NCBI GenBank assembly: GCA_019695055.1
Contig: JAIBAT010000028.1
Coordinates: 74,420-138,419 of the forward strand
Reading direction: 5' to 3'
DNA length: 64,000 bases
Source of the DNA: Candidatus Sumerlaeaceae bacterium
GTDB lineage: Bacteria; Sumerlaeota; Sumerlaeia; Sumerlaeales; Sumerlaeaceae
Shown: piece after piece, positions 1 through 64,000 of the stretch
How the letters are laid out: each line of letters opens with the position of its first letter
Numbering within the stretch: position 1 is the first letter of the stretch
Notes under the pieces: model-generated
Seen by the model: only the letters and a program-made list of their open reading frames with translations
Database searches by the model: none
What the model was told of the DNA's origin: nothing
Program-made: the position numbers and the translations under genes

Positions 1-295
1 TCCACCGAACGACGCTCTTGATACGCCGCTCGATATCACGGTCGCCGGGGTAGGGCACATCGAACTCGGCAGGTATCGTATTGATATAAGGAGAGTTACG
101 TGGAACCTGAACGTTGACTCCCAGGGCTTCGGCCTGGGTGATGATTGTCTTAAGCAGTTCGGCCACGCGTTCCGGGCCCTGCTCGGCCAGCACATACTCC
201 AGCGCGTCAATCCACTCGCGGGTTTCGTGCTGCTCGTCCTCGGTCAGCGCGCCCTCGGCGCCCGCCGGCAAGGTTCTCGGATCAATCATCGTCAT
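1..295 (-). CDS. aceE: Pyruvate dehydrogenase E1 component, N-terminal fragment
   Basis: The first 98 codons of a homodimeric-type pyruvate dehydrogenase E1 run off the left edge of the window. This enzyme decarboxylates pyruvate with thiamine diphosphate and passes the acetyl group to the E2 lipoyl domain. The fragment has the characteristic AceE opening: an acidic helix (DEQHETREWIDALEYVL), then the segment YINTIP followed by PYPGDRDIERRIKSVVRW, which matches the conserved start of E. coli-type AceE. The first ATG (295) lies about 16 bases from AGGAGG; a second ATG six bases downstream (289) is possible. The catalytic and ThDP-binding regions are outside the window, so intactness cannot be judged. 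Confidence 0.86.
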   Translation of the reverse strand, partial: MTMIDPRTLPAGAEGALTEDEQHETREWIDALEYVLAEQGPERVAELLKTIITQAEALGVNVQVPRNSPYINTIPAEFDVPYPGDRDIERRIKSVVRW

Positions 296-461
296 GGGGG
301 AGCCCCGTAATCCTCCTGGGAAACAGCGAATCGATACAAACCCTTATGATTCTGAAACCCCGCCATTCATTCGGAGGCGTTGCAACGGGGAAATTTGAGG
401 CGACAAAGCCCAATCCCAGCCACGAAAAACACGGGCCACTGTTTCTACAATTACGGCTGAC

Positions 462-902
462 CTATAGCCCAACGGCTTCTGACAGGAGAATGATATTTGA
501 GTCCTCAAGGCCCTTGATCGACTTGTCGTTTGTTAGAAAGGCGGCACAGTTCGCAGAATCGGCAGTGGCAAGATGGATTGCATCTGGAGTCTTCATCCTC
601 GTCTTAGCGCGGAATGTCGCGGCTTTCACAAGGATGGATCTACTCACTGCAATCACATCGAGGCCTCTGGCCGGTTGAATCCATTCCAGGTATTTGAGAA
701 CCAAGTCTCCCCGGTTTTCAGCCAGCGGTTTTGCAAGCGTCTCAAGCAAAGTGAGTTCACTTGTCACAGCCAGTAGATTCCCTGAATCCATGGCGCCCAG
801 CAGTTGGGCCAGAAAACCCCGAAATTCCGGGGTTCCCTCCAAGGCATAGATGAAAATATTTCAATCCAGAGAGACCCGGCATCCCTGCCAGGACTCGATC
901 AA
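462..902 (-). pseudogene. PIN-domain (VapC-like) toxin interrupted by an in-frame TGA
   Basis: The reading frame encodes a PIN-domain ribonuclease of the type paired with small antitoxins. Read from a TTG at 902 that overlaps the stop of the antitoxin gene, it gives RVSLD, then TGA at 863-861, then NIFIYALEGTPEF, and later the conserved TPDAIHLATA and FLTNDKS segments. The expected PIN opening is LDxNIFIY, so the stop replaces the residue straight after the first metal-binding aspartate. Most likely a nonsense mutation (for example TCA to TGA) or a sequence error. Reinitiation at a TTG at 842 would make a 126-residue protein lacking that aspartate, so an active nuclease is unlikely. Other genes here use TGA as a normal stop, which argues against recoding. 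Confidence 0.7.
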
Positions 903-1123
903 CCCCACGAATCGCGTTCCGAGCGGACGGAATCCACCACTGAATCGGCCGATTCATGCAGACCACTGGCAGCACCCAGCATGCCTACAAGCGACCGGTT
1001 GCCTTCGGCATCAGGCACTATCACTATAACTTCAGCTGTCCTGCCCTCAGGCAATTCAGCATCCTGAATGGAAACCTTTCCACCCGGCTGGATTACGGTT
1101 TGCTGCTTCACAGCATGAATCAT
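899..1123 (-). CDS. Small antitoxin of a PIN-domain toxin-antitoxin pair
   Basis: A 74-residue protein that probably binds and represses the adjacent PIN toxin. It has a short beta-rich N-terminus (VIQPGGKVSIQDAELPEG) like the swapped-hairpin region of VapB/AbrB-like antitoxins and ends in RSERDSWG, close to the acidic RxxRDSW tail seen in many antitoxins partnered with PIN proteins. The ATG at 1123 has AAGGA eight bases upstream; an in-frame ATG at 1150 has no ribosome-binding site. Its TGA overlaps the TTG start of the toxin frame, the usual translational coupling of such pairs. Family assignment is by pattern only. Confidence 0.68.
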   Translation of the reverse strand: MIHAVKQQTVIQPGGKVSIQDAELPEGRTAEVIVIVPDAEGNRSLVGMLGAASGLHESADSVVDSVRSERDSWG

Positions 1124-1192
1124 AGCTCGTGTCCTTGGCTCTTTCGGCATTGGCTACAATCCAGTGGGCTGGGTATTGACCTGCCCAGGACA

Positions 1193-1993
1193 TTACGTCT
1201 TGCGGAAAATGTGGTCCTTTCTCAGGGCGCCGGTTTCCATGCGGAAGTTGACGCGGTCCACCTTTCCGGAGGCGTCCCGGCCGAAGATTGCTGTCAGGTC
1301 CTCGGCCGGGCAGAAGAAGACGTCGCCCGACTTTGGCTCCAGGCGAATGCCATCCACCACCAGTGACCGGGCCACGAGTGCCCCGTTTTCGAGCCGGACC
1401 GTGGCGGTCGTGGGTCCGCGATTGTAGTCCCCGGCAAACTGGTCGAGGAATCCGGTAGAAGGTGGCGCCGTGATGGGCGGCGTGGCTGCGACATCGGTTG
1501 GAATCCGCTCCAATGTGACATCGATTGCATCGCCGTCCTGCCGGAATTGCCCAATGATTTCGTTCCTTCCGAGGCGCCTGCCTTCGAAAGTGGATTGATG
1601 CAGGAGCATTGGGCCTTCGAACTGAATCAGGTCGGTTCCCTGCTCAATGACGTTGACGGGTACGGAGCCAAACCCCTGTTCGGGGCTTTGGACCTTGCCC
1701 ATCAGAGATCCATCCGGATGGCGGTACACGGTGAAGACCAAGGGGAACCCTCCCCTGCCGCCGGGGTAGTTCAACCGGCCCATCCATTTTCCAACGGGCC
1801 AATCCCGCGCTGATTCGCCAGCTGCGCCGAGGAGGTGGCCGGGGATGGGAGACCAGGTGGTCTTCCGGAATATGTAGAATCCGGCGCCGGCAATGAGGAC
1901 GGCGAGTGCAAGGGCGGTTAGGAGCTCAAAGGCCCTGCTTCCGGTTGCTGGATTCGGTTCGTTATCGTCATCATCCCAAAAATCTCCGCCCAT
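1193..1993 (-). CDS. Membrane-anchored protein with DUF3471-like C-terminal region
   Basis: A 266-residue protein starting with an acidic stretch (DFWDDDDNEPN) followed by one hydrophobic segment at about residues 21-42, so probably anchored in the inner membrane with the bulk outside. The last 80 residues (LDQFAGDYN, then FFCPAED, then IFGRDASGKVDRVNF) resemble the DUF3471 fold often found at the end of beta-lactamase-like or secreted proteins. No catalytic motif is visible and I cannot name a function. The frame stays open far upstream of 1993, but that part is antisense to the dCMP deaminase gene; ATG 1993 is preceded by AAGGCAGG. The gene stands alone between the antitoxin and a long non-coding gap. 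Confidence 0.75.
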   Translation of the reverse strand: MGGDFWDDDDNEPNPATGSRAFELLTALALAVLIAGAGFYIFRKTTWSPIPGHLLGAAGESARDWPVGKWMGRLNYPGGRGGFPLVFTVYRHPDGSLMGKVQSPEQGFGSVPVNVIEQGTDLIQFEGPMLLHQSTFEGRRLGRNEIIGQFRQDGDAIDVTLERIPTDVAATPPITAPPSTGFLDQFAGDYNRGPTTATVRLENGALVARSLVVDGIRLEPKSGDVFFCPAEDLTAIFGRDASGKVDRVNFRMETGALRKDHIFRKT

Positions 1994-2524
1994 GGTTGGA
2001 ACCTGCCTTGTGGAATCGTTCTGAAATGATAGACGCGGTATTTCTGCAGGACTGCGTCTCGGGGGACGGTTTCCGGCTTTTTGTGGTTGGGCTGTGCCCG
2101 ATCTGCTGGTGGGGGGGGGAGGGGGGGGGTAAATTGCAAAATACTGACGTATTTTCGAGCGGATGACTGGTGTTAAAAGATTTGGATCGGTTAAAAATCG
2201 TTGCGGAATTATGCGTTTATTTTCGATTTTTGCCTGTCCGGGGAGAAATTGTCTGGAATCGAAACAAAGGGGGAATGGGAGCGGGAGGAGCCCGGGTGCA
2301 CAGGTGTCGGCCGGGCGTGTTGCGCGTGAAATTTCGTGGAGTTTGTTCATGGTGAAAACACCCTGGCACAGGATAAACGTTTTGCCTATTCCCTTACAGC
2401 CCTCTGCGACCCCTTGGAGACCCATAAAGTGGAAGCGTGAATTTGAGAAGTTTGCGGCTTGAATTGGTCGGTCAGCGGCCTTAGGGCGTTGAGGTTTCTT
2501 CAGAGACTGGCGGGAGCGGGAACG
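1994..2524. other. 531-base non-coding gap between divergent genes
   Basis: This interval separates a minus-strand membrane protein from a plus-strand dCMP deaminase. Apart from a poly-G tract (listed separately) I see no convincing gene: open frames here are interrupted and have no ribosome-binding site. An A/T-rich patch at about 2130-2240 is the likeliest place for promoters in both directions, but no clear -35/-10 pair stands out. Confidence 0.5.
2111..2129. repeat. Double nine-G homopolymer tract
   Basis: Nine G, one A, nine G in a row, about 120 bases upstream of the membrane-protein start at 1993 (where it reads as poly-C on the coding strand). Such tracts slip during replication and can form G-quadruplexes. 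It lies outside any gene, so any effect would be on transcription. Homopolymer miscalling is a possible explanation of the exact length. Confidence 0.8.
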
Positions 2525-2971
2525 ATGGGTGAGACTGGAACGGGCGCGGCACGGGTGCGGGTGGACTGGCCGCATTACTTCATGAAGATCGCGCAGGAGG
2601 TGGCGTCGCGGGCGACTTGCGAGCGCAAGCATGTGGGGGCGGTGATTGTGCGCGACAAGACGATTTTGTCCACCGGGTACAATGGGAGCATTCGCGGCAT
2701 GGGGCACTGCGACGAGATCGGACACGACATGGTGGGGGGCCACTGCGTGCGGACGGTGCACGCGGAGGCCAACGCGATCATCCAAGCCGCGCGCAACGGG
2801 GTGAGGATTGATGGGGCGGACATCTACATCACGGCCAGCCCGTGCTGGGAATGTTTCAAGCTGATCGCCAACGCGGGGATCGTGCGGATTTACTATGGGG
2901 AGTTTTACCGTGAGGAGAAGAGCTTCAAGATCGCGAAGGACCTGGGCATTGAGTTGGTGATGATTGAGTAG
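2525..2971 (+). CDS. dCMP/cytidine deaminase family protein (ComEB-like)
   Basis: A 148-residue zinc deaminase that most likely converts dCMP to dUMP for thymidylate synthesis. The family signature is complete: HAEANAI supplies the zinc histidine and catalytic glutamate, and PCWEC supplies the two zinc cysteines. The N-terminal FMKIAQEVASRATCERKHVGAV and the NGSIRGM segment are typical of ComEB/dCMP deaminases, which makes this assignment better than a generic cytidine deaminase. ATG 2525 follows a purine-rich GGGAGCGGGAACG; an upstream TTG at 2459 would add 22 residues without family support. It is a single-gene unit with a perfect hairpin about 65 bases after the stop. Confidence 0.92.
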   Translation: MGETGTGAARVRVDWPHYFMKIAQEVASRATCERKHVGAVIVRDKTILSTGYNGSIRGMGHCDEIGHDMVGGHCVRTVHAEANAIIQAARNGVRIDGADIYITASPCWECFKLIANAGIVRIYYGEFYREEKSFKIAKDLGIELVMIE

Positions 2972-3035
2972 AGTGGGGCGTTTGGGGGGAAGTCATCTGG
3001 ACGAAACGAAACCGTAACATAGTACGGGTTTGGGG

Positions 3036-3059
3036 GTGTGGCCAACCTAGTGGCCACAC
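3036..3059. terminator. Perfect hairpin in the convergent gap
   Basis: Nine-base perfect inverted repeat GTGTGGCCA / TGGCCACAC around a six-base loop (3045-3050), between the convergent dCMP deaminase (ends 2971) and the gene ending at 3114. There is no T-tract, so it may be a weak or bidirectional terminator or an mRNA-stabilising stem. Confidence 0.5.
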
Positions 3060-3113
3060 GGAGCGGAGCAGATAAGGGCCATATGGAGCGGAGGGGGCCT
3101 TGGTCGGAGTCGT

Positions 3114-3707
3114 TTACCCTTTTTTGCGTTCGATGGACTTGAGTTCGGCTTTGACGGTGAAGGGCGTGGACTTCTGGAGGCCGGGGACGACCTGCCAGAT
3201 CTGGATATTGGCGGGGTTGATGATCAGCATTCCGCCGTCGGCGGCGTTGACGAAGACGGCGACCTGGCTGAACAGCTTCATGGAGCTGGCGACGCGTTCG
3301 CTGGCGGTGCCGACCACGGACTGAAGCTCGAGGTAGAGGCTGAATCCGCTGAGGAAGGTTACGGTCGCGAATCCGAGGAAAACGTTTCGCCTTTCGGTTA
3401 TTTCCATGGCGGTCATGAGGGAATTTTTTTCCACGCTGACGCGTTCGGCAAAGGTCTCGCGGGTGAGCTGGCGGACCAGGGGCGCGGTGGGCATGAGGGC
3501 GTTTTTGGGGACCGGGCCGGCGTTGACCTCGAACCATTCGACCTGCTGGGGATTGATGGTCACCATGCGCAGGTTTCCGAGGAACTGATGCACCGGGCGG
3601 CGGAAGATGTCCTTCGGCTTGATCTGCTTGATAAGATCGGCCGGTCGCTCCGCGTCCATCTCAAACGTCAGGACATTGCCGGTCGTCAGGTGCGCTTTGA
3701 TTTCCAT
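3114..3707 (-). CDS. Protein of unknown function
   Basis: A 197-residue protein that I do not recognise. The N-terminal 60 residues look like a small beta-rich domain (MEIKAHLTTGNVLTFEM, then LRMVTINPQQVEWFEV), a hydrophobic run at about 108-128 (VFLGFATVTFLSGFSLYLEL) could be one membrane segment or a buried helix, and the C-terminus is again beta-rich (INPANIQIWQVV). The start at 3707 has a GGGGG run about ten bases upstream. Base composition and codon use match its neighbours, which supports a real gene. It follows a lipoprotein gene in the same direction with a gap of 150 bases. Confidence 0.72.
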   Translation of the reverse strand: MEIKAHLTTGNVLTFEMDAERPADLIKQIKPKDIFRRPVHQFLGNLRMVTINPQQVEWFEVNAGPVPKNALMPTAPLVRQLTRETFAERVSVEKNSLMTAMEITERRNVFLGFATVTFLSGFSLYLELQSVVGTASERVASSMKLFSQVAVFVNAADGGMLIINPANIQIWQVVPGLQKSTPFTVKAELKSIERKKG

Positions 3708-3857
3708 GGGTGAGTTTCCCCCTATTTTTGAAAGGTGGACGAGCTATGGAGCGCGCGGAAATGGCTGTCAAAAACCATTTCCCGGGTGCCAAGTGCAGCG
3801 ACGGTGCCAGGAGGCGGAGAACGATTTCGGTCGGAAGGCCGGCTGCAGCGTTCTCCC

Positions 3858-4295
3858 CTATTCCTCGCCTTTGACGGACGCCACCAAACCATCGGCGACG
3901 GTGATTTTTAGAACTTTCGCCGGCTTTCCGGTGGAGACACCTACAACGCCATTACGATATTTGGCGGGCATAGTGTAGGTGACAAGGGTGCCACTGCTGT
4001 TTGGGTCGGCGGTGGCCTTTTCGCCGGAGTCCTTTTCAAGGGCTTCGAGGGCTTTGCCCTTATACCGCGAATCCAGTTCGGCGGCGATCATCATGTTGGC
4101 ATCGATTTTGGGATTTGGGGTGATGCCTGCAGGAAGCACTTCCTTGGGGGTGGCCGCCGGTTTTGGCTGTTCCTTGGCCACAGCACCCGTCTCGTTCTTT
4201 GGCTTCTCCTGTTCGCTGCCGCCAACGCTGGCCTTTTGTTCGCCTTCGCAACCACAAAGAATTAGCGCCGCAACCACAGGAAACACGAATCGCAT
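3858..4295 (-). CDS. Putative lipoprotein of unknown function
   Basis: A 145-residue exported protein. The signal sequence MRFVFPVVAALIL runs into LCGC, a lipobox in which Cys16 (or Cys14) would be lipidated, anchoring it to a membrane. A lysine-, glutamate- and proline-rich linker at about 18-55 follows, then a small domain of about 85 residues with several short beta-like stretches. No enzymatic motif is visible. GGGAGG nine bases before ATG 4295 fixes the start. It may be the first gene of a two-gene unit with the protein ending at 3114. Confidence 0.8.
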   Translation of the reverse strand: MRFVFPVVAALILCGCEGEQKASVGGSEQEKPKNETGAVAKEQPKPAATPKEVLPAGITPNPKIDANMMIAAELDSRYKGKALEALEKDSGEKATADPNSSGTLVTYTMPAKYRNGVVGVSTGKPAKVLKITVADGLVASVKGEE

Positions 4296-4656
4296 GGGGA
4301 ATGCCTCCCAATGAAAATGTCACTTCTGGTGATGATTGAGGGATGCATTGGGAGGACCGTTCCAAGGTCACGTCAACTCCTGTTTCAGGAGTCGGCACAA
4401 ATCCAGTTCCGACAGTTCGCACAAATGACTGGTTTTATTTGTCTTACACAATTACGCGGACTGCGTTCCGCAAGTTGGCATCCTGCTTCGGGTGGTAGCC
4501 AAGCGGAAGGTTTCGTGTAGGACAAACGCTGAAAATTGCACCGGTCCAATTTTTCCGGTTGAATCTCGTTGTGACAGGTGTATGAATTCCACCACATAGG
4601 TTAAACTGAAGCAAATTGGTGACGCTTCAACAACGTTGCCGAAAGGGAGATAGGAT
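4296..4656. other. 361-base divergent intergenic region with a possible RNA stem
   Basis: Separates the lipoprotein (minus) from the secreted protein (plus), so it should hold both promoters. Near 4470-4510 the sequence TTGGC ... GCCAA brackets an inner CC ... GG pair and a TGCTTCGGG loop; this could be a small leader structure of the plus-strand gene. Two near-copies of CGGCACAAATCC / TCGCACAAATGA occur at about 4392-4430. Neither matches a riboswitch I know. Confidence 0.35.
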
Positions 4657-5370
4657 ATGTTTCAAAGAATGTTAAGAACAGCCGCCATTTGCACGATGGC
4701 AGCATCTGCTATCGCTTTTGCGTCGAGCGCAAACGCGTTGACGCTTGACGGCCTCGTCAGCGACCTCGGTTCAGCCCAGGCGACAGATGCCGTGTTGCCG
4801 ACGTCCGGTGAAGGTGGCGCAGGACCGAATGCCGTCATGGATTTGTCGGGTATCTACGCCGCGGAAGACAGCGGTACGATCAACCTGGCCCTTACGATTG
4901 CTGCCGACATCGGCGCAACGAACTGGGGCAAGTACAAGATTTTCATTCAGACCAACAATGGCGGTACGGGTTCCACGACGGATCCCTGGGGCCGTGCCAT
5001 TGCCTGCGGCGGTGGTTTTTCGCCCCAGTACTGCCTGAGCTGCTGGGTTGACTCCGGCGGTGGTTTTAACTATCACCACTGGAACGGCTCGAGCTGGGAT
5101 TCCCTCGGCTCAGGCGCAACCTTTGCCATCAGTGGCGCTGGCAACGGCGGTCAGGGCGGCGTTGAGTGGGCTTTGACCCGTTCGTCCCTTGGCACACCGA
5201 GCACGATCCAGATTCAGGGCACCTGCACGGGTGGCGGCGGTGGCGACAATGGGCAGGATGCTGTTCCCTCCCAAGCCAACGCTACCGATTGGGGCACCGT
5301 GACGACGCTTTCCACTCCGACCAGCGCGATTACCGTACCGGTTGGCGTTTCGGGCTTCACGATCGAGTAA
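4657..5370 (+). CDS. Small secreted glycine-rich protein
   Basis: A 237-residue exported protein of unknown function. The first 27 residues are a textbook Sec signal peptide ending in SSANA, with cleavage expected before Leu28. The mature part is rich in Gly, Ser, Thr and Asn and has no charged clusters, as in surface or extracellular beta-sheet proteins; the segment around residues 115-150 has several cysteines (ACGGGF, YCLSCWVD) and aromatic residues and could be disulfide-bonded. GGGAGATAGG lies just before ATG 4657. A strong intrinsic terminator 29 bases after the stop makes it a monocistronic, probably well-expressed gene. Confidence 0.8.
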   Translation: MFQRMLRTAAICTMAASAIAFASSANALTLDGLVSDLGSAQATDAVLPTSGEGGAGPNAVMDLSGIYAAEDSGTINLALTIAADIGATNWGKYKIFIQTNNGGTGSTTDPWGRAIACGGGFSPQYCLSCWVDSGGGFNYHHWNGSSWDSLGSGATFAISGAGNGGQGGVEWALTRSSLGTPSTIQIQGTCTGGGGGDNGQDAVPSQANATDWGTVTTLSTPTSAITVPVGVSGFTIE

Positions 5371-5398
5371 CGATCACTTAAAAGAAAGTAAGATCGAA

Positions 5399-5435
5399 GG
5401 CCGCGCAGCCCAGTTGCTGCGCGGCCTTTTCTTTT
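5399..5435 (+). terminator. Rho-independent terminator
   Basis: Perfect 11-base stem GGCCGCGCAGC / GCTGCGCGGCC with the six-base loop CCAGTT, followed by TTTTCTTTT. It ends the transcript of the secreted protein at 4657-5370. Confidence 0.92.
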
Positions 5436-5470
5436 GGAGATTGCCTGCGGCACGCGCGCGTGGTTCAGGA

Positions 5471-7624
5471 ATGCTCACATTGAACAGGAAACCCGTGGCG
5501 CAGACCCCAAACAAGAATTCCCGCAAGAGCGAGAACCCCCGAAAGCCGACGGCCCGATGGAAGCTGGCAGTTTTTGCGCTGGTCCCGCTGGTCCTCCTGA
5601 TGGCCATCGCGGAAGTTGCCTTGCGGCTTGCGGGGTATGGCGGGTTCCCTTCGTTTTTCGTGCCCTACGTTCAGGCGCCAGAATCGACTCTCCTCCGCTA
5701 CGACACGGACGCCCTGTGGCCGTATTTCTCGCGGCGACTTGCCGCCGGGGGGCAGGTGCGCCGCATTGGCAGCAACGTGCCGGAGCGCGTTCTGGTTCCC
5801 AAGCCGAAAAACATGGTGCGCGTGGTCATGGTGGGCGAATCCAGCGTCCAGGGATTTCCCTACCCGCCCAACCTCTGTGCTGCATCGTTCCTGGAGAAGT
5901 ACCTGCAGGCCCTTTCCCCGCCCGGAAAGAAGGTGGAGGTCCTGAACACGGGAATCACGGCGGTGGCAAGTTACCCACTGCGCAAAGTCGTTGCCGAGGC
6001 GTGCAAACTGACGCCCGACCTGTTGATCATTTATGCCGGCCACAACGAGTTTTTCGGGGCCTTTGGCGTCGCCTCGGCGCAAGGCGTGGGAACGCGTACC
6101 TGGCAAATGGGATTGGCGCTGGCCCTGCGGTCCACTGCGATTTTCCAGGGGATCCTGTCGGTGGTGGAGAAGAATGCAGCGGCGCGCATGGATAGGCGCG
6201 ACGCCAACAGCAGTGAAACCCTGATGGAACTGATGGGGACGCAGACCATCATCGGGCCGGAGAGCCCGCTTCGGCAGCGGGCCGAGCAAACCCTGAGCGA
6301 TAACCTTGACGTGATGCTCGACAGTGCCCGGAAGGCAGGCGTTCCGGTGGTGCTGTGTTCTGTGGCGGCGAATGAGCGGGATTTCGTGCCAGTGAAGAGT
6401 GTCGAGCCGGGAGAATCCGGCGAACGCGCCAAATGGAAAGCGGCGTTTGACCGCGCGATGGACGCGACGAGCAGTGGGCCCAGGGTCTCGCTGCCCCTTT
6501 GGGAGGAGGCGGCGCGACTGTGCCCGGAGAATGCCCTGTCACAGTTTTATCTGGGACGCATGCTGGACCTGACGGACCAGCACGAGAAGGCACGGGAGGC
6601 CTACCGGAAGGCGCGGGACCTGGATGGAATGCCGTGGCGCGCGCCCACCGATACCAACGACATGATGCGCCGGAAAGCGGCGGCACGGGGAATTCCTTTT
6701 GTGGACGTGGATGGGGCGTTTCACGCGGACGCGGAGCAGACCAATGGAAGCGCGCCGGGCTGGAGGCTCTTTGCGGATCACGTTCATCCGAGCCTGGAGG
6801 GACAGGCCCTGATGGCGCGTGCCATGGCCGATACCATTCGGAAGGATAAGCTGCTGGAGCTAACCACAGCTTCGCTGCCTGCATGGTCTGCCCTTGCCGC
6901 GGACCTGGGAGACAATCGCCTCAACCAGTACCGCGTGGCGCATTTGATGGCCAGTCTCTTTCAAAGGCCCCCGCTGAACCACGATGCGGACGCGGGACGT
7001 CACGCGCGTTCCCAGATGGCGCAAGTGCTCGCGGGCGCCGCGGATTTTGAGAAGAAGGCGGCGGAGGCATTCGTCGCCAAGTCGGCGGCCGGAGAGCAGG
7101 CGGAGAGCATCACGATGTTTGGCGGCAGGCAGGCCATGGCGGAGGGTAAATTCCCGGCGGCCGCAAAGTATTTTGCCTCTGCTTCGCAGGAGGGTATGCG
7201 GTTCAGCCCGCAGAGGTCACTGGCAGAGTACTATGAACTGCTGTGCGAGCGGATGCTGTTCAAGACTGTAACAACGGACACGATCATGACCGCGAGGGCC
7301 CGCCTGGTGGAGGCGAGCATCGTGGAACAGGCAACAATGCCGTCCCGGGAACGCGACCAATTGCTGCACGCCATGACGGGGCTGGCCCTGCTGGCAAATG
7401 ATGTGGCCGGGGCCAAGAAATGGGCGGCCGGAATTCCGGATAGCTCGCCCGAAGCGCCAGCCGTCCTGGAGGAGACAAAGGCCATTGAGGCCGTTCGACA
7501 GGGTAAGGCACCACCGGTAAAAATAGGGAAAAGCATGGCGCCGGGTGATGCCGTCGCCCCACCGGGAACAAGCAGGATGGTGACCCTGAGCCTGACCACG
7601 GGAACCGCCGAAAAGTCCAAATAG
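5471..7624 (+). CDS. Membrane-anchored SGNH-hydrolase-like protein with TPR-like insert
   Basis: A 717-residue protein with a single membrane segment at about 31-54 and a large extracytoplasmic part. It carries the SGNH/GDSL blocks in order: block I GESSVQG (Ser124 as the nucleophile), block III AGHNEF (asparagine of the oxyanion hole), and a late DHVHPSLEG that would supply the catalytic Asp and His. Between the third and fifth blocks sits a TPR-like stretch (ALSQFYLGRMLDLTDQHEKAREAYRKARDL). The C-terminal third is alanine-rich helix with no recognised domain. This layout suggests acyl esterase or deacetylase action on a surface polymer. ATG 5471 has only a weak TCAGGA before it; the frame opens at 5342 but that overlaps the terminator. 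Confidence 0.82.
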   Translation: MLTLNRKPVAQTPNKNSRKSENPRKPTARWKLAVFALVPLVLLMAIAEVALRLAGYGGFPSFFVPYVQAPESTLLRYDTDALWPYFSRRLAAGGQVRRIGSNVPERVLVPKPKNMVRVVMVGESSVQGFPYPPNLCAASFLEKYLQALSPPGKKVEVLNTGITAVASYPLRKVVAEACKLTPDLLIIYAGHNEFFGAFGVASAQGVGTRTWQMGLALALRSTAIFQGILSVVEKNAAARMDRRDANSSETLMELMGTQTIIGPESPLRQRAEQTLSDNLDVMLDSARKAGVPVVLCSVAANERDFVPVKSVEPGESGERAKWKAAFDRAMDATSSGPRVSLPLWEEAARLCPENALSQFYLGRMLDLTDQHEKAREAYRKARDLDGMPWRAPTDTNDMMRRKAAARGIPFVDVDGAFHADAEQTNGSAPGWRLFADHVHPSLEGQALMARAMADTIRKDKLLELTTASLPAWSALAADLGDNRLNQYRVAHLMASLFQRPPLNHDADAGRHARSQMAQVLAGAADFEKKAAEAFVAKSAAGEQAESITMFGGRQAMAEGKFPAAAKYFASASQEGMRFSPQRSLAEYYELLCERMLFKTVTTDTIMTARARLVEASIVEQATMPSRERDQLLHAMTGLALLANDVAGAKKWAAGIPDSSPEAPAVLEETKAIEAVRQGKAPPVKIGKSMAPGDAVAPPGTSRMVTLSLTTGTAEKSK

Positions 7625-7848
7625 GGCAGGGGCGGGTGACCCCTGAAACTTGCCAATAGATGTTGAATCTGCCATGGTTGCTGGCCTGCGTTGAACCGAT
7701 TTCACCAATGTGGCGAATTTTAACCACAATGCTTGATTTTGACGCAAAGGGCGGGTTTTGCTGGCGTCCTGTACTATTGGGATGAAACGTTGCTGCTGGG
7801 TTTGGGGGTAGTGACTGCGATAATAATGCGAGAGAGATTGGGGAAACG

Positions 7849-8895
7849 ATGACGTCGAAGATAACCGCCAAGAAGGGCCGCCATACGATTCGGGACATCG
7901 CGCAGATGGCGGGAGTGAGCCGGTCGACGGTGTCGCTGGCCATCAACGACAGCCCCAAGATCAACGCCGACACGAAGAAGAAGATCACGGATCTGATCGA
8001 CAAGGTGGGCTACCGGCCGAACCAGACGGCGCGGAACCTGGTGCGGCGGAGCACGGAGACGATCTGCGTGGTGCTGCCGCAGATCAGCCATGTGGTATCG
8101 AACGCGTATTTCTCGGAGAGCCTGAGCGGTATCCTGGACGTGGCGACGGAGCAGGGCTATCACCTGCTGGTGAAGGAGGCGAGCGCGGAGTTCAAGGAGG
8201 GGCGGCAGGCGCTGAAGCTGTTTCGGCAGGGGCTGATGGACGGGGTGCTGGTGGTGGGGGCACTGACCAATGACAAGTACATCTCCGAGCTGGCGGCGGC
8301 GGGCTGCCCGGTGGTGCTGGTGAACAGCACGCTGCCGGGCGTGGACTATGTGATTTCCGACAATGAGACGGCGGCATTCAAGGCGGTGGAACACCTGCAC
8401 AAGCTGGGGCACAGGCGGATTGCGCACATCCGGGGGAGCGAGTTTGTGACGGGAGCGCTGGACCGGACGGCAGGCTACCTGAAGGCGCTGGACGCGTTTG
8501 GCCTGCCGAAACTGGACAACTACCTGGCGCAGGGCTACTTCGACAAGCAGAGCGGGTTTGACGCGACGAAGTGGCTGCTGACGGCGCCGGAACGGCCGAC
8601 GGCGATCTTCACGACGAACGACATGATGGCGCTGGGAGCCATCGAGGCGATCCGGGCGGCGGGGCTGCGGGTGCCGGAGGACATTGCGATTTTTGGCGGG
8701 GACAACATCCAACTGGCGCCCTATGTGAGCCCGGCGCTATCGACGCTGGAGCAGCCTATGGACCAGATCGCGCAGGCGGCCTGCCAGCGGCTGCTGAACC
8801 GGATGACGGGCGAGCCGGTGGGGAAACCGCCGGTGATCCATCTGGACCTGGTGATCCGGGAGAGCTGCGGGGCGAAGCTGGGGGCGCGGGGGTAA
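7849..8895 (+). CDS. LacI-family transcriptional regulator
   Basis: A 348-residue DNA-binding repressor. The N-terminal helix-turn-helix and hinge are classical (TIRDIAQMAGVSRSTVSLAIN, then KKKITDLIDKVGYRPNQTAR), and the rest is a periplasmic-binding-protein-like effector domain, with the usual NDMMALG and DIAIFGGDN motifs near residues 260-285. These regulators usually answer to a sugar, but no sugar transporter or catabolic operon is adjacent, so the target is unknown. The final gene in the direction of travel is a glycosyltransferase after a 351-base gap. GGGGAAACG precedes ATG 7849. Confidence 0.92.
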   Translation: MTSKITAKKGRHTIRDIAQMAGVSRSTVSLAINDSPKINADTKKKITDLIDKVGYRPNQTARNLVRRSTETICVVLPQISHVVSNAYFSESLSGILDVATEQGYHLLVKEASAEFKEGRQALKLFRQGLMDGVLVVGALTNDKYISELAAAGCPVVLVNSTLPGVDYVISDNETAAFKAVEHLHKLGHRRIAHIRGSEFVTGALDRTAGYLKALDAFGLPKLDNYLAQGYFDKQSGFDATKWLLTAPERPTAIFTTNDMMALGAIEAIRAAGLRVPEDIAIFGGDNIQLAPYVSPALSTLEQPMDQIAQAACQRLLNRMTGEPVGKPPVIHLDLVIRESCGAKLGARG

Positions 8896-8900
8896 AATTC

Positions 8901-8932
8901 AATTCTGAATTCGCAATTCTGAATTCTGAATT
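8901..8932. repeat. Three copies of AATTCTGAATT
   Basis: The 11-mer AATTCTGAATT, itself nearly palindromic, occurs at 8901-8911, 8915-8925 and 8922-8932 (the last two overlap), just after the LacI-regulator stop. A partial copy AAATTCAATTCTG leads into the first. The block is very AT-rich in a GC-rich setting, so it stands out sharply. Confidence 0.8.
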
Positions 8933-9246
8933 AAAGCGTGGCGCAGGGCGTGGCTGTGCGTGGGAAATAGTTAGGGATTCCAAGGTTCCTTGGGTTTGTG
9001 AGGTTGCGTTCTTTCGAGCGCGCCTGGTCTCGCGCAAGCGATGAGCGAAGTCGTAACCGATTCGGCGGTGAGGTTTGTCCATTTTCCCCAAAACAGCGCC
9101 TTCCGGAGGATGCGCTCCGCTCACAACCAAAGCGGCAGCACGGCTGCCGCAGTCCAAGGCTGGCCGCCAGAACCCCGCCGCACCTTTTGTCCCCCGATGT
9201 TGGGTTTTCCTTTACGCGCCGCCTCAATTGCCCCAGACCTCCCCTC
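8933..9246. other. Non-coding gap before the glycosyltransferase
   Basis: About 314 bases follow the AATTCTGAATT block. The glycosyltransferase frame remains open through it, but the predicted peptide is arginine-rich and unlike any glycosyltransferase, so I treat it as untranslated. I see no convincing RNA or promoter motif. Confidence 0.45.
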
Positions 9247-10371
9247 GTGCGTGTTGCTCTTATCCATGACTGGCTGAACGGAATGCGGGGCGGGGAGAAG
9301 GTGCTCGAGGTGTTTTGCGAGCTGTACCCGCTGGCGGACGTTTATACCCTGTTTTATGAGCCCCAGAAGGTGTCGCCGTTGATCCGGTCGATGCGGATCC
9401 ACGAGCATCCGCTGGCTAAGCGGCTGGCGGTGACGCGGCGGCATTACCGGTACCTGCTGCCGTTCATGCCGCGGATGATCGAGTCGTTCAAAATCAAGAA
9501 TTACGACCTGGTGATCTCGACGTCGCATTGCGTGGCGAAGGGGATCGTGGCGCAACCGCCGGAGACGCCGCACATCTGCTATTGCTTCACGCCAATGCGC
9601 TACATCTGGGACAAGTACGACGACTATTTTGGCAACAAGTGGAAGCTGTCGTCGTGGATGATGCCGATGTTTCGCAAGGGCTTGCAGGAATGGGATGTGG
9701 AGACGGCGGTGCGGGTGGGGCATTTCGTGACGACCTCGAACTACGTGCGGGACCGCATTCGGGAGCATTACCTGCGGGAGGCGCTGGTGGTGCCGGCGCC
9801 GGTGGATTGCGACCGGTTTGCAGACACCGAGCGGCTGCCGGAGGATTTCTTTTTGATTGTGTCGGCGCTGGAGCCTTACAAGCGGATTGATGTGGCCATT
9901 GACGCGTTTCGGGAGTTGCGGTGGCCGCTGAAGATCGCGGGCACGGGTTCGCAGATGCGGCGGCTGAAGCGGCGCGCGCCGCGCAATGTGGAGTTTCTCG
10001 GGTGGGTGAGCGACGAGGAGCTGGCGTCGCTGTATTCGCGGGCGCGGGCGGTGGTGTTTCCGGCGGATGAAGATTTCGGGATCGTGCCGCTGGAAGCCGC
10101 GGCCAGCGGCTGCCCGGTGATCGCGTACCGCCACGGCGGCGCGCTGGAGACGGTGATCGAGGGAAAGACGGGGATTTTCTTCGACGAGCAGACGCCCGCG
10201 GCGCTCATCGAGGCCGTGCGGGATTTTGCCGAGGAAAAATTTGACAACGAGGAGCTGCGCGCCCACGCGCGGCTTTATGACCGCCCGGTTTTCAAGCAGC
10301 GGGTGGGGGACCTGATCCGCGACGTGGCGCGCCTGCCCAATCCGGCGGCGCCGGAGCCACCAGCCGAATGA
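9247..10371 (+). CDS. Family 4 glycosyltransferase
   Basis: A 374-residue GT-B fold enzyme that transfers a sugar from a nucleotide donor, probably mannose, in polysaccharide or glycan assembly. It starts as these proteins do with VRVALIHDWLNGMRGGEKVLE and has the C-terminal donor-binding motif FPADEDFGIVPLEAAASG, the EX7E-type motif of GT4, followed by GGALETV. The CYCFTPMRYIWD segment is typical of the WbaZ/mannosyltransferase subgroup. I start it at GTG 9247, which begins directly at the conserved beta strand; there is no strong ribosome-binding site. The last codons overlap the next gene by four bases (ATGA), so the two are translationally coupled. Confidence 0.88.
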   Translation: MRVALIHDWLNGMRGGEKVLEVFCELYPLADVYTLFYEPQKVSPLIRSMRIHEHPLAKRLAVTRRHYRYLLPFMPRMIESFKIKNYDLVISTSHCVAKGIVAQPPETPHICYCFTPMRYIWDKYDDYFGNKWKLSSWMMPMFRKGLQEWDVETAVRVGHFVTTSNYVRDRIREHYLREALVVPAPVDCDRFADTERLPEDFFLIVSALEPYKRIDVAIDAFRELRWPLKIAGTGSQMRRLKRRAPRNVEFLGWVSDEELASLYSRARAVVFPADEDFGIVPLEAAASGCPVIAYRHGGALETVIEGKTGIFFDEQTPAALIEAVRDFAEEKFDNEELRAHARLYDRPVFKQRVGDLIRDVARLPNPAAPEPPAE

Positions 10372-12248
10372 GTGGGCTGCGCCTGACCTTCCTGCCGGAA
10401 GGGCGCTCGCTGGAACTGGCGGAGGCGACGCCTGTGTCGGATGCGGCGGCGGCGGCGGAGTTGCTGATTGATCATCCCTGCGGCGCCAAGGCGACGTGCG
10501 GCAAATGCCGTGTGCGCTTTGCGGAGGGAGCGACGGCGCCCACGGCGGCGGAGGAGCGGCTGGTTTCGGCGGAGGACCTTGCGCAGGGGTGGCGGCTGAG
10601 CTGCCAGGCGGTTGTGAACTGCGACGCGGTCATCGAGGTTCCCGCGGTGTCGCGCGCAGCGGCCGCAAAAACGTTTGGGCCCGAGGATCTTTTTGCCGGG
10701 GGATTCGAGGCAACCCTGCGGACGGTAGATCTCGCCGTGGAGGTCACAGAATCGGACGACCTCGCCTCGGCGCTGCGGCGTTCGGTCGCGGCGCGAATCG
10801 GCCGTCAGGAAATCAGGATTGCCCCGCACCTGCTGCGGGCCTTGCCCGGGCTGATCTCCGATTCCGGCGCGAGGGTTTCTGCCGTCATCGGGCACGGGGA
10901 ACTTCTGGCGCTGGCGGGCGAGACGCAATCCTTCGGCGCGCCGTGCGGCGTGGCGCTGGACATTGGCTCGACCACGCTGGGTGTTGCCATTATTAATATG
11001 GAAACGTGCGCCGTGCTGGCGCAGGGCTCGGCCCTCAATCCGCAGGTCGCCTTCGGCGCGGACACGATCTCGCGCATTTTCCACACGCAAACCCACGACG
11101 ACGGGAACGCGCAGCTCCACGGTGTGCTGGCGAAGGGAATCAATGAGCTTGTGGGCCGCCTTGCCGCGGAGGCGGCGATCTCGCGGGATTCGCTGTGGCG
11201 GGTGTGCGCGGTGGGGAACCCGACAATGCTACACACGCTCTTGGGAGTGGATGTGGGCCCGCTGGGTCAGGCACCCTATAATGGCGCGTGGACGATGGGC
11301 ATCGAGTGTCCGGCGCGGGAAGCCGGGCTGGATATGCGAAGGGAGGCGATGCTCTCGCTGCCGCCGATGATTCGCAGCAACGTTGGCGCGGACACCATGG
11401 CTGCGATCCTGGCCACGGGTTTGGACCAGACGGACAAGCTTTCCCTGCTGATCGATCTCGGCACAAATTCGGAGATTGTGCTGGGGAACCGACACAAGCT
11501 GATTGCCACCTCCACGGCGGCGGGGCCGGCGTTCGAGGGCGCCAACATCCGGCAGGGAATGCGGGCCGCGCCGGGAGCCATTGACCGTGTGTCGCTGCGC
11601 GGCGGCGGGCGGGTGAACATCCATGTGCTGGGGAGCGTGCCCGCGAAGGGCATTTGCGGGCCGGGGCTCATTGATGCGGTGGCAATTTTGTTGCGGGCCG
11701 GCCTGATCGACGCGACGGGCCGGATGCACGGGCGAAATGCGCTGGACGAAAAACAGTATCCTGGTTTTGCGGCGCGCATCGTGAGTGGCGAGCATGGCCA
11801 TCCGGCGTTCATCCTGGCCACGCGCGAGGAAAGCGAGAAGGGCGTGCCGGTGATGCTTTCGGCGCTGGACGTGCGGCAGTTGCAGCTTATCAAGGGGTCC
11901 ATTTACGCCGGCGCGGAGATCCTGATGAAGCAGCTTGGCGTGCACTACGACGACCTTGACCAGGTGCTCATCGCCGGTGCCTTCGGGCAATACGTTCGCA
12001 AGGCCAGCGCGCTGGATATCGGACTTGTGCCCCCGGTGGATCCGGAAAAGGTTTTGTTTGTGGGTAACGCGGCGGGCGTTGGCGCCAGGATGTGCCTGGT
12101 GGATGCCGTCGCGTCTCGTCGGGCTGAAGAAATCTGGCGAACGGCCGAATACGTGGAACTGGGCGGCCATCCCGACTACCAGGATGCGTTTTGCGTGGCC
12201 ATGGGCTTTCACGACTCGCCCGCGGTTAAGGCGCGGCAGGGCGATTAG
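10368..12248 (+). CDS. RACo-like corrinoid-protein activator (ferredoxin + ASKHA/DUF4445)
   Basis: A 626-residue protein joining an N-terminal plant-type [2Fe-2S] ferredoxin domain (Cys38, Cys44, Cys47 and Cys79 in the pattern Cx5Cx2Cxn C) to a large ASKHA ATPase domain beginning GVALDIGSTTLGVAI at about residue 197 and continuing with IDLGTNSEIVLG and a C-terminal IAGAFGQYV. This is the layout of RACo/RamA-like proteins, which use ATP and an electron to restore inactive cob(II)alamin to cob(I)alamin in corrinoid methyltransferases. No corrinoid protein or methyltransferase lies in the window, so its partner must be elsewhere. Start ATG overlaps the glycosyltransferase stop. Family call firm; substrate protein unknown. 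Confidence 0.88.
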   Translation: MSGLRLTFLPEGRSLELAEATPVSDAAAAAELLIDHPCGAKATCGKCRVRFAEGATAPTAAEERLVSAEDLAQGWRLSCQAVVNCDAVIEVPAVSRAAAAKTFGPEDLFAGGFEATLRTVDLAVEVTESDDLASALRRSVAARIGRQEIRIAPHLLRALPGLISDSGARVSAVIGHGELLALAGETQSFGAPCGVALDIGSTTLGVAIINMETCAVLAQGSALNPQVAFGADTISRIFHTQTHDDGNAQLHGVLAKGINELVGRLAAEAAISRDSLWRVCAVGNPTMLHTLLGVDVGPLGQAPYNGAWTMGIECPAREAGLDMRREAMLSLPPMIRSNVGADTMAAILATGLDQTDKLSLLIDLGTNSEIVLGNRHKLIATSTAAGPAFEGANIRQGMRAAPGAIDRVSLRGGGRVNIHVLGSVPAKGICGPGLIDAVAILLRAGLIDATGRMHGRNALDEKQYPGFAARIVSGEHGHPAFILATREESEKGVPVMLSALDVRQLQLIKGSIYAGAEILMKQLGVHYDDLDQVLIAGAFGQYVRKASALDIGLVPPVDPEKVLFVGNAAGVGARMCLVDAVASRRAEEIWRTAEYVELGGHPDYQDAFCVAMGFHDSPAVKARQGD

Positions 12249-12356
12249 TTTCTGTTTTTGTCGGGGGTGATGTAATCCCTGCGGAAACCCCAAGTATATC
12301 CCTTGTGGACGGCCCTGTTAGGTTCGGGCCATAACTCAATCCAAGGGAGAAACATC

Positions 12357-13274
12357 ATGAAGACATTGAAGACCGCCCTCGCTGTGGCAACACTGGCACT
12401 TGTGGGCCTACCCGCATGGTCGGAGACCACGGTGAAAGATCCACTGGCCATGGCCCCCGCCGACAGCGAGGTCGTGATTTCGGCCAACGTGCGCAAGGTT
12501 ATCGATTCGGCGCTTTTCAAGGAAGCAACCGCCGGTGGTGAGCGCGAGAAGCTGGAAACCAAGCTGCAGGTTTTGAAGAACCTCACCGGCGTGGACGTCC
12601 TGAAGGAAGTGGATCGCCTGTGCCTGTGGGGCCGGGTGGACCGGGATGAAAGCATCGTGATCCTCGCCCAGGGATCATTCAAATCGGACGGCCTTATCGC
12701 CATCCTGAAAGCCAACGACGAGTACAAGACGTCCGAGATCAAGGGACAGACCATGCACCAGTGGTTCGACAAGAAGGAAAAACGCACGAAGTACGGGCTG
12801 GTGCTGAGCGAGGGGTGCGCGGCGATCTTCAACTCAACCGCCGCCGTGGAGGCTGCGCTTGATGCGAAGGAAAGCGGCAAGAACCTGCTGTCGAGCGACA
12901 AGAAGAAGCTGCTGCCGGAGAACCGCGACGATGCGGCCCTGTGGGGCATGCTGGTGAAGCCAGATGCGAAGGATTCCGCGAAGTTCAAGGAGACGCTGGG
13001 CGTGAAGAGCGTGGCGGGCGCCATCGTGCTGGGCGAGAAGGCCGTCGATGTGGCCGTGACAGCCCATGCCGAATCCGCCGAGAAGGCCGGGAAACTGCAG
13101 GACGTGGCGCGCGGCATCATGGCCCTTGGCTCGCTGCAAGGTGAAAACGCTGGCGTGCGCAAGATTGCCTCGGGTGCCAAGGTGGGTGGCGAGGGCGATT
13201 CCGCCAGTCTTCAGATTTCCGTGGCTAATGAAGAATTACTGGCGCTGGCAAAGGAAAAGAAGGACAAGAAGTAA
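12357..13274 (+). CDS. Secreted protein of unknown function
   Basis: A 305-residue exported protein. Residues 1-22 form a Sec signal peptide (MKTLKTALAVATLALVGL, cleavage likely after AWS), and the mature part begins with DPLAMAPADSEVVISANV, a phrase that often opens periplasmic DUF3352-like proteins of Planctomycetes-type bacteria. The rest is lysine-rich with alternating helix and strand and no catalytic signature. AAGGGAG is about eight bases before ATG 12357. It ends 15 bases before an ECF sigma factor gene and may share its transcript, which hints at a sensing role, but this is inference. Confidence 0.75.
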   Translation: MKTLKTALAVATLALVGLPAWSETTVKDPLAMAPADSEVVISANVRKVIDSALFKEATAGGEREKLETKLQVLKNLTGVDVLKEVDRLCLWGRVDRDESIVILAQGSFKSDGLIAILKANDEYKTSEIKGQTMHQWFDKKEKRTKYGLVLSEGCAAIFNSTAAVEAALDAKESGKNLLSSDKKKLLPENRDDAALWGMLVKPDAKDSAKFKETLGVKSVAGAIVLGEKAVDVAVTAHAESAEKAGKLQDVARGIMALGSLQGENAGVRKIASGAKVGGEGDSASLQISVANEELLALAKEKKDKK

Positions 13275-13289
13275 CGCAATACCAGGCGG

Positions 13290-13946
13290 ATGAATTCCAG
13301 AATAATGTCCAACGTGGCGCAAGGTGTCAGCCTGCGAAGCCCCGAACCGCAGTCCGGGAACGCATCGGCAACGGTTTATGATGCCGTTGCCGATGCGGCC
13401 CTTGCGGCCCAGGCACTGCGCGGCGATGCCCACGCCTTTGAGCAACTTGTGCGGCGTCACGAGGCTGGTGTTTATCGGATGGCGTGGCGTGTGGTGCGCA
13501 ACCGCGAGGACGCGGAGGACTGCGCGCAGGACACGTTTGTGCGCGCGTGGCGCGCACTGCCGGGATTCCGCGAAGAGGGCAACTTTCGCGCGTGGGTGTA
13601 CCAGATAGCGCTGAACTGCGCGCTCAGTCGGCGGTCGCGGCCGGGCGCGGTGGTGGAGCTTTGCGGCTCCGAGCAAATGGGCGAGGTCGCGGATCCCCGC
13701 GCTGCATCACCGGCGGAGGCCTCGATCAGGCGCGAGGCGCTGGGAGCGGTGGAGCAGGCGCTGGCAGAAATGCCCGGCGACAATGCCGCCCTGTTTCAGC
13801 TTCGCTACGGCGAGCAGATGTCCGTGGCGGAGATCGCGACAATAGTGAGAAAGAAACCGGGTGCGGTGGTCGTGGCGCTCCACCGCCTTCGGGAAAAGAT
13901 TAGCCAAATCATCAGAGGGGAAGACACGGAGGCCAAAAAACCATGA
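13290..13946 (+). CDS. ECF-type RNA polymerase sigma factor
   Basis: A 218-residue sigma-70 family protein with only regions 2 and 4. Region 2 shows FEQLVRRHEAGVYRMAWRVV followed by DAEDCAQDTFVRAWRAL, the -10 binding helix, and region 4 has LFQLRYGEQMSVAEIATIV with a C-terminal recognition helix. ATG 13290 follows AGGCGG; an in-frame ATG at 13305 is an alternative. The gene overlaps the next by four bases, and that neighbour looks like an anti-sigma factor, so release from the partner is the expected control. ECF pairs of this kind normally also transcribe themselves. Confidence 0.9.
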   Translation: MNSRIMSNVAQGVSLRSPEPQSGNASATVYDAVADAALAAQALRGDAHAFEQLVRRHEAGVYRMAWRVVRNREDAEDCAQDTFVRAWRALPGFREEGNFRAWVYQIALNCALSRRSRPGAVVELCGSEQMGEVADPRAASPAEASIRREALGAVEQALAEMPGDNAALFQLRYGEQMSVAEIATIVRKKPGAVVVALHRLREKISQIIRGEDTEAKKP

Positions 13947-14572
13947 GCCAGTGCACGAATTTTCAGGAGGCCGCGAGCCTTGCCCTGGGCAGCGGCGCGC
14001 CATTGCCCGAATGGGCCGTCGCCCATGCCGGCGATTGCAAAGCCTGCGGCGACCTGTGGGAACAACTGAGCGCAGCGGAAGCCACCTTAAGCGCCGCTGG
14101 CACAGACGGGGAAATTTCCGTGCCCGCGGGAATGCACGACCGCATCATGGCGTCCGTGCGCCAGGAAATGCGGATGACGCCCCCCATGGGCCGCACGCCG
14201 GGATTCTGGCAGATGGGGGTGGGCATCGCCGTGGCCGCGGCGCTGGTACTGCTGGTCGTCTCAGGTCGCCAGCCGCAGCCGGTCGCCACCACCAAGCCGA
14301 CCCACCAGCCCGCACCAACGGCCCAAGCGGCTCAACCTCTACTGCCCCGGATTGGTCCGGCAGTCGTCGCCGTCATGATCCCTGAGACGGTCGACGAAAC
14401 GGGTAACGATCTTTCGCAATTGGGCAAAATGGTTGTCTCGAGCGCCACCAGTGCCGCCCGGGCTTTAGCTCCTCAACTGGAGGACACCAACCAGTCGCAG
14501 CCTGCGGGGGCCCTGAAGCCCCAGTCCAATGCGGGCCCCAATGATGGCCCGTCGGCTCGCTTGGACGGTTGA
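13943..14572 (+). CDS. Putative zinc-binding anti-sigma factor
   Basis: A 209-residue single-pass membrane protein. Near the N-terminus, HAGDCKACG matches the HxxxCxxC zinc motif of ZAS anti-sigma domains, with an upstream CTNFQE region that could supply the fourth ligand. A membrane segment (MGVGIAVAAALVLLVV) spans about residues 90-106, and the outer part is a Pro/Gln/Ala-rich linker without a clear sensor domain. The ATGA overlap with the sigma gene supports the pairing. I infer that it holds the sigma factor at the membrane until a signal arrives; the signal is unknown. Confidence 0.78.
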   Translation: MSQCTNFQEAASLALGSGAPLPEWAVAHAGDCKACGDLWEQLSAAEATLSAAGTDGEISVPAGMHDRIMASVRQEMRMTPPMGRTPGFWQMGVGIAVAAALVLLVVSGRQPQPVATTKPTHQPAPTAQAAQPLLPRIGPAVVAVMIPETVDETGNDLSQLGKMVVSSATSAARALAPQLEDTNQSQPAGALKPQSNAGPNDGPSARLDG

Positions 14573-14699
14573 GCCGCCCACCACAATTGGTAAGTTCTTA
14601 TATTTGAGGGATGTACCGCACCCTTTTGGCACTCTCTGAACAAACTGAACGGCCAGCCTGTAATCGGGCTTGGCGAAAAAACCAAAGATGAGGGACCTA

Positions 14700-14981
14700 A
14701 TGTCGGATCATAACACGACGGGTGATTATTTTGAGACGGAACCCAGCGATTTCCTACGCGAAAGACGCGGGACGTACTTCATGATCAATGCCATTTCCAA
14801 GCGCGTCCGCCAGCTTCAGCTTGGCGAAAAGGCGCAGGTTCCGGTGCCCCAGGAATTTAATCGCGACACGGTGAAGCTCGCAACAAATGAATTCCTGGCC
14901 GACACGCTGAAGATCGAGCAGAAGCCGCACCTTGATCGCTTTGCCCAGCACCTGCCCACCGAGGTTGTCAGCGCCGACTAA
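14700..14981 (+). CDS. rpoZ: RNA polymerase omega subunit
   Basis: A 93-residue protein with the omega core RRGTYFMINAISKRVRQLQLGEK, the conserved segment that binds the tail of the beta-prime subunit, and further downstream VKLATNEFL, where RpoZ proteins have a similar helix. It stabilises RNA polymerase assembly. It is short and diverged compared with E. coli omega, without the usual EAL-type repeat. Upstream TTG/ATG codons exist at 14670 and 14688; ATG 14700 has GAGGGA placed best. It is followed 35 bases later by a tRNA methylthiotransferase and then prmC, a translation-related neighbourhood. Confidence 0.75.
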   Translation: MSDHNTTGDYFETEPSDFLRERRGTYFMINAISKRVRQLQLGEKAQVPVPQEFNRDTVKLATNEFLADTLKIEQKPHLDRFAQHLPTEVVSAD

Positions 14982-15016
14982 TCCCGGCCGCTGCATTGCG
15001 TGACGGGAGTTTCGCC

Positions 15017-16321
15017 ATGAAAGCCGCTCCCCGGCCACGTGTCTTTATCGAAACCTACGGCTGCGCGTTTAATATTTCCGACAGTGAGGTCATGGCGGGC
15101 CTGCTGGAGCGTGAAGGCTTTGAGCTGAATCACTCCGCCGAAGGCGCCGATGCGGTCATCGTGAACAGTTGCACCGTCAAGGATCGCTCCTATTTGGAAT
15201 TCCGCAAGCGGATCGCGGCGCTCTCCAGAAACCAGGAAGGCCCGGCGGTCATCCTTGCGGGTTGCGTGCCCAAGGTTTACCATCAATCGCGGGAATTTGC
15301 GGCGCATTCGCAAATAGGGCCGGACAACCTTGCGGACATCCCGGAGGTCGTGCGGCGCACGCTTGCTGGCGAAATTGTCCAGCGCACGGCACGCGCCGAG
15401 CAGCCCCGGCTGAACCTGCCCAAGCGACGGCGCCACGAGGGCGTTGAGATTATCCCCATCAGCAAGGGATGCCTTGGTTCCTGCACCTTTTGCCAGACGG
15501 TGATCGCCCGGGGGCGGCTGCACTCGTTTCCTGAAGAGGAGATTCTGGCGCAGCTTGAAGCGGCCGTGGCTGAAGGTATAAAAATTATTTGGCTCACGTC
15601 GCAGGATTGCGGGGCCTACGGCCTGGACCGGGGCTCGAACCTGCCAAAACTGATGCGACGCATAGCCCGAATGCGTGGCGATTTCCGCGTGCGGGTCGGG
15701 ATGGCCAATCCGGATCTCATCAAGCTCTACCTGCCCGAATTTGTCGAGGCACTGGCCGACGACAGATTTTTCAAGTTCGCCCATATACCGGTGCAGGCGG
15801 GTTGCGACGATGTTCTCTCGGCCATGCAACGCCTCTACACGGCGGCCGATTTCCGCCGTATTGTGGACGCACTGCGTGAACGAATGCCGGAAATCACCAT
15901 CGCGACGGATGTGATCGTCGGTTTTCCCACGGAAACCACGGAATCCTTTGACCGCACCGTGGCATTGATGCGCGAAACAGCACCGCAGGTGCTGAACCGT
16001 TCCAAGTTTTCCCCTCGGCCCGGCACGAAAGCTGCCCGCCTGCCACTGCTGCCGTCCTGCGAGGTCTCGCGGCGATCACGAGAGTTGTATCAGCTTCATC
16101 GCACCATCGCTGCCGAGGATGGCGCGCAATGGTCCGGTTGGTCCGGTGCTGCAATCGTGGAGGAAGCCTTGCGGCCGGGTGTGTTTCTGGCGCGCAATTT
16201 CGCGTATAAGCCGATTGTCCTCGAAGGGCAATTCGCTCCGGGAGAAACCGTGGAAATTGACGGGGCTACCCCTGACGGTTTCCATTTGAATGCGACTGTT
16301 TGCTCCCCGCAGATGGCCTGA
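15017..16321 (+). CDS. tRNA-t6A37 methylthiotransferase, CDKAL1/archaeal (e-MtaB) type
   Basis: A 434-residue radical-SAM enzyme expected to add a methylthio group to t6A at position 37 of tRNA (ms2t6A). The N-terminal UPF0004 domain has three cysteines (YGCAFN, NSCTVKD, AGCVPK) for the auxiliary cluster, and the radical-SAM motif is GCLGSCTFC (Cx3Cx2C). The segments QTVIARGRLHSFP and IIWLTSQDCGAYGLDRG match CDKAL1 and archaeal e-MtaB proteins rather than the usual bacterial MtaB/YqeV, MiaB or RimO. A C-terminal TRAM domain (residues about 370-430) is present. GGGAG lies nine bases before ATG 15017. Subfamily call is from motif memory and should be confirmed. Confidence 0.82.
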   Translation: MKAAPRPRVFIETYGCAFNISDSEVMAGLLEREGFELNHSAEGADAVIVNSCTVKDRSYLEFRKRIAALSRNQEGPAVILAGCVPKVYHQSREFAAHSQIGPDNLADIPEVVRRTLAGEIVQRTARAEQPRLNLPKRRRHEGVEIIPISKGCLGSCTFCQTVIARGRLHSFPEEEILAQLEAAVAEGIKIIWLTSQDCGAYGLDRGSNLPKLMRRIARMRGDFRVRVGMANPDLIKLYLPEFVEALADDRFFKFAHIPVQAGCDDVLSAMQRLYTAADFRRIVDALRERMPEITIATDVIVGFPTETTESFDRTVALMRETAPQVLNRSKFSPRPGTKAARLPLLPSCEVSRRSRELYQLHRTIAAEDGAQWSGWSGAAIVEEALRPGVFLARNFAYKPIVLEGQFAPGETVEIDGATPDGFHLNATVCSPQMA

Positions 16322-16347
16322 ACCATTTCGCAGCCCGAAGGAAACCG

Positions 16348-17217
16348 TTGCCGGATAAACTACTGACTGTTCGCGAGTGCATCGCCCGAAGCGCGCACTA
16401 CCTGCGTGAAAAGGGGGTGGGCACGGCGCGGCTGGATGCTGAGTTACTGGTGGGCACCTCCACGGGCATGGACCGGCTACAGCTTTATCTGAACATGGAC
16501 CGCCCGCTGGACACAGGCGAACGAGATCGGGCGCGCGATTTATTGCGGCGGCGCGCGGCGCGGGAACCGATGGCCTATATACTTGGCCACCGTGAGTTTC
16601 GCAGCCGGGAATTTGAGGTGTCGCCCGCAGTGCTTATTCCGCGACCCGAAACGGAATTACTGGTGGATTACACCATTGAACACCTGATCGCGCGGTTTCC
16701 GGATGCCAATGGTGCGTACCGGATACTCGAACTCGGTGCTGGAAGTGGTGCCATTTGCGTAAGCCTTGCGGCGGAACTTCCTGGATTTCACATTGTTGCG
16801 ACCGAGATTTCCGGCGCCGCGGCGGAGGTTGCGCGTCGCAATGCCGCGCGGCATGGCGTCACTGACCGCATTGATTTCCGTGTTCAGGGGGACTTCGCCG
16901 GGATCGAAGGCCCGTTTCACGCCGTGGTCTCGAATCCACCCTACGTGTCCAATGCTGATGCAAGGGAGATGGAACCGGAAGTCCGAGACCATGAGCCTCA
17001 TGCAGCCCTATTTTCGGGGAACGACGGGTTGGATGCGATTCGCTTTCTGCTGGGTTCCGCCGGCACATTTCTGGTGCCGGATGGATTTCTCATTATCGAG
17101 TGCGGATTTGGCCAGGCCCCGACCATATCGGAATTGGCGCGCGCTTCGGGTTGGCTGCAGAACAGGGTTTACAAGGACTATGCAGGCATCGAACGATTCG
17201 TGTTGTTGGAAAAATAG
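16348..17217 (+). CDS. prmC: Peptide chain release factor N5-glutamine methyltransferase
   Basis: A 289-residue SAM-dependent methyltransferase that methylates the GGQ glutamine of release factors 1 and 2. It has an N-terminal five-helix substrate-recognition domain, the phrase EPMAYILGHREF, then SAM motif I ELGAGSGAICVSLA and the catalytic NPPYVSN. TTG 16348 has AAGGA six bases upstream and gives the normal PrmC length; the frame opens earlier at 16300 but overlaps the methylthiotransferase stop. PrmC usually follows prfA; here prfA is absent, so the gene has been moved to a different translation cluster. Confidence 0.93.
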   Translation: MPDKLLTVRECIARSAHYLREKGVGTARLDAELLVGTSTGMDRLQLYLNMDRPLDTGERDRARDLLRRRAAREPMAYILGHREFRSREFEVSPAVLIPRPETELLVDYTIEHLIARFPDANGAYRILELGAGSGAICVSLAAELPGFHIVATEISGAAAEVARRNAARHGVTDRIDFRVQGDFAGIEGPFHAVVSNPPYVSNADAREMEPEVRDHEPHAALFSGNDGLDAIRFLLGSAGTFLVPDGFLIIECGFGQAPTISELARASGWLQNRVYKDYAGIERFVLLEK

Positions 17218-17309
17218 GTTCGCTTTGACAACGCAACGTTTCATGCCCTTTACCAAGAATTGGTGTAGATGTATTTACTGGTGATTCACGAACCGGCACT
17301 TCCTTAACC

Positions 17310-18758
17310 ATGGCCAGCATACTCATCATAGATGACGAGCCCGTTGTGCGCGATGTGGCGACGCGGATCCTTTCCCGCGCCGGACATAACGCTGTCACCG
17401 CCGGCTCCCTCGCCGAGGGTATGAAAGTCGTCAATGCAACCCCGATCGAGGTGATGCTGCTCGATATTTATCTGCCGGACGGACGTGGGGACGAATTGAT
17501 TCCGGATTTCCTGCGCCGCGATCCGCAGATGAAAATCATTGTCATTTCCGGTGATGTGACGGCCACTACCGCTGTCGCGGCACTCAAGCGGGGTGCGTTC
17601 GACTATGTGACGAAGCCCTTCACCCCGGAGACGCTGCTTCATGTGGTTGCGCAAGGGTGCGATGCGCGCAGGCTGGCCATTCAGCAGCTCACATCGGAGC
17701 GCGACCCCATGCGCCCGTTGCATCAGGGCAGGCGACTTCCGGGGACGTCGCCTGAAGCGGCGGCGGTTAATCTGCAGGTGGACGCCGCAGCAGCCGTGGA
17801 TTCTGCCGTGCTGATTTGCGGCGAATCGGGCACGGGAAAGGAACTGGTTGCAAGGCTGATACACGACAAGAGTTCGCGCGCAACGGGACCGTTTGTGGTT
17901 ATCAATTGCGCAGCCGTTCCGCGCCTGTTGATGGCGACAGAATTATTTGGCAGTGAGCCGGGCTCACGCAGCGAAACTCCGGAGCCACGAAAGGGGCTGT
18001 TAGAGCTGGCTGACGGCGGAACGGTGTATCTCGATGAATTGACCGATGTCGAGCTGCCGGTTCAGAGGCAGTTGCTGGCCGTCCTCCGGGACAAAATGAT
18101 AACACGAGCGGGCGGAGATGTGCCACGAAGTGTGGATGTGCGCATCGTCGCCGCGACGAGCCAAGACCTGCAATCACCGGAGTTTGGCTCCGTTGCGGAT
18201 GGCAAGTTGGTCGCCGCGCTATCGGCAATGACCATCAAGATTCCGCCACTGCGCGAGCGGCCACAGGATATTGAAACGCTGGCATTTGCATTTCTGCGTG
18301 AGAAATCCCTCGAACTTGGGCGGCGCGCGAATGGGTTTTCGGAGGACGTGCTTCGGTTCCTTCGGCGCTATTCATGGCCCGGGAATGCCCGGGAGTTGCG
18401 CAACATGGTGGAGCGGCTGCTCATACTTTCCGACAACGCCATGATCCAGGTGGATGAGGAGACACTACGCCGTTACTGTTTTCAAAACTTTGCCGAATTG
18501 CGAATCCAGTCGGACGAAACGGACCCCATCGAAAGCTCCGCCTCCGAAACAAAGGGAATGACCGTGGTGCCAACGCTGGCTGAGAGTGAACGGGAATACC
18601 TGATGTCTGCGTTGCGGCGTTCGGCCTTTGACACGGCCCGCGCAGCGGCGGCTTCGGGAATACCGGAAGCCGAGTTTGCGGAGAAGATAGCCACTCATGG
18701 GTTGCAGGATTGGATCGATGGACAGCAGACCCGGGGCACCGATTCCCCAATCGCCTAG
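17310..18758 (+). CDS. NtrC-like response regulator lacking the GAFTGA motif
   Basis: A 482-residue protein with three parts: a receiver domain (1-115; IIDDEP acidic pocket, LLDIYLPD phospho-acceptor Asp, conserved Lys in VTKPF), an AAA+ domain (about 130-385) with Walker A GESGTGKE and Walker B TVYLDELTD, and a degenerate Fis-like C-terminus. The sigma-54 contact loop, normally ELFGHEKGAFTGA, reads ELFGSEPGSRSETPE, and the arginine-finger region FRxDLxYR is also lost (GKLVAALSAM). It therefore probably no longer activates sigma-54 promoters and may act by direct repression or activation. No histidine kinase is adjacent. Its TAG overlaps the opposite gene's stop codon in CTAG. Confidence 0.88.
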   Translation: MASILIIDDEPVVRDVATRILSRAGHNAVTAGSLAEGMKVVNATPIEVMLLDIYLPDGRGDELIPDFLRRDPQMKIIVISGDVTATTAVAALKRGAFDYVTKPFTPETLLHVVAQGCDARRLAIQQLTSERDPMRPLHQGRRLPGTSPEAAAVNLQVDAAAAVDSAVLICGESGTGKELVARLIHDKSSRATGPFVVINCAAVPRLLMATELFGSEPGSRSETPEPRKGLLELADGGTVYLDELTDVELPVQRQLLAVLRDKMITRAGGDVPRSVDVRIVAATSQDLQSPEFGSVADGKLVAALSAMTIKIPPLRERPQDIETLAFAFLREKSLELGRRANGFSEDVLRFLRRYSWPGNARELRNMVERLLILSDNAMIQVDEETLRRYCFQNFAELRIQSDETDPIESSASETKGMTVVPTLAESEREYLMSALRRSAFDTARAAAASGIPEAEFAEKIATHGLQDWIDGQQTRGTDSPIA

Positions 18759-21289
18759 TACTTCAACCGCGCGAACTTGGCCCAGCCGGGATACTTGAAG
18801 GTCTTTCCCACGGGAACGCCGGGAAGCGGAGCGGATTCATTGGGATGCGCCGTCATCTCGTAGGCATCGGCCAGGTTCAGCATGAATTCCACATTGGGCA
18901 GATCGCAATACAGGTCAGCGGTTCGGGCCGCTTCATCCACGAGTAATTCCCAGGTGCCGTTTTCCATTCCCACGCTGATGAGCTGGCGCCCAAACAGGGA
19001 GACCTGTGTGGCTTTCCCGTCACGCGTATACTGGCCCTTCGTAACGATGGGTGTGCCTCCTTCGCTGGTCAAAACCTTGAGATCGGGCATCTTCGGGTTT
19101 CGGGAAGGCTCAAGGAGTTGCTTGCGGTTCTCGGCAACGGTGACCATTTTCACCAGATAACGTTTGGAAGCCGTGAGAGGTTGGTCATCGAGGGAAAGCG
19201 CCATGATAACTGCAAAGGGGGATTGGGACACTGCCGACAGTACGTCGCCAAACGGTGCAGCCTTGGTACCAGTTGGCATCACTCCCTGGAAAAGTACAAA
19301 GTTCGGGCTTAAAACGGCCAACTGGCCGGCCCCGGCGTCCCGAAGGACAATGGAGCCATCAACGGACTTGCAACCAAAGACCGGGGACGTGGGTTCATCC
19401 TCCTGGGCAATTCGACTACGCACATAGTCCATCACACTTGCCAGGGTGGCGGAGGTTCCGCGATCGCCCTCCTGAGGCATGCGGGCCGCAACCCTCTTCT
19501 TTTGACGAGCGTCCACCCATTCTGAACGATTGTGCCCCACGATGAGTTTCCCCGCAACCAAACCGTCTCCGGAACGCCCAGTCAACACGAGAAGGTTCTG
19601 CAAAACCGCAGCGCCCTTTGGGTCCAAATAGACATTTTCGACCCGGGCGTTCCAGGAAAGGGTGTGGAGGAGATCCTCCCAACTTGAGTAGGCCCCCATG
19701 TCCTCCGGCCCATAGACAATGCCGACTGATTTTCGGGCAGGGCCAATGGAATTGCTTCCCAGAAATACCTGTGCCGCCGGTCCAAAGAGGCTCCATCGGG
19801 CGGGGTCGTTGTTCAGAACAAAGCTGCCCAAGCGTGTGAAGTCACCGGTGGTGTAGTATGCGAAATACAACATGCAGTCCCAATCCTGAAGGCGTCCGTA
19901 AGTCGCCATTTCGAGAATGCTCGACGCGCGATACTGGTTCGGCCAGCAGGTGGCCCATTCACGCACGGCAAGGGGTTTGCCCTGCCATTTGTAGCGAGCG
20001 ATAAAAGGCACCCCGGCGCCAGGGTCTACGCTGGTCAGATAATTCTTGTCCTGATAGTAAGCCGGCGGGAGCCAATCGCGGCCGGGCTCGTAGCTTGGGT
20101 GCTCCTCATACATATTTTCAGCGGTGAAATCGAACTCCTGCGCGGCGCTGAATGTGTCGGGAATGGATTTTCCGGCAACAACTCCGGTGCAGGGTACGCG
20201 CACCCCCATGTCGTGAAGCGCGGCCATCATGCGCTTGAAATACTGGCGTTGGATCTCGATGGCAAAGCGGACTCCCTCTCTGCGACGCACGGGCGAGCGC
20301 TGCGGGTTGTCATACGGCGCCGATTGGGCCACCTCGAACGACTCCGTGGCGTTCATGTCTGGCAGGGCGATATTCCCCAGTTCCAAGGTTTCGGAAGTTT
20401 GGAGCGCGCACACGCCATTGGTATTGGTCCACTCGGCTCGTAGCTTCTTCGTGGTTCCGTAGGTACGCTTGAGATAATCAGCCCAAAGGCCTTGGAACTC
20501 GGCCTGGTAAGGCGCCGGCATGGAATGCCAAAGCGCCGGGCGCGAGAACAATGAGTCCTCGTTGAACACCTCGATTAGGGCCACGGCCGGATCATTCGCA
20601 AAGCTGAGCTTCGTGTAGGGATTGACGTGCTCCACGAGGAGCTGGCGGGCGAATTGGACCTGAAGCTCGATAAGGCGCTCATTAAAGAAAGCCATGGGAG
20701 TGGCGCCGCGGGGCAATGCCGTGGCGCTCGTCACGTCGTCCCCCGGCAAATAGTGACGGAAGCCTCGGAGAACAATATAGGAGTAGATCCCACGCTCCTT
20801 GAGTTTCGCGATCCAGTAATCAAGCCGGTCCAGATACTCTGCGTCGAAGTGCTGGGTGTCATTGTCGTGGGGAGGAGTTTCGTCGATGATTGTGCGGCGC
20901 AGGAATCCGTACTGCAGGCCCGCCCGATTGTCGAGAGAGTGAAATCGGACCATGTTGCATCCCGCGCGCGCCAGCACATCCACTACTTCGTCGATGCGAT
21001 GCTTGGGAATGTCGATGTGTTCCTGGGTGATGGTGACCCCCCAGAACCGTGCACGGGGCCCATTGGTCCCAAAATGAAAATGACCGTCAGGGCCGGTGGT
21101 CACGAATCCGTCGCACCCGGCCGGCGCTTTCAGCAAGTGGCTAAAGTCGGCGAGAGAGGAGTCCGGATAGAGGTCAAAATTGGGATTGAGCGGTCGGGAC
21201 GGCCTGGAATTGGCACAAACCGATAAGGTTAGAACCGCTACCAGGGCAAATACGGCCGGGAATGCAAGGAATCTTGATTTCTGCTTCAT
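18755..21289 (-). CDS. Secreted clan-A glycoside hydrolase-like protein
   Basis: An 844-residue exported enzyme with a Sec signal peptide (MKQKSRFLAFPAVFALVAVLTLSVCA). The domain from about 60 to 500 looks like a TIM-barrel hydrolase: HIDIPKHRIDEVVDVLARAGCNMVRFHSLD at strand-3, VALIEVFNEDS with the Asn-Glu acid/base pair, and LAVREWATCWPN where the second glutamate would be the nucleophile. It resembles GH5/GH39-like proteins of Planctomycetes and Bacteroidetes. The C-terminal third (650-844) is beta-rich and could bind carbohydrate. Substrate cannot be inferred. It is a single gene on the minus strand, ending in a CTAG shared with the convergent response-regulator gene. Confidence 0.8.
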   Translation of the reverse strand: MKQKSRFLAFPAVFALVAVLTLSVCANSRPSRPLNPNFDLYPDSSLADFSHLLKAPAGCDGFVTTGPDGHFHFGTNGPRARFWGVTITQEHIDIPKHRIDEVVDVLARAGCNMVRFHSLDNRAGLQYGFLRRTIIDETPPHDNDTQHFDAEYLDRLDYWIAKLKERGIYSYIVLRGFRHYLPGDDVTSATALPRGATPMAFFNERLIELQVQFARQLLVEHVNPYTKLSFANDPAVALIEVFNEDSLFSRPALWHSMPAPYQAEFQGLWADYLKRTYGTTKKLRAEWTNTNGVCALQTSETLELGNIALPDMNATESFEVAQSAPYDNPQRSPVRRREGVRFAIEIQRQYFKRMMAALHDMGVRVPCTGVVAGKSIPDTFSAAQEFDFTAENMYEEHPSYEPGRDWLPPAYYQDKNYLTSVDPGAGVPFIARYKWQGKPLAVREWATCWPNQYRASSILEMATYGRLQDWDCMLYFAYYTTGDFTRLGSFVLNNDPARWSLFGPAAQVFLGSNSIGPARKSVGIVYGPEDMGAYSSWEDLLHTLSWNARVENVYLDPKGAAVLQNLLVLTGRSGDGLVAGKLIVGHNRSEWVDARQKKRVAARMPQEGDRGTSATLASVMDYVRSRIAQEDEPTSPVFGCKSVDGSIVLRDAGAGQLAVLSPNFVLFQGVMPTGTKAAPFGDVLSAVSQSPFAVIMALSLDDQPLTASKRYLVKMVTVAENRKQLLEPSRNPKMPDLKVLTSEGGTPIVTKGQYTRDGKATQVSLFGRQLISVGMENGTWELLVDEAARTADLYCDLPNVEFMLNLADAYEMTAHPNESAPLPGVPVGKTFKYPGWAKFARLKY

Positions 21290-21392
21290 GGCGCCATTTG
21301 CAGGGCTGTCCCATGCCAGTCAACATCTGTCCGGACAGTCCATGTCGCCCGCAAGTGAGCAGAATGCCAATCCGAAGTAACCCTCGGGAAAC

Positions 21393-22427
21393 TCAAGGTT
21401 TTCCGGGATCCCCCGGCCGACTCTGGGGAGGTGGGATCAACCATGAGGCTACCATCGACACCGCCAAAATGCCCGCGATAATTCCAAGCGACCAGGTAAT
21501 CGGGAACTTGCCGCCAAACGCGTCATTCAACCAGACCATTTTCAGCCCGACAAAAATGAGCACAAAACCGAGGCCGTACTTGAGAAGACGAAACCGGTCC
21601 ACCATGTCGGCGAGGAGAAAATACATGGCCCGAAGTCCCAGAATCGCGAACACATTTGAGGTGAGCACGATGAACGGTTCCTTTGTGATGGCAAAAATGG
21701 CCGGGACCGAATCCACCGCAAAGATGATATCGGAAAGCTCAATGAACACAAGGGAGACGAAAACCGGTGTCGCATACAGAACCCCTGACTTTCGCACAAA
21801 AAACCGTTCTCCCGCCATGTCAGTGGTTACCGGCACCAGCCTCTTGAGCAGGCGGATAATTGGGTTCTTGTCGGGTTCAATGGGTTTTTCCGGGGCAAAC
21901 AGAATCTTGACCCCGGTCAGGAGCAGGAAAATCCCGAAAATAACGACAACCACATGGTACTGCATGAGCACCGAGCCCAGGGCGATGAAGATAATTCGAA
22001 AAACGAGCGCCCCGAGAATCCCGTAGAAAAGAACGCGGTGCTGGTAGGCGGGCGGGATTGAAAAGTATGAAAAGACCACAACAAACACAAAGATGTTGTC
22101 CACGGCAAGCGACTTCTCAATCACGAAGCCGGTAAGGAACTCCAGCCCCACCTGGCGGGCCGCGGCGGCGGGATCGAAACCGGGAACGGCCATCAAACGC
22201 GGGTCGTGGGGAAACTTCTGCGCCGAATAGTAGTAAAGCCCCAAGCCAAAAACCAGCGCGAGGGTCAGCCAGATGCCCGTCCACGCAAGGGACTCTTTCG
22301 TGGAGACCCGGTGGGCCTCCCGATGGAACACCCCGAGGTCCAGGGCGAGCATTCCCAAGACGAATAGAAGAAACAGCCCGTAGAACCACCAATATTCGGC
22401 AAAAGGAAACAGTGAGATTGCATTCAT
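21393..22427 (-). CDS. TerC-family integral membrane protein
   Basis: A 344-residue protein with seven or more membrane helices. It has the TerC/Alx signatures FLTGFVIEKSLAVDNIFVF in the first half and VFIELSDIIFAVDSVPAIFAIT in the second; both hold the paired acidic residues (EKSLAVDN, ELSD...FAVDS) thought to bind metal ions. Alx-type members export manganese or protect secreted metalloproteins; the tellurite link is historical. It is divergent from the ion-channel gene with a 187-base gap that must contain both promoters. I looked for a yybP-ykoY Mn2+ riboswitch in that gap and did not recognise one. Confidence 0.9.
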   Translation of the reverse strand: MNAISLFPFAEYWWFYGLFLLFVLGMLALDLGVFHREAHRVSTKESLAWTGIWLTLALVFGLGLYYYSAQKFPHDPRLMAVPGFDPAAAARQVGLEFLTGFVIEKSLAVDNIFVFVVVFSYFSIPPAYQHRVLFYGILGALVFRIIFIALGSVLMQYHVVVVIFGIFLLLTGVKILFAPEKPIEPDKNPIIRLLKRLVPVTTDMAGERFFVRKSGVLYATPVFVSLVFIELSDIIFAVDSVPAIFAITKEPFIVLTSNVFAILGLRAMYFLLADMVDRFRLLKYGLGFVLIFVGLKMVWLNDAFGGKFPITWSLGIIAGILAVSMVASWLIPPPQSRPGDPGKP

Positions 22428-22614
22428 CGATTTTCTCTTGGCCGCCGATTACTTCCGCTGCCCTTTTATAATTCCGAAAATTCAGACATCGCGACCGATT
22501 TCACCCGATTATGGGCGCATTCTTTGCGTTACCTTGTCATCCTCCGGCGTCGGGATTCGTTCGGCTTCAATCGGCCACGGAGGATCACAGGAATTTAGAA
22601 AGGAAGCCAAGTTC

Positions 22615-23421
22615 GTGCAGGACAAGTGCAGGGCCATTGTTCAAAGCCTCTATTTTCAGACTGTTGTCATGGCGGTGATCGTTTTGAACGCCGTCGTCAT
22701 TGGCATCGAGACAAATCCCGAAGTCATGAAGAGGTTCGGCGGGTTGCTTTCCGGACTGAACGTTGCCGTACAGACCTTGTTTGTGATGGAGATTCTGCTT
22801 CGCATAGGCAGTCACGGTCGTCGCCCGCTTGCCTTTTTCCGCGAGGGGTGGAACGTGTTTGATTTTGCCGTCGTGGCATTATCACTGCTGCCGATTGCGG
22901 GACCTTTTGCAAATGTGGCCCGCCTTGCAAGAATCCTGCGCGTTGTCCGGCTGGTCTCGGTCTCATCGGACCTTCGCCTCATTGTTAACACGATGCTGCG
23001 TTCCATCCCCAGCATGGCGCATGTTGTCATCCTGCTGGCGATGTTGATTTATGTTTACGCGGTCCTTGGGTTCTACCTTTTCGGTCCCGACGACCCGAGG
23101 CACTGGGGCACGCTCACCACGGCACTCCTAAGCTGTTTCCAGTTGCTGACACTGGAAGGTTGGGTCGAAATGCAGATGGCCGTTATCGCCACCCATCCCC
23201 TTGCGTGGCTCTATTTTGGCAGCTTTATCGTGGTCGCAGTGTTCGTGGTGGTGAATCTGTTTATTGCCGTGGTCCTTAACAATCTGGACCAGGCCAAGCT
23301 TGAGGCGAAGAATGCCGAGATCCTCGCTCATCCGCAGCACGATTTGCTCCAGATTGTCGTTTCCATGAAAGCTGAGCTTGAGAAGATTGAAGAGACACTT
23401 CGCCAGAATACGCGGAACTAA
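22615..23421 (+). CDS. NaChBac-like voltage-gated cation channel
   Basis: A 268-residue single-domain channel subunit that would assemble as a tetramer. Six membrane helices are visible: S1 (FQTVVMAVIVLNAVVIGIET), S4 with arginines every third residue (RLARILRVVRLV), and the S5-pore-S6 unit. The selectivity filter reads LLTLEGW, against TLESW in NaChBac; the ring glutamate is kept. A cytoplasmic C-terminal coiled coil (MKAELEKIEETLRQN) is present as in bacterial sodium channels. GTG 22615 has AAGGAA ten bases upstream and gives the family length of about 270; the open frame starts at 22438 but those 59 residues are not channel-like. Confidence 0.88.
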   Translation: MQDKCRAIVQSLYFQTVVMAVIVLNAVVIGIETNPEVMKRFGGLLSGLNVAVQTLFVMEILLRIGSHGRRPLAFFREGWNVFDFAVVALSLLPIAGPFANVARLARILRVVRLVSVSSDLRLIVNTMLRSIPSMAHVVILLAMLIYVYAVLGFYLFGPDDPRHWGTLTTALLSCFQLLTLEGWVEMQMAVIATHPLAWLYFGSFIVVAVFVVVNLFIAVVLNNLDQAKLEAKNAEILAHPQHDLLQIVVSMKAELEKIEETLRQNTRN

Positions 23422-23428
23422 TAATCCG

Positions 23429-23448
23429 CCCGCACGGAGAAGTGCGGG
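23429..23448. terminator. Hairpin between convergent genes
   Basis: Perfect seven-base stem CCCGCAC / GTGCGGG with loop GGAGAA, seven bases after the channel stop and just before the stop of the facing small gene. No T-tract; likely a weak bidirectional terminator. Confidence 0.5.
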
Positions 23449-23451
23449 AGC

Positions 23452-23694
23452 CTACGCATATCTCGCGAAAGGAACCACGATGTATGGACGCTCGTGAACA
23501 TCCATTTCCGTGATGTCGTTCACCACGGTAACGGGCACGCTGCAGGCCGGCGCCATCGTTTGAGTGATTCGCACGGGGATCAACGGCTGGCTGTGAATCA
23601 TCACGATCTGTGGGTGGTTCATCTGGGTGACCTCCAGTTTTATGGTGCGGCCTTTGAACATTCTGATGACCAGAAAGAGCACCAAGCGTGCCAT
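23452..23694 (-). CDS. Small hypothetical protein
   Basis: An 80-residue frame of unknown function, starting MARLVLFLVIRMFKGR and continuing with a hydrophobic, beta-leaning stretch (IVMIHSQPLIPVRI, then SVPVTVVNDITEMDV). Composition is protein-like and the hairpin immediately after its stop supports a transcript, but no clear ribosome-binding site precedes ATG 23694. It could be a real small protein or chance. No neighbour hints at a role. Confidence 0.42.
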   Translation of the reverse strand: MARLVLFLVIRMFKGRTIKLEVTQMNHPQIVMIHSQPLIPVRITQTMAPACSVPVTVVNDITEMDVHERPYIVVPFARYA

Positions 23695-23928
23695 CAGGCG
23701 GAGAAAATTGGGCCCAATTCACACGAAGCTGATTTTATTTGAGTTAAAGTTTAATTGTCTATTTCGCTCAAAGCCGCTGCTGTGCACAGATTCCAGAATT
23801 GAGACTGCCAACTGTGTTGTTTTGGGGACAACTGGGCAACTGGCAGGGAGATTGAGTGAACTTGTTGACAACCTGTTTCATCATGGGAAGCCAGAAGTGA
23901 CATCAAATCAGTGCGTTACGACCGGATC

Positions 23929-25692
23929 ATGACATTGAGAAATCTGACAGCTGGTGTGGCGGCCTGTCTCGCAATGCTTTGCGCGCCAGGCCACGCCGGC
24001 ATTGACGAAAAGGCCATCGGCGAAGCCATCGCCATGCGGGAGCGTGGCGAGTTTGACAAGGCGACAAACGCTTTTCGCAGCTACATTGAGCAGTCCTCGG
24101 CCACTCTGGACCAGAGCGAGCGCCGAATGGTGGAATTTGAGATCGAACGGATTCGTCGCATCCGTATGGACTACAAGCTGACGCGCGAGAAGCTGCTGGA
24201 AGATTTCAAGAAGAAGGTTCCCGACTTCAAGCCCGAGGAACTGGATCAGTTTGAACGCGACGGCATGCTGGACGCCCTGCTCATCGATGGACAGAAGTTC
24301 TATGTGGGGTCGAGCGTTTCGAATCTCCTGTTCCGCGTGCCGGAACTGCAAGCGCGCCGCCCGAATTTCAAGCCGGATGGCACACTGCGAAAGCTTTACG
24401 GAGCCATGCTGCGCGTGAAGGAAGCCCAAAAGCTCTCGCCTGACGCATTGCTACTACCACAGGATTTTCAGGTAACGTTCACACTGACCGTCAATGCGAA
24501 CGCAGCTCCAGCCGGCAAGGTGCTACGCTGCTGGTTGCCCTTTGTGCGGGCCTTTCCCTTCCAAACAGACGCCTATATCCTGGGAACGGAACCCGCAAAC
24601 TGTACCGTTGCCCCCCCGGAAGCTGCCCACAGGACACTGTATCTGGAGAAGGCCGCCGAGAAGGATAAACCCACTGTATTCCAAGCCCGCTACATTTACC
24701 GTGCGTGGGCACGGGCCACGAATATCGATCCGAGCAAAGTAACTCCCTATCCCAAGGATAGCCCGCTGGCCTATTATGCAGCGGAGCGCAAACCCCACCT
24801 GGATCTTGGCAATGAATTGCTCAAGAAGCTGAACGCGGAAATTGTGGGAGGCGAAACCAATCCCTACCTGATAGCGCGCCGTATCCACGAGTGGATGGGA
24901 AAGAATCTGGTCTACCAGTATGCCCGGGAATACTCCACGTTGGATAACATTTCCTTTTATACCGCGTCGCGCCGCGCCGGCGATTGCGGCCAGCACGGCA
25001 TGCTGTTCATCGCACTGTGCCGCCTAAACGGCATTCCCGCCCGCTGGCAAAGCGGCTGGGAGAGCTTTGAGGCCAAGGGCAACAACATGCACGACTGGAC
25101 GGAGTTCTACGTCGAGCCCTACGGCTGGCTGCCGGCGGACACAGACATGGCCATCAACGTGCTGCGGCATAACAACGGCGACCTGGATACAACCCAGGCC
25201 CAGGAACTGGCGGATTGGCTTCTGGGCAACATGGACCACTTCCGCCTGGCGACCAATTCGGACTACGGCGCGCCACTCTTCCCTTCCAAGAACGATTTCC
25301 GAAGCGAGACTGTGGACTTTCAAAGAGGGGAAGTGGAGTTCGACGATTCAAATCTCTATTTTGACCAGTGGGATTACAAGATGGAGATTGCGCCGATCCC
25401 GCAGGAAGAAGCGGCTGATTATGCCCGAAGGTTTGTGCCCGCCCCTGTGGTTATTCCCCCGTCGGAGTCCAAACCAGTGGACGAGCCTACCACGCAAACA
25501 GCAACAAAGGACGAGGCAACCAGCGCAACAACGGAAAAGGTGGCGGAGACCTCCCCTGTGTTGACGGTCAACCCGGAGCCCAAGACCTCTCCGGACAACG
25601 CATCGACATCCACAACCGAGTCTGGGAAGCTCGCTCAAGCCGACGAATCCACATCGTCCACGGCCGATGGTGCTACGACCGCGACGAAGTAA
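23929..25692 (+). CDS. Secreted transglutaminase-like protein
   Basis: A 587-residue exported protein with a Sec signal peptide of about 21 residues (ending CAPGHAG). The transglutaminase/protease-like core lies near residues 285-400 and has the Cys-His-Asp triad: RAGDCGQHG (Cys), NNMHDWTEFY (His) and LPADTD (Asp). N-terminally there is a helical region that may be a substrate-binding part. The last 90 residues are a Thr/Glu/Ala-rich disordered tail. Such proteins in this kind of bacterium are usually annotated only by fold; the reaction (protease, deamidase or crosslinking) is unknown. ATG 23929 is preferred over the GTG at 23911 because it starts the signal peptide. Confidence 0.85.
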   Translation: MTLRNLTAGVAACLAMLCAPGHAGIDEKAIGEAIAMRERGEFDKATNAFRSYIEQSSATLDQSERRMVEFEIERIRRIRMDYKLTREKLLEDFKKKVPDFKPEELDQFERDGMLDALLIDGQKFYVGSSVSNLLFRVPELQARRPNFKPDGTLRKLYGAMLRVKEAQKLSPDALLLPQDFQVTFTLTVNANAAPAGKVLRCWLPFVRAFPFQTDAYILGTEPANCTVAPPEAAHRTLYLEKAAEKDKPTVFQARYIYRAWARATNIDPSKVTPYPKDSPLAYYAAERKPHLDLGNELLKKLNAEIVGGETNPYLIARRIHEWMGKNLVYQYAREYSTLDNISFYTASRRAGDCGQHGMLFIALCRLNGIPARWQSGWESFEAKGNNMHDWTEFYVEPYGWLPADTDMAINVLRHNNGDLDTTQAQELADWLLGNMDHFRLATNSDYGAPLFPSKNDFRSETVDFQRGEVEFDDSNLYFDQWDYKMEIAPIPQEEAADYARRFVPAPVVIPPSESKPVDEPTTQTATKDEATSATTEKVAETSPVLTVNPEPKTSPDNASTSTTESGKLAQADESTSSTADGATTATK

Positions 25693-25800
25693 TTGACTTG
25701 GAAGGGGGGGCTGCCCCCTCTGGGAAACTGGGATTGGGCGTATCGTTGGCCCAGTACTTGCCTTGTAAGTCGTTTTACCTCGCCTAAAAGGATGGCATTA

Positions 25801-27933
25801 GTGACTCGGATTCTTGCGTCTCGGGAGTTAGTGATGGGCCCCACCCCGGCCATTTGCATTCCTACAGTGTTGATTTGTATGGGGTTGGCTTCGACTGTCT
25901 GGGCCCAAAGTCCGGATGTGTCATCCGTGCCCAAGGTTGATACCCAAGCCACCGCCGCTGAGTCGACGGCTCCAAAACCCATGGCTTTCACACCGGAGGA
26001 GCGCGCCAAATTGGCCAGCCCAAGATCCGCAGCCGACGAAACCAGCGGACTGGCTGGTTCACAGAAGTTCGTGCCGCCGGTTCGCCTGGACTCCAAAGAG
26101 CCGGTGTTGCTGGCCACGACAAATGAGGGGCCATTCACAAATCTCGATCTTTCAAGCACCCTCAAGTATCGTCGCCCCATTGGCTTTACCCGCATGGAAT
26201 TTGGCGAGATCATGTCTCTTCCGCGCGAACAATTGCGAAACCTTGTGCGGGACATGATTTATGAGAAGGCGATTTACCAGCGGGCCTTGAAGGACGGCAT
26301 TACAGCGGAAACCACCGGGATCAAGGAAAGGGTGGCCCGCCAGCGCGACCAGATTTACCAGAGAAGTTTTTACCAACAGGACGTCGAGCCGCATCTCAAG
26401 GAGATGGACGACGAATCCGCCCGCCAGGTCTACGAGGCAACAAAGGATCGCTACACACGCCCCGAACAACTGCTTGCCCAGGAAATATTTTTTACGTTTT
26501 ACAAGAGTCACCTGACAACAACCGGAGAAACGCTCGCGGAGATTGCGGAGAAGGAGAGCGGCTCAAAATCTGCCGCGGATCGCATACTTCGGTCGGACAT
26601 GATCAAGTATCCGCGGATGCCGGCCGCCAACCTGCGCGAACAGGTGCCGTTCTACGACGTGCGGCCCGGGGAGCGGCTGCTGGTACCATTACCGGAAAAC
26701 GAAATCACGTCCGCCACGACATTGGCCACCCGGGTACGCGAGAGGGCCGCCAAGGGAGAAGATTTCAACGAACTGATCCGCGAGTATTCGGCGGCGCCCC
26801 TTGAGGACAAGACCCAGCCCTTTGTGCCGGATTACGAGGAAATGTTGCCGGATCTCAAAGTCGCGCTCAAGAAAGTCTCACGGGAGACCTCTGTCTCCGA
26901 GGTGATAAAGTCGCCTTTTGGCCTGCACATATTCAAGGTGGTGGACTATCGCACAACCTCCACCCAGCCGTTTGAGGAGGTAAAATCCAAGATCAAGATC
27001 CCGGAGGACATCCTGAAAGCAAACCGGGAAAATTACCGAAAGGACCTGTTCGACCGGTTGCAGAAAAAGTACAATGTTAAGCTGAATACAGAAGCGCTCA
27101 AGCGCAACGACGACCAGGGGGCCAACCCATTGACCGCGAGCACCGAGATTGCGACCGCGCCGGGCTTCACCTACACACTGGAGCAGTTCAAACGCGATAT
27201 GGCGCCGACCATGAAATCCTGGAGCGGCATGACCTATGAGGAGCGCGTCAACCTTGCCAAGGGCGCACCACTCCTGGCGGATTACATTATCCGCAAGGAA
27301 AGCGAAGCCCTGGGGCTGGACAAATCCGAGGAGTTCAGGAAGGAATTGGAGTCGGCGGAGATCGTGGAGATCGTGCGGGAATACCAACACCGCATGGCCG
27401 AAAAGCGCAGCGAACCCACGGAGCAGCAGTTGCGGGAGTATTACTCCAAGAATTTTGACAAGTACACGAGCGGAGTCCAGGTGAAGGTGAGGGAGATTTC
27501 CCGCCGCGTGGAACTCGCACTGGGAGCCGACCGCAAGAACAGCGACATTGATGCAGCTAAAAAATACCTTTCGCAGGTGCGTGGCGAAATCAAGTCGCTG
27601 GAGGATTTTGAACAACGCGCCCGGCGCGAAAGCCAGGCCCTCTCCACGCGGTCACGTGGTGGCCTGATTGGGACAGTTCCCATCGAATTCCGGGGTGAGA
27701 GTTTCAAGAACCAGCTGGAACAGTTGAAGCCGGGCGAGATTTCCCAACCTTTCCTTTATGGAAACGAGGTGCTTATTGTGCGACTGGACTCCCTGGAGCC
27801 TTCAACGGTCAAACCTTACGAATCGGTCCGGTCGCAGGTTCATCGGGATTACATGCGCGAGCACAGCAAGAAGACTGGCGAAGAAGAGAAGGAAGCAATC
27901 CTAAAGGAAATAAACTTCGAATTGAAGATTTAG
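25801..27933 (+). CDS. Exported protein with two parvulin-like peptidyl-prolyl isomerase regions
   Basis: A 710-residue protein of the SurA/PpiC kind with an N-terminal signal or anchor (ICIPTVLICMGLASTVWAQ). Two parvulin-like blocks are visible: one near residues 210-370 with ATRVRERAAKGEDFNELIREYS and SPFGLHIFKVVDY, and a second near residues 575-690 with EDFEQRARRESQ followed by RSRGGLIGTVP. It should help fold outer-membrane or surface proteins. GTG 25801 has AAGGA eight bases upstream; the ATG at 25792 has no room for a site. It follows the transglutaminase gene after 108 bases and may be cotranscribed. Confidence 0.82.
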   Translation: MTRILASRELVMGPTPAICIPTVLICMGLASTVWAQSPDVSSVPKVDTQATAAESTAPKPMAFTPEERAKLASPRSAADETSGLAGSQKFVPPVRLDSKEPVLLATTNEGPFTNLDLSSTLKYRRPIGFTRMEFGEIMSLPREQLRNLVRDMIYEKAIYQRALKDGITAETTGIKERVARQRDQIYQRSFYQQDVEPHLKEMDDESARQVYEATKDRYTRPEQLLAQEIFFTFYKSHLTTTGETLAEIAEKESGSKSAADRILRSDMIKYPRMPAANLREQVPFYDVRPGERLLVPLPENEITSATTLATRVRERAAKGEDFNELIREYSAAPLEDKTQPFVPDYEEMLPDLKVALKKVSRETSVSEVIKSPFGLHIFKVVDYRTTSTQPFEEVKSKIKIPEDILKANRENYRKDLFDRLQKKYNVKLNTEALKRNDDQGANPLTASTEIATAPGFTYTLEQFKRDMAPTMKSWSGMTYEERVNLAKGAPLLADYIIRKESEALGLDKSEEFRKELESAEIVEIVREYQHRMAEKRSEPTEQQLREYYSKNFDKYTSGVQVKVREISRRVELALGADRKNSDIDAAKKYLSQVRGEIKSLEDFEQRARRESQALSTRSRGGLIGTVPIEFRGESFKNQLEQLKPGEISQPFLYGNEVLIVRLDSLEPSTVKPYESVRSQVHRDYMREHSKKTGEEEKEAILKEINFELKI

Positions 27934-27938
27934 CGGAG

Positions 27939-27958
27939 GGCCTGCGAAGTGTCAGGCC
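27939..27958. terminator. Shared hairpin between convergent genes
   Basis: Six-base stem GGCCTG / CAGGCC with an eight-base loop, in the 40-base gap between the parvulin gene and the facing gene. Probably a bidirectional terminator without a T-tract. Confidence 0.5.
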
Positions 27959-27973
27959 AAACCCTGCAACGGT

Positions 27974-28717
27974 TTACGGCTCGCGTTGCATAATACGAGG
28001 ATTTGGCCGAATTCCCGTAGCCATTGTTTTCTGGATGTCCTTCACCACAAGCACGGCGAATTCCTCCAGTGCCGTGTATTGGGAGTGACGCCCCTTGCTT
28101 CCGCCGTAGGGCTGGTCAAATTCGAAGGTCTTTGTCTTAACATCCAGCACGGCAACGCGAAAGGTCATGGTGCTGTTAAAATAGCCCCAGGCGCGGCTGT
28201 GACGCATCTCCGAATCGCCGATCATGCCCACGATTACCTTGTCCACGCCGAGTTCCTTGCCGATCTCAATGGGGTCAAGCTTCAGCATCGCAGCATTAAC
28301 ATCCTTGTCGGACATATCCGGAAACTTCTCCCTCAGGATGTCCTTCTTGTCTGCGTAATAATATTTCAGGTTTTCGCGGGAGTAAACCTGGTAAGTGCCG
28401 GATTCGCGAAGCTGGTCACTGATGACATCCGCAGCAAGACGACCGACATTGGCATTATAGTAAATGTCATTGGAACCAAACCACCATCCGCGGATTGCCT
28501 TCTCGGTCTCAACGGGCTTGGATGCTTCCTGCGGATTGCGGCACTCATCGCGCCACTCGACCAGACGCTCACGCATGGGGAAGTCGAGAACCACCGCCTT
28601 GGCGCAGGCTTTGTCGGCACGGGCTGCCGGGGCAACGGCCAAAAGCACCGCGAGCAGCGTGAACGCGGTCACGGCAAAAGGCCTGCCTCGAAGCAGTTTC
28701 TCAGTAAATCGTTTCAT
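27974..28717 (-). CDS. Secreted CsgG/LpoB-like protein
   Basis: A 247-residue exported protein with a Sec signal peptide (residues 1-32, cleavage after AARA). The segment LAADVISDQLRESGTYQVYSRENL, then ELGVDKVIVGMIGDSE and later VAVLDVKTKTFEFD, follows the alternating strand-helix pattern of CsgG and FlgT/LpoB-type N-domains, which act in the periplasm or at the outer membrane. The call is structural by eye and weak. ATG 28717 is the start of the signal peptide; the open frame begins at 28750. It stands alone on the minus strand, facing the parvulin gene. Confidence 0.65.
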   Translation of the reverse strand: MKRFTEKLLRGRPFAVTAFTLLAVLLAVAPAARADKACAKAVVLDFPMRERLVEWRDECRNPQEASKPVETEKAIRGWWFGSNDIYYNANVGRLAADVISDQLRESGTYQVYSRENLKYYYADKKDILREKFPDMSDKDVNAAMLKLDPIEIGKELGVDKVIVGMIGDSEMRHSRAWGYFNSTMTFRVAVLDVKTKTFEFDQPYGGSKGRHSQYTALEEFAVLVVKDIQKTMATGIRPNPRIMQREP

Positions 28718-28800
28718 ATCAGTAGTTGAACACGGCCAAGGGGCCGTCATTCAAAGAATGTGAGGGCAAAAGCGGACCCGGCTTCAACAAAAAAGCGAAT

Positions 28801-29712
28801 TCATGGTCTTGCAACCTCGATCGGCGAATCTGCCGGGGGACTCCACAGCCAGGTGATTGTCGTGTGGAAGAAGCCCACAGTGTTGGCAATTTGCCAGACA
28901 GCCACCATAGCCAGGGTGGCTGCCGGGCTGGGAGTCTTCAGCGCGGGTCTGAAAATAAGGTCCCGCCAGCGCCAGCGAAAGGCCATGTCGTCCCAAACGC
29001 GGCCGGTTCCCCTCCGGGAACGCTCGCGATGAAAGAGCGCCGCCCCGCGGCCATATCCCAAGTGCTGCCGCACAAACCCGGTGAAATTCATGGCGTGGTA
29101 ATGCGCCACCACGGCGTCGTGGGTCCAGACGATCCGCCCGCCGCGCCACAGCCACCGATCGCAAAGCTCGCGGTCCTCGCTCGCAGGGCGAAACCTCGGA
29201 TCAAAGCCGCCAACGGCCCAGTACTTTTCCCGCCACATGGCCATGTTATTACTGGCCACAAAGTGGCCGCGAGCCGGATCCGGATTGAAATAGGCATACG
29301 CCGCATCATGGATCAACTGGCTGGTGGAGGGATAAATGCTGTCGGGCAACCCGTTGACCACCTCCCCGCCTACCATGACCTCCGGGTCACCCTCCAGAAC
29401 CACGGCAAGACCACGGAGCCATCCGGATTGGGGACGACAATCATCGTCTGTAAACGCCAGCCATCTGCCGCGAGCCTCTTTCGCGCCCAAATTTCGCGCC
29501 GCCCCGGCACCGAGGTTCGCTTCATGCAAAATCCTGATCGACGCAGGACAGGAATGCCCGGCCAGGCATGATTCAACTTCCCGGCTGCCACCATCGTTGA
29601 CCACAATGATCTCAAAGCCGTCGGCGGTATAATCCTGGGACGACAATGCCTTGAGACACTCCGCCAGCCTGGCGGGGCGGTTATAGGTGGGAATGATTAC
29701 CGAGAAATCCAA
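28801..29712 (-). CDS. Family 2 glycosyltransferase
   Basis: A 303-residue GT-A enzyme. It opens with DFSVIIPTYNRPARLAECL, has the metal-binding DDD in AFTDDDCRP, and ends with a hydrophobic C-terminal region that may associate with the membrane. The acceptor loop ASEDRELCDRWLWRGGRIVW is typical of rhamnosyl- or glucosyl-type GT2 proteins. TTG 29712 with AGGGA upstream begins inside the last 16 bases of the preceding fusion gene, so the two are co-transcribed and likely act on the same glycan. Confidence 0.88.
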   Translation of the reverse strand: MDFSVIIPTYNRPARLAECLKALSSQDYTADGFEIIVVNDGGSREVESCLAGHSCPASIRILHEANLGAGAARNLGAKEARGRWLAFTDDDCRPQSGWLRGLAVVLEGDPEVMVGGEVVNGLPDSIYPSTSQLIHDAAYAYFNPDPARGHFVASNNMAMWREKYWAVGGFDPRFRPASEDRELCDRWLWRGGRIVWTHDAVVAHYHAMNFTGFVRQHLGYGRGAALFHRERSRRGTGRVWDDMAFRWRWRDLIFRPALKTPSPAATLAMVAVWQIANTVGFFHTTITWLWSPPADSPIEVARP

Positions 29713-31571
29713 AGCCGGCGGTCCCTGGATGTGACATGCTTATCGCGATTGAACTCGAACTCACCATGTTGCTCCACCGCGCTCCCGACACCGAAAAGAT
29801 AGCCCATGAACTGTCCCAGGCCGTCGAGGGACAAGCCCAATGCAATACCGGGAGCCAACGGCAGGAACTTAAACAGTCCCTGACCCGGCCGCGTAAACAG
29901 CAAGGCAACGCGATAAAACCGAACGAATGGAATCAGCGGGCTCGCCGCCGCATAGAAAAGGCTTTTCGGGCGGGGCCAGCCGACGCAGCGAAGCCCACCG
30001 AACAGGCGGCCCGCCACATACATGACACGAAACCAGCTGCGCCAACGAGAGAAGTTCACGTGCCGGCAGCGCGCCATTGGTTCAACACGAAGCCTTCTCC
30101 CCTCCGCAGACCATTGGAAGTGCATGAGCGGTTCCATTTCCATCATGCGATCAAGGCGCCCGCCCAAGGCCAGGAGTTCGTCGCGCTTGTAACTGGAATT
30201 GTGTCCCGGCATGACATTCATTTCCTGCGCCTCAAGCGGCTCCATCCAGGTTCCGTAGGCGATGATAAAATCCACTCGCCCGCAATAACTGTCCGGGTTG
30301 GCATTGCGCATGACCGGGCCCACAACTGAGTAAACGTCGTCCTTGTGCGCGTTTACGAATGCCTCTGCCCAACCCGCGTCCGGAAAACAGTGATCCTCCG
30401 TAATGGCCACAACGCGCCCCCGAGCCCGCCGCACCCCGGACGCATTTCCATGGCCGACCGCGTTGATGGGGCCAAGCACCACTTTCTGGACTGCACCAAA
30501 CATGGAGAAATCCTCACCCGATGTTTCCAAGGATTCCACGGTCGGCCCCACCAGGATCAGTTCCAATTGGTTCACGATGGTCTGGCGCCGAAGGTGAGCA
30601 ATCGTGGTCCGGATGCTATTGTAATCGGTTCGGGTGCAGGAAATGGCCGAAATGGGGAACTCCACGGGAGGATAAGGCTCAATCGGCTTGATCGGGAGAT
30701 CTTGGGAGGCGCTAAGAATTGCCTGGAGAGCAACATAGCCATCCGTCAAAGTAGCAGCTACTCGCCCGTCTCCCCGAATGGCCCCTGCGAACGCACTCCA
30801 TTGGTTGCGGTAACTTTTCGCCATGCCAGGGCTGTAAGGATGGATCGTAACCTTTCGGGCGCTGCCGGTGACGTGTATCTCAAACTTGTCGCCTCCCATG
30901 AGGGAAAGTTCCGCGGTCCCTTTCGCACCGCCATCCAACATCGCCGAGAGGGTGGCCGTCTCGTCATCCATGATGACGGAGCGGGAACTGGCCTCAAGGG
31001 ATTGAATTTCCCCACCCATGAGAAACCGCCACAGGTCCACAATGTGGCAGCCCAAATCCATCAGCGCCCCTCCGCCAAGGCGCCTTTCCCCAAGCCATTC
31101 CCGGGTGGAGAGAACCCCTCCGGTCGTCCAGGCAACGTGAATGGATTCGATATTGCCGAGTTGACCGGCCCGGATCTGCGAACGTAGGCGTAGCAGCGCG
31201 GGATGACACCGGTAGTTGAAACCCACAGCGATGGTGCGATTGGACTCCGCTGCCGCTTCAAGGATCCGTTGGCCATCAGCCAGTGTAGTCGCGATGGGTT
31301 TCTCAAGGAGAACATGTCGACCTGCCTTGAGGGCGGCAATGGCGACCTCGGCGTGGTCGGCGGGCGGAGAGGCAATCAGGACGGCGTCGCAGGAAACATT
31401 GGCAAGCATCTCCTGCCAGCTCTCAAAAGTCTTTGGAGCCCCGAGGGATTCTCTCGCACGGGCCAGTGGGTCACTGGCCGCCACGATTTGGCCGACCCCG
31501 GTACGATGAAGCGCCGGCAAATGCAGGTTTCGCGCAGCCCAGCCACAACCAACCACAGCAATCCGCAGCAA
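29697..31571 (-). CDS. Gfo/Idh/MocA oxidoreductase fused to a GT2-like glycosyltransferase
   Basis: A 624-residue two-enzyme fusion. Residues 1-about 315 form a sugar dehydrogenase: NAD-binding IAVVGCGWAARNLHLPAL, the catalytic-region motif LLEKPIA, and DLGCHIVDLWRFL. From about 325 the chain continues as a GT2 family domain (YNSIRTTIAHLRRQ, then ITEDHC as the DxD-like site, then MPGHNSSYKRDELLALGG) and ends in hydrophobic helices. TTG 31571 is preceded by GGAGG at six bases and begins exactly at the Rossmann strand. The single continuous frame and consistent codon use make a chance fusion unlikely; a lost stop codon is possible. I infer an NDP-sugar-modifying and transferring enzyme in surface-glycan synthesis. 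Confidence 0.85.
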   Translation of the reverse strand: MLRIAVVGCGWAARNLHLPALHRTGVGQIVAASDPLARARESLGAPKTFESWQEMLANVSCDAVLIASPPADHAEVAIAALKAGRHVLLEKPIATTLADGQRILEAAAESNRTIAVGFNYRCHPALLRLRSQIRAGQLGNIESIHVAWTTGGVLSTREWLGERRLGGGALMDLGCHIVDLWRFLMGGEIQSLEASSRSVIMDDETATLSAMLDGGAKGTAELSLMGGDKFEIHVTGSARKVTIHPYSPGMAKSYRNQWSAFAGAIRGDGRVAATLTDGYVALQAILSASQDLPIKPIEPYPPVEFPISAISCTRTDYNSIRTTIAHLRRQTIVNQLELILVGPTVESLETSGEDFSMFGAVQKVVLGPINAVGHGNASGVRRARGRVVAITEDHCFPDAGWAEAFVNAHKDDVYSVVGPVMRNANPDSYCGRVDFIIAYGTWMEPLEAQEMNVMPGHNSSYKRDELLALGGRLDRMMEMEPLMHFQWSAEGRRLRVEPMARCRHVNFSRWRSWFRVMYVAGRLFGGLRCVGWPRPKSLFYAAASPLIPFVRFYRVALLFTRPGQGLFKFLPLAPGIALGLSLDGLGQFMGYLFGVGSAVEQHGEFEFNRDKHVTSRDRRLWISR

Positions 31572-31903
31572 ACCATGTCCTCCGAGGTTATTGAAGCAAA
31601 ACAACCACAACCGCAAACCACGCCGCCACGTTTGGGGATACAGCAGCCGACAACCCATGGGAATGCTTTTGGCGGCGGGGACAGGTGACGCGACCACAAA
31701 TAGATACATGGAGGCTTCGCCCGCGCATTCCGGGGATGGTTTCGGCTGATTTGGACTACGACGCTGCCCAAGCCCTTCCGCGGAATGCAACAGCGCAATT
31801 GGGGGGCATCATCGCCATTCTTGACAGTGCATCCCAGTATGCAGATTCCCAAACAGTGGACATTCCCCGCGCAACAATCCCCTCACCGGCATCGAGCACC
31901 GGT
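31572..31903. other. Divergent region before the acyltransferase
   Basis: About 330 bases separate the fusion gene (minus) from the acyltransferase (plus). The acyltransferase frame is open back to GTG 31685, but the added sequence is proline-, threonine- and serine-rich and does not resemble the family, so it is probably leader or an extra N-terminal extension. No clear promoter motif. Confidence 0.4.
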
Positions 31904-32797
31904 ATGGCACCAGCTGCGCCCTACTCTCGATTTTGGCGATTCCATTGGGGGTTCGCGTACCTGCTGGCCCTGATGCGACCCGCAGTGTCCCTAACGATAC
32001 TGCGGGTGGCCGGCGGTATCAAGTGCTGGCTCCTTCAGCGCCGCGCAGGGAAAACTTTCGTTCCTCTTTTTGACCGATTTTGCCGTGCTGCGGGGATCAA
32101 GACCACGGGGCAGCAGCTCTCCACGGAGTGCATTCGCACCCAGCCCTTTCTCAGCCATGGCCCGTTGCTGGTTCTCCACGGATCCGCGCGCCATCTTGAT
32201 CAGCTCCTCGAAATTGAAGGTTGGGACAATCTGACGGCCTCGTTGGAGAATGGGTCAGGGGTTCTTCTGGTCTCTTTTCATTTTGGTGCTCAGGGTTTGC
32301 TGACAGCCTGCCTGGCGCGAAACGGGCACAACCCGTCTGTGCTGCGAGCCGAAAGCTACAAACCACTGGGGGGCAGGATTGGTTCAGAGATTTATCTCTA
32401 CGGAGCATGTCCGATTTTCGTGGGAGATTACGACTCCTCAGCCTACGGTGCGCTGCGGGCCATCCGGAGGGTTTGGGAAAATGGAGGAATTGTAACCGCC
32501 ACGGTGGACGGCGGCAGCGGAAAGTCGTGTGAAAGCGTTGAGGTGCTGGGGTATCCCTTCCAAGTCCGCACTTCCCTGCCGGTGCTTGCGAAGCGAATGG
32601 GAGCGGCCATCCACCTCGTGCAGGCCGTGTTCTCCGACGGCAAATACCGAGCCTTCATCAGCCCCGAACTGAATTTGGGCGACACCCCGGCCTCTCAATT
32701 TGCCGGAGAACTGGCGGTATTCATGGAACGCATGCTTCGAACCTACCCGGACAATCTGACCCCCCATCTTTTGGGGTATCTATTCAAGGGGGTGTAG
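31904..32797 (+). CDS. Lysophospholipid/lipid A acyltransferase (LpxL/HtrB-like)
   Basis: A 297-residue membrane-associated acyltransferase. The opening SRFWRFHWGFAYLLALMRPAVSLTIL is the short N-terminal membrane helix of the family, SGVLLVSFHFGAQGLL contains the conserved His of the HFG(N)-type motif, and TATVDGGSGKSCE corresponds to the conserved MPVDQ-like loop. Enzymes of this type acylate lipid A or related surface lipids. The start is uncertain: ATG 31904 gives normal family length, while ATG 31736 or GTG 31685 would add up to 73 residues. Divergent from the sugar-modifying operon, which fits a cell-envelope cluster. Confidence 0.72.
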   Translation: MAPAAPYSRFWRFHWGFAYLLALMRPAVSLTILRVAGGIKCWLLQRRAGKTFVPLFDRFCRAAGIKTTGQQLSTECIRTQPFLSHGPLLVLHGSARHLDQLLEIEGWDNLTASLENGSGVLLVSFHFGAQGLLTACLARNGHNPSVLRAESYKPLGGRIGSEIYLYGACPIFVGDYDSSAYGALRAIRRVWENGGIVTATVDGGSGKSCESVEVLGYPFQVRTSLPVLAKRMGAAIHLVQAVFSDGKYRAFISPELNLGDTPASQFAGELAVFMERMLRTYPDNLTPHLLGYLFKGV

Positions 32798-32962
32798 CCC
32801 GATGACCGGCTGAGCTCCGCTACCTCGAAGCTTTTTTCCCCTTGCCAAGGGTACGGGGCGCGGGTTCGAACAATCCGCCCCTGAACAATCGAGGTCCGGG
32901 CGGCCTTCTTAAGGATAATTCATGAATCAGGAAGTATCCCATAACGCGATGGGAACAGGCAG

Positions 32963-35398
32963 ATGTCAAAACCGCAGGGCGGCTCACGACCCGGGGCCGG
33001 AATGTTAAATCCGGCGGCGGCTTCGCCGCGTCTTTCGCGCGCCACACTGGCAGCCATTGGTTTGCTGTGCTGCTCCATGCTGATGTACCAGATCCTGCTG
33101 ACTCGTATCTGCGGGTTGCGAATGCTGTTTCATTTTGGCTATCTTGTCGTAAGCAACTGCCTGCTGGCATTGGGCGCCAGCGGTTCAGTAACATTCCTGC
33201 TGCAGGATCGCCTGGTACGCCGCGCCCGCGCGGCGCTGTTCGTGTTTGCAGGTGCCTATTTTGTGAGCGTTGTGGCTACATACTACCTGCTCATCCGCAT
33301 GCCGGTGGCCGCCAACATTGATTTCCAGACAATGGCTGGCTTCAGTAGTTTCGCAACTTTCACGGTGCTGGCCGCAGTGCCATTCTTCTTTGGCGGGTGC
33401 GCCATCAGCCTGATACTGACCGTAAACGCGGAACGGGTAAACATCTACTATTTCTCCGACCTGTTGGGTTCGGGCATCGGGTGCTTTCTATCGCCGCTGC
33501 TGATATGGATGTACGGTGCAGGTGGAGTGCTGGCATCGCTGGCGCTACTCGCGCTGTGGTCTGCGGTGCTTCTGTGCCCAAAGAAACTGCGCAAGCTGTT
33601 TACCATTGCGTCATTTGCACTAACCGGCCTGGGGGTTTTCCTCGTGCCACGCCTTGATAATTTGATGCCCGTTCCGGGAAAGGGTAAACTGCAGTTAACC
33701 GAGACCGATACGGTGTCACTGCCACGCCCTATTTACTCCCGTTGGAGTGCAAACAGCCGGGTGGATGTAACGACCCTGACGCAATCCGTGGTTTACGCCC
33801 TCGGGAGAAACAAGCATTCGCTTCCCATCCCGCAGCAGTACTTTATCAGTCAGGACGGCGGCGCGGGAACCCGCATCAGTGACTTTAGTTCGACCGCGCC
33901 TGAAGCGCTAGAGGTGGTCAAGCAGGCGCTCTATTCTGCCGCCGTGCGACAGCGCCCCGGAGGCCGTGTGTTCATCATCGGGGTTGGCGGCGGCCACGAC
34001 GTCTGGGCAGCCAAGGCGAGCGGAGCAAGCCGTATCAAGGGAATTGAGCTCAACCAGCAGATTCTGGACGTGCATTCCACTCTGCTGCGCCCGTTCTCTG
34101 AGAAGCTGGTTTCCGACCCCAACATTACCCTTCTTTGCGACGAGGGGCGCGCGGCCCTGATGCGCGACACGAATGACTACGATGTGATCCAGATGAGCGG
34201 CATTGACACGTGGACGGGCCTGGCCAGCGGCGCCTATGTGCTGGCGGAGAACTACCTGTACACACGCGAGGCCATCGAAACCATGTACAGCCACCTCAAA
34301 CAGGACGGGATCATCCAGATCATCCGCCTGGGACGCGAGATGGAAGTGCTTCGGCTGGTCTCCAATGCCTGGAGTGCCCTGGGACAGCCGGCGGATTTCG
34401 AGAAACAGATCGTGGTGCTGCGAGCTGAGGACGACCTGGTGGCCATGCAAATCCGCAAGGGGCCGTTTACCTCCGCCGAGCTCGGGGCCATCGACTCATT
34501 CGCGAAGAACGCAGGGTTCGACCTGCTTTACACACCCAACCACCCTGTGGATTCTGTTGTGGACCGCTTCGTGCGATCCACCGACAAGGCGCAATTCATT
34601 GCCGACTTTCCGAGAAACATTTCCCCCACGACCGACGACAAACCTTACTTCTTTAATTTCTACAAATGGCGGGAACCGTGGGCGGCAAAGAGCCTGATCA
34701 ACGAGCCCACGCATGTTGCGCAGGGAAATCCGGTTTTCATATTGTCTCAACTCGGACTGAGCCTTGTCCTATCTGTGATTTTCCTGCTGGGACCTTTGGC
34801 ATTTGGGCGACGCGACGGAGTGAAAACTCCGGCCATCGGCAGCATCCTTGGCTACTTCTCGTGCCTTGGCCTCGGATTTATCTTCATCGAGATTACCATG
34901 ATCCAAAAGCTGACGCTTTTCCTGGGCAAGCCAGTCTTTTCACTTAGTGTGACGCTGTTCTCCATGCTTGTGTTCACCGGCTTTGGCGCGCTCTTCAGCC
35001 AGAGGTACCTTCCCAAAACAGGCATGACGCGATGGGTCATGCCCGCTGCATTGCTGGCATGTTTGGTCGCCTTCCTCTTTGCATCCGATTACATGGCTAC
35101 GCACCTTATCGTGCTGCCGCTCTGGCCCCGAATCGCCATCACCGTGGCCATTCTTGCTCCGATCGGTCTGTTGCTCGGGATTCCCTTTTCCCTGGGGATC
35201 CGCCTTCTCGACAAGGTCAGCCCGGCCCTCGTGCCGTGGGCTTGGGCGGTCAATGGCATCACCTCTGTCGTGGGCTCCATCCTATCCGTGATACTCTCCA
35301 TGACCCTCGGATTCAACGCTGTCCTGCTGGTGGCAGCGGCCCTGTATTTTGTTGGATTCGCGCTTGTGGGTCGGTTTTCGCGCCCGACCGAAGCCTGA
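32963..35398 (+). CDS. Polyamine-synthase-like membrane protein
   Basis: An 811-residue protein with membrane helices at both ends and a soluble middle. The middle (about residues 310-480) has a SAM-binding fold with FIIGVGGGHDVWAAKASGASRIKGIELN, close to spermidine synthases, but lacks an obvious polyamine-site aspartate pair. The N-terminal six helices and C-terminal helices (FSCLGLGFIFIEITMIQKLTLFLG) follow the pattern of SpeE-like membrane proteins common in Deltaproteobacteria and Planctomycetes. Function, substrate and direction are unknown. ATG 32963 is preceded by a weak GGGAACAGG. Stand-alone on the plus strand. Confidence 0.78.
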   Translation: MSKPQGGSRPGAGMLNPAAASPRLSRATLAAIGLLCCSMLMYQILLTRICGLRMLFHFGYLVVSNCLLALGASGSVTFLLQDRLVRRARAALFVFAGAYFVSVVATYYLLIRMPVAANIDFQTMAGFSSFATFTVLAAVPFFFGGCAISLILTVNAERVNIYYFSDLLGSGIGCFLSPLLIWMYGAGGVLASLALLALWSAVLLCPKKLRKLFTIASFALTGLGVFLVPRLDNLMPVPGKGKLQLTETDTVSLPRPIYSRWSANSRVDVTTLTQSVVYALGRNKHSLPIPQQYFISQDGGAGTRISDFSSTAPEALEVVKQALYSAAVRQRPGGRVFIIGVGGGHDVWAAKASGASRIKGIELNQQILDVHSTLLRPFSEKLVSDPNITLLCDEGRAALMRDTNDYDVIQMSGIDTWTGLASGAYVLAENYLYTREAIETMYSHLKQDGIIQIIRLGREMEVLRLVSNAWSALGQPADFEKQIVVLRAEDDLVAMQIRKGPFTSAELGAIDSFAKNAGFDLLYTPNHPVDSVVDRFVRSTDKAQFIADFPRNISPTTDDKPYFFNFYKWREPWAAKSLINEPTHVAQGNPVFILSQLGLSLVLSVIFLLGPLAFGRRDGVKTPAIGSILGYFSCLGLGFIFIEITMIQKLTLFLGKPVFSLSVTLFSMLVFTGFGALFSQRYLPKTGMTRWVMPAALLACLVAFLFASDYMATHLIVLPLWPRIAITVAILAPIGLLLGIPFSLGIRLLDKVSPALVPWAWAVNGITSVVGSILSVILSMTLGFNAVLLVAAALYFVGFALVGRFSRPTEA

Positions 35399-35555
35399 TC
35401 ATTACTCCGATTGAACTTGAATCTGAAAGCGGTGGTGGCACAGGTTATTATTGGTTTTACGGGTCGTGTTGTTTCACGGGCGGCCCGGGTTTCCGGGGAA
35501 CATTCTCACTTAGCGTGACCCAAAAGTCACGCGGACAGGTGCTTGAAGCTGGGTC

Positions 35556-36995
35556 ATGGGTGCTTCGGAAGAACATGATCTCGATCCGACCGGGAACAAA
35601 CCAATTACTGGCCGGGCCTTGGATGAAACGGAACCATTGACGCCAAGCAAGTCGGGCCATCCTGCCGACTCTTCGGATCTGGCCGCAGGCAAACGTCTTT
35701 ACGCCACCTACCAATACGAAATCCTGTCCACGTTGCGCAAAGGCGGCTTCGGGGCCATTTACACCGCCCGGTGTCTCGATTATGCACCCGACGCGGTGGG
35801 GACTCCTCCGGGCGAGGTGGTCATCAAGTGCTTTAATCCGCCTTTGGGGCTGGATCCGACCACCATGCTCAAGCGCGAACTTTCCGCGCTGCTGGTACTT
35901 AAGGATCCCCACGTCATTCGGGTTTTCGACTGGAACCTTGAGGAACCGTTTGGTTTTGTGGTTCTTGAGTATTTTCCGAAAGGCAGCCTCCACGATGTTG
36001 CGTTTGCCCGGAAGAATGCGCTGAATGAAGAGGACATCTGGCATCTGCTGGAAGATGTCCTGACTGCCCTCAACGTTGCGCACCGGGCCAGTATTTTGCA
36101 TCTGGATATCAAACCCGGGAACATTCTTCTCAATGGGCAGGGGGGATATGTCCTGACTGATTTTGGCATCTCCCAGGGCAGCATGGTGTCGCGAAGTATT
36201 GTGGATCTCGGTGTCGGTTCACTGGGATACCAAGCTCCGGAACAGCGCAAGCAACAAGACAACCTGATTGGCACCCAGACCGACCTGTGGGGGTTGGGTG
36301 CAACCGCGTGGTCGGTTTACACCGGTCTTCGGATGGATCTGAACAAGGACCTTTTTCGTGACCCCACGGGAACCAATCCCGCAGGTGTGCTGCCTCTTTC
36401 ACTTTATCGGAAATGCTCGGTGGAATTGGAGGAGCTTATCATGAGTTTCCTCGCCTATGATCCGACGAAACGCCCGGGCGGAGCCGCAGAGGCCCTGGCG
36501 AAATTGCGCGTTTTCCGCAGCGGGGGCAGCCTCGTGGAATCTCCAAGCGCAACCCTGCGCAAACGCCCAAAGCCCGATCAGCGTGAGGTTCGGGTGCTTA
36601 TTACGGGCTTGGTGGACCCCCTGTGGGCCGCCATCTGTGTTTCGGATTTCAATCAGCTTCACTTTGAGAAATTCCCCGAAGGGGAATTGCTTTGCGCCGA
36701 GGGCGAGGATGCTTACCTGACATTTGTATTGCTGAGCGGGACCGTTGCCGTCGAACGAAACGGCCGCCAGATAAACCGGGAGACCCGCGAAGGCACATTC
36801 CTTGGCGAAGTAGCCACACTAACAGGCCAGGCTCGAACGGCCAGCGTGAGGGCAGTCACAGAAGTCTGGTGCCTCCTGTTCAATGCGGCCGAGTTGGAGA
36901 AGTTCGTCACACGAAACCCCGCAGTAGGCATACGCCTGGTGAAATCTCTCGCAGAGAGATTAAGCAATTTCCACAATGCATCGCCAGTAAAGTGA
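35556..36995 (+). CDS. Ser/Thr protein kinase fused to a cyclic-nucleotide-binding domain
   Basis: A 479-residue soluble protein. Kinase motifs in order: glycine loop RKGGFGAIY (63-66), VVIK lysine 91, catalytic loop HLDIKPGN (182-189) with leucine in place of the usual arginine, and TDFGIS at 201. The C-terminal 120 residues form a cNMP-binding domain: HFEKFPEGELLCAEGEDAY, then FLGEVATLTGQARTASVRA, where the Glu and Arg of the phosphate-binding cassette are kept. This implies kinase activity controlled by cAMP or cGMP in one chain, without a separate regulatory subunit. ATG 35556; no ribosome-binding site is obvious. Single-gene unit with a hairpin after it. Confidence 0.9.
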   Translation: MGASEEHDLDPTGNKPITGRALDETEPLTPSKSGHPADSSDLAAGKRLYATYQYEILSTLRKGGFGAIYTARCLDYAPDAVGTPPGEVVIKCFNPPLGLDPTTMLKRELSALLVLKDPHVIRVFDWNLEEPFGFVVLEYFPKGSLHDVAFARKNALNEEDIWHLLEDVLTALNVAHRASILHLDIKPGNILLNGQGGYVLTDFGISQGSMVSRSIVDLGVGSLGYQAPEQRKQQDNLIGTQTDLWGLGATAWSVYTGLRMDLNKDLFRDPTGTNPAGVLPLSLYRKCSVELEELIMSFLAYDPTKRPGGAAEALAKLRVFRSGGSLVESPSATLRKRPKPDQREVRVLITGLVDPLWAAICVSDFNQLHFEKFPEGELLCAEGEDAYLTFVLLSGTVAVERNGRQINRETREGTFLGEVATLTGQARTASVRAVTEVWCLLFNAAELEKFVTRNPAVGIRLVKSLAERLSNFHNASPVK

Positions 36996-37040
36996 ATCGC
37001 ATCACCATAATTTTCAGGCCCCTGACCCCCTATGATTTTG

Positions 37041-37060
37041 TCCGACCCCCGTAAGTCGGA
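37041..37060. terminator. Hairpin after the kinase gene
   Basis: Perfect six-base stem TCCGAC / GTCGGA with loop CCCCGTAA, 45 bases after the kinase stop. It is followed by a weakly T-rich stretch; may terminate transcription. Confidence 0.4.
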
Positions 37061-37112
37061 GACCCACATTTTCCCTCGCCATCCCCACGTATGTCTGGTG
37101 CATCACGGGTAA

Positions 37113-38594
37113 ATGATAAGACGATTTCTACTGGCGGTGGTGGTGATGGGCAAAATTGCGGCGGCGGCGGTACCCGGTCCGGGTGACCACGCGACGACAT
37201 TCACAAGCAGCACGGATCAAACGTCGCAACCTTACCGACTCTATGTGCCACGAGCAGCGGTTCAAACGTCATCAACCCTGCCACTACTTGTAGTGTTGCA
37301 TGGCCGCGGTGTGGACCAGAATGCATGGTTTGATTTCACTCCGGTCAAGACCATCGCCGAAAGGTATGGCTATGTCGTTGCGGCACCACTGGGTCGAGGC
37401 AACTGGTGGTATCGGCTTTCTGCGGAGCAGGACGTGCTGGACGTCGTTGCCGATGTGCAACGTCGCCTCCCGGTGGATCCTGATCGGACCTATCTCGCGG
37501 GCCATTCCATGGGCGGCTGGGGTACCTGGCGCATCGCCATGCGTCACCCTGACGTTTTCGCGGCCATTAGCCCAATGTCGGGGTTTGCACCTTTCGAATT
37601 GCTCCCGGCCGCACGCCACCTGAATCCATTCATCATCCATGATCGCGACGACGAGATCGTGGCCGTGGATCGCTCTCGCCAGCCCGTTATGGTCCTTACC
37701 TCCCTGGGACTGTCGAGCCGCTATCGCGAGGAGCAGGGCTACGGCCATGCAAGTTCGTTGATTGGGGACAATCTGCCGCGGGTTCTGGAATGGTTCAACG
37801 ATTGCCGACGGGTGCGCAACCCGCGCATTGTAAGCTTTGCGACGCGCACCCCCCGGGTAGGGAAAGCCTATTGGTTGCGAATCCTGGCCACTGTGCGATT
37901 CCCCGACATTGGCGAAATCACAGCGGAGCAGGAAACGTCGGGCGCTCTGAAAATCACCACACGGAATGTTGCTCGATTCGCTGTCAAAGTGTCTGACCTT
38001 CCGCGCGTTACCACAGGCACACTGGAAGCCCGATGTGACGACGTGAGGCTGCGCATTCCGGCGAGGACGGAGTGGGCGGTCTTCTCCAATCCGAACCAGG
38101 ATAAGAAGTGGAAGGTGGAATCCGCGAAAAACGAACCGGACCCCGATCCCGCAAAGGAATTCACAGGCCGCTTTGCCAGCTCCGCCCGTGGGGCGACGAG
38201 CCAGACTGTGCTGGCAGGAATCGTGGCCACTGCCTTGCTGGATCAGGCCAAAGTGAAAGGGGCCAAAGCCTGCCTGCTGGATGAAGAAAACCAGCGCGTC
38301 GCCGTCGGCGCCTTTACGGAGGACAGCGTGTTGGACATGCATGTTTATCCCGACCAGGAGCTGGTCGTAACCATGGTTTACTCCGCCGATGTGAAGAAGG
38401 TGGCAAAAACAAAAGGGTTGGGCCGGGTCGGACTCTACCCCGACCCGACATTACCGCCCGAGGGCAAACGAATCAAGGTTCTGGCACCCATCAACCTCGC
38501 CCGGATTGTCGCGGACAAGAACGATCAGAAATTGGGCGAAGTTCTGCCACTTTCCATTCCAGAATATCTGCTTAAGGCCGCACGGGAAAAATAG
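37113..38594 (+). CDS. Secreted alpha/beta-hydrolase (esterase/depolymerase-like)
   Basis: A 493-residue exported protein. The signal peptide covers about residues 1-20. The N-terminal 230 residues form an alpha/beta hydrolase: oxyanion loop LLVVLHGRGVDQNAW, nucleophile elbow AGHSMGGWGTW, acid near IIHDRDDEIV, and histidine in GYGHAS. It resembles PHB-depolymerase/esterase-type proteins. After about residue 240 comes a region rich in small repeats (TTRNVARFAVKVSDLPR) and then 180 residues with no known domain. The substrate is unknown. Its facing neighbour is the repeat-kinase gene, with convergent ends 35 bases apart. Confidence 0.82.
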   Translation: MIRRFLLAVVVMGKIAAAAVPGPGDHATTFTSSTDQTSQPYRLYVPRAAVQTSSTLPLLVVLHGRGVDQNAWFDFTPVKTIAERYGYVVAAPLGRGNWWYRLSAEQDVLDVVADVQRRLPVDPDRTYLAGHSMGGWGTWRIAMRHPDVFAAISPMSGFAPFELLPAARHLNPFIIHDRDDEIVAVDRSRQPVMVLTSLGLSSRYREEQGYGHASSLIGDNLPRVLEWFNDCRRVRNPRIVSFATRTPRVGKAYWLRILATVRFPDIGEITAEQETSGALKITTRNVARFAVKVSDLPRVTTGTLEARCDDVRLRIPARTEWAVFSNPNQDKKWKVESAKNEPDPDPAKEFTGRFASSARGATSQTVLAGIVATALLDQAKVKGAKACLLDEENQRVAVGAFTEDSVLDMHVYPDQELVVTMVYSADVKKVAKTKGLGRVGLYPDPTLPPEGKRIKVLAPINLARIVADKNDQKLGEVLPLSIPEYLLKAAREK

Positions 38595-38629
38595 CCGACG
38601 GCGCAGGGAACTGCGGGGTCCGTGTCGCC

Positions 38630-41428
38630 CTAAACCGCCTGCAGGTTTGGCGCCGAATCGCGAACGACCACAGACTGGTACCATTCCTCCACACTGGGCA
38701 GGAACGCATCCACCGACTGATAACGCTCCTCGGGGTCGAGGGCGGTACAGTAGCGATAAAGCTGTTCGATGTACTCGGGAACTTCTCCCCTGGCCTTACG
38801 AATGGAGGGCAGGTCTCCGTCGAGCTGGTAAGCCAGAATTTTCATGGGGCCGGACCTGCCGGCATGCTTGTGGGGGGGCTCGCCTATGAGCATTGTGAAG
38901 AGCATGACACCAAGTGCATAGATATCCGCCCGCGGCAGAGATTCCTCTCCCCTGATTTGCTCGGGGGCCATGTAGCCCGGTGTCCCGGAGCCGACAAACA
39001 TGGTAGCTTCCTCGGCGCCTTCCGCCCCTTTGTGGAGTTTTGCGAGGCCGAAGTCCACAATCTTGACCAAGCGGCGCTCGTTGAGCAAAATGTTCCCCGG
39101 CTTTATGTCTCTGTGTACGATGCCCTGTTCATGGGCAATATGGAGACCCCGGGCCACCTCGATGAAAATGCGGACGGCTTCCCCGATGGTGAGGCGCTTC
39201 TCCACGGCAACGAGGTCGGTGAGGGTGCCACCTCTGATCAATTCCATGGTAATATAGTGTTTCATGTCCATGAGGCCAATGTCGTAAAGGGTCACGACGT
39301 TCGGATGGGTAATACGGGCCACTGCGCGAGCTTCGAGAAGGAACTGCTTGAAGTCGTCAGGGCCCGCCTCAACGGAGAGAATCAGTTTCAGCGCAACACG
39401 GCGGTCGAGGGCGGTGTCCAACGCCTCGTAGATGACTCCCATTCCACCCCGGGCCACCTCGCGGTCGAGCCTGTAGCGCGCTGCCCCCGAGAAGGGATCT
39501 CCCTGGCCAGCCGATACTCCAGCCGATGCCGCCTGTGCATCGGCCGTATCAGGTCGTCCAAATAGTGAGATTTCGCGCGGCGCTTTGCTGGAAACATCAC
39601 CGAGCATTTTTCCAACCAGGCTTTCCCCCTCCCCCACATTGCAATCAGGTGGCGGAGCAAACTCAAAGGTCGGGCCTGGCTTTGCCGCGGGTATGCTCGG
39701 GCTGGTGGGAGCGCTGCGGCGTCCACTGAACGTTCCGGATTCCGCTTCGCCTTCCTGCCTTGCCGGTTCCGACGCAACCCGCCGTGCCAAAGCAGCCTCG
39801 CGCTGAGCGATATCGTCCGAGTGAGCGCCGGATTCAAGGAGCGTTCGATAGAGCGACAGGGCTTCACGGACAGCTCCCGCCTCCTCAAACAATCGGGCAA
39901 AACGATAATATGCCGGGGCGTTTCCCTCATCAACGGGGCCAGGTGCAAGTTTTTTGCGCAGCAGGTTCAGCGCCTCATCGTGGGCTCCCCGCTTGATGAG
40001 CAGGCTCCCCAGGAGCAGGCCGTTCTCATTGTTTCGCGTGCCTTCGAGGGATTGGCTCAGTATCTTGATGGCGCCATCCTCGTCGCCGCTGGCAAGGGCA
40101 AGCAGTGCGCCATCGCGGGGACGACTCGCCTTCTCCAGGCACCACGACGCATCGTTTGTCTTTCCAATCTGCCGATAGAGGTCGGCAGCTTTTAGCATTT
40201 CGCCCGCGCGCTCAAATAGGGCCGCCGCCATCAACCAGTCTCCGCCGTCCTGGGCGTATCGGGCCGCCTCGAGGAACTCACCACGACGCACCCGTTGAGC
40301 AACCTTCTCCTGGTTTTCAGGTGTGGAAACCACTGATTTGACAGTAGCGCCGTAAACCGGCACATACTGGATTTGCGTCAGGGGTTCGAATCGGACAGGG
40401 GCGGCCATGGCGGGCAGGGGGGCACCCATCATGGTGGGATCCATTTCGCCGGTCACCAATTGGGGTTGGGCCTTGATGTGGGTGCGCGCTATGCCCGCGC
40501 GATCCTGCAATCCGACCTTTTCGTAAGCTCGAGCGGCGCGCTCCCACTCCTCGAAGCGCTCAAACGCAAGGGCCGACTCCATGGTCTGGTTGGCCTCGCG
40601 ATAGTACAGGCCTGCACCGAAGAAATCTCCATTTGCCTCGGATTGCTGGGCGAGTGTGGCCTGTTCTCCGCGATATGCGGCCGATTCCCGATCCACCAGC
40701 CCCTTGCGCTGCTCAAATGCGCGGAAGGCGCGGGCGTGATCCATACAGCGACGCGCGTTGACCTTGTCGCCCAGCAAGTCATAGCACTCCGCGGCGCGCT
40801 CGTGCTCGCCAGCCTCCTCATAGAGTTTGGAAGCCTTGGCCCAGTCTCCCGACCGATCCCAGAGCGCTGCCAGATCCTTGGGCTGCCCTGTTTCCGCGCG
40901 GGATTCTGCCTCCTGCTTGAAGTAATCCCGCGCTACCTCAACCTCGCCCATCAGGGTTGACGCAAATGCGGCGCCTTCGAAATCTCCGAGTTCCAGGCAC
41001 AACTTCCGGGCCCGGGAAAAGTGTCCCATCTTTTTGCAAATGCGAACCAGGGCGATACTGTCGCCAAGATCCTGCGCAATTTGCGCAGCTTGGGGGAAAA
41101 AACCTGCCTGCTCGTAGGTGTCCATCGCAAGCTTACGATGGCCGTCTTTCAGGGCCTCTTGCGCACGCTTCTCGGCGGCAGCACGCTTCTCCGCCTCTGT
41201 CATTTTCTCTTCGGGCTTCTTCGCCGGCGCAAGTATGTCGCTCAGGATGGCATGAAGGACGACGAAGAAGAAGACAATGATGACAACCGCCATCCAGGCG
41301 GCAACACGCGGGCTGCTGGGAGCGAGCTTGTTGCCCAGCCCGAGCAGGTCGGGCCAGTACGCATACAGCCCTCCAGCGACCGCAATGGCCAGGGCGGCGG
41401 AAATGGTGTTATAGACAAGTTTGTTCAT
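38630..41428 (-). CDS. Membrane-anchored repeat protein with C-terminal Ser/Thr kinase
   Basis: A 932-residue protein. Two hydrophobic segments (about 8-28 and 44-66) anchor it; residues 85-560 are helical repeats of the TPR/IFT kind (AASFTLMGEVEVARDYFKQEAE is one unit; most show A-x-x-Y/F-x-x-A patterns). The C-terminal kinase is near 650-932: glycine loop EVARGGMGVIYE, VALKLI lysine, VHRDIKPGNIL and VDFGLAK. Unlike Pkn-type kinases, here the repeats lie before the kinase. It is the last gene of an operon with a LemA protein, a DUF and an FHA-GAF protein, whose FHA domain could bind its phosphothreonine products. ATG 41428. Confidence 0.88.
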   Translation of the reverse strand: MNKLVYNTISAALAIAVAGGLYAYWPDLLGLGNKLAPSSPRVAAWMAVVIIVFFFVVLHAILSDILAPAKKPEEKMTEAEKRAAAEKRAQEALKDGHRKLAMDTYEQAGFFPQAAQIAQDLGDSIALVRICKKMGHFSRARKLCLELGDFEGAAFASTLMGEVEVARDYFKQEAESRAETGQPKDLAALWDRSGDWAKASKLYEEAGEHERAAECYDLLGDKVNARRCMDHARAFRAFEQRKGLVDRESAAYRGEQATLAQQSEANGDFFGAGLYYREANQTMESALAFERFEEWERAARAYEKVGLQDRAGIARTHIKAQPQLVTGEMDPTMMGAPLPAMAAPVRFEPLTQIQYVPVYGATVKSVVSTPENQEKVAQRVRRGEFLEAARYAQDGGDWLMAAALFERAGEMLKAADLYRQIGKTNDASWCLEKASRPRDGALLALASGDEDGAIKILSQSLEGTRNNENGLLLGSLLIKRGAHDEALNLLRKKLAPGPVDEGNAPAYYRFARLFEEAGAVREALSLYRTLLESGAHSDDIAQREAALARRVASEPARQEGEAESGTFSGRRSAPTSPSIPAAKPGPTFEFAPPPDCNVGEGESLVGKMLGDVSSKAPREISLFGRPDTADAQAASAGVSAGQGDPFSGAARYRLDREVARGGMGVIYEALDTALDRRVALKLILSVEAGPDDFKQFLLEARAVARITHPNVVTLYDIGLMDMKHYITMELIRGGTLTDLVAVEKRLTIGEAVRIFIEVARGLHIAHEQGIVHRDIKPGNILLNERRLVKIVDFGLAKLHKGAEGAEEATMFVGSGTPGYMAPEQIRGEESLPRADIYALGVMLFTMLIGEPPHKHAGRSGPMKILAYQLDGDLPSIRKARGEVPEYIEQLYRYCTALDPEERYQSVDAFLPSVEEWYQSVVVRDSAPNLQAV

Positions 41429-41593
41429 GCCAAACCTTTGTCAGGCTCAATGGCCCGCGGGAAGGGTGGCGAGATGAAGGGCTTGGGGTGGTCTCGCTTC
41501 ATATCGGAAATGGACCGGCTACGGCAAGTCGATGCTCCCGTCAAAGGGAAATGGCGGGAACTTTGGGGCATTTTTCGAGGGGCGGTAGCACCC

Positions 41594-42175
41594 TCAGACC
41601 TGTACTGTTGGAGCCGTTCGCTCCACAGCCTGGTCGATTTCAAAAAACTCGGCGGGCTGAAACGAGAACATTCCTGCTATGACATTCGACGGGAAAACCT
41701 GAATGCGCGTATTCAGGTCGCGGACGTTGGCATTGTAGAATCTGCGGGCTGCCTGAATGCGGTCCTCTGTGTTTGTCAGCTCGCGCTGAAGTGCAAGGAA
41801 GTGCTGGTCCGCCTTCAGGGTCGGATAGCCCTCGACAACGGCAAAGAGATTTCGGAGTGCGCCGGCAAGGGCGTTCTCATCCGTAGCCTGTTCCCGAGGT
41901 GTTCCGAGGGACGCCTGGGCACGCGTGCGAGCAGCGGCAACCTCCTCAAATACCCGCTGTTCGTGGGCCGCGTAGCCCTTCACTGTCTGCACAAGGTTTG
42001 GGATAAGGTCGTACCGGCGCTTTAGTTCGGTATCCACGCCCGACCAGCTCTCCGCAATGAGTTGTCTCAGCCTCACAAACGTATTGTAGGTGACCAGCGC
42101 CCACACAAAAGGCGACAGGATCAGCAAGAAAAGCAAAATGGTCCCCAAAGCCGGGAAACCGGAATGAGTGGGCAT
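41594..42175 (-). CDS. LemA-family membrane protein
   Basis: A 193-residue protein with one N-terminal membrane helix (ALGTILLFLLILSPFVWALV) and the LemA core YNTFVRLRQLIAESWSGVDTELKRRYDLIPNLV. LemA proteins are widespread anchored helical proteins of unsettled role. The start overlaps the stop of the preceding gene by one base (TGATG), so translation is coupled. The C-terminal FPSNVIAGMFSFQPAEFFE is also characteristic of the family. Confidence 0.93.
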   Translation of the reverse strand: MPTHSGFPALGTILLFLLILSPFVWALVTYNTFVRLRQLIAESWSGVDTELKRRYDLIPNLVQTVKGYAAHEQRVFEEVAAARTRAQASLGTPREQATDENALAGALRNLFAVVEGYPTLKADQHFLALQRELTNTEDRIQAARRFYNANVRDLNTRIQVFPSNVIAGMFSFQPAEFFEIDQAVERTAPTVQV

Positions 42176-42888
42176 CAGGCGTTTTGCCCTCCTTGTTGTT
42201 GGAGCACGTATTCTGGCAGGCGCTCCAGGATACCCGAGATGACATCGGCGGCGGCGGCAAAATCTTCGGGCTTAAACGTGGAATCCTTCCAGGCCATGAC
42301 ACAATCGCCGGAAAACTGGATGGCAAATCGCGGACTGGCCATGAGAAACTCCATGGTCCGGGTGTGCAAAACGTCATAGGCCCAGCGGCGATCGGTGGAG
42401 GAGACGAAAAATTTCCGGTTAAACTCGGCGGACTCGAAATTGATGTCCTCCTTGCCAAAAAAGCCGGCCACTTTGTCGAAAACATTCTCAGCGCGGATCG
42501 TAAGAGGGCGCAGGGGGACGGAGCTGGAAATGACAACCGCAGAGAAGTGGTGATGGTGGGTTTGCTGCTCCCCCTTACTGTCGGTGGTGGTTGTCTCGTA
42601 GTGATAGTCGAATCCGGTCAGCGGCCTGTTTCTCCACGGGCCGGAAAGGACATTGTAGGCATATCGATTCTCGCCTTGGCTCAGGCATTTGAAATCAGGC
42701 CAGCGATCGCGAAAATCGCGATATGTTTCGGGATCAAAGGCGAGCCCGTTTCGACCGGCAAACGCAGCGAGTGCTTCCTGACGTTTGCGGGCCTGGATAC
42801 GAGAAAGAATCATGCTCCCGACCACAAGAACAACAAATGCGGCAATGATCAGGGGCAGGAAACTGGGAAACGCAGAGGGGTCGCGCAT
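42175..42888 (-). CDS. Membrane protein of unknown function (operon with LemA)
   Basis: A 237-residue protein with one N-terminal membrane helix (FLPLIIAAFVVLVVGSMILS) and a soluble domain of about 200 residues: FKCLSQGENRYAYNVLSG, then TGFDYHYETTT, then the histidine-rich HHHHFSAVVI. This resembles the DUF3137-type proteins often found beside LemA, which have a similar histidine-containing middle. No enzymatic motif is obvious. GAGGACAC precedes ATG 42888, and the stop overlaps the LemA start. Confidence 0.75.
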   Translation of the reverse strand: MRDPSAFPSFLPLIIAAFVVLVVGSMILSRIQARKRQEALAAFAGRNGLAFDPETYRDFRDRWPDFKCLSQGENRYAYNVLSGPWRNRPLTGFDYHYETTTTDSKGEQQTHHHHFSAVVISSSVPLRPLTIRAENVFDKVAGFFGKEDINFESAEFNRKFFVSSTDRRWAYDVLHTRTMEFLMASPRFAIQFSGDCVMAWKDSTFKPEDFAAAADVISGILERLPEYVLQQQGGQNA

Positions 42889-42914
42889 GGGTGTGTCCTC
42901 GCAGCGACTCCGCT

Positions 42915-43916
42915 TCAGGCCCTCGGCTTGTCGATTTCGAGAATGTAGGCGCCAGCCCGCTCGATAAGTTTGGCCTCACGTGGCTCAAACATTTTGATTG
43001 TCTTGCGCGTATCGAAATAAAGCACGCCGCGGTTTTCGCCCTTTTCGATGAGCGGGACAGCCAGGTAGCAGTGAACAGCCATCATCTGGAGGCTCTTGCT
43101 GTCGATTTCGTCGGGGGCCTCGTCGCCTCGCAGGGCGTTGGAAACAATGCGTCCCTCGGCAAAAGCCTTGTTGGCCACGGTCAGGGAGACGGGGTGGCTT
43201 TTCTCGTAATCTGTCCAGTCGGAAACGGCACCAACCCATGCGCGGATAACCCAGCGCTTTTTATCCTCGCTGGGAATCATGAGGAAGCCGTTGTCCGCCT
43301 TAATGGCGACTTTTAGACGCTTGAGCATCAGGCCAAAGATTTCGTCGGGAGTGCCTGGATGGGCGAGAACCTCATCCAGAATATCGGAAAGCTGGCGTGC
43401 GACCCAAAGAAGGTCCGTGCCATGAACACTGGCTGGCTCGGTTGGAGTCTTGGCTTCGGGTTCGATTGCTGGCATTTGAACTGAGGATTCATTGCCGACA
43501 TTGATGGCCTTTAGAAGCTCGGAGGAGTGGTCACCCTGCCGGATGGCGCCAAGAAGGCGACCCTGACGCTCGGAAACAAACCCGCGGGTCTTGGTCCAAT
43601 TCTCCTCCGCTGCCTTTTTCTGCGTGCACTGATAGACCAGATCGCAATTACCCAATTTCAGCAAGTCGCCGTTGGTGAGGGCCGTATCGGTGGAAATGAT
43701 GGCGCCATTGACGATGGTGCCGTGCTCGCTCTTGAGATCGCGAACAAACCAGTTGTCTGACTGGTCGAAGAACTCGGCATGGCGGACCGAAGTTTTCGCG
43801 TCGGGAACCCGGATGGCATTGTCGGTGGTGCTCCCGGCCACGTATTTCTTGCCGGGCTCCAATAGGACCGTATAGGCCCAATTCATTGGGATATCCACGA
43901 GCAGCTTTGCTGGCAT
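42915..43916 (-). CDS. FHA-GAF signalling protein
   Basis: A 333-residue cytoplasmic protein. The N-terminal FHA domain (about 25-100) has the conserved SVRHAEF and DLKSEHGTIVNG motifs that bind phosphothreonine. A linker at about 110-180 is followed by a GAF-like domain (190-330; FGLMLKRLKVAIKADNGFLMI, then YLAVPLIEKGENRGVLYFDT). It likely reads the phosphorylation state set by the kinase in the same operon, with the GAF domain sensing a ligand. No output domain is attached. The gene starts the operon running toward the repeat-kinase. Confidence 0.9.
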   Translation of the reverse strand: MPAKLLVDIPMNWAYTVLLEPGKKYVAGSTTDNAIRVPDAKTSVRHAEFFDQSDNWFVRDLKSEHGTIVNGAIISTDTALTNGDLLKLGNCDLVYQCTQKKAAEENWTKTRGFVSERQGRLLGAIRQGDHSSELLKAINVGNESSVQMPAIEPEAKTPTEPASVHGTDLLWVARQLSDILDEVLAHPGTPDEIFGLMLKRLKVAIKADNGFLMIPSEDKKRWVIRAWVGAVSDWTDYEKSHPVSLTVANKAFAEGRIVSNALRGDEAPDEIDSKSLQMMAVHCYLAVPLIEKGENRGVLYFDTRKTIKMFEPREAKLIERAGAYILEIDKPRA

Positions 43917-44014
43917 GGTCTTGAAGGCTCCTGGTTCTCAAACTGAAATCAGACGGTATGGCTTGTGGCTACAGGGGGCAGAATTGCCAATGCAAGCAAA
44001 ACGGAAGAAATCTT

Positions 44015-46702
44015 TCAGGAAATCACGGCCTCCAGGCGGGCCGTGAGCTTCTTAATCTTGGGGGTCTCCAGCTTGTTGTAGTCCAAATCGGTGACGTAAA
44101 ACACGTCCACGACGCGGTAAGCCTCCGTTGTAATGAGGGCGAGGTGGATGTTGATGCGTTCCTCGGCGCAAACTGATGTCACATCATACAGCAGCCCCGG
44201 GCGGTCATAGGCCTTGACCTCGAGGATTGTGAAACTGGGGGAGCCCTCGTTGTTGAAAATAATCTGCGACGGTTTCAGCGTAACCAAATCCGCCTTCACG
44301 GGCCGCTGACGCGGCTGAACTGGAAATACCTCCCGGGCCTCCGTCTTGCCCTGAAGCACACGGTTAATGTCCGACCGCAGCCGGTCGAGGCGAAAGCCGT
44401 GCGGCAGCTTGCGGCCATGCACGTCCGTGACCTGGAAAATATCAATGATGTGTCCGTCCTTCGTGGAGAAGGCCTGCATGCTGAGGATATTTACGTTCTT
44501 GGAGGCCAAGGCACCACAAACAAGGCTCATGAACCCCGGCTTGTCAAAGCTGACCGCCGTAATTTCCGTGTAATCGAGGTTCTCCGGCTCGTCTGTTTCC
44601 CAGTAAAAGAGCGTTTCCTCGTCGAGCTTCTGGAGCATCTCGAGGTGACGCACCATTTTCGCGGGTGGCACCACGTTCAGGTACTTGGGCTGGACGCTGT
44701 TGAGGAAAACCGTGATATCCTCGCTGACGAAAATCCCGGCTGCTTTCTCGCGCACCTGTATGGCCAGCCGCTCGGTCGCCGCTTCATCGATGGGCGGGAT
44801 TGGGTTCTTGCCCTCAAGGAATAAAAGGGTTTTTCGGTAGAGGTCATACAGGAGCGAGGCTTTCCAGTCGTTCCACGTGTTCGGCCCCACGGCTTTGGTG
44901 TCGCAGTAAGTGAGAATGTAGAGCATGCGCAGCAGCTGGGGCGTCTGGACTGCGGTGGCCATTTCCTTGATCACAGTTGGGTCCTCGAGATCCCGTCTCT
45001 GCGAAATATGAACCATCTTCAGGTGAAGGATGACAAGCTGACGCACAGTCTCCCGGTCAAACTGCGGCAGGCCCATGCGTTGGGCCATTTGCTCCGAGAT
45101 CCCTGCGCCGCGAAGCACGTGGCCATGACCTTCGCCTTTTCCAATGTCGTGGAGAAGCAGGGCAAGATTCAGCAGATCCCAGCGCTCGATCTCGCGCGCC
45201 GCCTGGACAAGTTCGGGGCGATTTCCGGGTTCGTCGTTAATCAAAGCCTCCGAGATTTCGAGAGTCTTGATGAGGTGCTCATCCACCGTGTAGCGATGGT
45301 AATGGTCTATTCGCACCAGGCAGAACAACTTCGCGAACTCCGGCATGTAATCGGCAAGAATTCCGGTTTCGTGCATGGCGTGCATGGTTTGGGCGGCGTG
45401 GCGGCGCAAACCCATGATTTTCATGAAGTAGTCACAGCACTCGGCTGATTCGCGAAACTCATCCGTGTCGGTATGGCGGTGAGCTGCTTCCATCAGGTTC
45501 TTGATGGCATCACTCAGGATGGCCCCATTGACCGCCATCAGGTAAAAGCATTCCATGACCCGAACAGGATTCTTGCGAAAAAAATCCGGATCCTCCTCCT
45601 TCAGGAACAGGACGCCATACTTCATGAAGTAGTTTTGGCCGATGCTCTTTCGGCGGATAACGTCAAAGACACCCCGCAGTTTGGAACTGTTTCGGGCCGT
45701 CATGATGCCCGTGGCTTTCTGGACGTAGCGGTTTACGTTGCGGGCATTAAGATAGTAATCCTTCAGCATCTTTTCCTCGGCCAGCAGGGTCACGTCGGAC
45801 TTGTAGCCGAGAGCCTCCGCCACGGCGGGCTGCTTTTCGAAGGAAAGGACGTCCACTTTCCTCCCCTCGGCATCATGGAGCAACGTGCGTACGCCGAGCA
45901 GGAAATCCATGGCATCGGTGATGGTCTTCAGCTCCGCGGCCTTGAGCACGTCCTTCTCCACGACGGCATTGAGATCCTCGCTTTCGAGCAACACGTAGAT
46001 CATCCACTGGAGGGAATGGATGTCGCGCAAGCCGCCTTCGCTGTCCTTTACATTGGGTTCGAGGAGATAAACGGAGCTTCCAAATTTCTCGCGACGGTTC
46101 TTCCACTCGTTGAGTTTCGACTCCACGAACCACTTGCGACTGGCGCCGCGAAGCTGCGCCGTCAGGCGCCGGCTTAACTCATCCACGGGCTTCTGCGCCC
46201 CGGCAATGAGGCGCACGTTCATGAGCGCGGTGGTCGAGTCCAGATCCAACCCGACCGCCAGCAACGCCTCGTTCATCTTCTTGGCGCCGTAACCAAGGTC
46301 GATCTTGTTCAGATCCCACAAAAGGTACAGGTAGCTCTTGATGAGTGCATGCTCGGTGGGCGTGGGCGCGTCGGGCAGAAGAAACAGGAGGTCGATGTCC
46401 GAGTGAAGATTGAGTTGTCCGCGACCATAGCCGCCCTGGGCGATCACGGCAATACGGGAACAATCCGCTTCGGTGAGCCTGGCCTCCTCAACAAGCCAGT
46501 CAAAGGCGCCACGCAAAATCCCGTCCATGTCGGTGGCAAAGCGCCCGGCACTTTGAAGGCCACCGTGGCGGTGGACATTCTTCACTGCACGCGCGCGGGC
46601 TTCAGCGAGGTCCTTGTTGGCCTGAACCAAAAACTCGCGCCTGCGCGCCGCGTTCAAGTCCAGCTGAAATTGGGGGAGCGATTCGTGGGCGGTCTTTGCC
46701 AT
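44015..46702 (-). CDS. glnD: [Protein-PII] uridylyltransferase / bifunctional GlnD
   Basis: An 895-residue nitrogen sensor that uridylylates PII under low glutamine and removes the group under high glutamine. Domains: nucleotidyltransferase with AQGGYGRGQLNLHSDIDLLFL (about 90-110), an HD hydrolase domain with LLLHDIGKGEGHGH (about 520), and two ACT domains at the C-terminus (MSLVCGALASKNVNILSM and ILEVKAYDRPGLLYDVTSV). Length equals that of E. coli GlnD. No glnB is adjacent. Stand-alone on the minus strand, 66 bases after the glycosyltransferase gene upstream. Confidence 0.95.
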   Translation of the reverse strand: MAKTAHESLPQFQLDLNAARRREFLVQANKDLAEARARAVKNVHRHGGLQSAGRFATDMDGILRGAFDWLVEEARLTEADCSRIAVIAQGGYGRGQLNLHSDIDLLFLLPDAPTPTEHALIKSYLYLLWDLNKIDLGYGAKKMNEALLAVGLDLDSTTALMNVRLIAGAQKPVDELSRRLTAQLRGASRKWFVESKLNEWKNRREKFGSSVYLLEPNVKDSEGGLRDIHSLQWMIYVLLESEDLNAVVEKDVLKAAELKTITDAMDFLLGVRTLLHDAEGRKVDVLSFEKQPAVAEALGYKSDVTLLAEEKMLKDYYLNARNVNRYVQKATGIMTARNSSKLRGVFDVIRRKSIGQNYFMKYGVLFLKEEDPDFFRKNPVRVMECFYLMAVNGAILSDAIKNLMEAAHRHTDTDEFRESAECCDYFMKIMGLRRHAAQTMHAMHETGILADYMPEFAKLFCLVRIDHYHRYTVDEHLIKTLEISEALINDEPGNRPELVQAAREIERWDLLNLALLLHDIGKGEGHGHVLRGAGISEQMAQRMGLPQFDRETVRQLVILHLKMVHISQRRDLEDPTVIKEMATAVQTPQLLRMLYILTYCDTKAVGPNTWNDWKASLLYDLYRKTLLFLEGKNPIPPIDEAATERLAIQVREKAAGIFVSEDITVFLNSVQPKYLNVVPPAKMVRHLEMLQKLDEETLFYWETDEPENLDYTEITAVSFDKPGFMSLVCGALASKNVNILSMQAFSTKDGHIIDIFQVTDVHGRKLPHGFRLDRLRSDINRVLQGKTEAREVFPVQPRQRPVKADLVTLKPSQIIFNNEGSPSFTILEVKAYDRPGLLYDVTSVCAEERINIHLALITTEAYRVVDVFYVTDLDYNKLETPKIKKLTARLEAVIS

Positions 46703-46768
46703 GGTTATAGGCCCAATCAGCGGGCTTTCTCAAAGTCTGGCGCAAGCGGAAACATCGGGCAGGACCAA

Positions 46769-48694
46769 TCAGTTCGATCCGGTATCCTGGTCTATGGCTA
46801 TGGAGTAAATCTTGAGGCCGAAATTGTGGCGGTCCGGCTTGTCCACCTTCAGCATGGGATTAACCTCAATATGAATGGGAAGCTTCCGCAATTCCGTGTC
46901 CGTCGAAAAGCGCAGCTTGATTGTGGTCTCCTCCGCCACCTTCAGCTTTGTCCTCTCCTCCCCCGTTCGCACGTTGACGGTGATGGACCGTGCGTCGGGG
47001 GCCTCGAATTCAGGTTGGTCCAGCACCGGCGAGCAATGGATCTTCAGCACATAGGCGCCCGGCGCAAGCGTCACGTCTGGTTTCAGCTCCGTATGCTCCG
47101 TGCGGGTCCAGACACAGCGGCGTCCGTCAAGATCGTAGCACGTCGCGGGATCCTTGAAGTAGAACGCCTCATTTCGAAAAATTGGGTCGGCCGCCGAGAA
47201 AAGGAAGGCAGTGTCCGAGGTCGGTTGGTCCAGGATGTTCAGTTCATCAGGGTTGTTGTACCACAGCCGCAGGCGGGACATATTAATGTCGCGGGCGCGA
47301 ATGACGTAGTTCCGACCCTGGTGCCACACCATCTCGGAATTGGAGTAATGCTTTAGCGCCCCGGGAAACGTATAAAGGTGGTCTTCCTTCATGGGAAATT
47401 GGGTAACGGCGAACAGCGCCGACGGATGCTCCGTCGTGTCCCCAAATTGCTGGAAGAAATCCGTCGCCGCGAAGGCCTTGATATCACGAGCAAGGTAATG
47501 TCGTCCGAAATCCGCCGTAAAATCCGGCCAGAAGACAATGGTCTCGCCTGGACGCGCCTTGTCCTTAATGGTCGTCGCGATGTTTCCCCACGGCAGTTTC
47601 TGGTTCGTCTCGACTTGCTGGTATCCCCCGAATACCATGGCTGCGGTCAGGAACCCGAACAGTAGCGAGCGCACGTAAGGATTGCAGCGGCCGAGCAGTA
47701 GCCCCAGCAAGAGGGCAAAGAAAGGGACCGCAAGTACGGAATCGCGCCCCGGCAGATACCTCTCCGGGACCAGCCGACTCATCAGTGCCAGGAGAATGAA
47801 ACTCAGCGCAAGGGCCGCCACTGGCACGAAATCGCTGTATTTCATTCCCCGCAGGGTGCGGGCCAGTGGAGGCAACAGGAGGAATACAAGCACCACCTGG
47901 ATCAGGCGAAGCAGGGCCGAAAGGTCGTCGCACACCCCGAAGAAAAAGTAATCCCCGTGCGAGCGCAGCAGGTCCAGCCATGGCGTCGCCTCCACATGCC
48001 AGGGCAATGCGCCGGGCATGATGATAAGCCAGGGCATGCTGATGGCCACGACCACAAGATAGTTGTAAAACACCGTGGCGGCCATGCGCCCCTTGCGCAC
48101 ACGACGCTGGTCACCCTGATTTGGAAAGAAAAACACCTTGAAGAGGTGGCACAGCAGCAACACCACGACGAAAAGGGCCCCGGCGCGATGAAGGTGCAAA
48201 AGTGCCACGGCCATGGCATCGAAGATGATCCAATGGCGGGGCTTGCCAAGTTCGGCGCTGCGGACAAGCCAGCAGACAGCCGCCACAAGCAACACTGTGG
48301 CCAGCGCCACCGGAGTGGCCTCCTGGCAGTAATAGGCATGAAGCGGGTTGATTGCGAGCATGAAGCCCCCGATCAACGCGGCGCGGTCACCGAAACAATG
48401 GCGGCCAAGAACAAACAGGAACATCGCCGCCAAAGCACCCGCCGCCACCGAAATGATACGAGCCGCCCACAACCCCGAGCCGAGAACGGTGAGGGGCTTC
48501 AGCAGGAGATAAAAGAGCGGAGGGCACTGGTCAATATGCGGAGCATGCAGGAAATCCAGCGGCCCGAGCTTTGCCAATTGCAGGGCGGCAATCTCCTCGA
48601 AGCCGGGAGATTCCGACATCAGCCCCCAATAGCGAAAAGCCCCCGCAAGCAACAGGATGGCCAACGCCAGCAACCAGACACGAAACCGTCGCAT
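46769..48694 (-). CDS. GT-C (ArnT/PMT-like) membrane glycosyltransferase
   Basis: A 641-residue protein with about 11 membrane helices (for instance ILLLAGAFRYWGL, FLFVLGRHCFGDRAALIGGF) and a C-terminal soluble part of about 200 residues. In the first outer loop, after the initial helix, an acidic pair (GFEEIAALQLAK) replaces the usual DE of the ArnT/PMT family, and HIDQCPPLFYLLLK matches the conserved downstream HPPLYY-like motif. Such enzymes use polyprenyl-phosphate sugars on the outer face. ATG 48694 is preferred to TTG 48700. Target glycan unknown. Confidence 0.82.
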   Translation of the reverse strand: MRRFRVWLLALAILLLAGAFRYWGLMSESPGFEEIAALQLAKLGPLDFLHAPHIDQCPPLFYLLLKPLTVLGSGLWAARIISVAAGALAAMFLFVLGRHCFGDRAALIGGFMLAINPLHAYYCQEATPVALATVLLVAAVCWLVRSAELGKPRHWIIFDAMAVALLHLHRAGALFVVVLLLCHLFKVFFFPNQGDQRRVRKGRMAATVFYNYLVVVAISMPWLIIMPGALPWHVEATPWLDLLRSHGDYFFFGVCDDLSALLRLIQVVLVFLLLPPLARTLRGMKYSDFVPVAALALSFILLALMSRLVPERYLPGRDSVLAVPFFALLLGLLLGRCNPYVRSLLFGFLTAAMVFGGYQQVETNQKLPWGNIATTIKDKARPGETIVFWPDFTADFGRHYLARDIKAFAATDFFQQFGDTTEHPSALFAVTQFPMKEDHLYTFPGALKHYSNSEMVWHQGRNYVIRARDINMSRLRLWYNNPDELNILDQPTSDTAFLFSAADPIFRNEAFYFKDPATCYDLDGRRCVWTRTEHTELKPDVTLAPGAYVLKIHCSPVLDQPEFEAPDARSITVNVRTGEERTKLKVAEETTIKLRFSTDTELRKLPIHIEVNPMLKVDKPDRHNFGLKIYSIAIDQDTGSN

Positions 48695-48765
48695 AATCAA
48701 ACGGTGCTAAGGGCGGTGGGCGGCTAATGCCAGCAAAAAGTGGCGTGACAGTGCGTGAGTCAGTG

Positions 48766-49638
48766 TTACTGCCCGATCAGGTCCGGTGTCACGGTAGCGG
48801 TCCCGCGACGCGCGGCCTCCAGCAGGGCTGTATGGCACAACCGGTTGATCTCTCGGGGGATGCCTCCCGACGCCTCATGTATCACCGCGTAAAAATCGTC
48901 AGGGAAAATATTGGCATTGCCGCCACTTACCAGGCAGCGAAATTTGATATATTGCCGCGTCTCGCTTTCGCTAAGCGGGCGCAGCCGCGCGCGCACAAAC
49001 ATGCGATTGAAGATGCTCGCGTACTCCGGCTTGTTAATCTTCTTGAGGAGCGAATCCTCCCCAAAAAGGAGGATCGTGACGAGCTTCTTCTCGGGAAGTT
49101 CAAGATTTGACAGGGTGCGCACCATCTGAAGGGCCTCAACACCCAGGAAATGGCACTCATCGATGATGATGACCAACTTGCGGCCATTCTTGTGGAGGTC
49201 GACGATCCGCTCCTGGATGGCAGACATAATCAGGTGCATGGGAGCCCGGGGGGCGAGGTCTCCAACGCCAATTTCCGCGGCACACTCCCGCAGCAAACCC
49301 GTTCTCGTGAGCCCCGGGTATGCCAGCACAAGCACCGGCTCATACTTCGCTTCATCAAGCTCCGTGAGAAGGATTTGGGTTAGCAGGGTCTTTCCTGTCC
49401 CACTGAGCGCGGTTGTCAGGCCGACGGCGATATTCTCGTCGATGCACTTCTTCATTTTGATATAGGCGTCTTCGTGGGCCTCGGTGCGGAAGAAGAACTG
49501 GGGATTCACGTTGTCCAGAAAGGGATTGATCCGAAACTTAAAATGCTTTTCGGGCAGGGCAGACCGCTCATCGAACTCAGCCTGGCTGTGTCCGACCGTG
49601 TTATCCACCAGATCATAGATTTTCAAAGCTTCGCTCAT
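48766..49638 (-). CDS. ExeA/GspA-like AAA ATPase
   Basis: A 290-residue ATPase. Walker A ALSGTGKTLLTQ (about 70-80), Walker B KLVIIIDECHFL, a sensor region (VTILLFGEDSLLKK, then SIFNRMFVRARLRPLS) and the ending GGIPREINRLCHTALLEA are typical of ExeA-like proteins, which in type II secretion help place the secretin in peptidoglycan and elsewhere occur as transposition regulators (TniB). No peptidoglycan-binding domain is attached here. GGGAG lies before ATG 49638. It is the last gene of a set starting with a MinD-like ATPase at 51169. Confidence 0.85.
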   Translation of the reverse strand: MSEALKIYDLVDNTVGHSQAEFDERSALPEKHFKFRINPFLDNVNPQFFFRTEAHEDAYIKMKKCIDENIAVGLTTALSGTGKTLLTQILLTELDEAKYEPVLVLAYPGLTRTGLLRECAAEIGVGDLAPRAPMHLIMSAIQERIVDLHKNGRKLVIIIDECHFLGVEALQMVRTLSNLELPEKKLVTILLFGEDSLLKKINKPEYASIFNRMFVRARLRPLSESETRQYIKFRCLVSGGNANIFPDDFYAVIHEASGGIPREINRLCHTALLEAARRGTATVTPDLIGQ

Positions 49639-49747
49639 TGCCAATTCTCCCAACGCAAATGTGACGCCACCACCAGCGCCATCCCAAACCACGGACAGGC
49701 ACCGGTTAAAACCTGAGATATCTCCGGCTCGCGGCCGGCTTATGCGC

Positions 49748-49894
49748 TTAGTTCAGGACGCCCCGGGCGTCAAACATGACAAGGTAGGCCAGGATGAGCC
49801 CTGCGCAAAAAGTCGCGGAGACGACGATGAAACCGACAATAATCCGCTCCGCGCGACTCATGGCCTTGCTGCCTGTTGTCTGTACCTGCTCCAT
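49748..49894 (-). CDS. 48-residue membrane protein
   Basis: A short gene that is easily missed. It encodes MEQVQTTGSKAMSRAERII and then one hydrophobic helix (VGFIVVSATFCAGLILAYLVM) followed by FDARGVLN and TAA. A good ribosome-binding site (GAAGGAGC) lies a few bases before ATG 49894, and it sits between and in the same direction as the MinD-like and ExeA-like genes. It could be the membrane partner of either ATPase. Evidence is the ribosome-binding site, location and clean membrane helix; no homolog is recognised. Confidence 0.65.
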   Translation of the reverse strand: MEQVQTTGSKAMSRAERIIVGFIVVSATFCAGLILAYLVMFDARGVLN

Positions 49895-49940
49895 GCTGCT
49901 GCTCCTTCCGGGAAACCCGTGTTTCCCACTTTATCAGGCC

Positions 49941-49969
49941 CCGGGCGGGACCGCTGAAGGCCCGCCCGG
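49941..49969 (-). other. GC-rich hairpin between MinD-like gene and small membrane protein
   Basis: Perfect nine-base stem CCGGGCGGG / CCCGCCCGG with an 11-base loop. A second overlapping stem (CCGCCCG 49962-49968 with CGGGCGG 49982-49988) excludes the first, so the region could switch. It may set the mRNA level of the downstream small gene. No T-tract. Confidence 0.5.
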
Positions 49970-50056
49970 AAGCCCGGTTTGCGGGCGGCCACGTCCGTCG
50001 ACCGCCCCTGCTGCAATGCGGGCCACCCGCGCCCGCATATACTGATTACTGCAAAC

Positions 50057-51169
50057 TCATCCGACGGCTGCCGCCGGCCTCGGGCCGGTCATGTTGCGCT
50101 TCAGGCAGCCCATGAGATCCGCAAAGCTCGACTGCTTCTCGGAATTCATGAAAACTTTCTCATTAAAGATGGTGGATACGATCTCCTGGAAATTCCGCGC
50201 TGGCTCGCTATGGGGATAGGACATGACGAGGGGCCGGCGTTGGGTCACGGAGACGCGCATATGCTCACTGTCGACCACGTGGCCAAGATCGTTGAGTTCG
50301 TACCTGAGGTGCTGGCGCGCCGCCGTTCCGAGGCGGTTGAAGACATTCTTCGCGTCGTACTTGTCCTGCACCTGGTTCGTAACCACACCGATCTTCGAGC
50401 GGGGCTCCATCTCCAGCAGGATCTTAATGATGGAAAAGCAATCCGCGTTCGCCGCAAGGTTTGGCGTCGTGACGGCGATGACTTCATCGGCGAACGTGGC
50501 GAACCGCAGCACATTCTCGCTGATTCCCGCGCCCGTGTCCACGAGAAGCACGTCCACTTCGCGCTCAAGCGCATCAATCTGGCGCAGCAGCACGCGTCGC
50601 TGCTCGTCGTTGAGGTTCGCCATCTCGCGGACCCCCTGGCCCCCACTGATGATGGGGATGCCCAGAGGGCCCTTTGTGATGACGTCTTCCAGGGCAAAAT
50701 TGCCCTGGACGACATGCGACAGATTAAATCTTGGTTTTACGCCCATGAGGATGTGGACGTTCGCGAGCCCAAGGTCCGCGTCGAAAATTCCCACCCGCAG
50801 GCCCGTCTGGGCAATAACGCAGGCGAGATTCACCACGACGCTGGTTTTGCCAACTCCGCCCTTGCCACTGGTGATGGCAATGACGCGGGCATAGCTGGGG
50901 CCCTTAACGGGCTTCGGGGGCTTGACGTGGATGTTCTTGATGAAGGACTTCAGCTCGCGCTTCACCTCATCGACGGTAAAGCCTCGCTTGTGGACAAGCT
51001 CCTTGATGCGGAGCAGAATTGCAATGTGGTCCTCGGTGAAGTCATTCTTGTCGAGGCCCATCTCGGTAAAAGTCAGGAATTCTTTGAAGGCGTTCTCGAA
51101 ATACCGGATCTCACTCTCTTCGAGACCGGTCTTGTCGACCACCTGGGTAATTGAAAATCTGCGTATCAT
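50057..51169 (-). CDS. MinD/FlhG-like ATPase with N-terminal MerR-type helix-turn-helix
   Basis: A 370-residue protein. Residues 1-80 look like a MerR-type winged helix (SITQVVDKTGLEESEIRYFENAF, then ILLRIKELVHKRGFTVDEV), followed by a deviant-Walker ATPase: IAITSGKGGVGKTSVVVNLA (about 97-117), GIFDADLGLANVHILMG and VLLVDTGAGISENVLRF. The ATPase half is closest to FlhG/YlxH, which positions flagella or other polar machines, but no flagellar gene is in the window. A GGAGGT lies 12 bases before ATG 51169. The N-terminal DNA-binding-like domain is unusual for FlhG and suggests chromosome or promoter targeting. Confidence 0.88.
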   Translation of the reverse strand: MIRRFSITQVVDKTGLEESEIRYFENAFKEFLTFTEMGLDKNDFTEDHIAILLRIKELVHKRGFTVDEVKRELKSFIKNIHVKPPKPVKGPSYARVIAITSGKGGVGKTSVVVNLACVIAQTGLRVGIFDADLGLANVHILMGVKPRFNLSHVVQGNFALEDVITKGPLGIPIISGGQGVREMANLNDEQRRVLLRQIDALEREVDVLLVDTGAGISENVLRFATFADEVIAVTTPNLAANADCFSIIKILLEMEPRSKIGVVTNQVQDKYDAKNVFNRLGTAARQHLRYELNDLGHVVDSEHMRVSVTQRRPLVMSYPHSEPARNFQEIVSTIFNEKVFMNSEKQSSFADLMGCLKRNMTGPRPAAAVG

Positions 51170-51610
51170 CTTCAGCGGCCACCTCCATCAACAGGATCAC
51201 AGCAGCGCGCGGGATGAGCCAGACCCCGGCGCGATCAGAACGGGAAAAACTACGTCAGCAAAAGATACGTTTTACATTGTGCCCGGCATGAATTGCGTCC
51301 GCCAGGCTTATATCAAAGAACGATTTTGCATTACTGCGTACAGGGTCCTACATAGCTTGTCAAAAGAAGATTTTGCTAAAAAGTTAAAATTTAAGGAAAT
51401 TGCCATCGGAACAAAAACCCTGTGGGCGGGGCAGAAATACGGGCGAAGGCCGGATTGTGACTCGCCCCCTCCGGACGCCATCCCAAATCCCCACCGGCCA
51501 TACCCTGGCACAACATGTTGTATTGCTAACCGTTCAACAAGGCGACAAATCAACATTTCCTGAAAATTCTTCTTGCTTTTGCCGCCCCGAATCGGCACCA
51601 CCTTCCGCAC
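51170..51610. other. Upstream region of the MinD-like gene
   Basis: About 440 bases with no supported gene. The part from 51250 to 51420 is clearly AT-rich in a GC-rich neighbourhood and is the likely promoter region of the MinD-like gene on the minus strand. A 100-codon frame on the minus strand (51308-51610) was judged spurious. Confidence 0.45.
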
Positions 51611-51632
51611 GCTGAGAAAGGAGGTGGTCTGG

Positions 51633-51677
51633 TTGCAGTTTCACAGTAACTTAGACAGCGAGGTGGCTGGGGCTTAG
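51633..51677 (+). CDS. Possible 14-residue leader peptide
   Basis: A TTG at 51633 lies eight bases after AAAGGAGG and opens a 14-codon frame (MQFHSNLDSEVAGA) ending in TAG. A GTG at 51624 in the same frame would add VWL-type residues but is too close to the AGGAGG. A short-stem hairpin (GGGC TTA GCCC) overlaps its end, and a strong terminator lies at 51803-51835 before a cupin gene. The arrangement is that of a leader peptide or of a small-peptide gene. Its sequence is not one I can name. Confidence 0.35.
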   Translation: MQFHSNLDSEVAGA

Positions 51678-51802
51678 CCCTCGGTTGGTCTCCTACGCGG
51701 CAGTTCTGTTGACCAGTTTTGAGCTGGCCAATACCAACAGCCTCACCTTCCTGCGCCGATAGCGCTCAGCAAACCGGCCGCAAAGTCAGGATAGTTTCCC
51801 AA

Positions 51803-51835
51803 CCCGGGGTCGCCGCGGCCCCGGGATTTCTTTTT
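51803..51835 (+). terminator. Rho-independent terminator upstream of the cupin gene
   Basis: Perfect seven-base stem CCCGGGG / CCCCGGG around TCGCCGCGG-type loop, followed by ATTTCTTTTT. It would end a roughly 200-base transcript that begins near the peptide at 51633 and so separate it from the cupin gene, or act as an attenuator. Confidence 0.8.
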
Positions 51836-51867
51836 GCCTTCCAAATCATTTCTAGAGGAATACCACC

Positions 51868-52230
51868 ATGCCCCAGTTCATCGCCGCGCCAAAGGTCATA
51901 GAGGCCGCAGGCAACAAACCCAAGCTCATCGAGGAATTCGTTGGCCGCGTCAATACAGGCGCCGCCGGCGTCAGCATCGCGCGCATGAAGAGCCCCGGCG
52001 GATGGGTCGAGCCCGGCCAGCGCCCCGAATTCGACGAATACACGGTTGTCCTCCGCGGCGTCCTTCGCGTGGAGTTTGAGGGAGGCGACCAACAGGTTCG
52101 CGCCGGCCAGGCAATCCTCACCCGCGCCGGAGAGTGGGTTCGCTACTCAAGCCCGGAGGCCGACGGAGCCGAATACGTCGCCGTTTGCATGCCCGCCTTC
52201 AGCCCCGAGACTGTCCACCGCGACGAGTAG
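51868..52230 (+). CDS. Single-domain cupin protein
   Basis: A 120-residue beta-barrel protein. The first cupin motif reads PGQRPEFDEYTVVLRGVLRVEFEG, in which the usual histidines are replaced by Pro, Glu and Asp, and the second is AGQAILTRAGEWVRYSS with no histidine. The metal site is therefore probably incomplete, so a sugar- or small-molecule-binding or non-metal role is likelier than an oxygenase. GAGGAA precedes ATG 51868 at a suitable distance. It follows the terminator leader and ends five bases before the stop of a gene on the opposite strand. Confidence 0.85.
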   Translation: MPQFIAAPKVIEAAGNKPKLIEEFVGRVNTGAAGVSIARMKSPGGWVEPGQRPEFDEYTVVLRGVLRVEFEGGDQQVRAGQAILTRAGEWVRYSSPEADGAEYVAVCMPAFSPETVHRDE

Positions 52231-52234
52231 CCAG

Positions 52235-53026
52235 CTACTCGTACTCAAGCCATTCCTTTACCGCGGCCCGCAGCGTAAGTTTCTCTGGATCTTGCTGGTC
52301 GGACATCAGCGACGGAGTCGAGTAAGTAACCGTAAGCACAGGATGCTCGCTTGGCTCCAGGCTGTCGCTGGTACCGTAGCCGCGGGCTGTCTGTATGATG
52401 ATCTCTTCCCCTTTAAGGATCCACCCGTAGTTCTGCCGCGGCCAGGTTACCCAGGATTGAACGTCGCTCACCATGCCCTTGCCGGCCCAAATCACATTGG
52501 TAAAGGTCAGGTTGCCAATGTCCGCCGTTGCGCTGCGCTCTGCCGCGAAGTAGTCCCCTCCAGCCTTGGTCCACGAGGTGCTGGCGCAGTTATTCCATGT
52601 CGCCGAGACGGTGGTGAGTGTTCCCCCCGCACCGGTACCAAACCCGGTACCCTCGACCCAAGGGTGGGTGATACGGTACAGGCTCTGGGTTGTGTCGGGA
52701 GGGCCAACCCCTGGGGCTTCTGTCATAAGCAGGTTGAGTGAAACACTGGTGATCGTTGCGTTTCTCGGAATCGAAGAGAGATTGAATCGAATCAGAGCGC
52801 GACGGGTGCCGTGGGCCTGGGTCTCGCCCGCCCGCATGCGATCAGACCCGCCAGCGTTATCAAAGGGGACGTTGGAATAGAGCGTGGTGTCATCAGTGAC
52901 CAAAGGCCCGGAGATGTTCACGGTTGCCGGGAAAGCAGGAAACACAGTGCAGACAGCCACCAAGGCGAACAGCTGGCGGACCAGAATGCGGGGGAAATGA
53001 AATCTTACCGATACCAATTTGCACAA
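52235..53026 (-). CDS. Secreted DNRLRE-domain protein
   Basis: A 263-residue exported protein. After a signal peptide near residues 1-37 (RQLFALVAVCTVFPAFPAT) comes a beta-sandwich of the DNRLRE type: VTDDTTLYSNVPFDNAGGSDRMRAG, then RRALIRFNLSSIPRNATITSVSLNL, then ITHPWVEGTG and WNNCAS. These domains occur in surface proteins and often bind polysaccharide. The start is uncertain because the frame continues upstream into the divergent gene; TTG 53026 with AAGG upstream is my choice and begins just before the signal peptide. Confidence 0.75.
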   Translation of the reverse strand: MCKLVSVRFHFPRILVRQLFALVAVCTVFPAFPATVNISGPLVTDDTTLYSNVPFDNAGGSDRMRAGETQAHGTRRALIRFNLSSIPRNATITSVSLNLLMTEAPGVGPPDTTQSLYRITHPWVEGTGFGTGAGGTLTTVSATWNNCASTSWTKAGGDYFAAERSATADIGNLTFTNVIWAGKGMVSDVQSWVTWPRQNYGWILKGEEIIIQTARGYGTSDSLEPSEHPVLTVTYSTPSLMSDQQDPEKLTLRAAVKEWLEYE

Positions 53027-53241
53027 AATGCCTTGGGGGAATGTGAAAACGGAAACAGCCCTTTGAGGAGTTTTATGCGGGAAAACCAGTTGGGGACCGC
53101 TTCGCAGTTCCGATTGGTTCTGTGCTGAACCAACCGGGGGAGAGCTGTCAAGGCCGTGTTGGACACCGGGAAGGCTTGACACCGCCCGGGTGACTGGCAT
53201 AGTGAAAGGACAATCTGTACCCTCGGAGGGCTCCCCCAGCC

Positions 53242-54837
53242 ATGAAACCCATTTTGGGCAGTTGCGGTATCGTGCGTCACCTTCAGGTCTTGGGAGCAGC
53301 ATCTTTGCTGCTGCTGGCAGGGCCTGTGACAGCGGCAACATTCACGGAACAGGGCGCATCGGTCCTCATTGAATCTCCGGCATCCCCGAACTTGGACGCC
53401 ATCAGTTGCTCCTTCGCAGACATCGACAACGACGGTGATCCCGATCTGTTGATCCAGGGTGCGTCCACCGCACGGCGCATGTTCCTCAACAACAAAATCC
53501 CCAACGGCATTGGTTCATTTACCAAGATCACAACCGGCCCTGTTAACAGCGCAGACGGAACCGGGTGGAGTGCCTGCTGGGGCGACTATGACAGCGATGG
53601 TCGCATCGACGTGTTTGAAGGCCAGGCCAACAACGGCGGCGGATCCGCCAGTAGCGGCGACCTTTATCGCAACCTCGGCGGATCGTTTTCCAATGTCAGC
53701 GCCTCCACCATCAACGATCCCGGATTCCACCAAAACGTGGCATGGTGCGACATCGACAAGGATGGCGACTTGGATCTGCTGATTGGAATGGAAGGCCCCG
53801 AACTCCACCAGGTCTATATCCAGAATAACTCCACCAGCTTCACCCAGGCCGGAGCCACCATGGGCATGCAGGTCCCCTACGGGTACAAAGCCTACGGCAT
53901 GGCCATTGGAGACTCTGACGGCGACGGCGACTTTGACGTCTATATCTCAACGTGCATCTCCACCCAGATCATCCGGAACAACTTCTTCCGTAACGATATC
54001 AGCACCAACAGCGTGGGACGCGCGTTTGTCGACATTGCCGATTCCAACGGAACGCAGTACATGAACAACAGCTATTCCTGCGGTTTCTACGACTTCGACA
54101 ACGACGGGGATCTTGACCTCCTGATGGCGGGCGCCGACGGCTGGGCAAGCAAGATTTTCCGAAACAATGGCAGCAACAATTTTACGGACGTGGACACACT
54201 CTCAACACACCCCCTTCTCAGTAATCAGGGCGGCGATTTCAACGGTGCCCAAGCCTTGGACTATGACAATGACGGGGACCTAGATCTCTACTTCCATGAC
54301 CATCTATCCAGCGGCTCCTTTAACCAGGCCCGACGCCTCTATCGCAACGACGGCAACTGGCAATTCACCGACGTGACCGTGGCCGAGGGCCTTGGCGGTA
54401 CCAACGAAGGCGGCTACGACAGTGCCTGGGCCGACTTTGACCTCGACGGCGACCTCGATCTGGCATTCCCAACCGGCTCCACGGCACCAGAACGCTTCTT
54501 TACCAGCACCGTTTCCACCAATGGCAACAAATGGCTCTACGTAAAGCTCCAGGGTCTCTCACCCAACACCCGGGCCATCGGCGCGCAGATTTACGTCACC
54601 ATCTTCAAGAGCACCGTGAACGAGAAGACCCTTCGCCGCGACTGCAACACCAATGCCAACGCCTTCCACCAGGATGATCTCCCGGTCCACTTCGGCCTCG
54701 GCTCGGCGACCATTGTGGATGAACTCAAGATCGTTTGGCCGAATGGAACCCAACGCATCCTGACCAACGTCGCAGTAAACCAACGCCTGAACGTTGCCCA
54801 GTTTGCGGCGTCCGTTGATGACTGGCCGCTCTATTAG
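53242..54837 (+). CDS. FG-GAP/VCBS repeat protein with ASPIC/UnbV C-terminal domain
   Basis: A 531-residue exported protein with a signal peptide (ASLLLLAGPVTA) and at least five calcium-binding repeats of the FG-GAP kind (FADIDNDGDPDLL, YDFDNDGDLDLLMAG, DYDNDGDLDLYF, DFDLDGDLDLAFP). The C-terminal 90 residues match the ASPIC/UnbV (CRTAC1-like) domain: GAQIYV, then HFGLGSATIVDELKIVWPNG. Such proteins are abundant in this type of bacterium, probably as beta-propeller surface proteins. The stop overlaps the ferredoxin stop on the other strand. Confidence 0.92.
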   Translation: MKPILGSCGIVRHLQVLGAASLLLLAGPVTAATFTEQGASVLIESPASPNLDAISCSFADIDNDGDPDLLIQGASTARRMFLNNKIPNGIGSFTKITTGPVNSADGTGWSACWGDYDSDGRIDVFEGQANNGGGSASSGDLYRNLGGSFSNVSASTINDPGFHQNVAWCDIDKDGDLDLLIGMEGPELHQVYIQNNSTSFTQAGATMGMQVPYGYKAYGMAIGDSDGDGDFDVYISTCISTQIIRNNFFRNDISTNSVGRAFVDIADSNGTQYMNNSYSCGFYDFDNDGDLDLLMAGADGWASKIFRNNGSNNFTDVDTLSTHPLLSNQGGDFNGAQALDYDNDGDLDLYFHDHLSSGSFNQARRLYRNDGNWQFTDVTVAEGLGGTNEGGYDSAWADFDLDGDLDLAFPTGSTAPERFFTSTVSTNGNKWLYVKLQGLSPNTRAIGAQIYVTIFKSTVNEKTLRRDCNTNANAFHQDDLPVHFGLGSATIVDELKIVWPNGTQRILTNVAVNQRLNVAQFAASVDDWPLY

Positions 54838-55124
54838 GAAGTAACAGGCAGGGCCGGCGCCTGGCGCCAGATTCCTCTCGACGGATCACCGGTCGCGTCC
54901 ACCCATGCCATTTCAATGCACTGCTCGGGGCACGGACCAATGCAATGCTCCTCGCTGCCACACGAGTTTGCATCAACCAGCACAGAAATACCATTAACAA
55001 TGGCAAGGGACTGGGGACCACAAGCCTCGACACATTTGCCACATCCTGTGCAAAACTCCGCCTTCACCACGGGCAGCCACTTTTGCAGGCGCCACGGGCC
55101 CGGTGTGGTTTTGTGAATGGTCAT
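54834..55124 (-). CDS. Two-cluster ferredoxin, last gene of the nar operon
   Basis: A 96-residue soluble iron-sulfur protein with eight cysteines in two sets: Cys25, 28, 31 and 35 in the standard spacing Cx2Cx2Cx3C, and Cys55, 61, 65 and 69 in the unusual spacing Cx5Cx3Cx3C. It should carry two [4Fe-4S] clusters. The TAA overlaps the opposite gene's TAG, and the start overlaps the stop of the cytochrome c gene (ATGA). It could pass electrons between the cytoplasmic side of the complex and the cell's redox pool, a role I infer from the operon. Confidence 0.88.
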   Translation of the reverse strand: MTIHKTTPGPWRLQKWLPVVKAEFCTGCGKCVEACGPQSLAIVNGISVLVDANSCGSEEHCIGPCPEQCIEMAWVDATGDPSRGIWRQAPALPVTS

Positions 55125-55879
55125 TGTACGGGCGGAACCGCCTTCACGTTTCCGTCCCTGGCCCGCTGGGCAGCCGCCCTGCTGAGGAGGCGCTCCTTTG
55201 CGTCCGTAATGGTCTGCGCGGTCGAGGGCGCCCCGGTGGGCGGTGAGGGCCCGTCGCCCTCTCCCGCGTCAGAATCCTTAATGTCCTGATGCCCGGCCTG
55301 GCTGTGCTCCAGGCCAAGCTGGAGATTGTGCAGTCCGTACAGGCCAGCTGCCGTGGCCAAAATCATCATGACGATGTGAAATATATTATTTGCGACGTTT
55401 CGCTTGAATAACAGCCATGGACTGCCGCTCGTGGCGTGCAGTGGATGCGTGCCATCCTCGAACTCCCGAGAGTCTGGAATTCCGTCATTATCCAGGTCGC
55501 TCGTGTTCCCCAGTGCCGTGGACATCTCCTCGGGGTGGCGGCGCAACTCGATGACCTTCTTTCGGCCTATAGTCTGGATGATCTTGTCGCCGAAGTCGTT
55601 CAAAATGGGACTCTTGACCTTTTTGCCCGGCTCAAAAGCTGCCCGAGCTTCGTTCAGGAGCTGCTGACCTTCCTTGTTCAGGCTTCCAATTTGCCCCGGC
55701 GCCGTTCCCTCGGGTCCGTCGGGGCTCGCATGGCACATCCCGCAGCTTACAGTACGACCCGAGTGGGACTGGGAATACTTCTGAAACTCGGGATAACAAT
55801 GGGCATCCCGATTCGCAAAAACGCCAAGGACAAGGCCGACGAAAAGAGACGCAGAAGTAAATTGAAGGCGGCCCATCAT
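55121..55879 (-). CDS. Membrane-bound cytochrome c with one haem motif and a calcium-binding loop
   Basis: A 252-residue protein with a signal peptide-like N-terminus and one c-haem motif Cys46-GM-Cys49-His50. At 128-136 DLDNDGIPD is a thrombospondin type-3 (EF-hand-like) calcium loop, and residues 161-185 form a membrane helix (NIFHIVMMILATAAGLYGL), followed by a short charged, proline-containing tail. So the haem domain is probably outside with a C-terminal anchor, passing electrons from the Rieske/cytochrome b unit. Start ATGATG overlaps the cytochrome b TGA. The distal axial haem ligand is not evident. Confidence 0.85.
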   Translation of the reverse strand: MMGRLQFTSASLFVGLVLGVFANRDAHCYPEFQKYSQSHSGRTVSCGMCHASPDGPEGTAPGQIGSLNKEGQQLLNEARAAFEPGKKVKSPILNDFGDKIIQTIGRKKVIELRRHPEEMSTALGNTSDLDNDGIPDSREFEDGTHPLHATSGSPWLLFKRNVANNIFHIVMMILATAAGLYGLHNLQLGLEHSQAGHQDIKDSDAGEGDGPSPPTGAPSTAQTITDAKERLLSRAAAQRARDGNVKAVPPVQ

Positions 55880-56985
55880 TTCACTCCCTTCACCGCGTTG
55901 TAAATGTCCTGGCCAAACAGCGTGATAACGATGAGATAGGTCGCCGCCGCAATCGCCAGCAACCGCAGCGTGCGCCGGCTCGTTCCACGGAATATCCAGG
56001 GCGTCAGGAACAGTCCCGCCTTCACGACGGTCATGCTAAGCAGCACCACCCAGAACGGCAGAAGCTCGAGTGGATAGTAGACGAAATAGAAGTACCATTC
56101 CGGCTTGATACCCTCGGGCGTCGAACCAAGCGCATTGAATGGCTCGGCAAGTGGGAATGCGAAGAAGGCCTCGAAGGGCAGGCAAAGCGCGACGATGAAA
56201 ACTCCGAGGAAGATGGCGCCCCACAACTTGAAGTCCTTGAGGATGAAGAATGGGAAGAACCTCTCGAAGCGGGTGGGCTTCTCATCCACACCCTGGCTCA
56301 TGCCGTGGAGCTGCACCGAAAGAAGGTGAATGGAAAGCGTTCCCGCCAGCACCAGCGGCAGTATGACCACATGGAGCACGTAGAAGCGGCTCAGCGTGGA
56401 CTGCCCGATGCTGGCCTCCCCCTGGAAGGTTTCGCGCAGCAGCGTCGGCCACTTTGACATTTGCCCGGGGAGATAATGGCCCAGTTCCTCCACTGACTGC
56501 AGCCCGACCTTCGTCGCGTTCACGGCGATCTGGTTCCATGGCAGGAGGTATCCCGTGAACCCAAACCCAAACGTGATGAAAAGCAATAACACACCGGTGA
56601 TCCAGGTGAGTTCCCGCGGCTTATCAAAAGCTTTCATTGCGAATGTCGTCAACATATGAACAAGTACGCAGGCGATCATGAAGGACGACGACCATGCGTG
56701 AAGGTTTCGGATGAGGGCGCCCCCGGTGACGTGTTCGGTGATCAACTCCACCGATGCGTGGGCTTCGCTCACTGTGGGCTTGTAATAAAACAGCAGCATG
56801 AGCCCGGTGACAACCTGGATCAGCAGGAAAAACATAGTCAGGCCGCCCATGTAATAGGCCCAGCTCATGCGGTGCAGGGGGACTTCCTTCTTTGCCACCA
56901 GCGACTTGTAGCTCATCTTGTCCAGAGGCAGCCGCTCCGCAATGAAACCCGTGACCTGATCAACGATGGCTCCGATTCTCATCAT
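55876..56985 (-). CDS. Cytochrome b of a Rieske/cytochrome bc-type complex
   Basis: A 369-residue integral membrane protein combining the N-terminal (b6) and C-terminal (subunit IV) parts. The haem-b ligands are His96/His110 (x13 between) and His205/His220 (x14, as in b6-type proteins), and the quinol-oxidation-site motif PEWY is at 295-298. Seven or eight helices are visible. It should take quinol electrons and feed the Rieske centre fused to the NarI-like protein encoded just upstream. The ATGATG start (56985) overlaps that gene's TGA. GGGGAG sits just upstream. Confidence 0.95.
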   Translation of the reverse strand: MMRIGAIVDQVTGFIAERLPLDKMSYKSLVAKKEVPLHRMSWAYYMGGLTMFFLLIQVVTGLMLLFYYKPTVSEAHASVELITEHVTGGALIRNLHAWSSSFMIACVLVHMLTTFAMKAFDKPRELTWITGVLLLFITFGFGFTGYLLPWNQIAVNATKVGLQSVEELGHYLPGQMSKWPTLLRETFQGEASIGQSTLSRFYVLHVVILPLVLAGTLSIHLLSVQLHGMSQGVDEKPTRFERFFPFFILKDFKLWGAIFLGVFIVALCLPFEAFFAFPLAEPFNALGSTPEGIKPEWYFYFVYYPLELLPFWVVLLSMTVVKAGLFLTPWIFRGTSRRTLRLLAIAAATYLIVITLFGQDIYNAVKGVK

Positions 56986-58298
56986 GCCGTCTCCCCGTGT
57001 TCCTTCGCGATGAAGACGCGGCAGGACGCCTTTGATTCCGCGGGAACCTTGCCCACCACCGCCTTGCCTGGCCATTTGCTGGCAATGACCTGATCCTTGT
57101 CATCCATCACGACCCACCCAATGTGCGGAAGCGGCGTAAGCGCCGGGGATCCAGGCGTGGGCTCGCCGGTCTTCACATCAAAATAGGAAACATGGCACGG
57201 GCAGAGGATTTTCCCCTCGGCGTTCATGTCGCTCTGGACCGTGCAACCAAGATGAGTGCACTTGGCCGAGATGAAAAGCGGCAGGCCATCCTCGCCCAAA
57301 TAGGCGAGCGCGGGCCGCATCTGGTAATCGATAAAATATTTACCGCGCCGCGCGTCGAGTTCGGAAAGCCTCGCGACAAGGATGTAGTCCTGGCGCATTC
57401 GTTCCAGTTCGAATTCCCGCTCCTGCAGCGTCATCTGGAGTTTCTTGACGTTGCGCTCCATGAGCTCGGCTTCCTCGGCCGGAGACAAACTGGGCCCTCG
57501 ATAGAAGCGGACAAGCTTGTCGAGCACACCCACGGACAGCAATGCCCCACCAGCCGCAAGGCCCGCAAATCCGCGTAGAAAAAGCCGCCGCTCCTCCACC
57601 ACCGGCACCTCCGCCGCGCGTGCCTGGCTGCGGCGCGGATTATTCCACACCACCTTCTGGGGACGCCGAAACAGGTACTCAAACGGCAGCGAAAACACGT
57701 GGACCAGCCGGGAGAATGGAATGGCCAGGACAATGAGCCATGCGCCCGTGATGTGCATCTTGATAACCACTGGCATGTCGGCCACGTAGCTTGGGTCAGG
57801 CTGCAAAGTGAGCAGGCTCCACAGATATGGAGTCGTCGTGCCCGGCGCCCACCGCGCGCCCCAGCGGAAACTGAGGGCCGTAACGATTCCAAGAATGATC
57901 TGGCCCAGGAACAACGCGAGTACGACGAAATCCATGCTGGTGGAAATGGCCTGGACGTACGGATTGACCAGGCGCCGGAATATGAGGAGACCGAGCCCCC
58001 CGAGGGCAAGGATGGCGGCCGCCAACCCAACAATCTCAATGGTCCAGAGTGCGACAGTGTTCGCGACCAGTACGGCCCACGGGCCCGGCATTAAAACCGG
58101 CAACAGGTGCAGAACAAACAGTATCCCGAGCCCGATGTGCCACGGCACGGAACCCCACAGGAGCTTCTTGTTTTCCAGAAATTGCGAAGACAACGCCGAG
58201 TAACTAAAACGATTGGAATGAAAGCGATAGATTGACCCTGCGATACACACGAAAATCGCCACATAGGGCAAACCCACAAAGAGAAGCGCGTTAAGCAT
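56982..58298 (-). CDS. NarI (nitrate reductase gamma)-Rieske iron-sulfur fusion
   Basis: A 438-residue protein. Residues 1-210 are a NarI domain with five membrane helices and all four haem ligands, His54, His64, His182 and His200, at the spacing of E. coli NarI (56, 66, 187, 205). At 237-243 RRLFLRG is a twin-arginine-like motif followed by a membrane segment (244-258), then a coiled coil (271-305), then a Rieske domain with CTHLGC (347-352) and CPCH (366-369). The overlap with narJ (eight bases) and GGAGG before ATG 58298 support the start. This joins the quinol-side haem subunit of nitrate reductase to the Rieske protein of a bc complex. Dual Sec/Tat insertion is inferred from the Tat-like motif. 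Confidence 0.93.
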   Translation of the reverse strand: MLNALLFVGLPYVAIFVCIAGSIYRFHSNRFSYSALSSQFLENKKLLWGSVPWHIGLGILFVLHLLPVLMPGPWAVLVANTVALWTIEIVGLAAAILALGGLGLLIFRRLVNPYVQAISTSMDFVVLALFLGQIILGIVTALSFRWGARWAPGTTTPYLWSLLTLQPDPSYVADMPVVIKMHITGAWLIVLAIPFSRLVHVFSLPFEYLFRRPQKVVWNNPRRSQARAAEVPVVEERRLFLRGFAGLAAGGALLSVGVLDKLVRFYRGPSLSPAEEAELMERNVKKLQMTLQEREFELERMRQDYILVARLSELDARRGKYFIDYQMRPALAYLGEDGLPLFISAKCTHLGCTVQSDMNAEGKILCPCHVSYFDVKTGEPTPGSPALTPLPHIGWVVMDDKDQVIASKWPGKAVVGKVPAESKASCRVFIAKEHGETA

Positions 58299-58845
58299 TC
58301 GACGTAACCTCCATTTCCAGGCGACTGAGAACCAGGTGAATTGCCCGGACCAAATGGCGATAAGCGCTCGTTGTGCTCTCGAGTTGCCCGGCAATACCCG
58401 CGGCGCCTTTTGTGAGACAGTAAGCCAGCAATTCCTCCTGCTCCGATGCCGGCAGCACAGGCAGCAACCTCAGCATGCAGGAAAGGTGATCCGGCAGCTC
58501 CCACCTGAAATCCAGCCCATGGCGACCGAACTCGCTGGCAAGCTGGGCGATAAACTCGCCACGCTTGAAGTTGTTCTCCCCGAACAGTTGGACACCAATA
58601 TAGGCCGCGCAAATGGGCGACAGGGAAAACGTGCGCGTATGAATCTCCTCAAGCTCATCCGTGGTCAGCCCCTGCAATTCTGCAACAAACAGACCCATGG
58701 GCTCCGCCGCATCCGGGCACACAGCTTCCAGTTTCCGGTGCAAACCGACTGCCATCGCCAGGCTCTCATCATTGGGATACTCCAACAACGGCGCGAATTC
58801 CGCCAACATTGCAGGATCGATTCTGAGTGAGTACATGGTCATCAT
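58291..58845 (-). CDS. narJ: Nitrate reductase molybdenum-cofactor assembly chaperone NarJ
   Basis: A 184-residue soluble helical protein of the TorD/NarJ family that helps insert the molybdenum cofactor into NarG. It has the family phrase FAPLLEYPNDE and FSLSPICAAYIGVQLFGE, and its position between narH and narI is that of narJ in E. coli. ATGATG (58845) overlaps the narH TGA. No conserved catalytic residues are expected. Confidence 0.92.
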   Translation of the reverse strand: MMTMYSLRIDPAMLAEFAPLLEYPNDESLAMAVGLHRKLEAVCPDAAEPMGLFVAELQGLTTDELEEIHTRTFSLSPICAAYIGVQLFGENNFKRGEFIAQLASEFGRHGLDFRWELPDHLSCMLRLLPVLPASEQEELLAYCLTKGAAGIAGQLESTTSAYRHLVRAIHLVLSRLEMEVTSNA

Positions 58846-60347
58846 GCACCCCGCTTTGGCTTTTGCGAAAAGCCGAGGCCGCAGGAGCCCTTGCAAAGTT
58901 CCGGATTGCATGTCCCCGCAACAGCCTCTTCGCGCTGTAGCGGGGGAAGCACGTAGCGGTCCTCCTGCGTCGGCAGCGCGGTAAGCCGGTAAATGGCCTC
59001 CGCTGCCTCCTCATCCAGACCGGCTTCATGCATGACACGGCGCACCTCATCCGCCGGGATATCCCCCAATTGCTGCGCCCGTTTATGAAAGCGGACTGCC
59101 AGCAGTTTACGGAGTGATGCGTTGACCACATCCACATTTCCCGCCGAGAACAATCGCGCCATGTATTTAATGGGCATTCGCGACTTGTCCAGCGTCCCGA
59201 ACAATCCACCGGCCGTGTTCTCAAACACGCCGTTCTCCCCCTTGCCGAGTACCGGCAACAGCGGCGGCACATAGAACAGCATGGGCATCGTGCGGTATTC
59301 GATGTGCAGCGGCAGGGCCAGTTTCCAGCGCATGACGTAATCCCAGACGGGGGAGTCCTGCGCCGCTTCGAGGAAGCCCTCGGAAATTCCATTGGCAAGC
59401 GCCGCGGAAATTACCTCCGGGTCGTGGGGGTCCAGCAGCACCGACCGTTGCGACTCCACAAGAGCCCTGTCGGGAACTTTCATCGCATCCGCGACCCGAT
59501 CCGCATCGTACAGCAACACGCCCAGGTACCGGATTCGCCCCACGCACGAATGAAAACACGCAGGAGCCTGGCCCGTTTCAAGCCGCGGATAACACAGGAT
59601 GCACTTCTCCGATTTTCCCGTCTTCCAATTAAAATAGATCTTTTTATACGGACAAGCGGCAACGCACGCGCGCCAGCCGCGACACTTCTCCTGGTCAATC
59701 AGCACGACGCCGTCTTCGCCGCGCTTGTACAGCGCACCGGATGGGCAACTGGCCACACAGCTGGGATTGGCGCAGTGGTTGCAGATCCGCGGCAGATAGA
59801 ACATGGACATTCGTTCGATCTCGAACATCTGAGCGCGTTCCTCGTCTGTCAGCTCGTCGAGGTTGATGTCGTTCTCCGCATAAATGGGCGAGCCGCTTAG
59901 GTCGTCGTCCCAATTGGGCCCGGCCTTGATGTCCATGGGCTGGCCCGTAATCTGGGAAACAGGGAGCGCCGTGGGCTGGTCATCGCCTTGAGGCGCGTCA
60001 AATAGATCCTGGTATGTGTAGGTCCACGGCTCGTAGTAGTCCTGAAGCCCGGGTTGGTTGGGATTATAAAATAGTTTGAGAAACGAATCCGCCTTGCTCT
60101 GGCAGCGCAATTCGAGATCCCTGTCGCCACCGCCATGTTCGTCCACCCGCCAGCCGCCCTTGTAATGTTCCTGGTCCTCCCATCGCGTGGGATATCCGGT
60201 GCCGGGTTTGGTTTCGACGTTGTTCCACCACATGTATTCGGCACCGGGGCGGTCGGTCCAGATATTCTTGCAGGCCACGCTGCACGTATGGCACCCGATG
60301 CACTTGTCGAGGTGAAAGACCATCGAGACTTGGGCTTTAACATCCAT
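58842..60347 (-). CDS. narH: Nitrate reductase beta subunit (NarH/NxrB)
   Basis: A 501-residue iron-sulfur subunit carrying electrons from the membrane subunit to NarG. Four cysteine sets are present: C16/C19/C22/C26, then NHCANPSCVASC, then the [3Fe-4S] set with Trp225 replacing a cysteine (EKCRGWRACVAAC), then SEKCILC and ACFHSCVG. The Trp at that place is a hallmark of nitrate reductases as against other Fe-S proteins. RIRYLGVLLYDADRV matches E. coli NarH closely. ATG 60347 is 16 bases after the narG stop. Nitrite oxidoreductases share this structure, so direction of the reaction is not proven. Confidence 0.96.
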   Translation of the reverse strand: MDVKAQVSMVFHLDKCIGCHTCSVACKNIWTDRPGAEYMWWNNVETKPGTGYPTRWEDQEHYKGGWRVDEHGGGDRDLELRCQSKADSFLKLFYNPNQPGLQDYYEPWTYTYQDLFDAPQGDDQPTALPVSQITGQPMDIKAGPNWDDDLSGSPIYAENDINLDELTDEERAQMFEIERMSMFYLPRICNHCANPSCVASCPSGALYKRGEDGVVLIDQEKCRGWRACVAACPYKKIYFNWKTGKSEKCILCYPRLETGQAPACFHSCVGRIRYLGVLLYDADRVADAMKVPDRALVESQRSVLLDPHDPEVISAALANGISEGFLEAAQDSPVWDYVMRWKLALPLHIEYRTMPMLFYVPPLLPVLGKGENGVFENTAGGLFGTLDKSRMPIKYMARLFSAGNVDVVNASLRKLLAVRFHKRAQQLGDIPADEVRRVMHEAGLDEEAAEAIYRLTALPTQEDRYVLPPLQREEAVAGTCNPELCKGSCGLGFSQKPKRGA

Positions 60348-60363
60348 CTGTTCGCGATCTCCC

Positions 60364-63300
60364 TTACCAGACGAGTTTCTTGAGTTTTTTCACGAGCACA
60401 TAGGTGTCTCGATTGACGCCCTGGGGTCCCCAGTAGTTGAAGGCGTAGGTGAACTGCGCATAACCGCCGATCATGAACAACGGCTTCAGCCGCACGCGCG
60501 TCAGGCTGTTATGCCCGCCCGCCCTACGGTTGCCGCGCTCCTGGGATTTCGGCACGCTCAGGGTGCGCTCCGGTGAATGATAAATCATACACAGTCCCCG
60601 CGGAACTCGCGCACTGACACACGCCCGCGTGCAAACCACACCATGGTCATTATAGACCTCAACCCAGTCGTTGTCCTCGATGCCCACAAGGTCCGCGTCC
60701 TTGTCGTTCACCCACACGGGTTCCACGCCGCGCGACAGCGTTTCCATCCGCAGCGTATCGCCAAAGGTCGAGTGGATGTGCCATTTGCCGTGTGGAGTCA
60801 GATAGTTTAGCTGCAGCGTCCCCGGCCCGGTCGACGACTTGTCCAGGTCTCCCAGAATCATCATCTCCGGCCGCGGTTTGAAGGTCGGCAGGTGCTCGCC
60901 AAACGCAATGTACACTTCGTGATCAAGGTAGAGGTGCTGGCGGCCACTCAGCGTGCGCCAGGGGATCCTCTCTTCCACATTCTGACAGTAGGCCGAGTAG
61001 GTGCGATTGTCGACAGTGACCCCGGTCCAGTAGGGGGTCGTCAAAACGCGCCGCGGCTGCGTGCAAAGATCCTGAAACGTCATCCGCACCGCGCGATTGT
61101 CCGCAGCCAAATGTGTATGGTCGATTCCGGTCTTCTTCGATTCCGCTTCGTAAGCCCGATACGCGCACTCGCCATTGGTCTCGGCCGCGAAGTTCAGGAT
61201 GACATTGGCTGCGTCCACCTCGTCCTTGAGCGACGGGTACTGCACCCCTCCCCAGCGCTCCACGGGTTTGGATTTCATGTAATCATCGTACAAGTCGTCC
61301 ACGTCGTAGTGGGTGCCATGCACGCTCAGCCCCAGCGTGCGGAAATTCCTTCCCAGGGACACAAAACGATTATGCAGATTGGCATAATCACGTGTGACAA
61401 CCTTGATGTTGGGCATCGTCTTTCCCGGGATGGGTTCGCACTCCCCCTTGCTCCAGTCGCGCACCCGCGGCTGCGCCAGCTCCGCGGGCGTATCGTGCAT
61501 GAGTGGCGTGACGACAATATCCTTTACCGGCTGCGGGATGTGCGTGGCCGCCAGCTCCGCGGTCTTTTCCGCCAGCCCGCGAAAGATCGCCCAGTCGCTC
61601 TTTGATTCCCAACAGGGCGGAATCGCCGCCTGCAGCGGGTGGATGAACGTGTGCATGTCCGTCGAGTTGAGATCGTTCTTCTCGTAATAGGTCGCCGCGG
61701 GCAGCACGATGTCTGAGTACAGGGCCGACGAATCCATGCGGAAGTTCAGGTCCACAATGAGGTCAAACTTGCCGCTGGCGGCCTGTTCGCGCCATGCGAT
61801 TTCCTCCACCTCGTCGCGCGCCTGCTCCTCGGATATCGAGTTGTGGTGCGTTCCGAGATAATGTTTGAGGAAGTACTCGTGCCCCTTGGCGCTCGATAGC
61901 AGGGCGTTTCCGCGCCAGATGTACCACAGCCGCGGGAAGCACTCCGGTTCATCGGGAGCCTCCATCGCAAACCGCAGGTCACCCGACTTGAGCTGTGCCA
62001 CGACGTAATTGACGATGTCCTCATCCGTTTTGGCGCCCGCAGCCTCGGCATCCCGGATGATTTCGAAATTCGATTTGTCAAATTGCGGAAAGCAGGGCAG
62101 CCAGCCATTGCGCACCGCCAGCACCTGCTTGTCGGCCGTGTGGCCGTGAGCCATGGGGTGCTCCTGCTCGGCCACGGGACAAATGTCGTTAAAGCTCCTG
62201 TCGTAGCGCCATTGATCGGAGTGCATATAGTGGAACGACGGCGCATTCTGCAGCCTCGGGGGCCCGCCCCAGTCCGTCCCGAAGGCAATCGGCCCCCACG
62301 ACGCCTGTGGCACCAGCTTTTCCTGGCCCACATAATGGTTGAGCCCGCCACCGTTCACCCCGACACAACCGCACAAGACCAGCGGCGTGATAATCGCCCG
62401 GTAAATCAGGTTGTTATGGTACCAGTGGTTGGCCCCTGCACCAATGATGACACTGCATTGCCCGCCACTGAGCTCGGCCGTCCGGGCCCATTCGCGCGCG
62501 AAGCTAATAACCTGCGCCGCCCCAACCCCTGTGAACCGCTCCTGCCAGGCCGGAGTATACGGGCAGTGCTCATCGTCATAACCCTTCGGCCAGTCACCCG
62601 TCGCCACGTCCCGCGAAACCCCATACTGGGCCAGCAGAAGCTCCATCACTGTGGTCACGCGGATCTTGCCCTTGGCGCCTTGGATCGTCCGGGTTGGAAC
62701 CGATCGCTTCAGCATTTTGTCGCCGCTGCCCTCGGTGAAATCCGAAAGCAAAATCGGCAATCTCTCGTCCGTTGCCCCGTCGAGGAACAGCACCGGGTCA
62801 ATCGGCTTGCCCGTTTCAGTGTCCTCCAACTTCAGGTTCCATTGCCCCTTGGTGCTTTGCCACCTGTGCCCGATCGTTCCCCCCGGCAGACAAGGTTCCC
62901 CGGACTTGGAATCGAGGACCGGCAATTTCCATGCGGCGTTTTCCACCGACGCGTATTGCGCCAGATCCCCCGCCCGCAGCGTTTGCCCCGCCTTGTAGCT
63001 GCCGTCGCCCGCATCTTCCAGGATCACCAGAAAGGGCGAATCGCTGTATTGCTTCAGGTACTCCAGGAAGCGCGGCACCTGGCGCTGCACGAAGAATTCC
63101 TGCAGGATCACATGCGTCACAGCCATCCAATAGGCGCCGTCCTGCCCCTGGTGGATGGGCACCCATTCATCGCCAATCTTTGCCGTCATGCTGAAATCCG
63201 GCGAAAACACCACAACCTTCGCCCCCCGGTGGCGCGCCTCCACCAGGAAGTGGGCATCGGGAGTCCGGGTCATGAGAACATTGGACCCGGTCACCGCAAT

Positions 63301-63999
63301 AAACCTGGAATTGTACCAATCCGCGCTCTCGGCCACGTCTGTCTGCTCGCCCCAAACCTCCGGGGATGCCGGCGGAAGGTCGCAATACCAGTCGTAGAAG
63401 GAAAGGTTGACGCCACCCATGAGCTGCAAAAAGCGCGCACCCGCCGCGTAGCTTAACATGGACATCGCCGGAATGGGGGAGAAGCCAATGATGCGATCGG
63501 GACCGTATTTTTGAATCGTGTAAATATTGGCCGCAGCCATCAACTCGTTCACTTCATCCCATGAACTGCGGCGAAATCCCCCCTTGCCACGGGCCTCGTG
63601 GATGCGGCGGCGAAGATCCGCATCCTCCATGATCGAGCGGTAGGCGGCAACGGAGTCATCCGGAAATTTCTTTCTCGACTTGCGCCACGCCCCCAGCAGG
63701 ACACCCCTCACATAGGGGTACTTCACGCGAAGGGGACTGTAAACATACCACGAACAGGAAATGCCCCGCTGGCAACCCCGCGGCTCATAAGTGGGTACCT
63801 CGGCATCAATGACTGGATAGTCGAGGGCCTGCATCTCCCACGTCACGATGCCGTTCTTCACGTAAATGTTCCAACTGCATCCCCCCGTGCAGTTCACTCC
63901 GTGGGTGCTGCGCACGAGCTTGTCGTAGGACCAGCGATTGCGGTAGAAATCCTCCCAGGTGCGCTGCTCCGGCGCAAACAGATCCTTGATCCAGCCCAT
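60364..63999 (-). CDS. narG: Nitrate reductase alpha subunit (NarG/NxrA)
   Basis: A 1211-residue molybdopterin enzyme, nearly the length of E. coli NarG. His33, Cys37, Cys41 and Cys76 form the [4Fe-4S] site with the histidine ligand typical of this family ([11 protein letters not shown]). [12 protein letters not shown] followed by GEQTD puts the molybdenum ligand Asp at 221. No twin-arginine signal is visible, so the active site should face the cytoplasm, as in classical NarG. ATG 63999 lies at the window edge, giving a short N-terminus that resembles Thermus NarG, so it is probably complete. It starts the operon. Nitrate reduction or nitrite oxidation cannot be told apart from sequence alone. 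Confidence 0.95.
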
Positions 64000-64000
64000 T

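Follow-up and report, generated by a model that had tools for sequence, protein, structure and literature searches.

The window, by which we mean the whole 64,000-nucleotide stretch of DNA analyzed, contains a short intergenic element at 51609–51835 on the plus strand that, read in the window sequence, begins with ACGCTG and ends with an intrinsic terminator. Upstream and divergent from it lies a gene (50057–51169, minus strand) for a MerR-type helix-turn-helix domain fused to a ParA/MinD (FlhG-like) ATPase (Pfam MerR_1 and ParA), and downstream on the same strand a cupin gene (Pfam Cupin_2) with its own ribosome-binding site starts at 51868. The surroundings of the cupin gene also encode an FG-GAP/ASPIC-UnbV protein (53242–54837, plus strand) and a weak CBM96-like protein (52235–53341, minus strand). 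The original prediction had described an extended ribosome-binding site, a 14-codon frame, an imperfect stem, a terminator and the cupin gene at this place, and all of these are present as described (Table 1).

The micro-ORF, which in the window has TTG as its start codon, reads TTG CAG TTT CAC AGT AAC TTA GAC AGC GAG GTG GCT GGG GCT TAG, and the GAGGTG of the SD-like block SD2 ends 9 nt ahead of the stop. The hairpin at 51709–51731 is retained, with changes, in the alignment of two same-family relatives, L009 and L010, and the AATCC motif is visible in Actinobacteria too. The window's family has an extra conserved stretch (GGTCTCCTACGCGG; TCCTGCGCCG...AAAGTCAGGA; 51680–51800, seen in L009 and L010) around P3 and ahead of the terminator, which is absent from the other aligned members. 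The 230-nt strand has a fold z-score of −2.3. Terminator-like sites follow the element in 53/86 members, compared with 11/86 shuffles, and most members without such a site are high-GC actinobacteria.

Upstream of the element, a promoter profile of 73 members, with positions counted from the A of AC at the inferred 5′ end, has T enriched at −36/−35, T or A at −12/−11 and T at −7 (42/73), and clear TTGACA and TATNNT-like boxes are found in several relatives. Such a sigma-70-like profile would be placed for transcription to start near the A of ACGC.

Table 1. Features of the element and its upstream region in the window
Feature	Position	Strand	Basis or remark
−35-like sequence TTGCTT	51573–51578	+	−36 to −31 counted from first A of ACGC
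−10 of the window, ACCACC, weak	51597–51602	+	Promoter profile
Inferred RNA 5′ end, A of ACGCTG	51609	+	Promoter profile
P1 helix, 5′ strand CGCT	51610–51613	+	Own-partner versus swapped-partner permutations
Extended Shine-Dalgarno SD1, AGAAAGGAGGTGGTC	51615–51629	+	Near-invariant alignment block; 16S tail of relatives; genome uniqueness
P2 helix, 5′ strand GTCT	51627–51630	+	Own versus swapped ΔG
Micro-ORF TTG...TAG, MQFHSNLDSEVAGA and stop, 14 codons	51633–51677	+	ORF and near-fixed stop across members
P2 helix, 3′ strand AGAC	51653–51656	+	Own versus swapped ΔG
P1 helix, 3′ strand AGCG	51657–51660	+	Own-partner versus swapped-partner permutations
SD-like block SD2 and P3 helix 5′ strand, GAGGTGGCTG	51660–51669	+	Own versus swapped ΔG
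Variable hairpin TTGACCAG/CTGGCCAA	arms 51709–51716/51724–51731	+	Between stop and P3 3′ strand
AATACC, window form of recurrent AATCC motif	51730–51735	+	Directly 5′ of P3 3′ strand; alignment
P3 helix, 3′ strand CAGCCTCACC, SD-complementary	51738–51747	+	Own versus swapped ΔG; fold prediction
Intrinsic terminator CCCGGGGTCGCCGCGGCCCCGGG-ATTTCTTTTT	stem 51803–51825 and T tail, to 51835	+	10 pairs, 9 G-C

Distribution, neighborhood, and relation to Ms_IGR-5

A DNA search returned two close homologues in genomes of the same family (E values of 2e-53 and 5e-26), and matches of lower strength were spread through the class. A genome-wide pattern scan picked out at least 93 stretches, from Sumerlaeota/BRC1, Streptomyces, Streptosporangiaceae, Nocardioidaceae, Planctomycetes, Acidobacteria, Armatimonadetes/Fimbriimonadaceae, Deltaproteobacteria RBG_13_61_14 and Entotheonella; three of them (L070, from an archaeon, L106 and L116) were set aside as likely chance matches because their flanks look coding and the rest of the element is absent. 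The element is found in Sumerlaeota, to which the window genome belongs, and in Actinomycetota, Planctomycetes, Acidobacteria, Armatimonadetes, a deltaproteobacterium and Entotheonella, which makes at least seven major bacterial groups. Strong matches to a sequence model of the 5′ domain (E below 1e-5) occur in at least 17 of the 39 genomes of the class, one in each, in at least 33 of 386 genomes of a broader sample, and in at least 38 of 218 in a phylum sample taken as Actinomycetota from its sequences, all three counts being lower bounds because the filters were strict. Genomes that carry the element have one strong copy each. A pattern scan of IMG/VR gave no match, and a viral origin was dropped on that account. 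Two loci with the element, one of them from Sumerlaeota, also carry Acido-Lenti-1 RNA (RF01687), an orphan Rfam RNA, above its gathering score (L053, 2677–2722, and L111, 1730–1775, both on the plus strand).

The neighboring genes are not conserved. A tblastn search with five window proteins, including the cupin and the MerR-ATPase, against all relative loci matched the window's own loci only; since most of the relatives' flanks span 1.5 kb to a few kb, this excludes adjacency but not presence elsewhere. In Streptomyces the element is convergent to a citrate synthase gene. The original prediction had seen here the shape of an attenuator leader for the cupin gene. In its favor, a terminator separates the ORF from the cupin gene, which is on the same strand and has a separate ribosome-binding site. 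Against this, no cupin or FlhG-like gene adjoins the element in any relative locus, on which ground the idea was rejected, and the family forms a separate transcription unit in Streptomyces avermitilis (PMC8780764). In the relative loci and in Streptomyces, no conserved same-strand gene that the element could regulate follows it, and selection on leader codons or peptide was not found either (amino acid changes are neutral, and there are two reading frames). A role as cupin leader has a next to negligible probability.

What the element resembles is a known RNA. At the gathering threshold the whole window has no match in Rfam, and the whole-length model of RF02471 (Ms_IGR-5) scores 16.5 bits in a 401-nt search (E = 0.11) as against a gathering score of 45. 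Two further low-scoring hits on the 3′ half, P15 (22.7 bits, gathering 70) and anti-hemB (16.2 bits, gathering 49.5), were rejected as terminator-driven chance. Four actinobacterial loci of our set, from Streptomyces, Nonomuraea, Herbidospora and Nocardioidaceae, are RF02471 members at 52–82 bits. With these loci (L042, L045, L054 and L112) the window has in common the block formed by SD1, ORF and GAGGTG, as well as the stop position, in the same order from the 5′ end: AC, AAGGAGGTGGTCC, GAGGTGGCTG and the CTAG stop region. P1, P2 and P3 are supported over the joint set of the window and the RF02471-positive loci. Under the 45-bit rule of Rfam the window is not a member; it does share the conserved 5′ architecture of accepted members. 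Judged from its architecture, the window element is a distant, divergent relative of Ms_IGR-5, and common descent is supported because a chain of intermediates has the same architecture.

Ms_IGR-5 was first reported as an sRNA of Mycobacterium smegmatis (Li et al. 2013, RNA 19:74, as cited in PMC10454040), where it overlaps ncMSMEG15794c (PMC10454040), and is described in Rfam as an actinobacterial sRNA. It is backed by RNA-seq in Streptomyces lividans (PMC8079986) and was mapped as an sRNA transcription unit of its own in S. avermitilis (PMC8780764). Our literature search on Ms_IGR-5 met with no assigned function, and none of the papers covered mentions a micro-ORF, helix P1 or any member from beyond the actinobacteria. 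The conservation of the element across phyla amid non-conserved neighbors, its one strong copy per genome, the promoter-like profile, the terminator and the published actinobacterial transcripts together point to an independent RNA gene; on this comparative evidence the window element is a probable free-standing gene, with its own predicted promoter and terminator, for a small RNA of ∼220 nt.

Complementarity to the 16S tail and the conserved helices

SD1 pairs with GATCACCTCCTTTCT, the last 15 nt of the 16S tail, with one G-U wobble, which bears out the earlier remark that this stretch resembles the complement of the 16S 3′ end beyond the usual core. The tail used, GGCTGGATCACCTCCTTTCT, was taken from relatives because the 16S 3′ end of the window's own genome was not found in its draft assembly; class relatives G012 and G022 have it, as do members from other phyla. 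Allowing up to one mismatch, the 4.34-Mb genome has a single occurrence of AGAAAGGAGGTGRTC and none of the reversed control. In Staphylococcus aureus, extended Shine-Dalgarno initiation likewise involves pairing with 16S rRNA that continues beyond the core toward the start codon; there it is a feature of many ordinary mRNAs (PMC13009471), whereas here a genome-unique site lies in one dedicated small RNA. In relative G016, a pilin-like gene (MRKGFTLIELLIVVAI...; L152, ∼1490–1560, plus strand) has an equally extended ribosome-binding site, AGAAAGGAGGTGATCCGAATG, and extended Shine-Dalgarno sequences are therefore not exclusive to the RNA of the element within the class.

SD1 is near-invariant across aligned members, so its alternative pairing is beyond the reach of covariation. 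P1 joins the nucleotides after the inferred 5′ end to those just ahead of AGGTG in the GAGGTG block, and its versions remain complementary (CGCT/AGCG, CACT/AGTG, CGCA/TGCG, CGAG/CTCG, CAGG/CCTG, CCAG/CTGG and CGTG/CACG). A full 4-bp Watson-Crick P1 is present in 44 of 74 members outside Planctomycetes (mean of 12.7 and maximum of 25 with partners swapped in 2000 permutations) and in 25/30 of the actinobacterial sample (swapped maximum 13); none was found in Planctomycete members. For P2 the mean ΔG with own partners is −5.36 kcal/mol versus −4.37 with swapped partners (best of 300 swaps, −4.97), and for P3 it is −16.6 versus −15.2 kcal/mol (best of 100 swaps, −15.8). By these swap and permutation tests, which do not fully correct for shared ancestry, the three helices covary across the alignment.

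A second fold is predicted close to home. In the window, L009 and L010, partition functions pair the 3′ strand with SD1 at a mean probability of 0.50–0.57 and leave P3 near zero, so that SD1 is hidden in the predicted ground state of the window lineage and ribosome access may be self-limited there. Over the family, P3 exceeds 0.5 in 36/76 members and SD1 sequestration dominates in just 9/76; a switch between SD1 and P3 is therefore not general and was rejected as a family-wide rule. Planctomycete members (for example L039, L089 and L114) have downstream of P3 a 16S-tail-like sequence, GGATCACC, which is possibly an internal anti-SD.

A frame kept open

The extraction pattern demanded GAGGTG, which therefore owes part of its invariance to that pattern; no such demand was made of start or stop. 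An ATG, GTG or TTG at a workable distance after SD1, with an in-frame stop 8–12 nt past the next GAGGTG, is present in 81 of 86 non-redundant members, compared with a mean of 2.3 and a maximum of 9 in 1000 linker shuffles. The spacing from GAGGTG to the stop is 9 nt in 65 members, 8 in 13, 11 in 2 and 12 in 1. An earlier, stricter set gave a micro-ORF in 42/43, against 0.5 expected from shuffles. Lengths range from 10 to 16 codons across members. There are local departures: in the acidobacterial member L095 the GAGGTG block occurs twice (GAGGTGACATACC...GAGGTGGCGGCAACTTAG) and the frame is longer, and one Sumerlaeota member, L019/L144, has lost the usual stop (TTG against TAG in its sister L014), which extends the frame by 15 codons.

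The peptide does not share this conservation. The GAGGTG block is read as GAG GTG, giving E-V, in 66 members, with EVA near the C terminus in most phyla, and one frame off, mostly as R-G-G, in 15 (Planctomycetes, Armatimonadetes and one other). Among the variable codons of close pairs, 24 synonymous and 105 nonsynonymous changes were counted against 24.1 and 104.9 expected without selection, a descriptive ratio rather than a formal test because the pairs overlap. Of the small-peptide gene put forward in the original prediction, the conserved ORF with its ribosome-binding site stands; a functional peptide is not supported. Relatives keep the reading frame and the stems but not the sequence of the peptide, so the refuting case named in the original prediction, a lack of conserved peptide or stems in any relative, does not arise.

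A small-protein gene with a functional product of 10–16 residues would account for the conserved ORF, the strong SD and the EVA of most phyla. However, in Planctomycetes and Armatimonadetes identical nucleotides give RGG, the amino acids show no sign of purifying selection, and helix P3 and SD2 account for EVA; the functional peptide was rejected on the frame change and the neutral amino acid changes, and we consider such a gene highly improbable. Since the ORF is kept while the block is read in two frames and amino acid changes are neutral, it appears from these comparisons to be the act of translation, not the peptide, that is under selection.

Proposed ribosome engagement and comparison with known systems

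The explanation that we favor, with a probability of about one-half, is a stand-alone small RNA, a divergent relative of Ms_IGR-5, built to engage the ribosome, with any downstream effect being inferred. Contact with the ribosome is suggested by the extended SD match and by the published ribosome footprints on Ms_IGR-5 homologues of Mycobacterium abscessus and M. smegmatis (PMC4974804), with the caution from the same study that many ordinary non-coding RNAs also give Ribo-seq signal. By comparison among members, SD1 is presented beside P1 and P2, and the last codons of the micro-ORF double as one strand of P3. A 30S subunit would capture SD1 through near-complete pairing with the 16S tail and then initiate, and the ribosome, while translating or terminating, would melt P2 and P1 together with the P3 5′ strand. 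At 8–12 nt past the SD-like GAGGTG, the stop is so placed that the 16S tail could pair again and keep the terminating ribosome there; in the window, SD2 lies 9 nt upstream of the stop and 6 nt upstream of the P-site codon, a possible ribosome hold. With the ribosome present, the 3′ strand (CAGUCCACC-like, SD-complementary) would be free for the ribosome-binding sites of other mRNAs; alternatively, the freed strand could bind SD1 and stop further initiation. In this view, what the RNA reports on, or what sets the extent of its action, would be how many initiating 30S subunits are available, and the peptide would be a by-product. Against this explanation stand the weak −10 of the window, the Planctomycetes without P1 and the few members (9/76) in which SD1 sequestration is dominant.

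A more far-reaching proposal, which we put forward tentatively and hold to be rather less probable than its basis, is that the family is a widespread ribosome-gated riboregulator, one that would sense initiation capacity by presenting a near-complete complement to the 16S tail, would be translated so that a ribosome passes and halts at a fixed place and not for a product, and would toggle P1 and P3 to control the SD-complementary strand. Literature searches for peptides and SD-like decoy sRNAs returned no description of such a mechanism.

Two simpler roles have to be weighed. The cataloging of actinobacterial members as sRNAs, the SD-complementary 3′ strand and the recurrent AATCC motif would all suit an ordinary trans-acting antisense sRNA whose 3′ half pairs with mRNAs, its strong-SD micro-ORF serving only to protect or stabilize it through the loading of ribosomes. 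A more specific use of translation is suggested, however, by where the stop lies and by the two frames in which a fixed RNA block is read, and the region after the stop varies between phyla except for P3 and AATCC, so we think this unlikely, if still a serious competitor. An RNA acting as ribosome decoy, in hibernation, or in maturation or quality control of the 16S 3′ end would bind free or immature 30S subunits with little elongation. The 15-nt complement of the 16S tail and the mycobacterial footprints (PMC4974804) agree with this, but a decoy has no need of an in-frame stop at a near-fixed place, which 81/86 members have, or of a helix P3 over the last codons, and the odds of such a role are low.

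Whichever role applies, an orphan sRNA cataloged as actinobacterial now has relatives in at least seven major groups, which places it among the more widespread unexplained bacterial RNAs. A frame held open in the apparent absence of amino acid selection is unusual, and it sets translation as an act apart from what translation makes. Should the ribosome-gated proposal prove true, the cell would have in this RNA a dedicated sensor of how many initiating ribosomes it can supply, and one found in such tractable hosts as Streptomyces and M. smegmatis.

Ribosome-sensing leader peptides and attenuators of the trp and erm type combine a short ORF, alternative stems and a terminator. The element has all three; unlike those leaders, it is without a conserved regulated gene downstream, a selected peptide or diagnostic codons, and its terminator ends a stand-alone unit. 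SgrS/SgrT, SR1/SR1P and RNAIII are dual-function sRNAs, the encoded protein being functional. The element is like them a regulatory RNA, as we read it, that also carries an ORF, but its amino acid changes are neutral, and its ORF is much shorter and overlaps structural helices.
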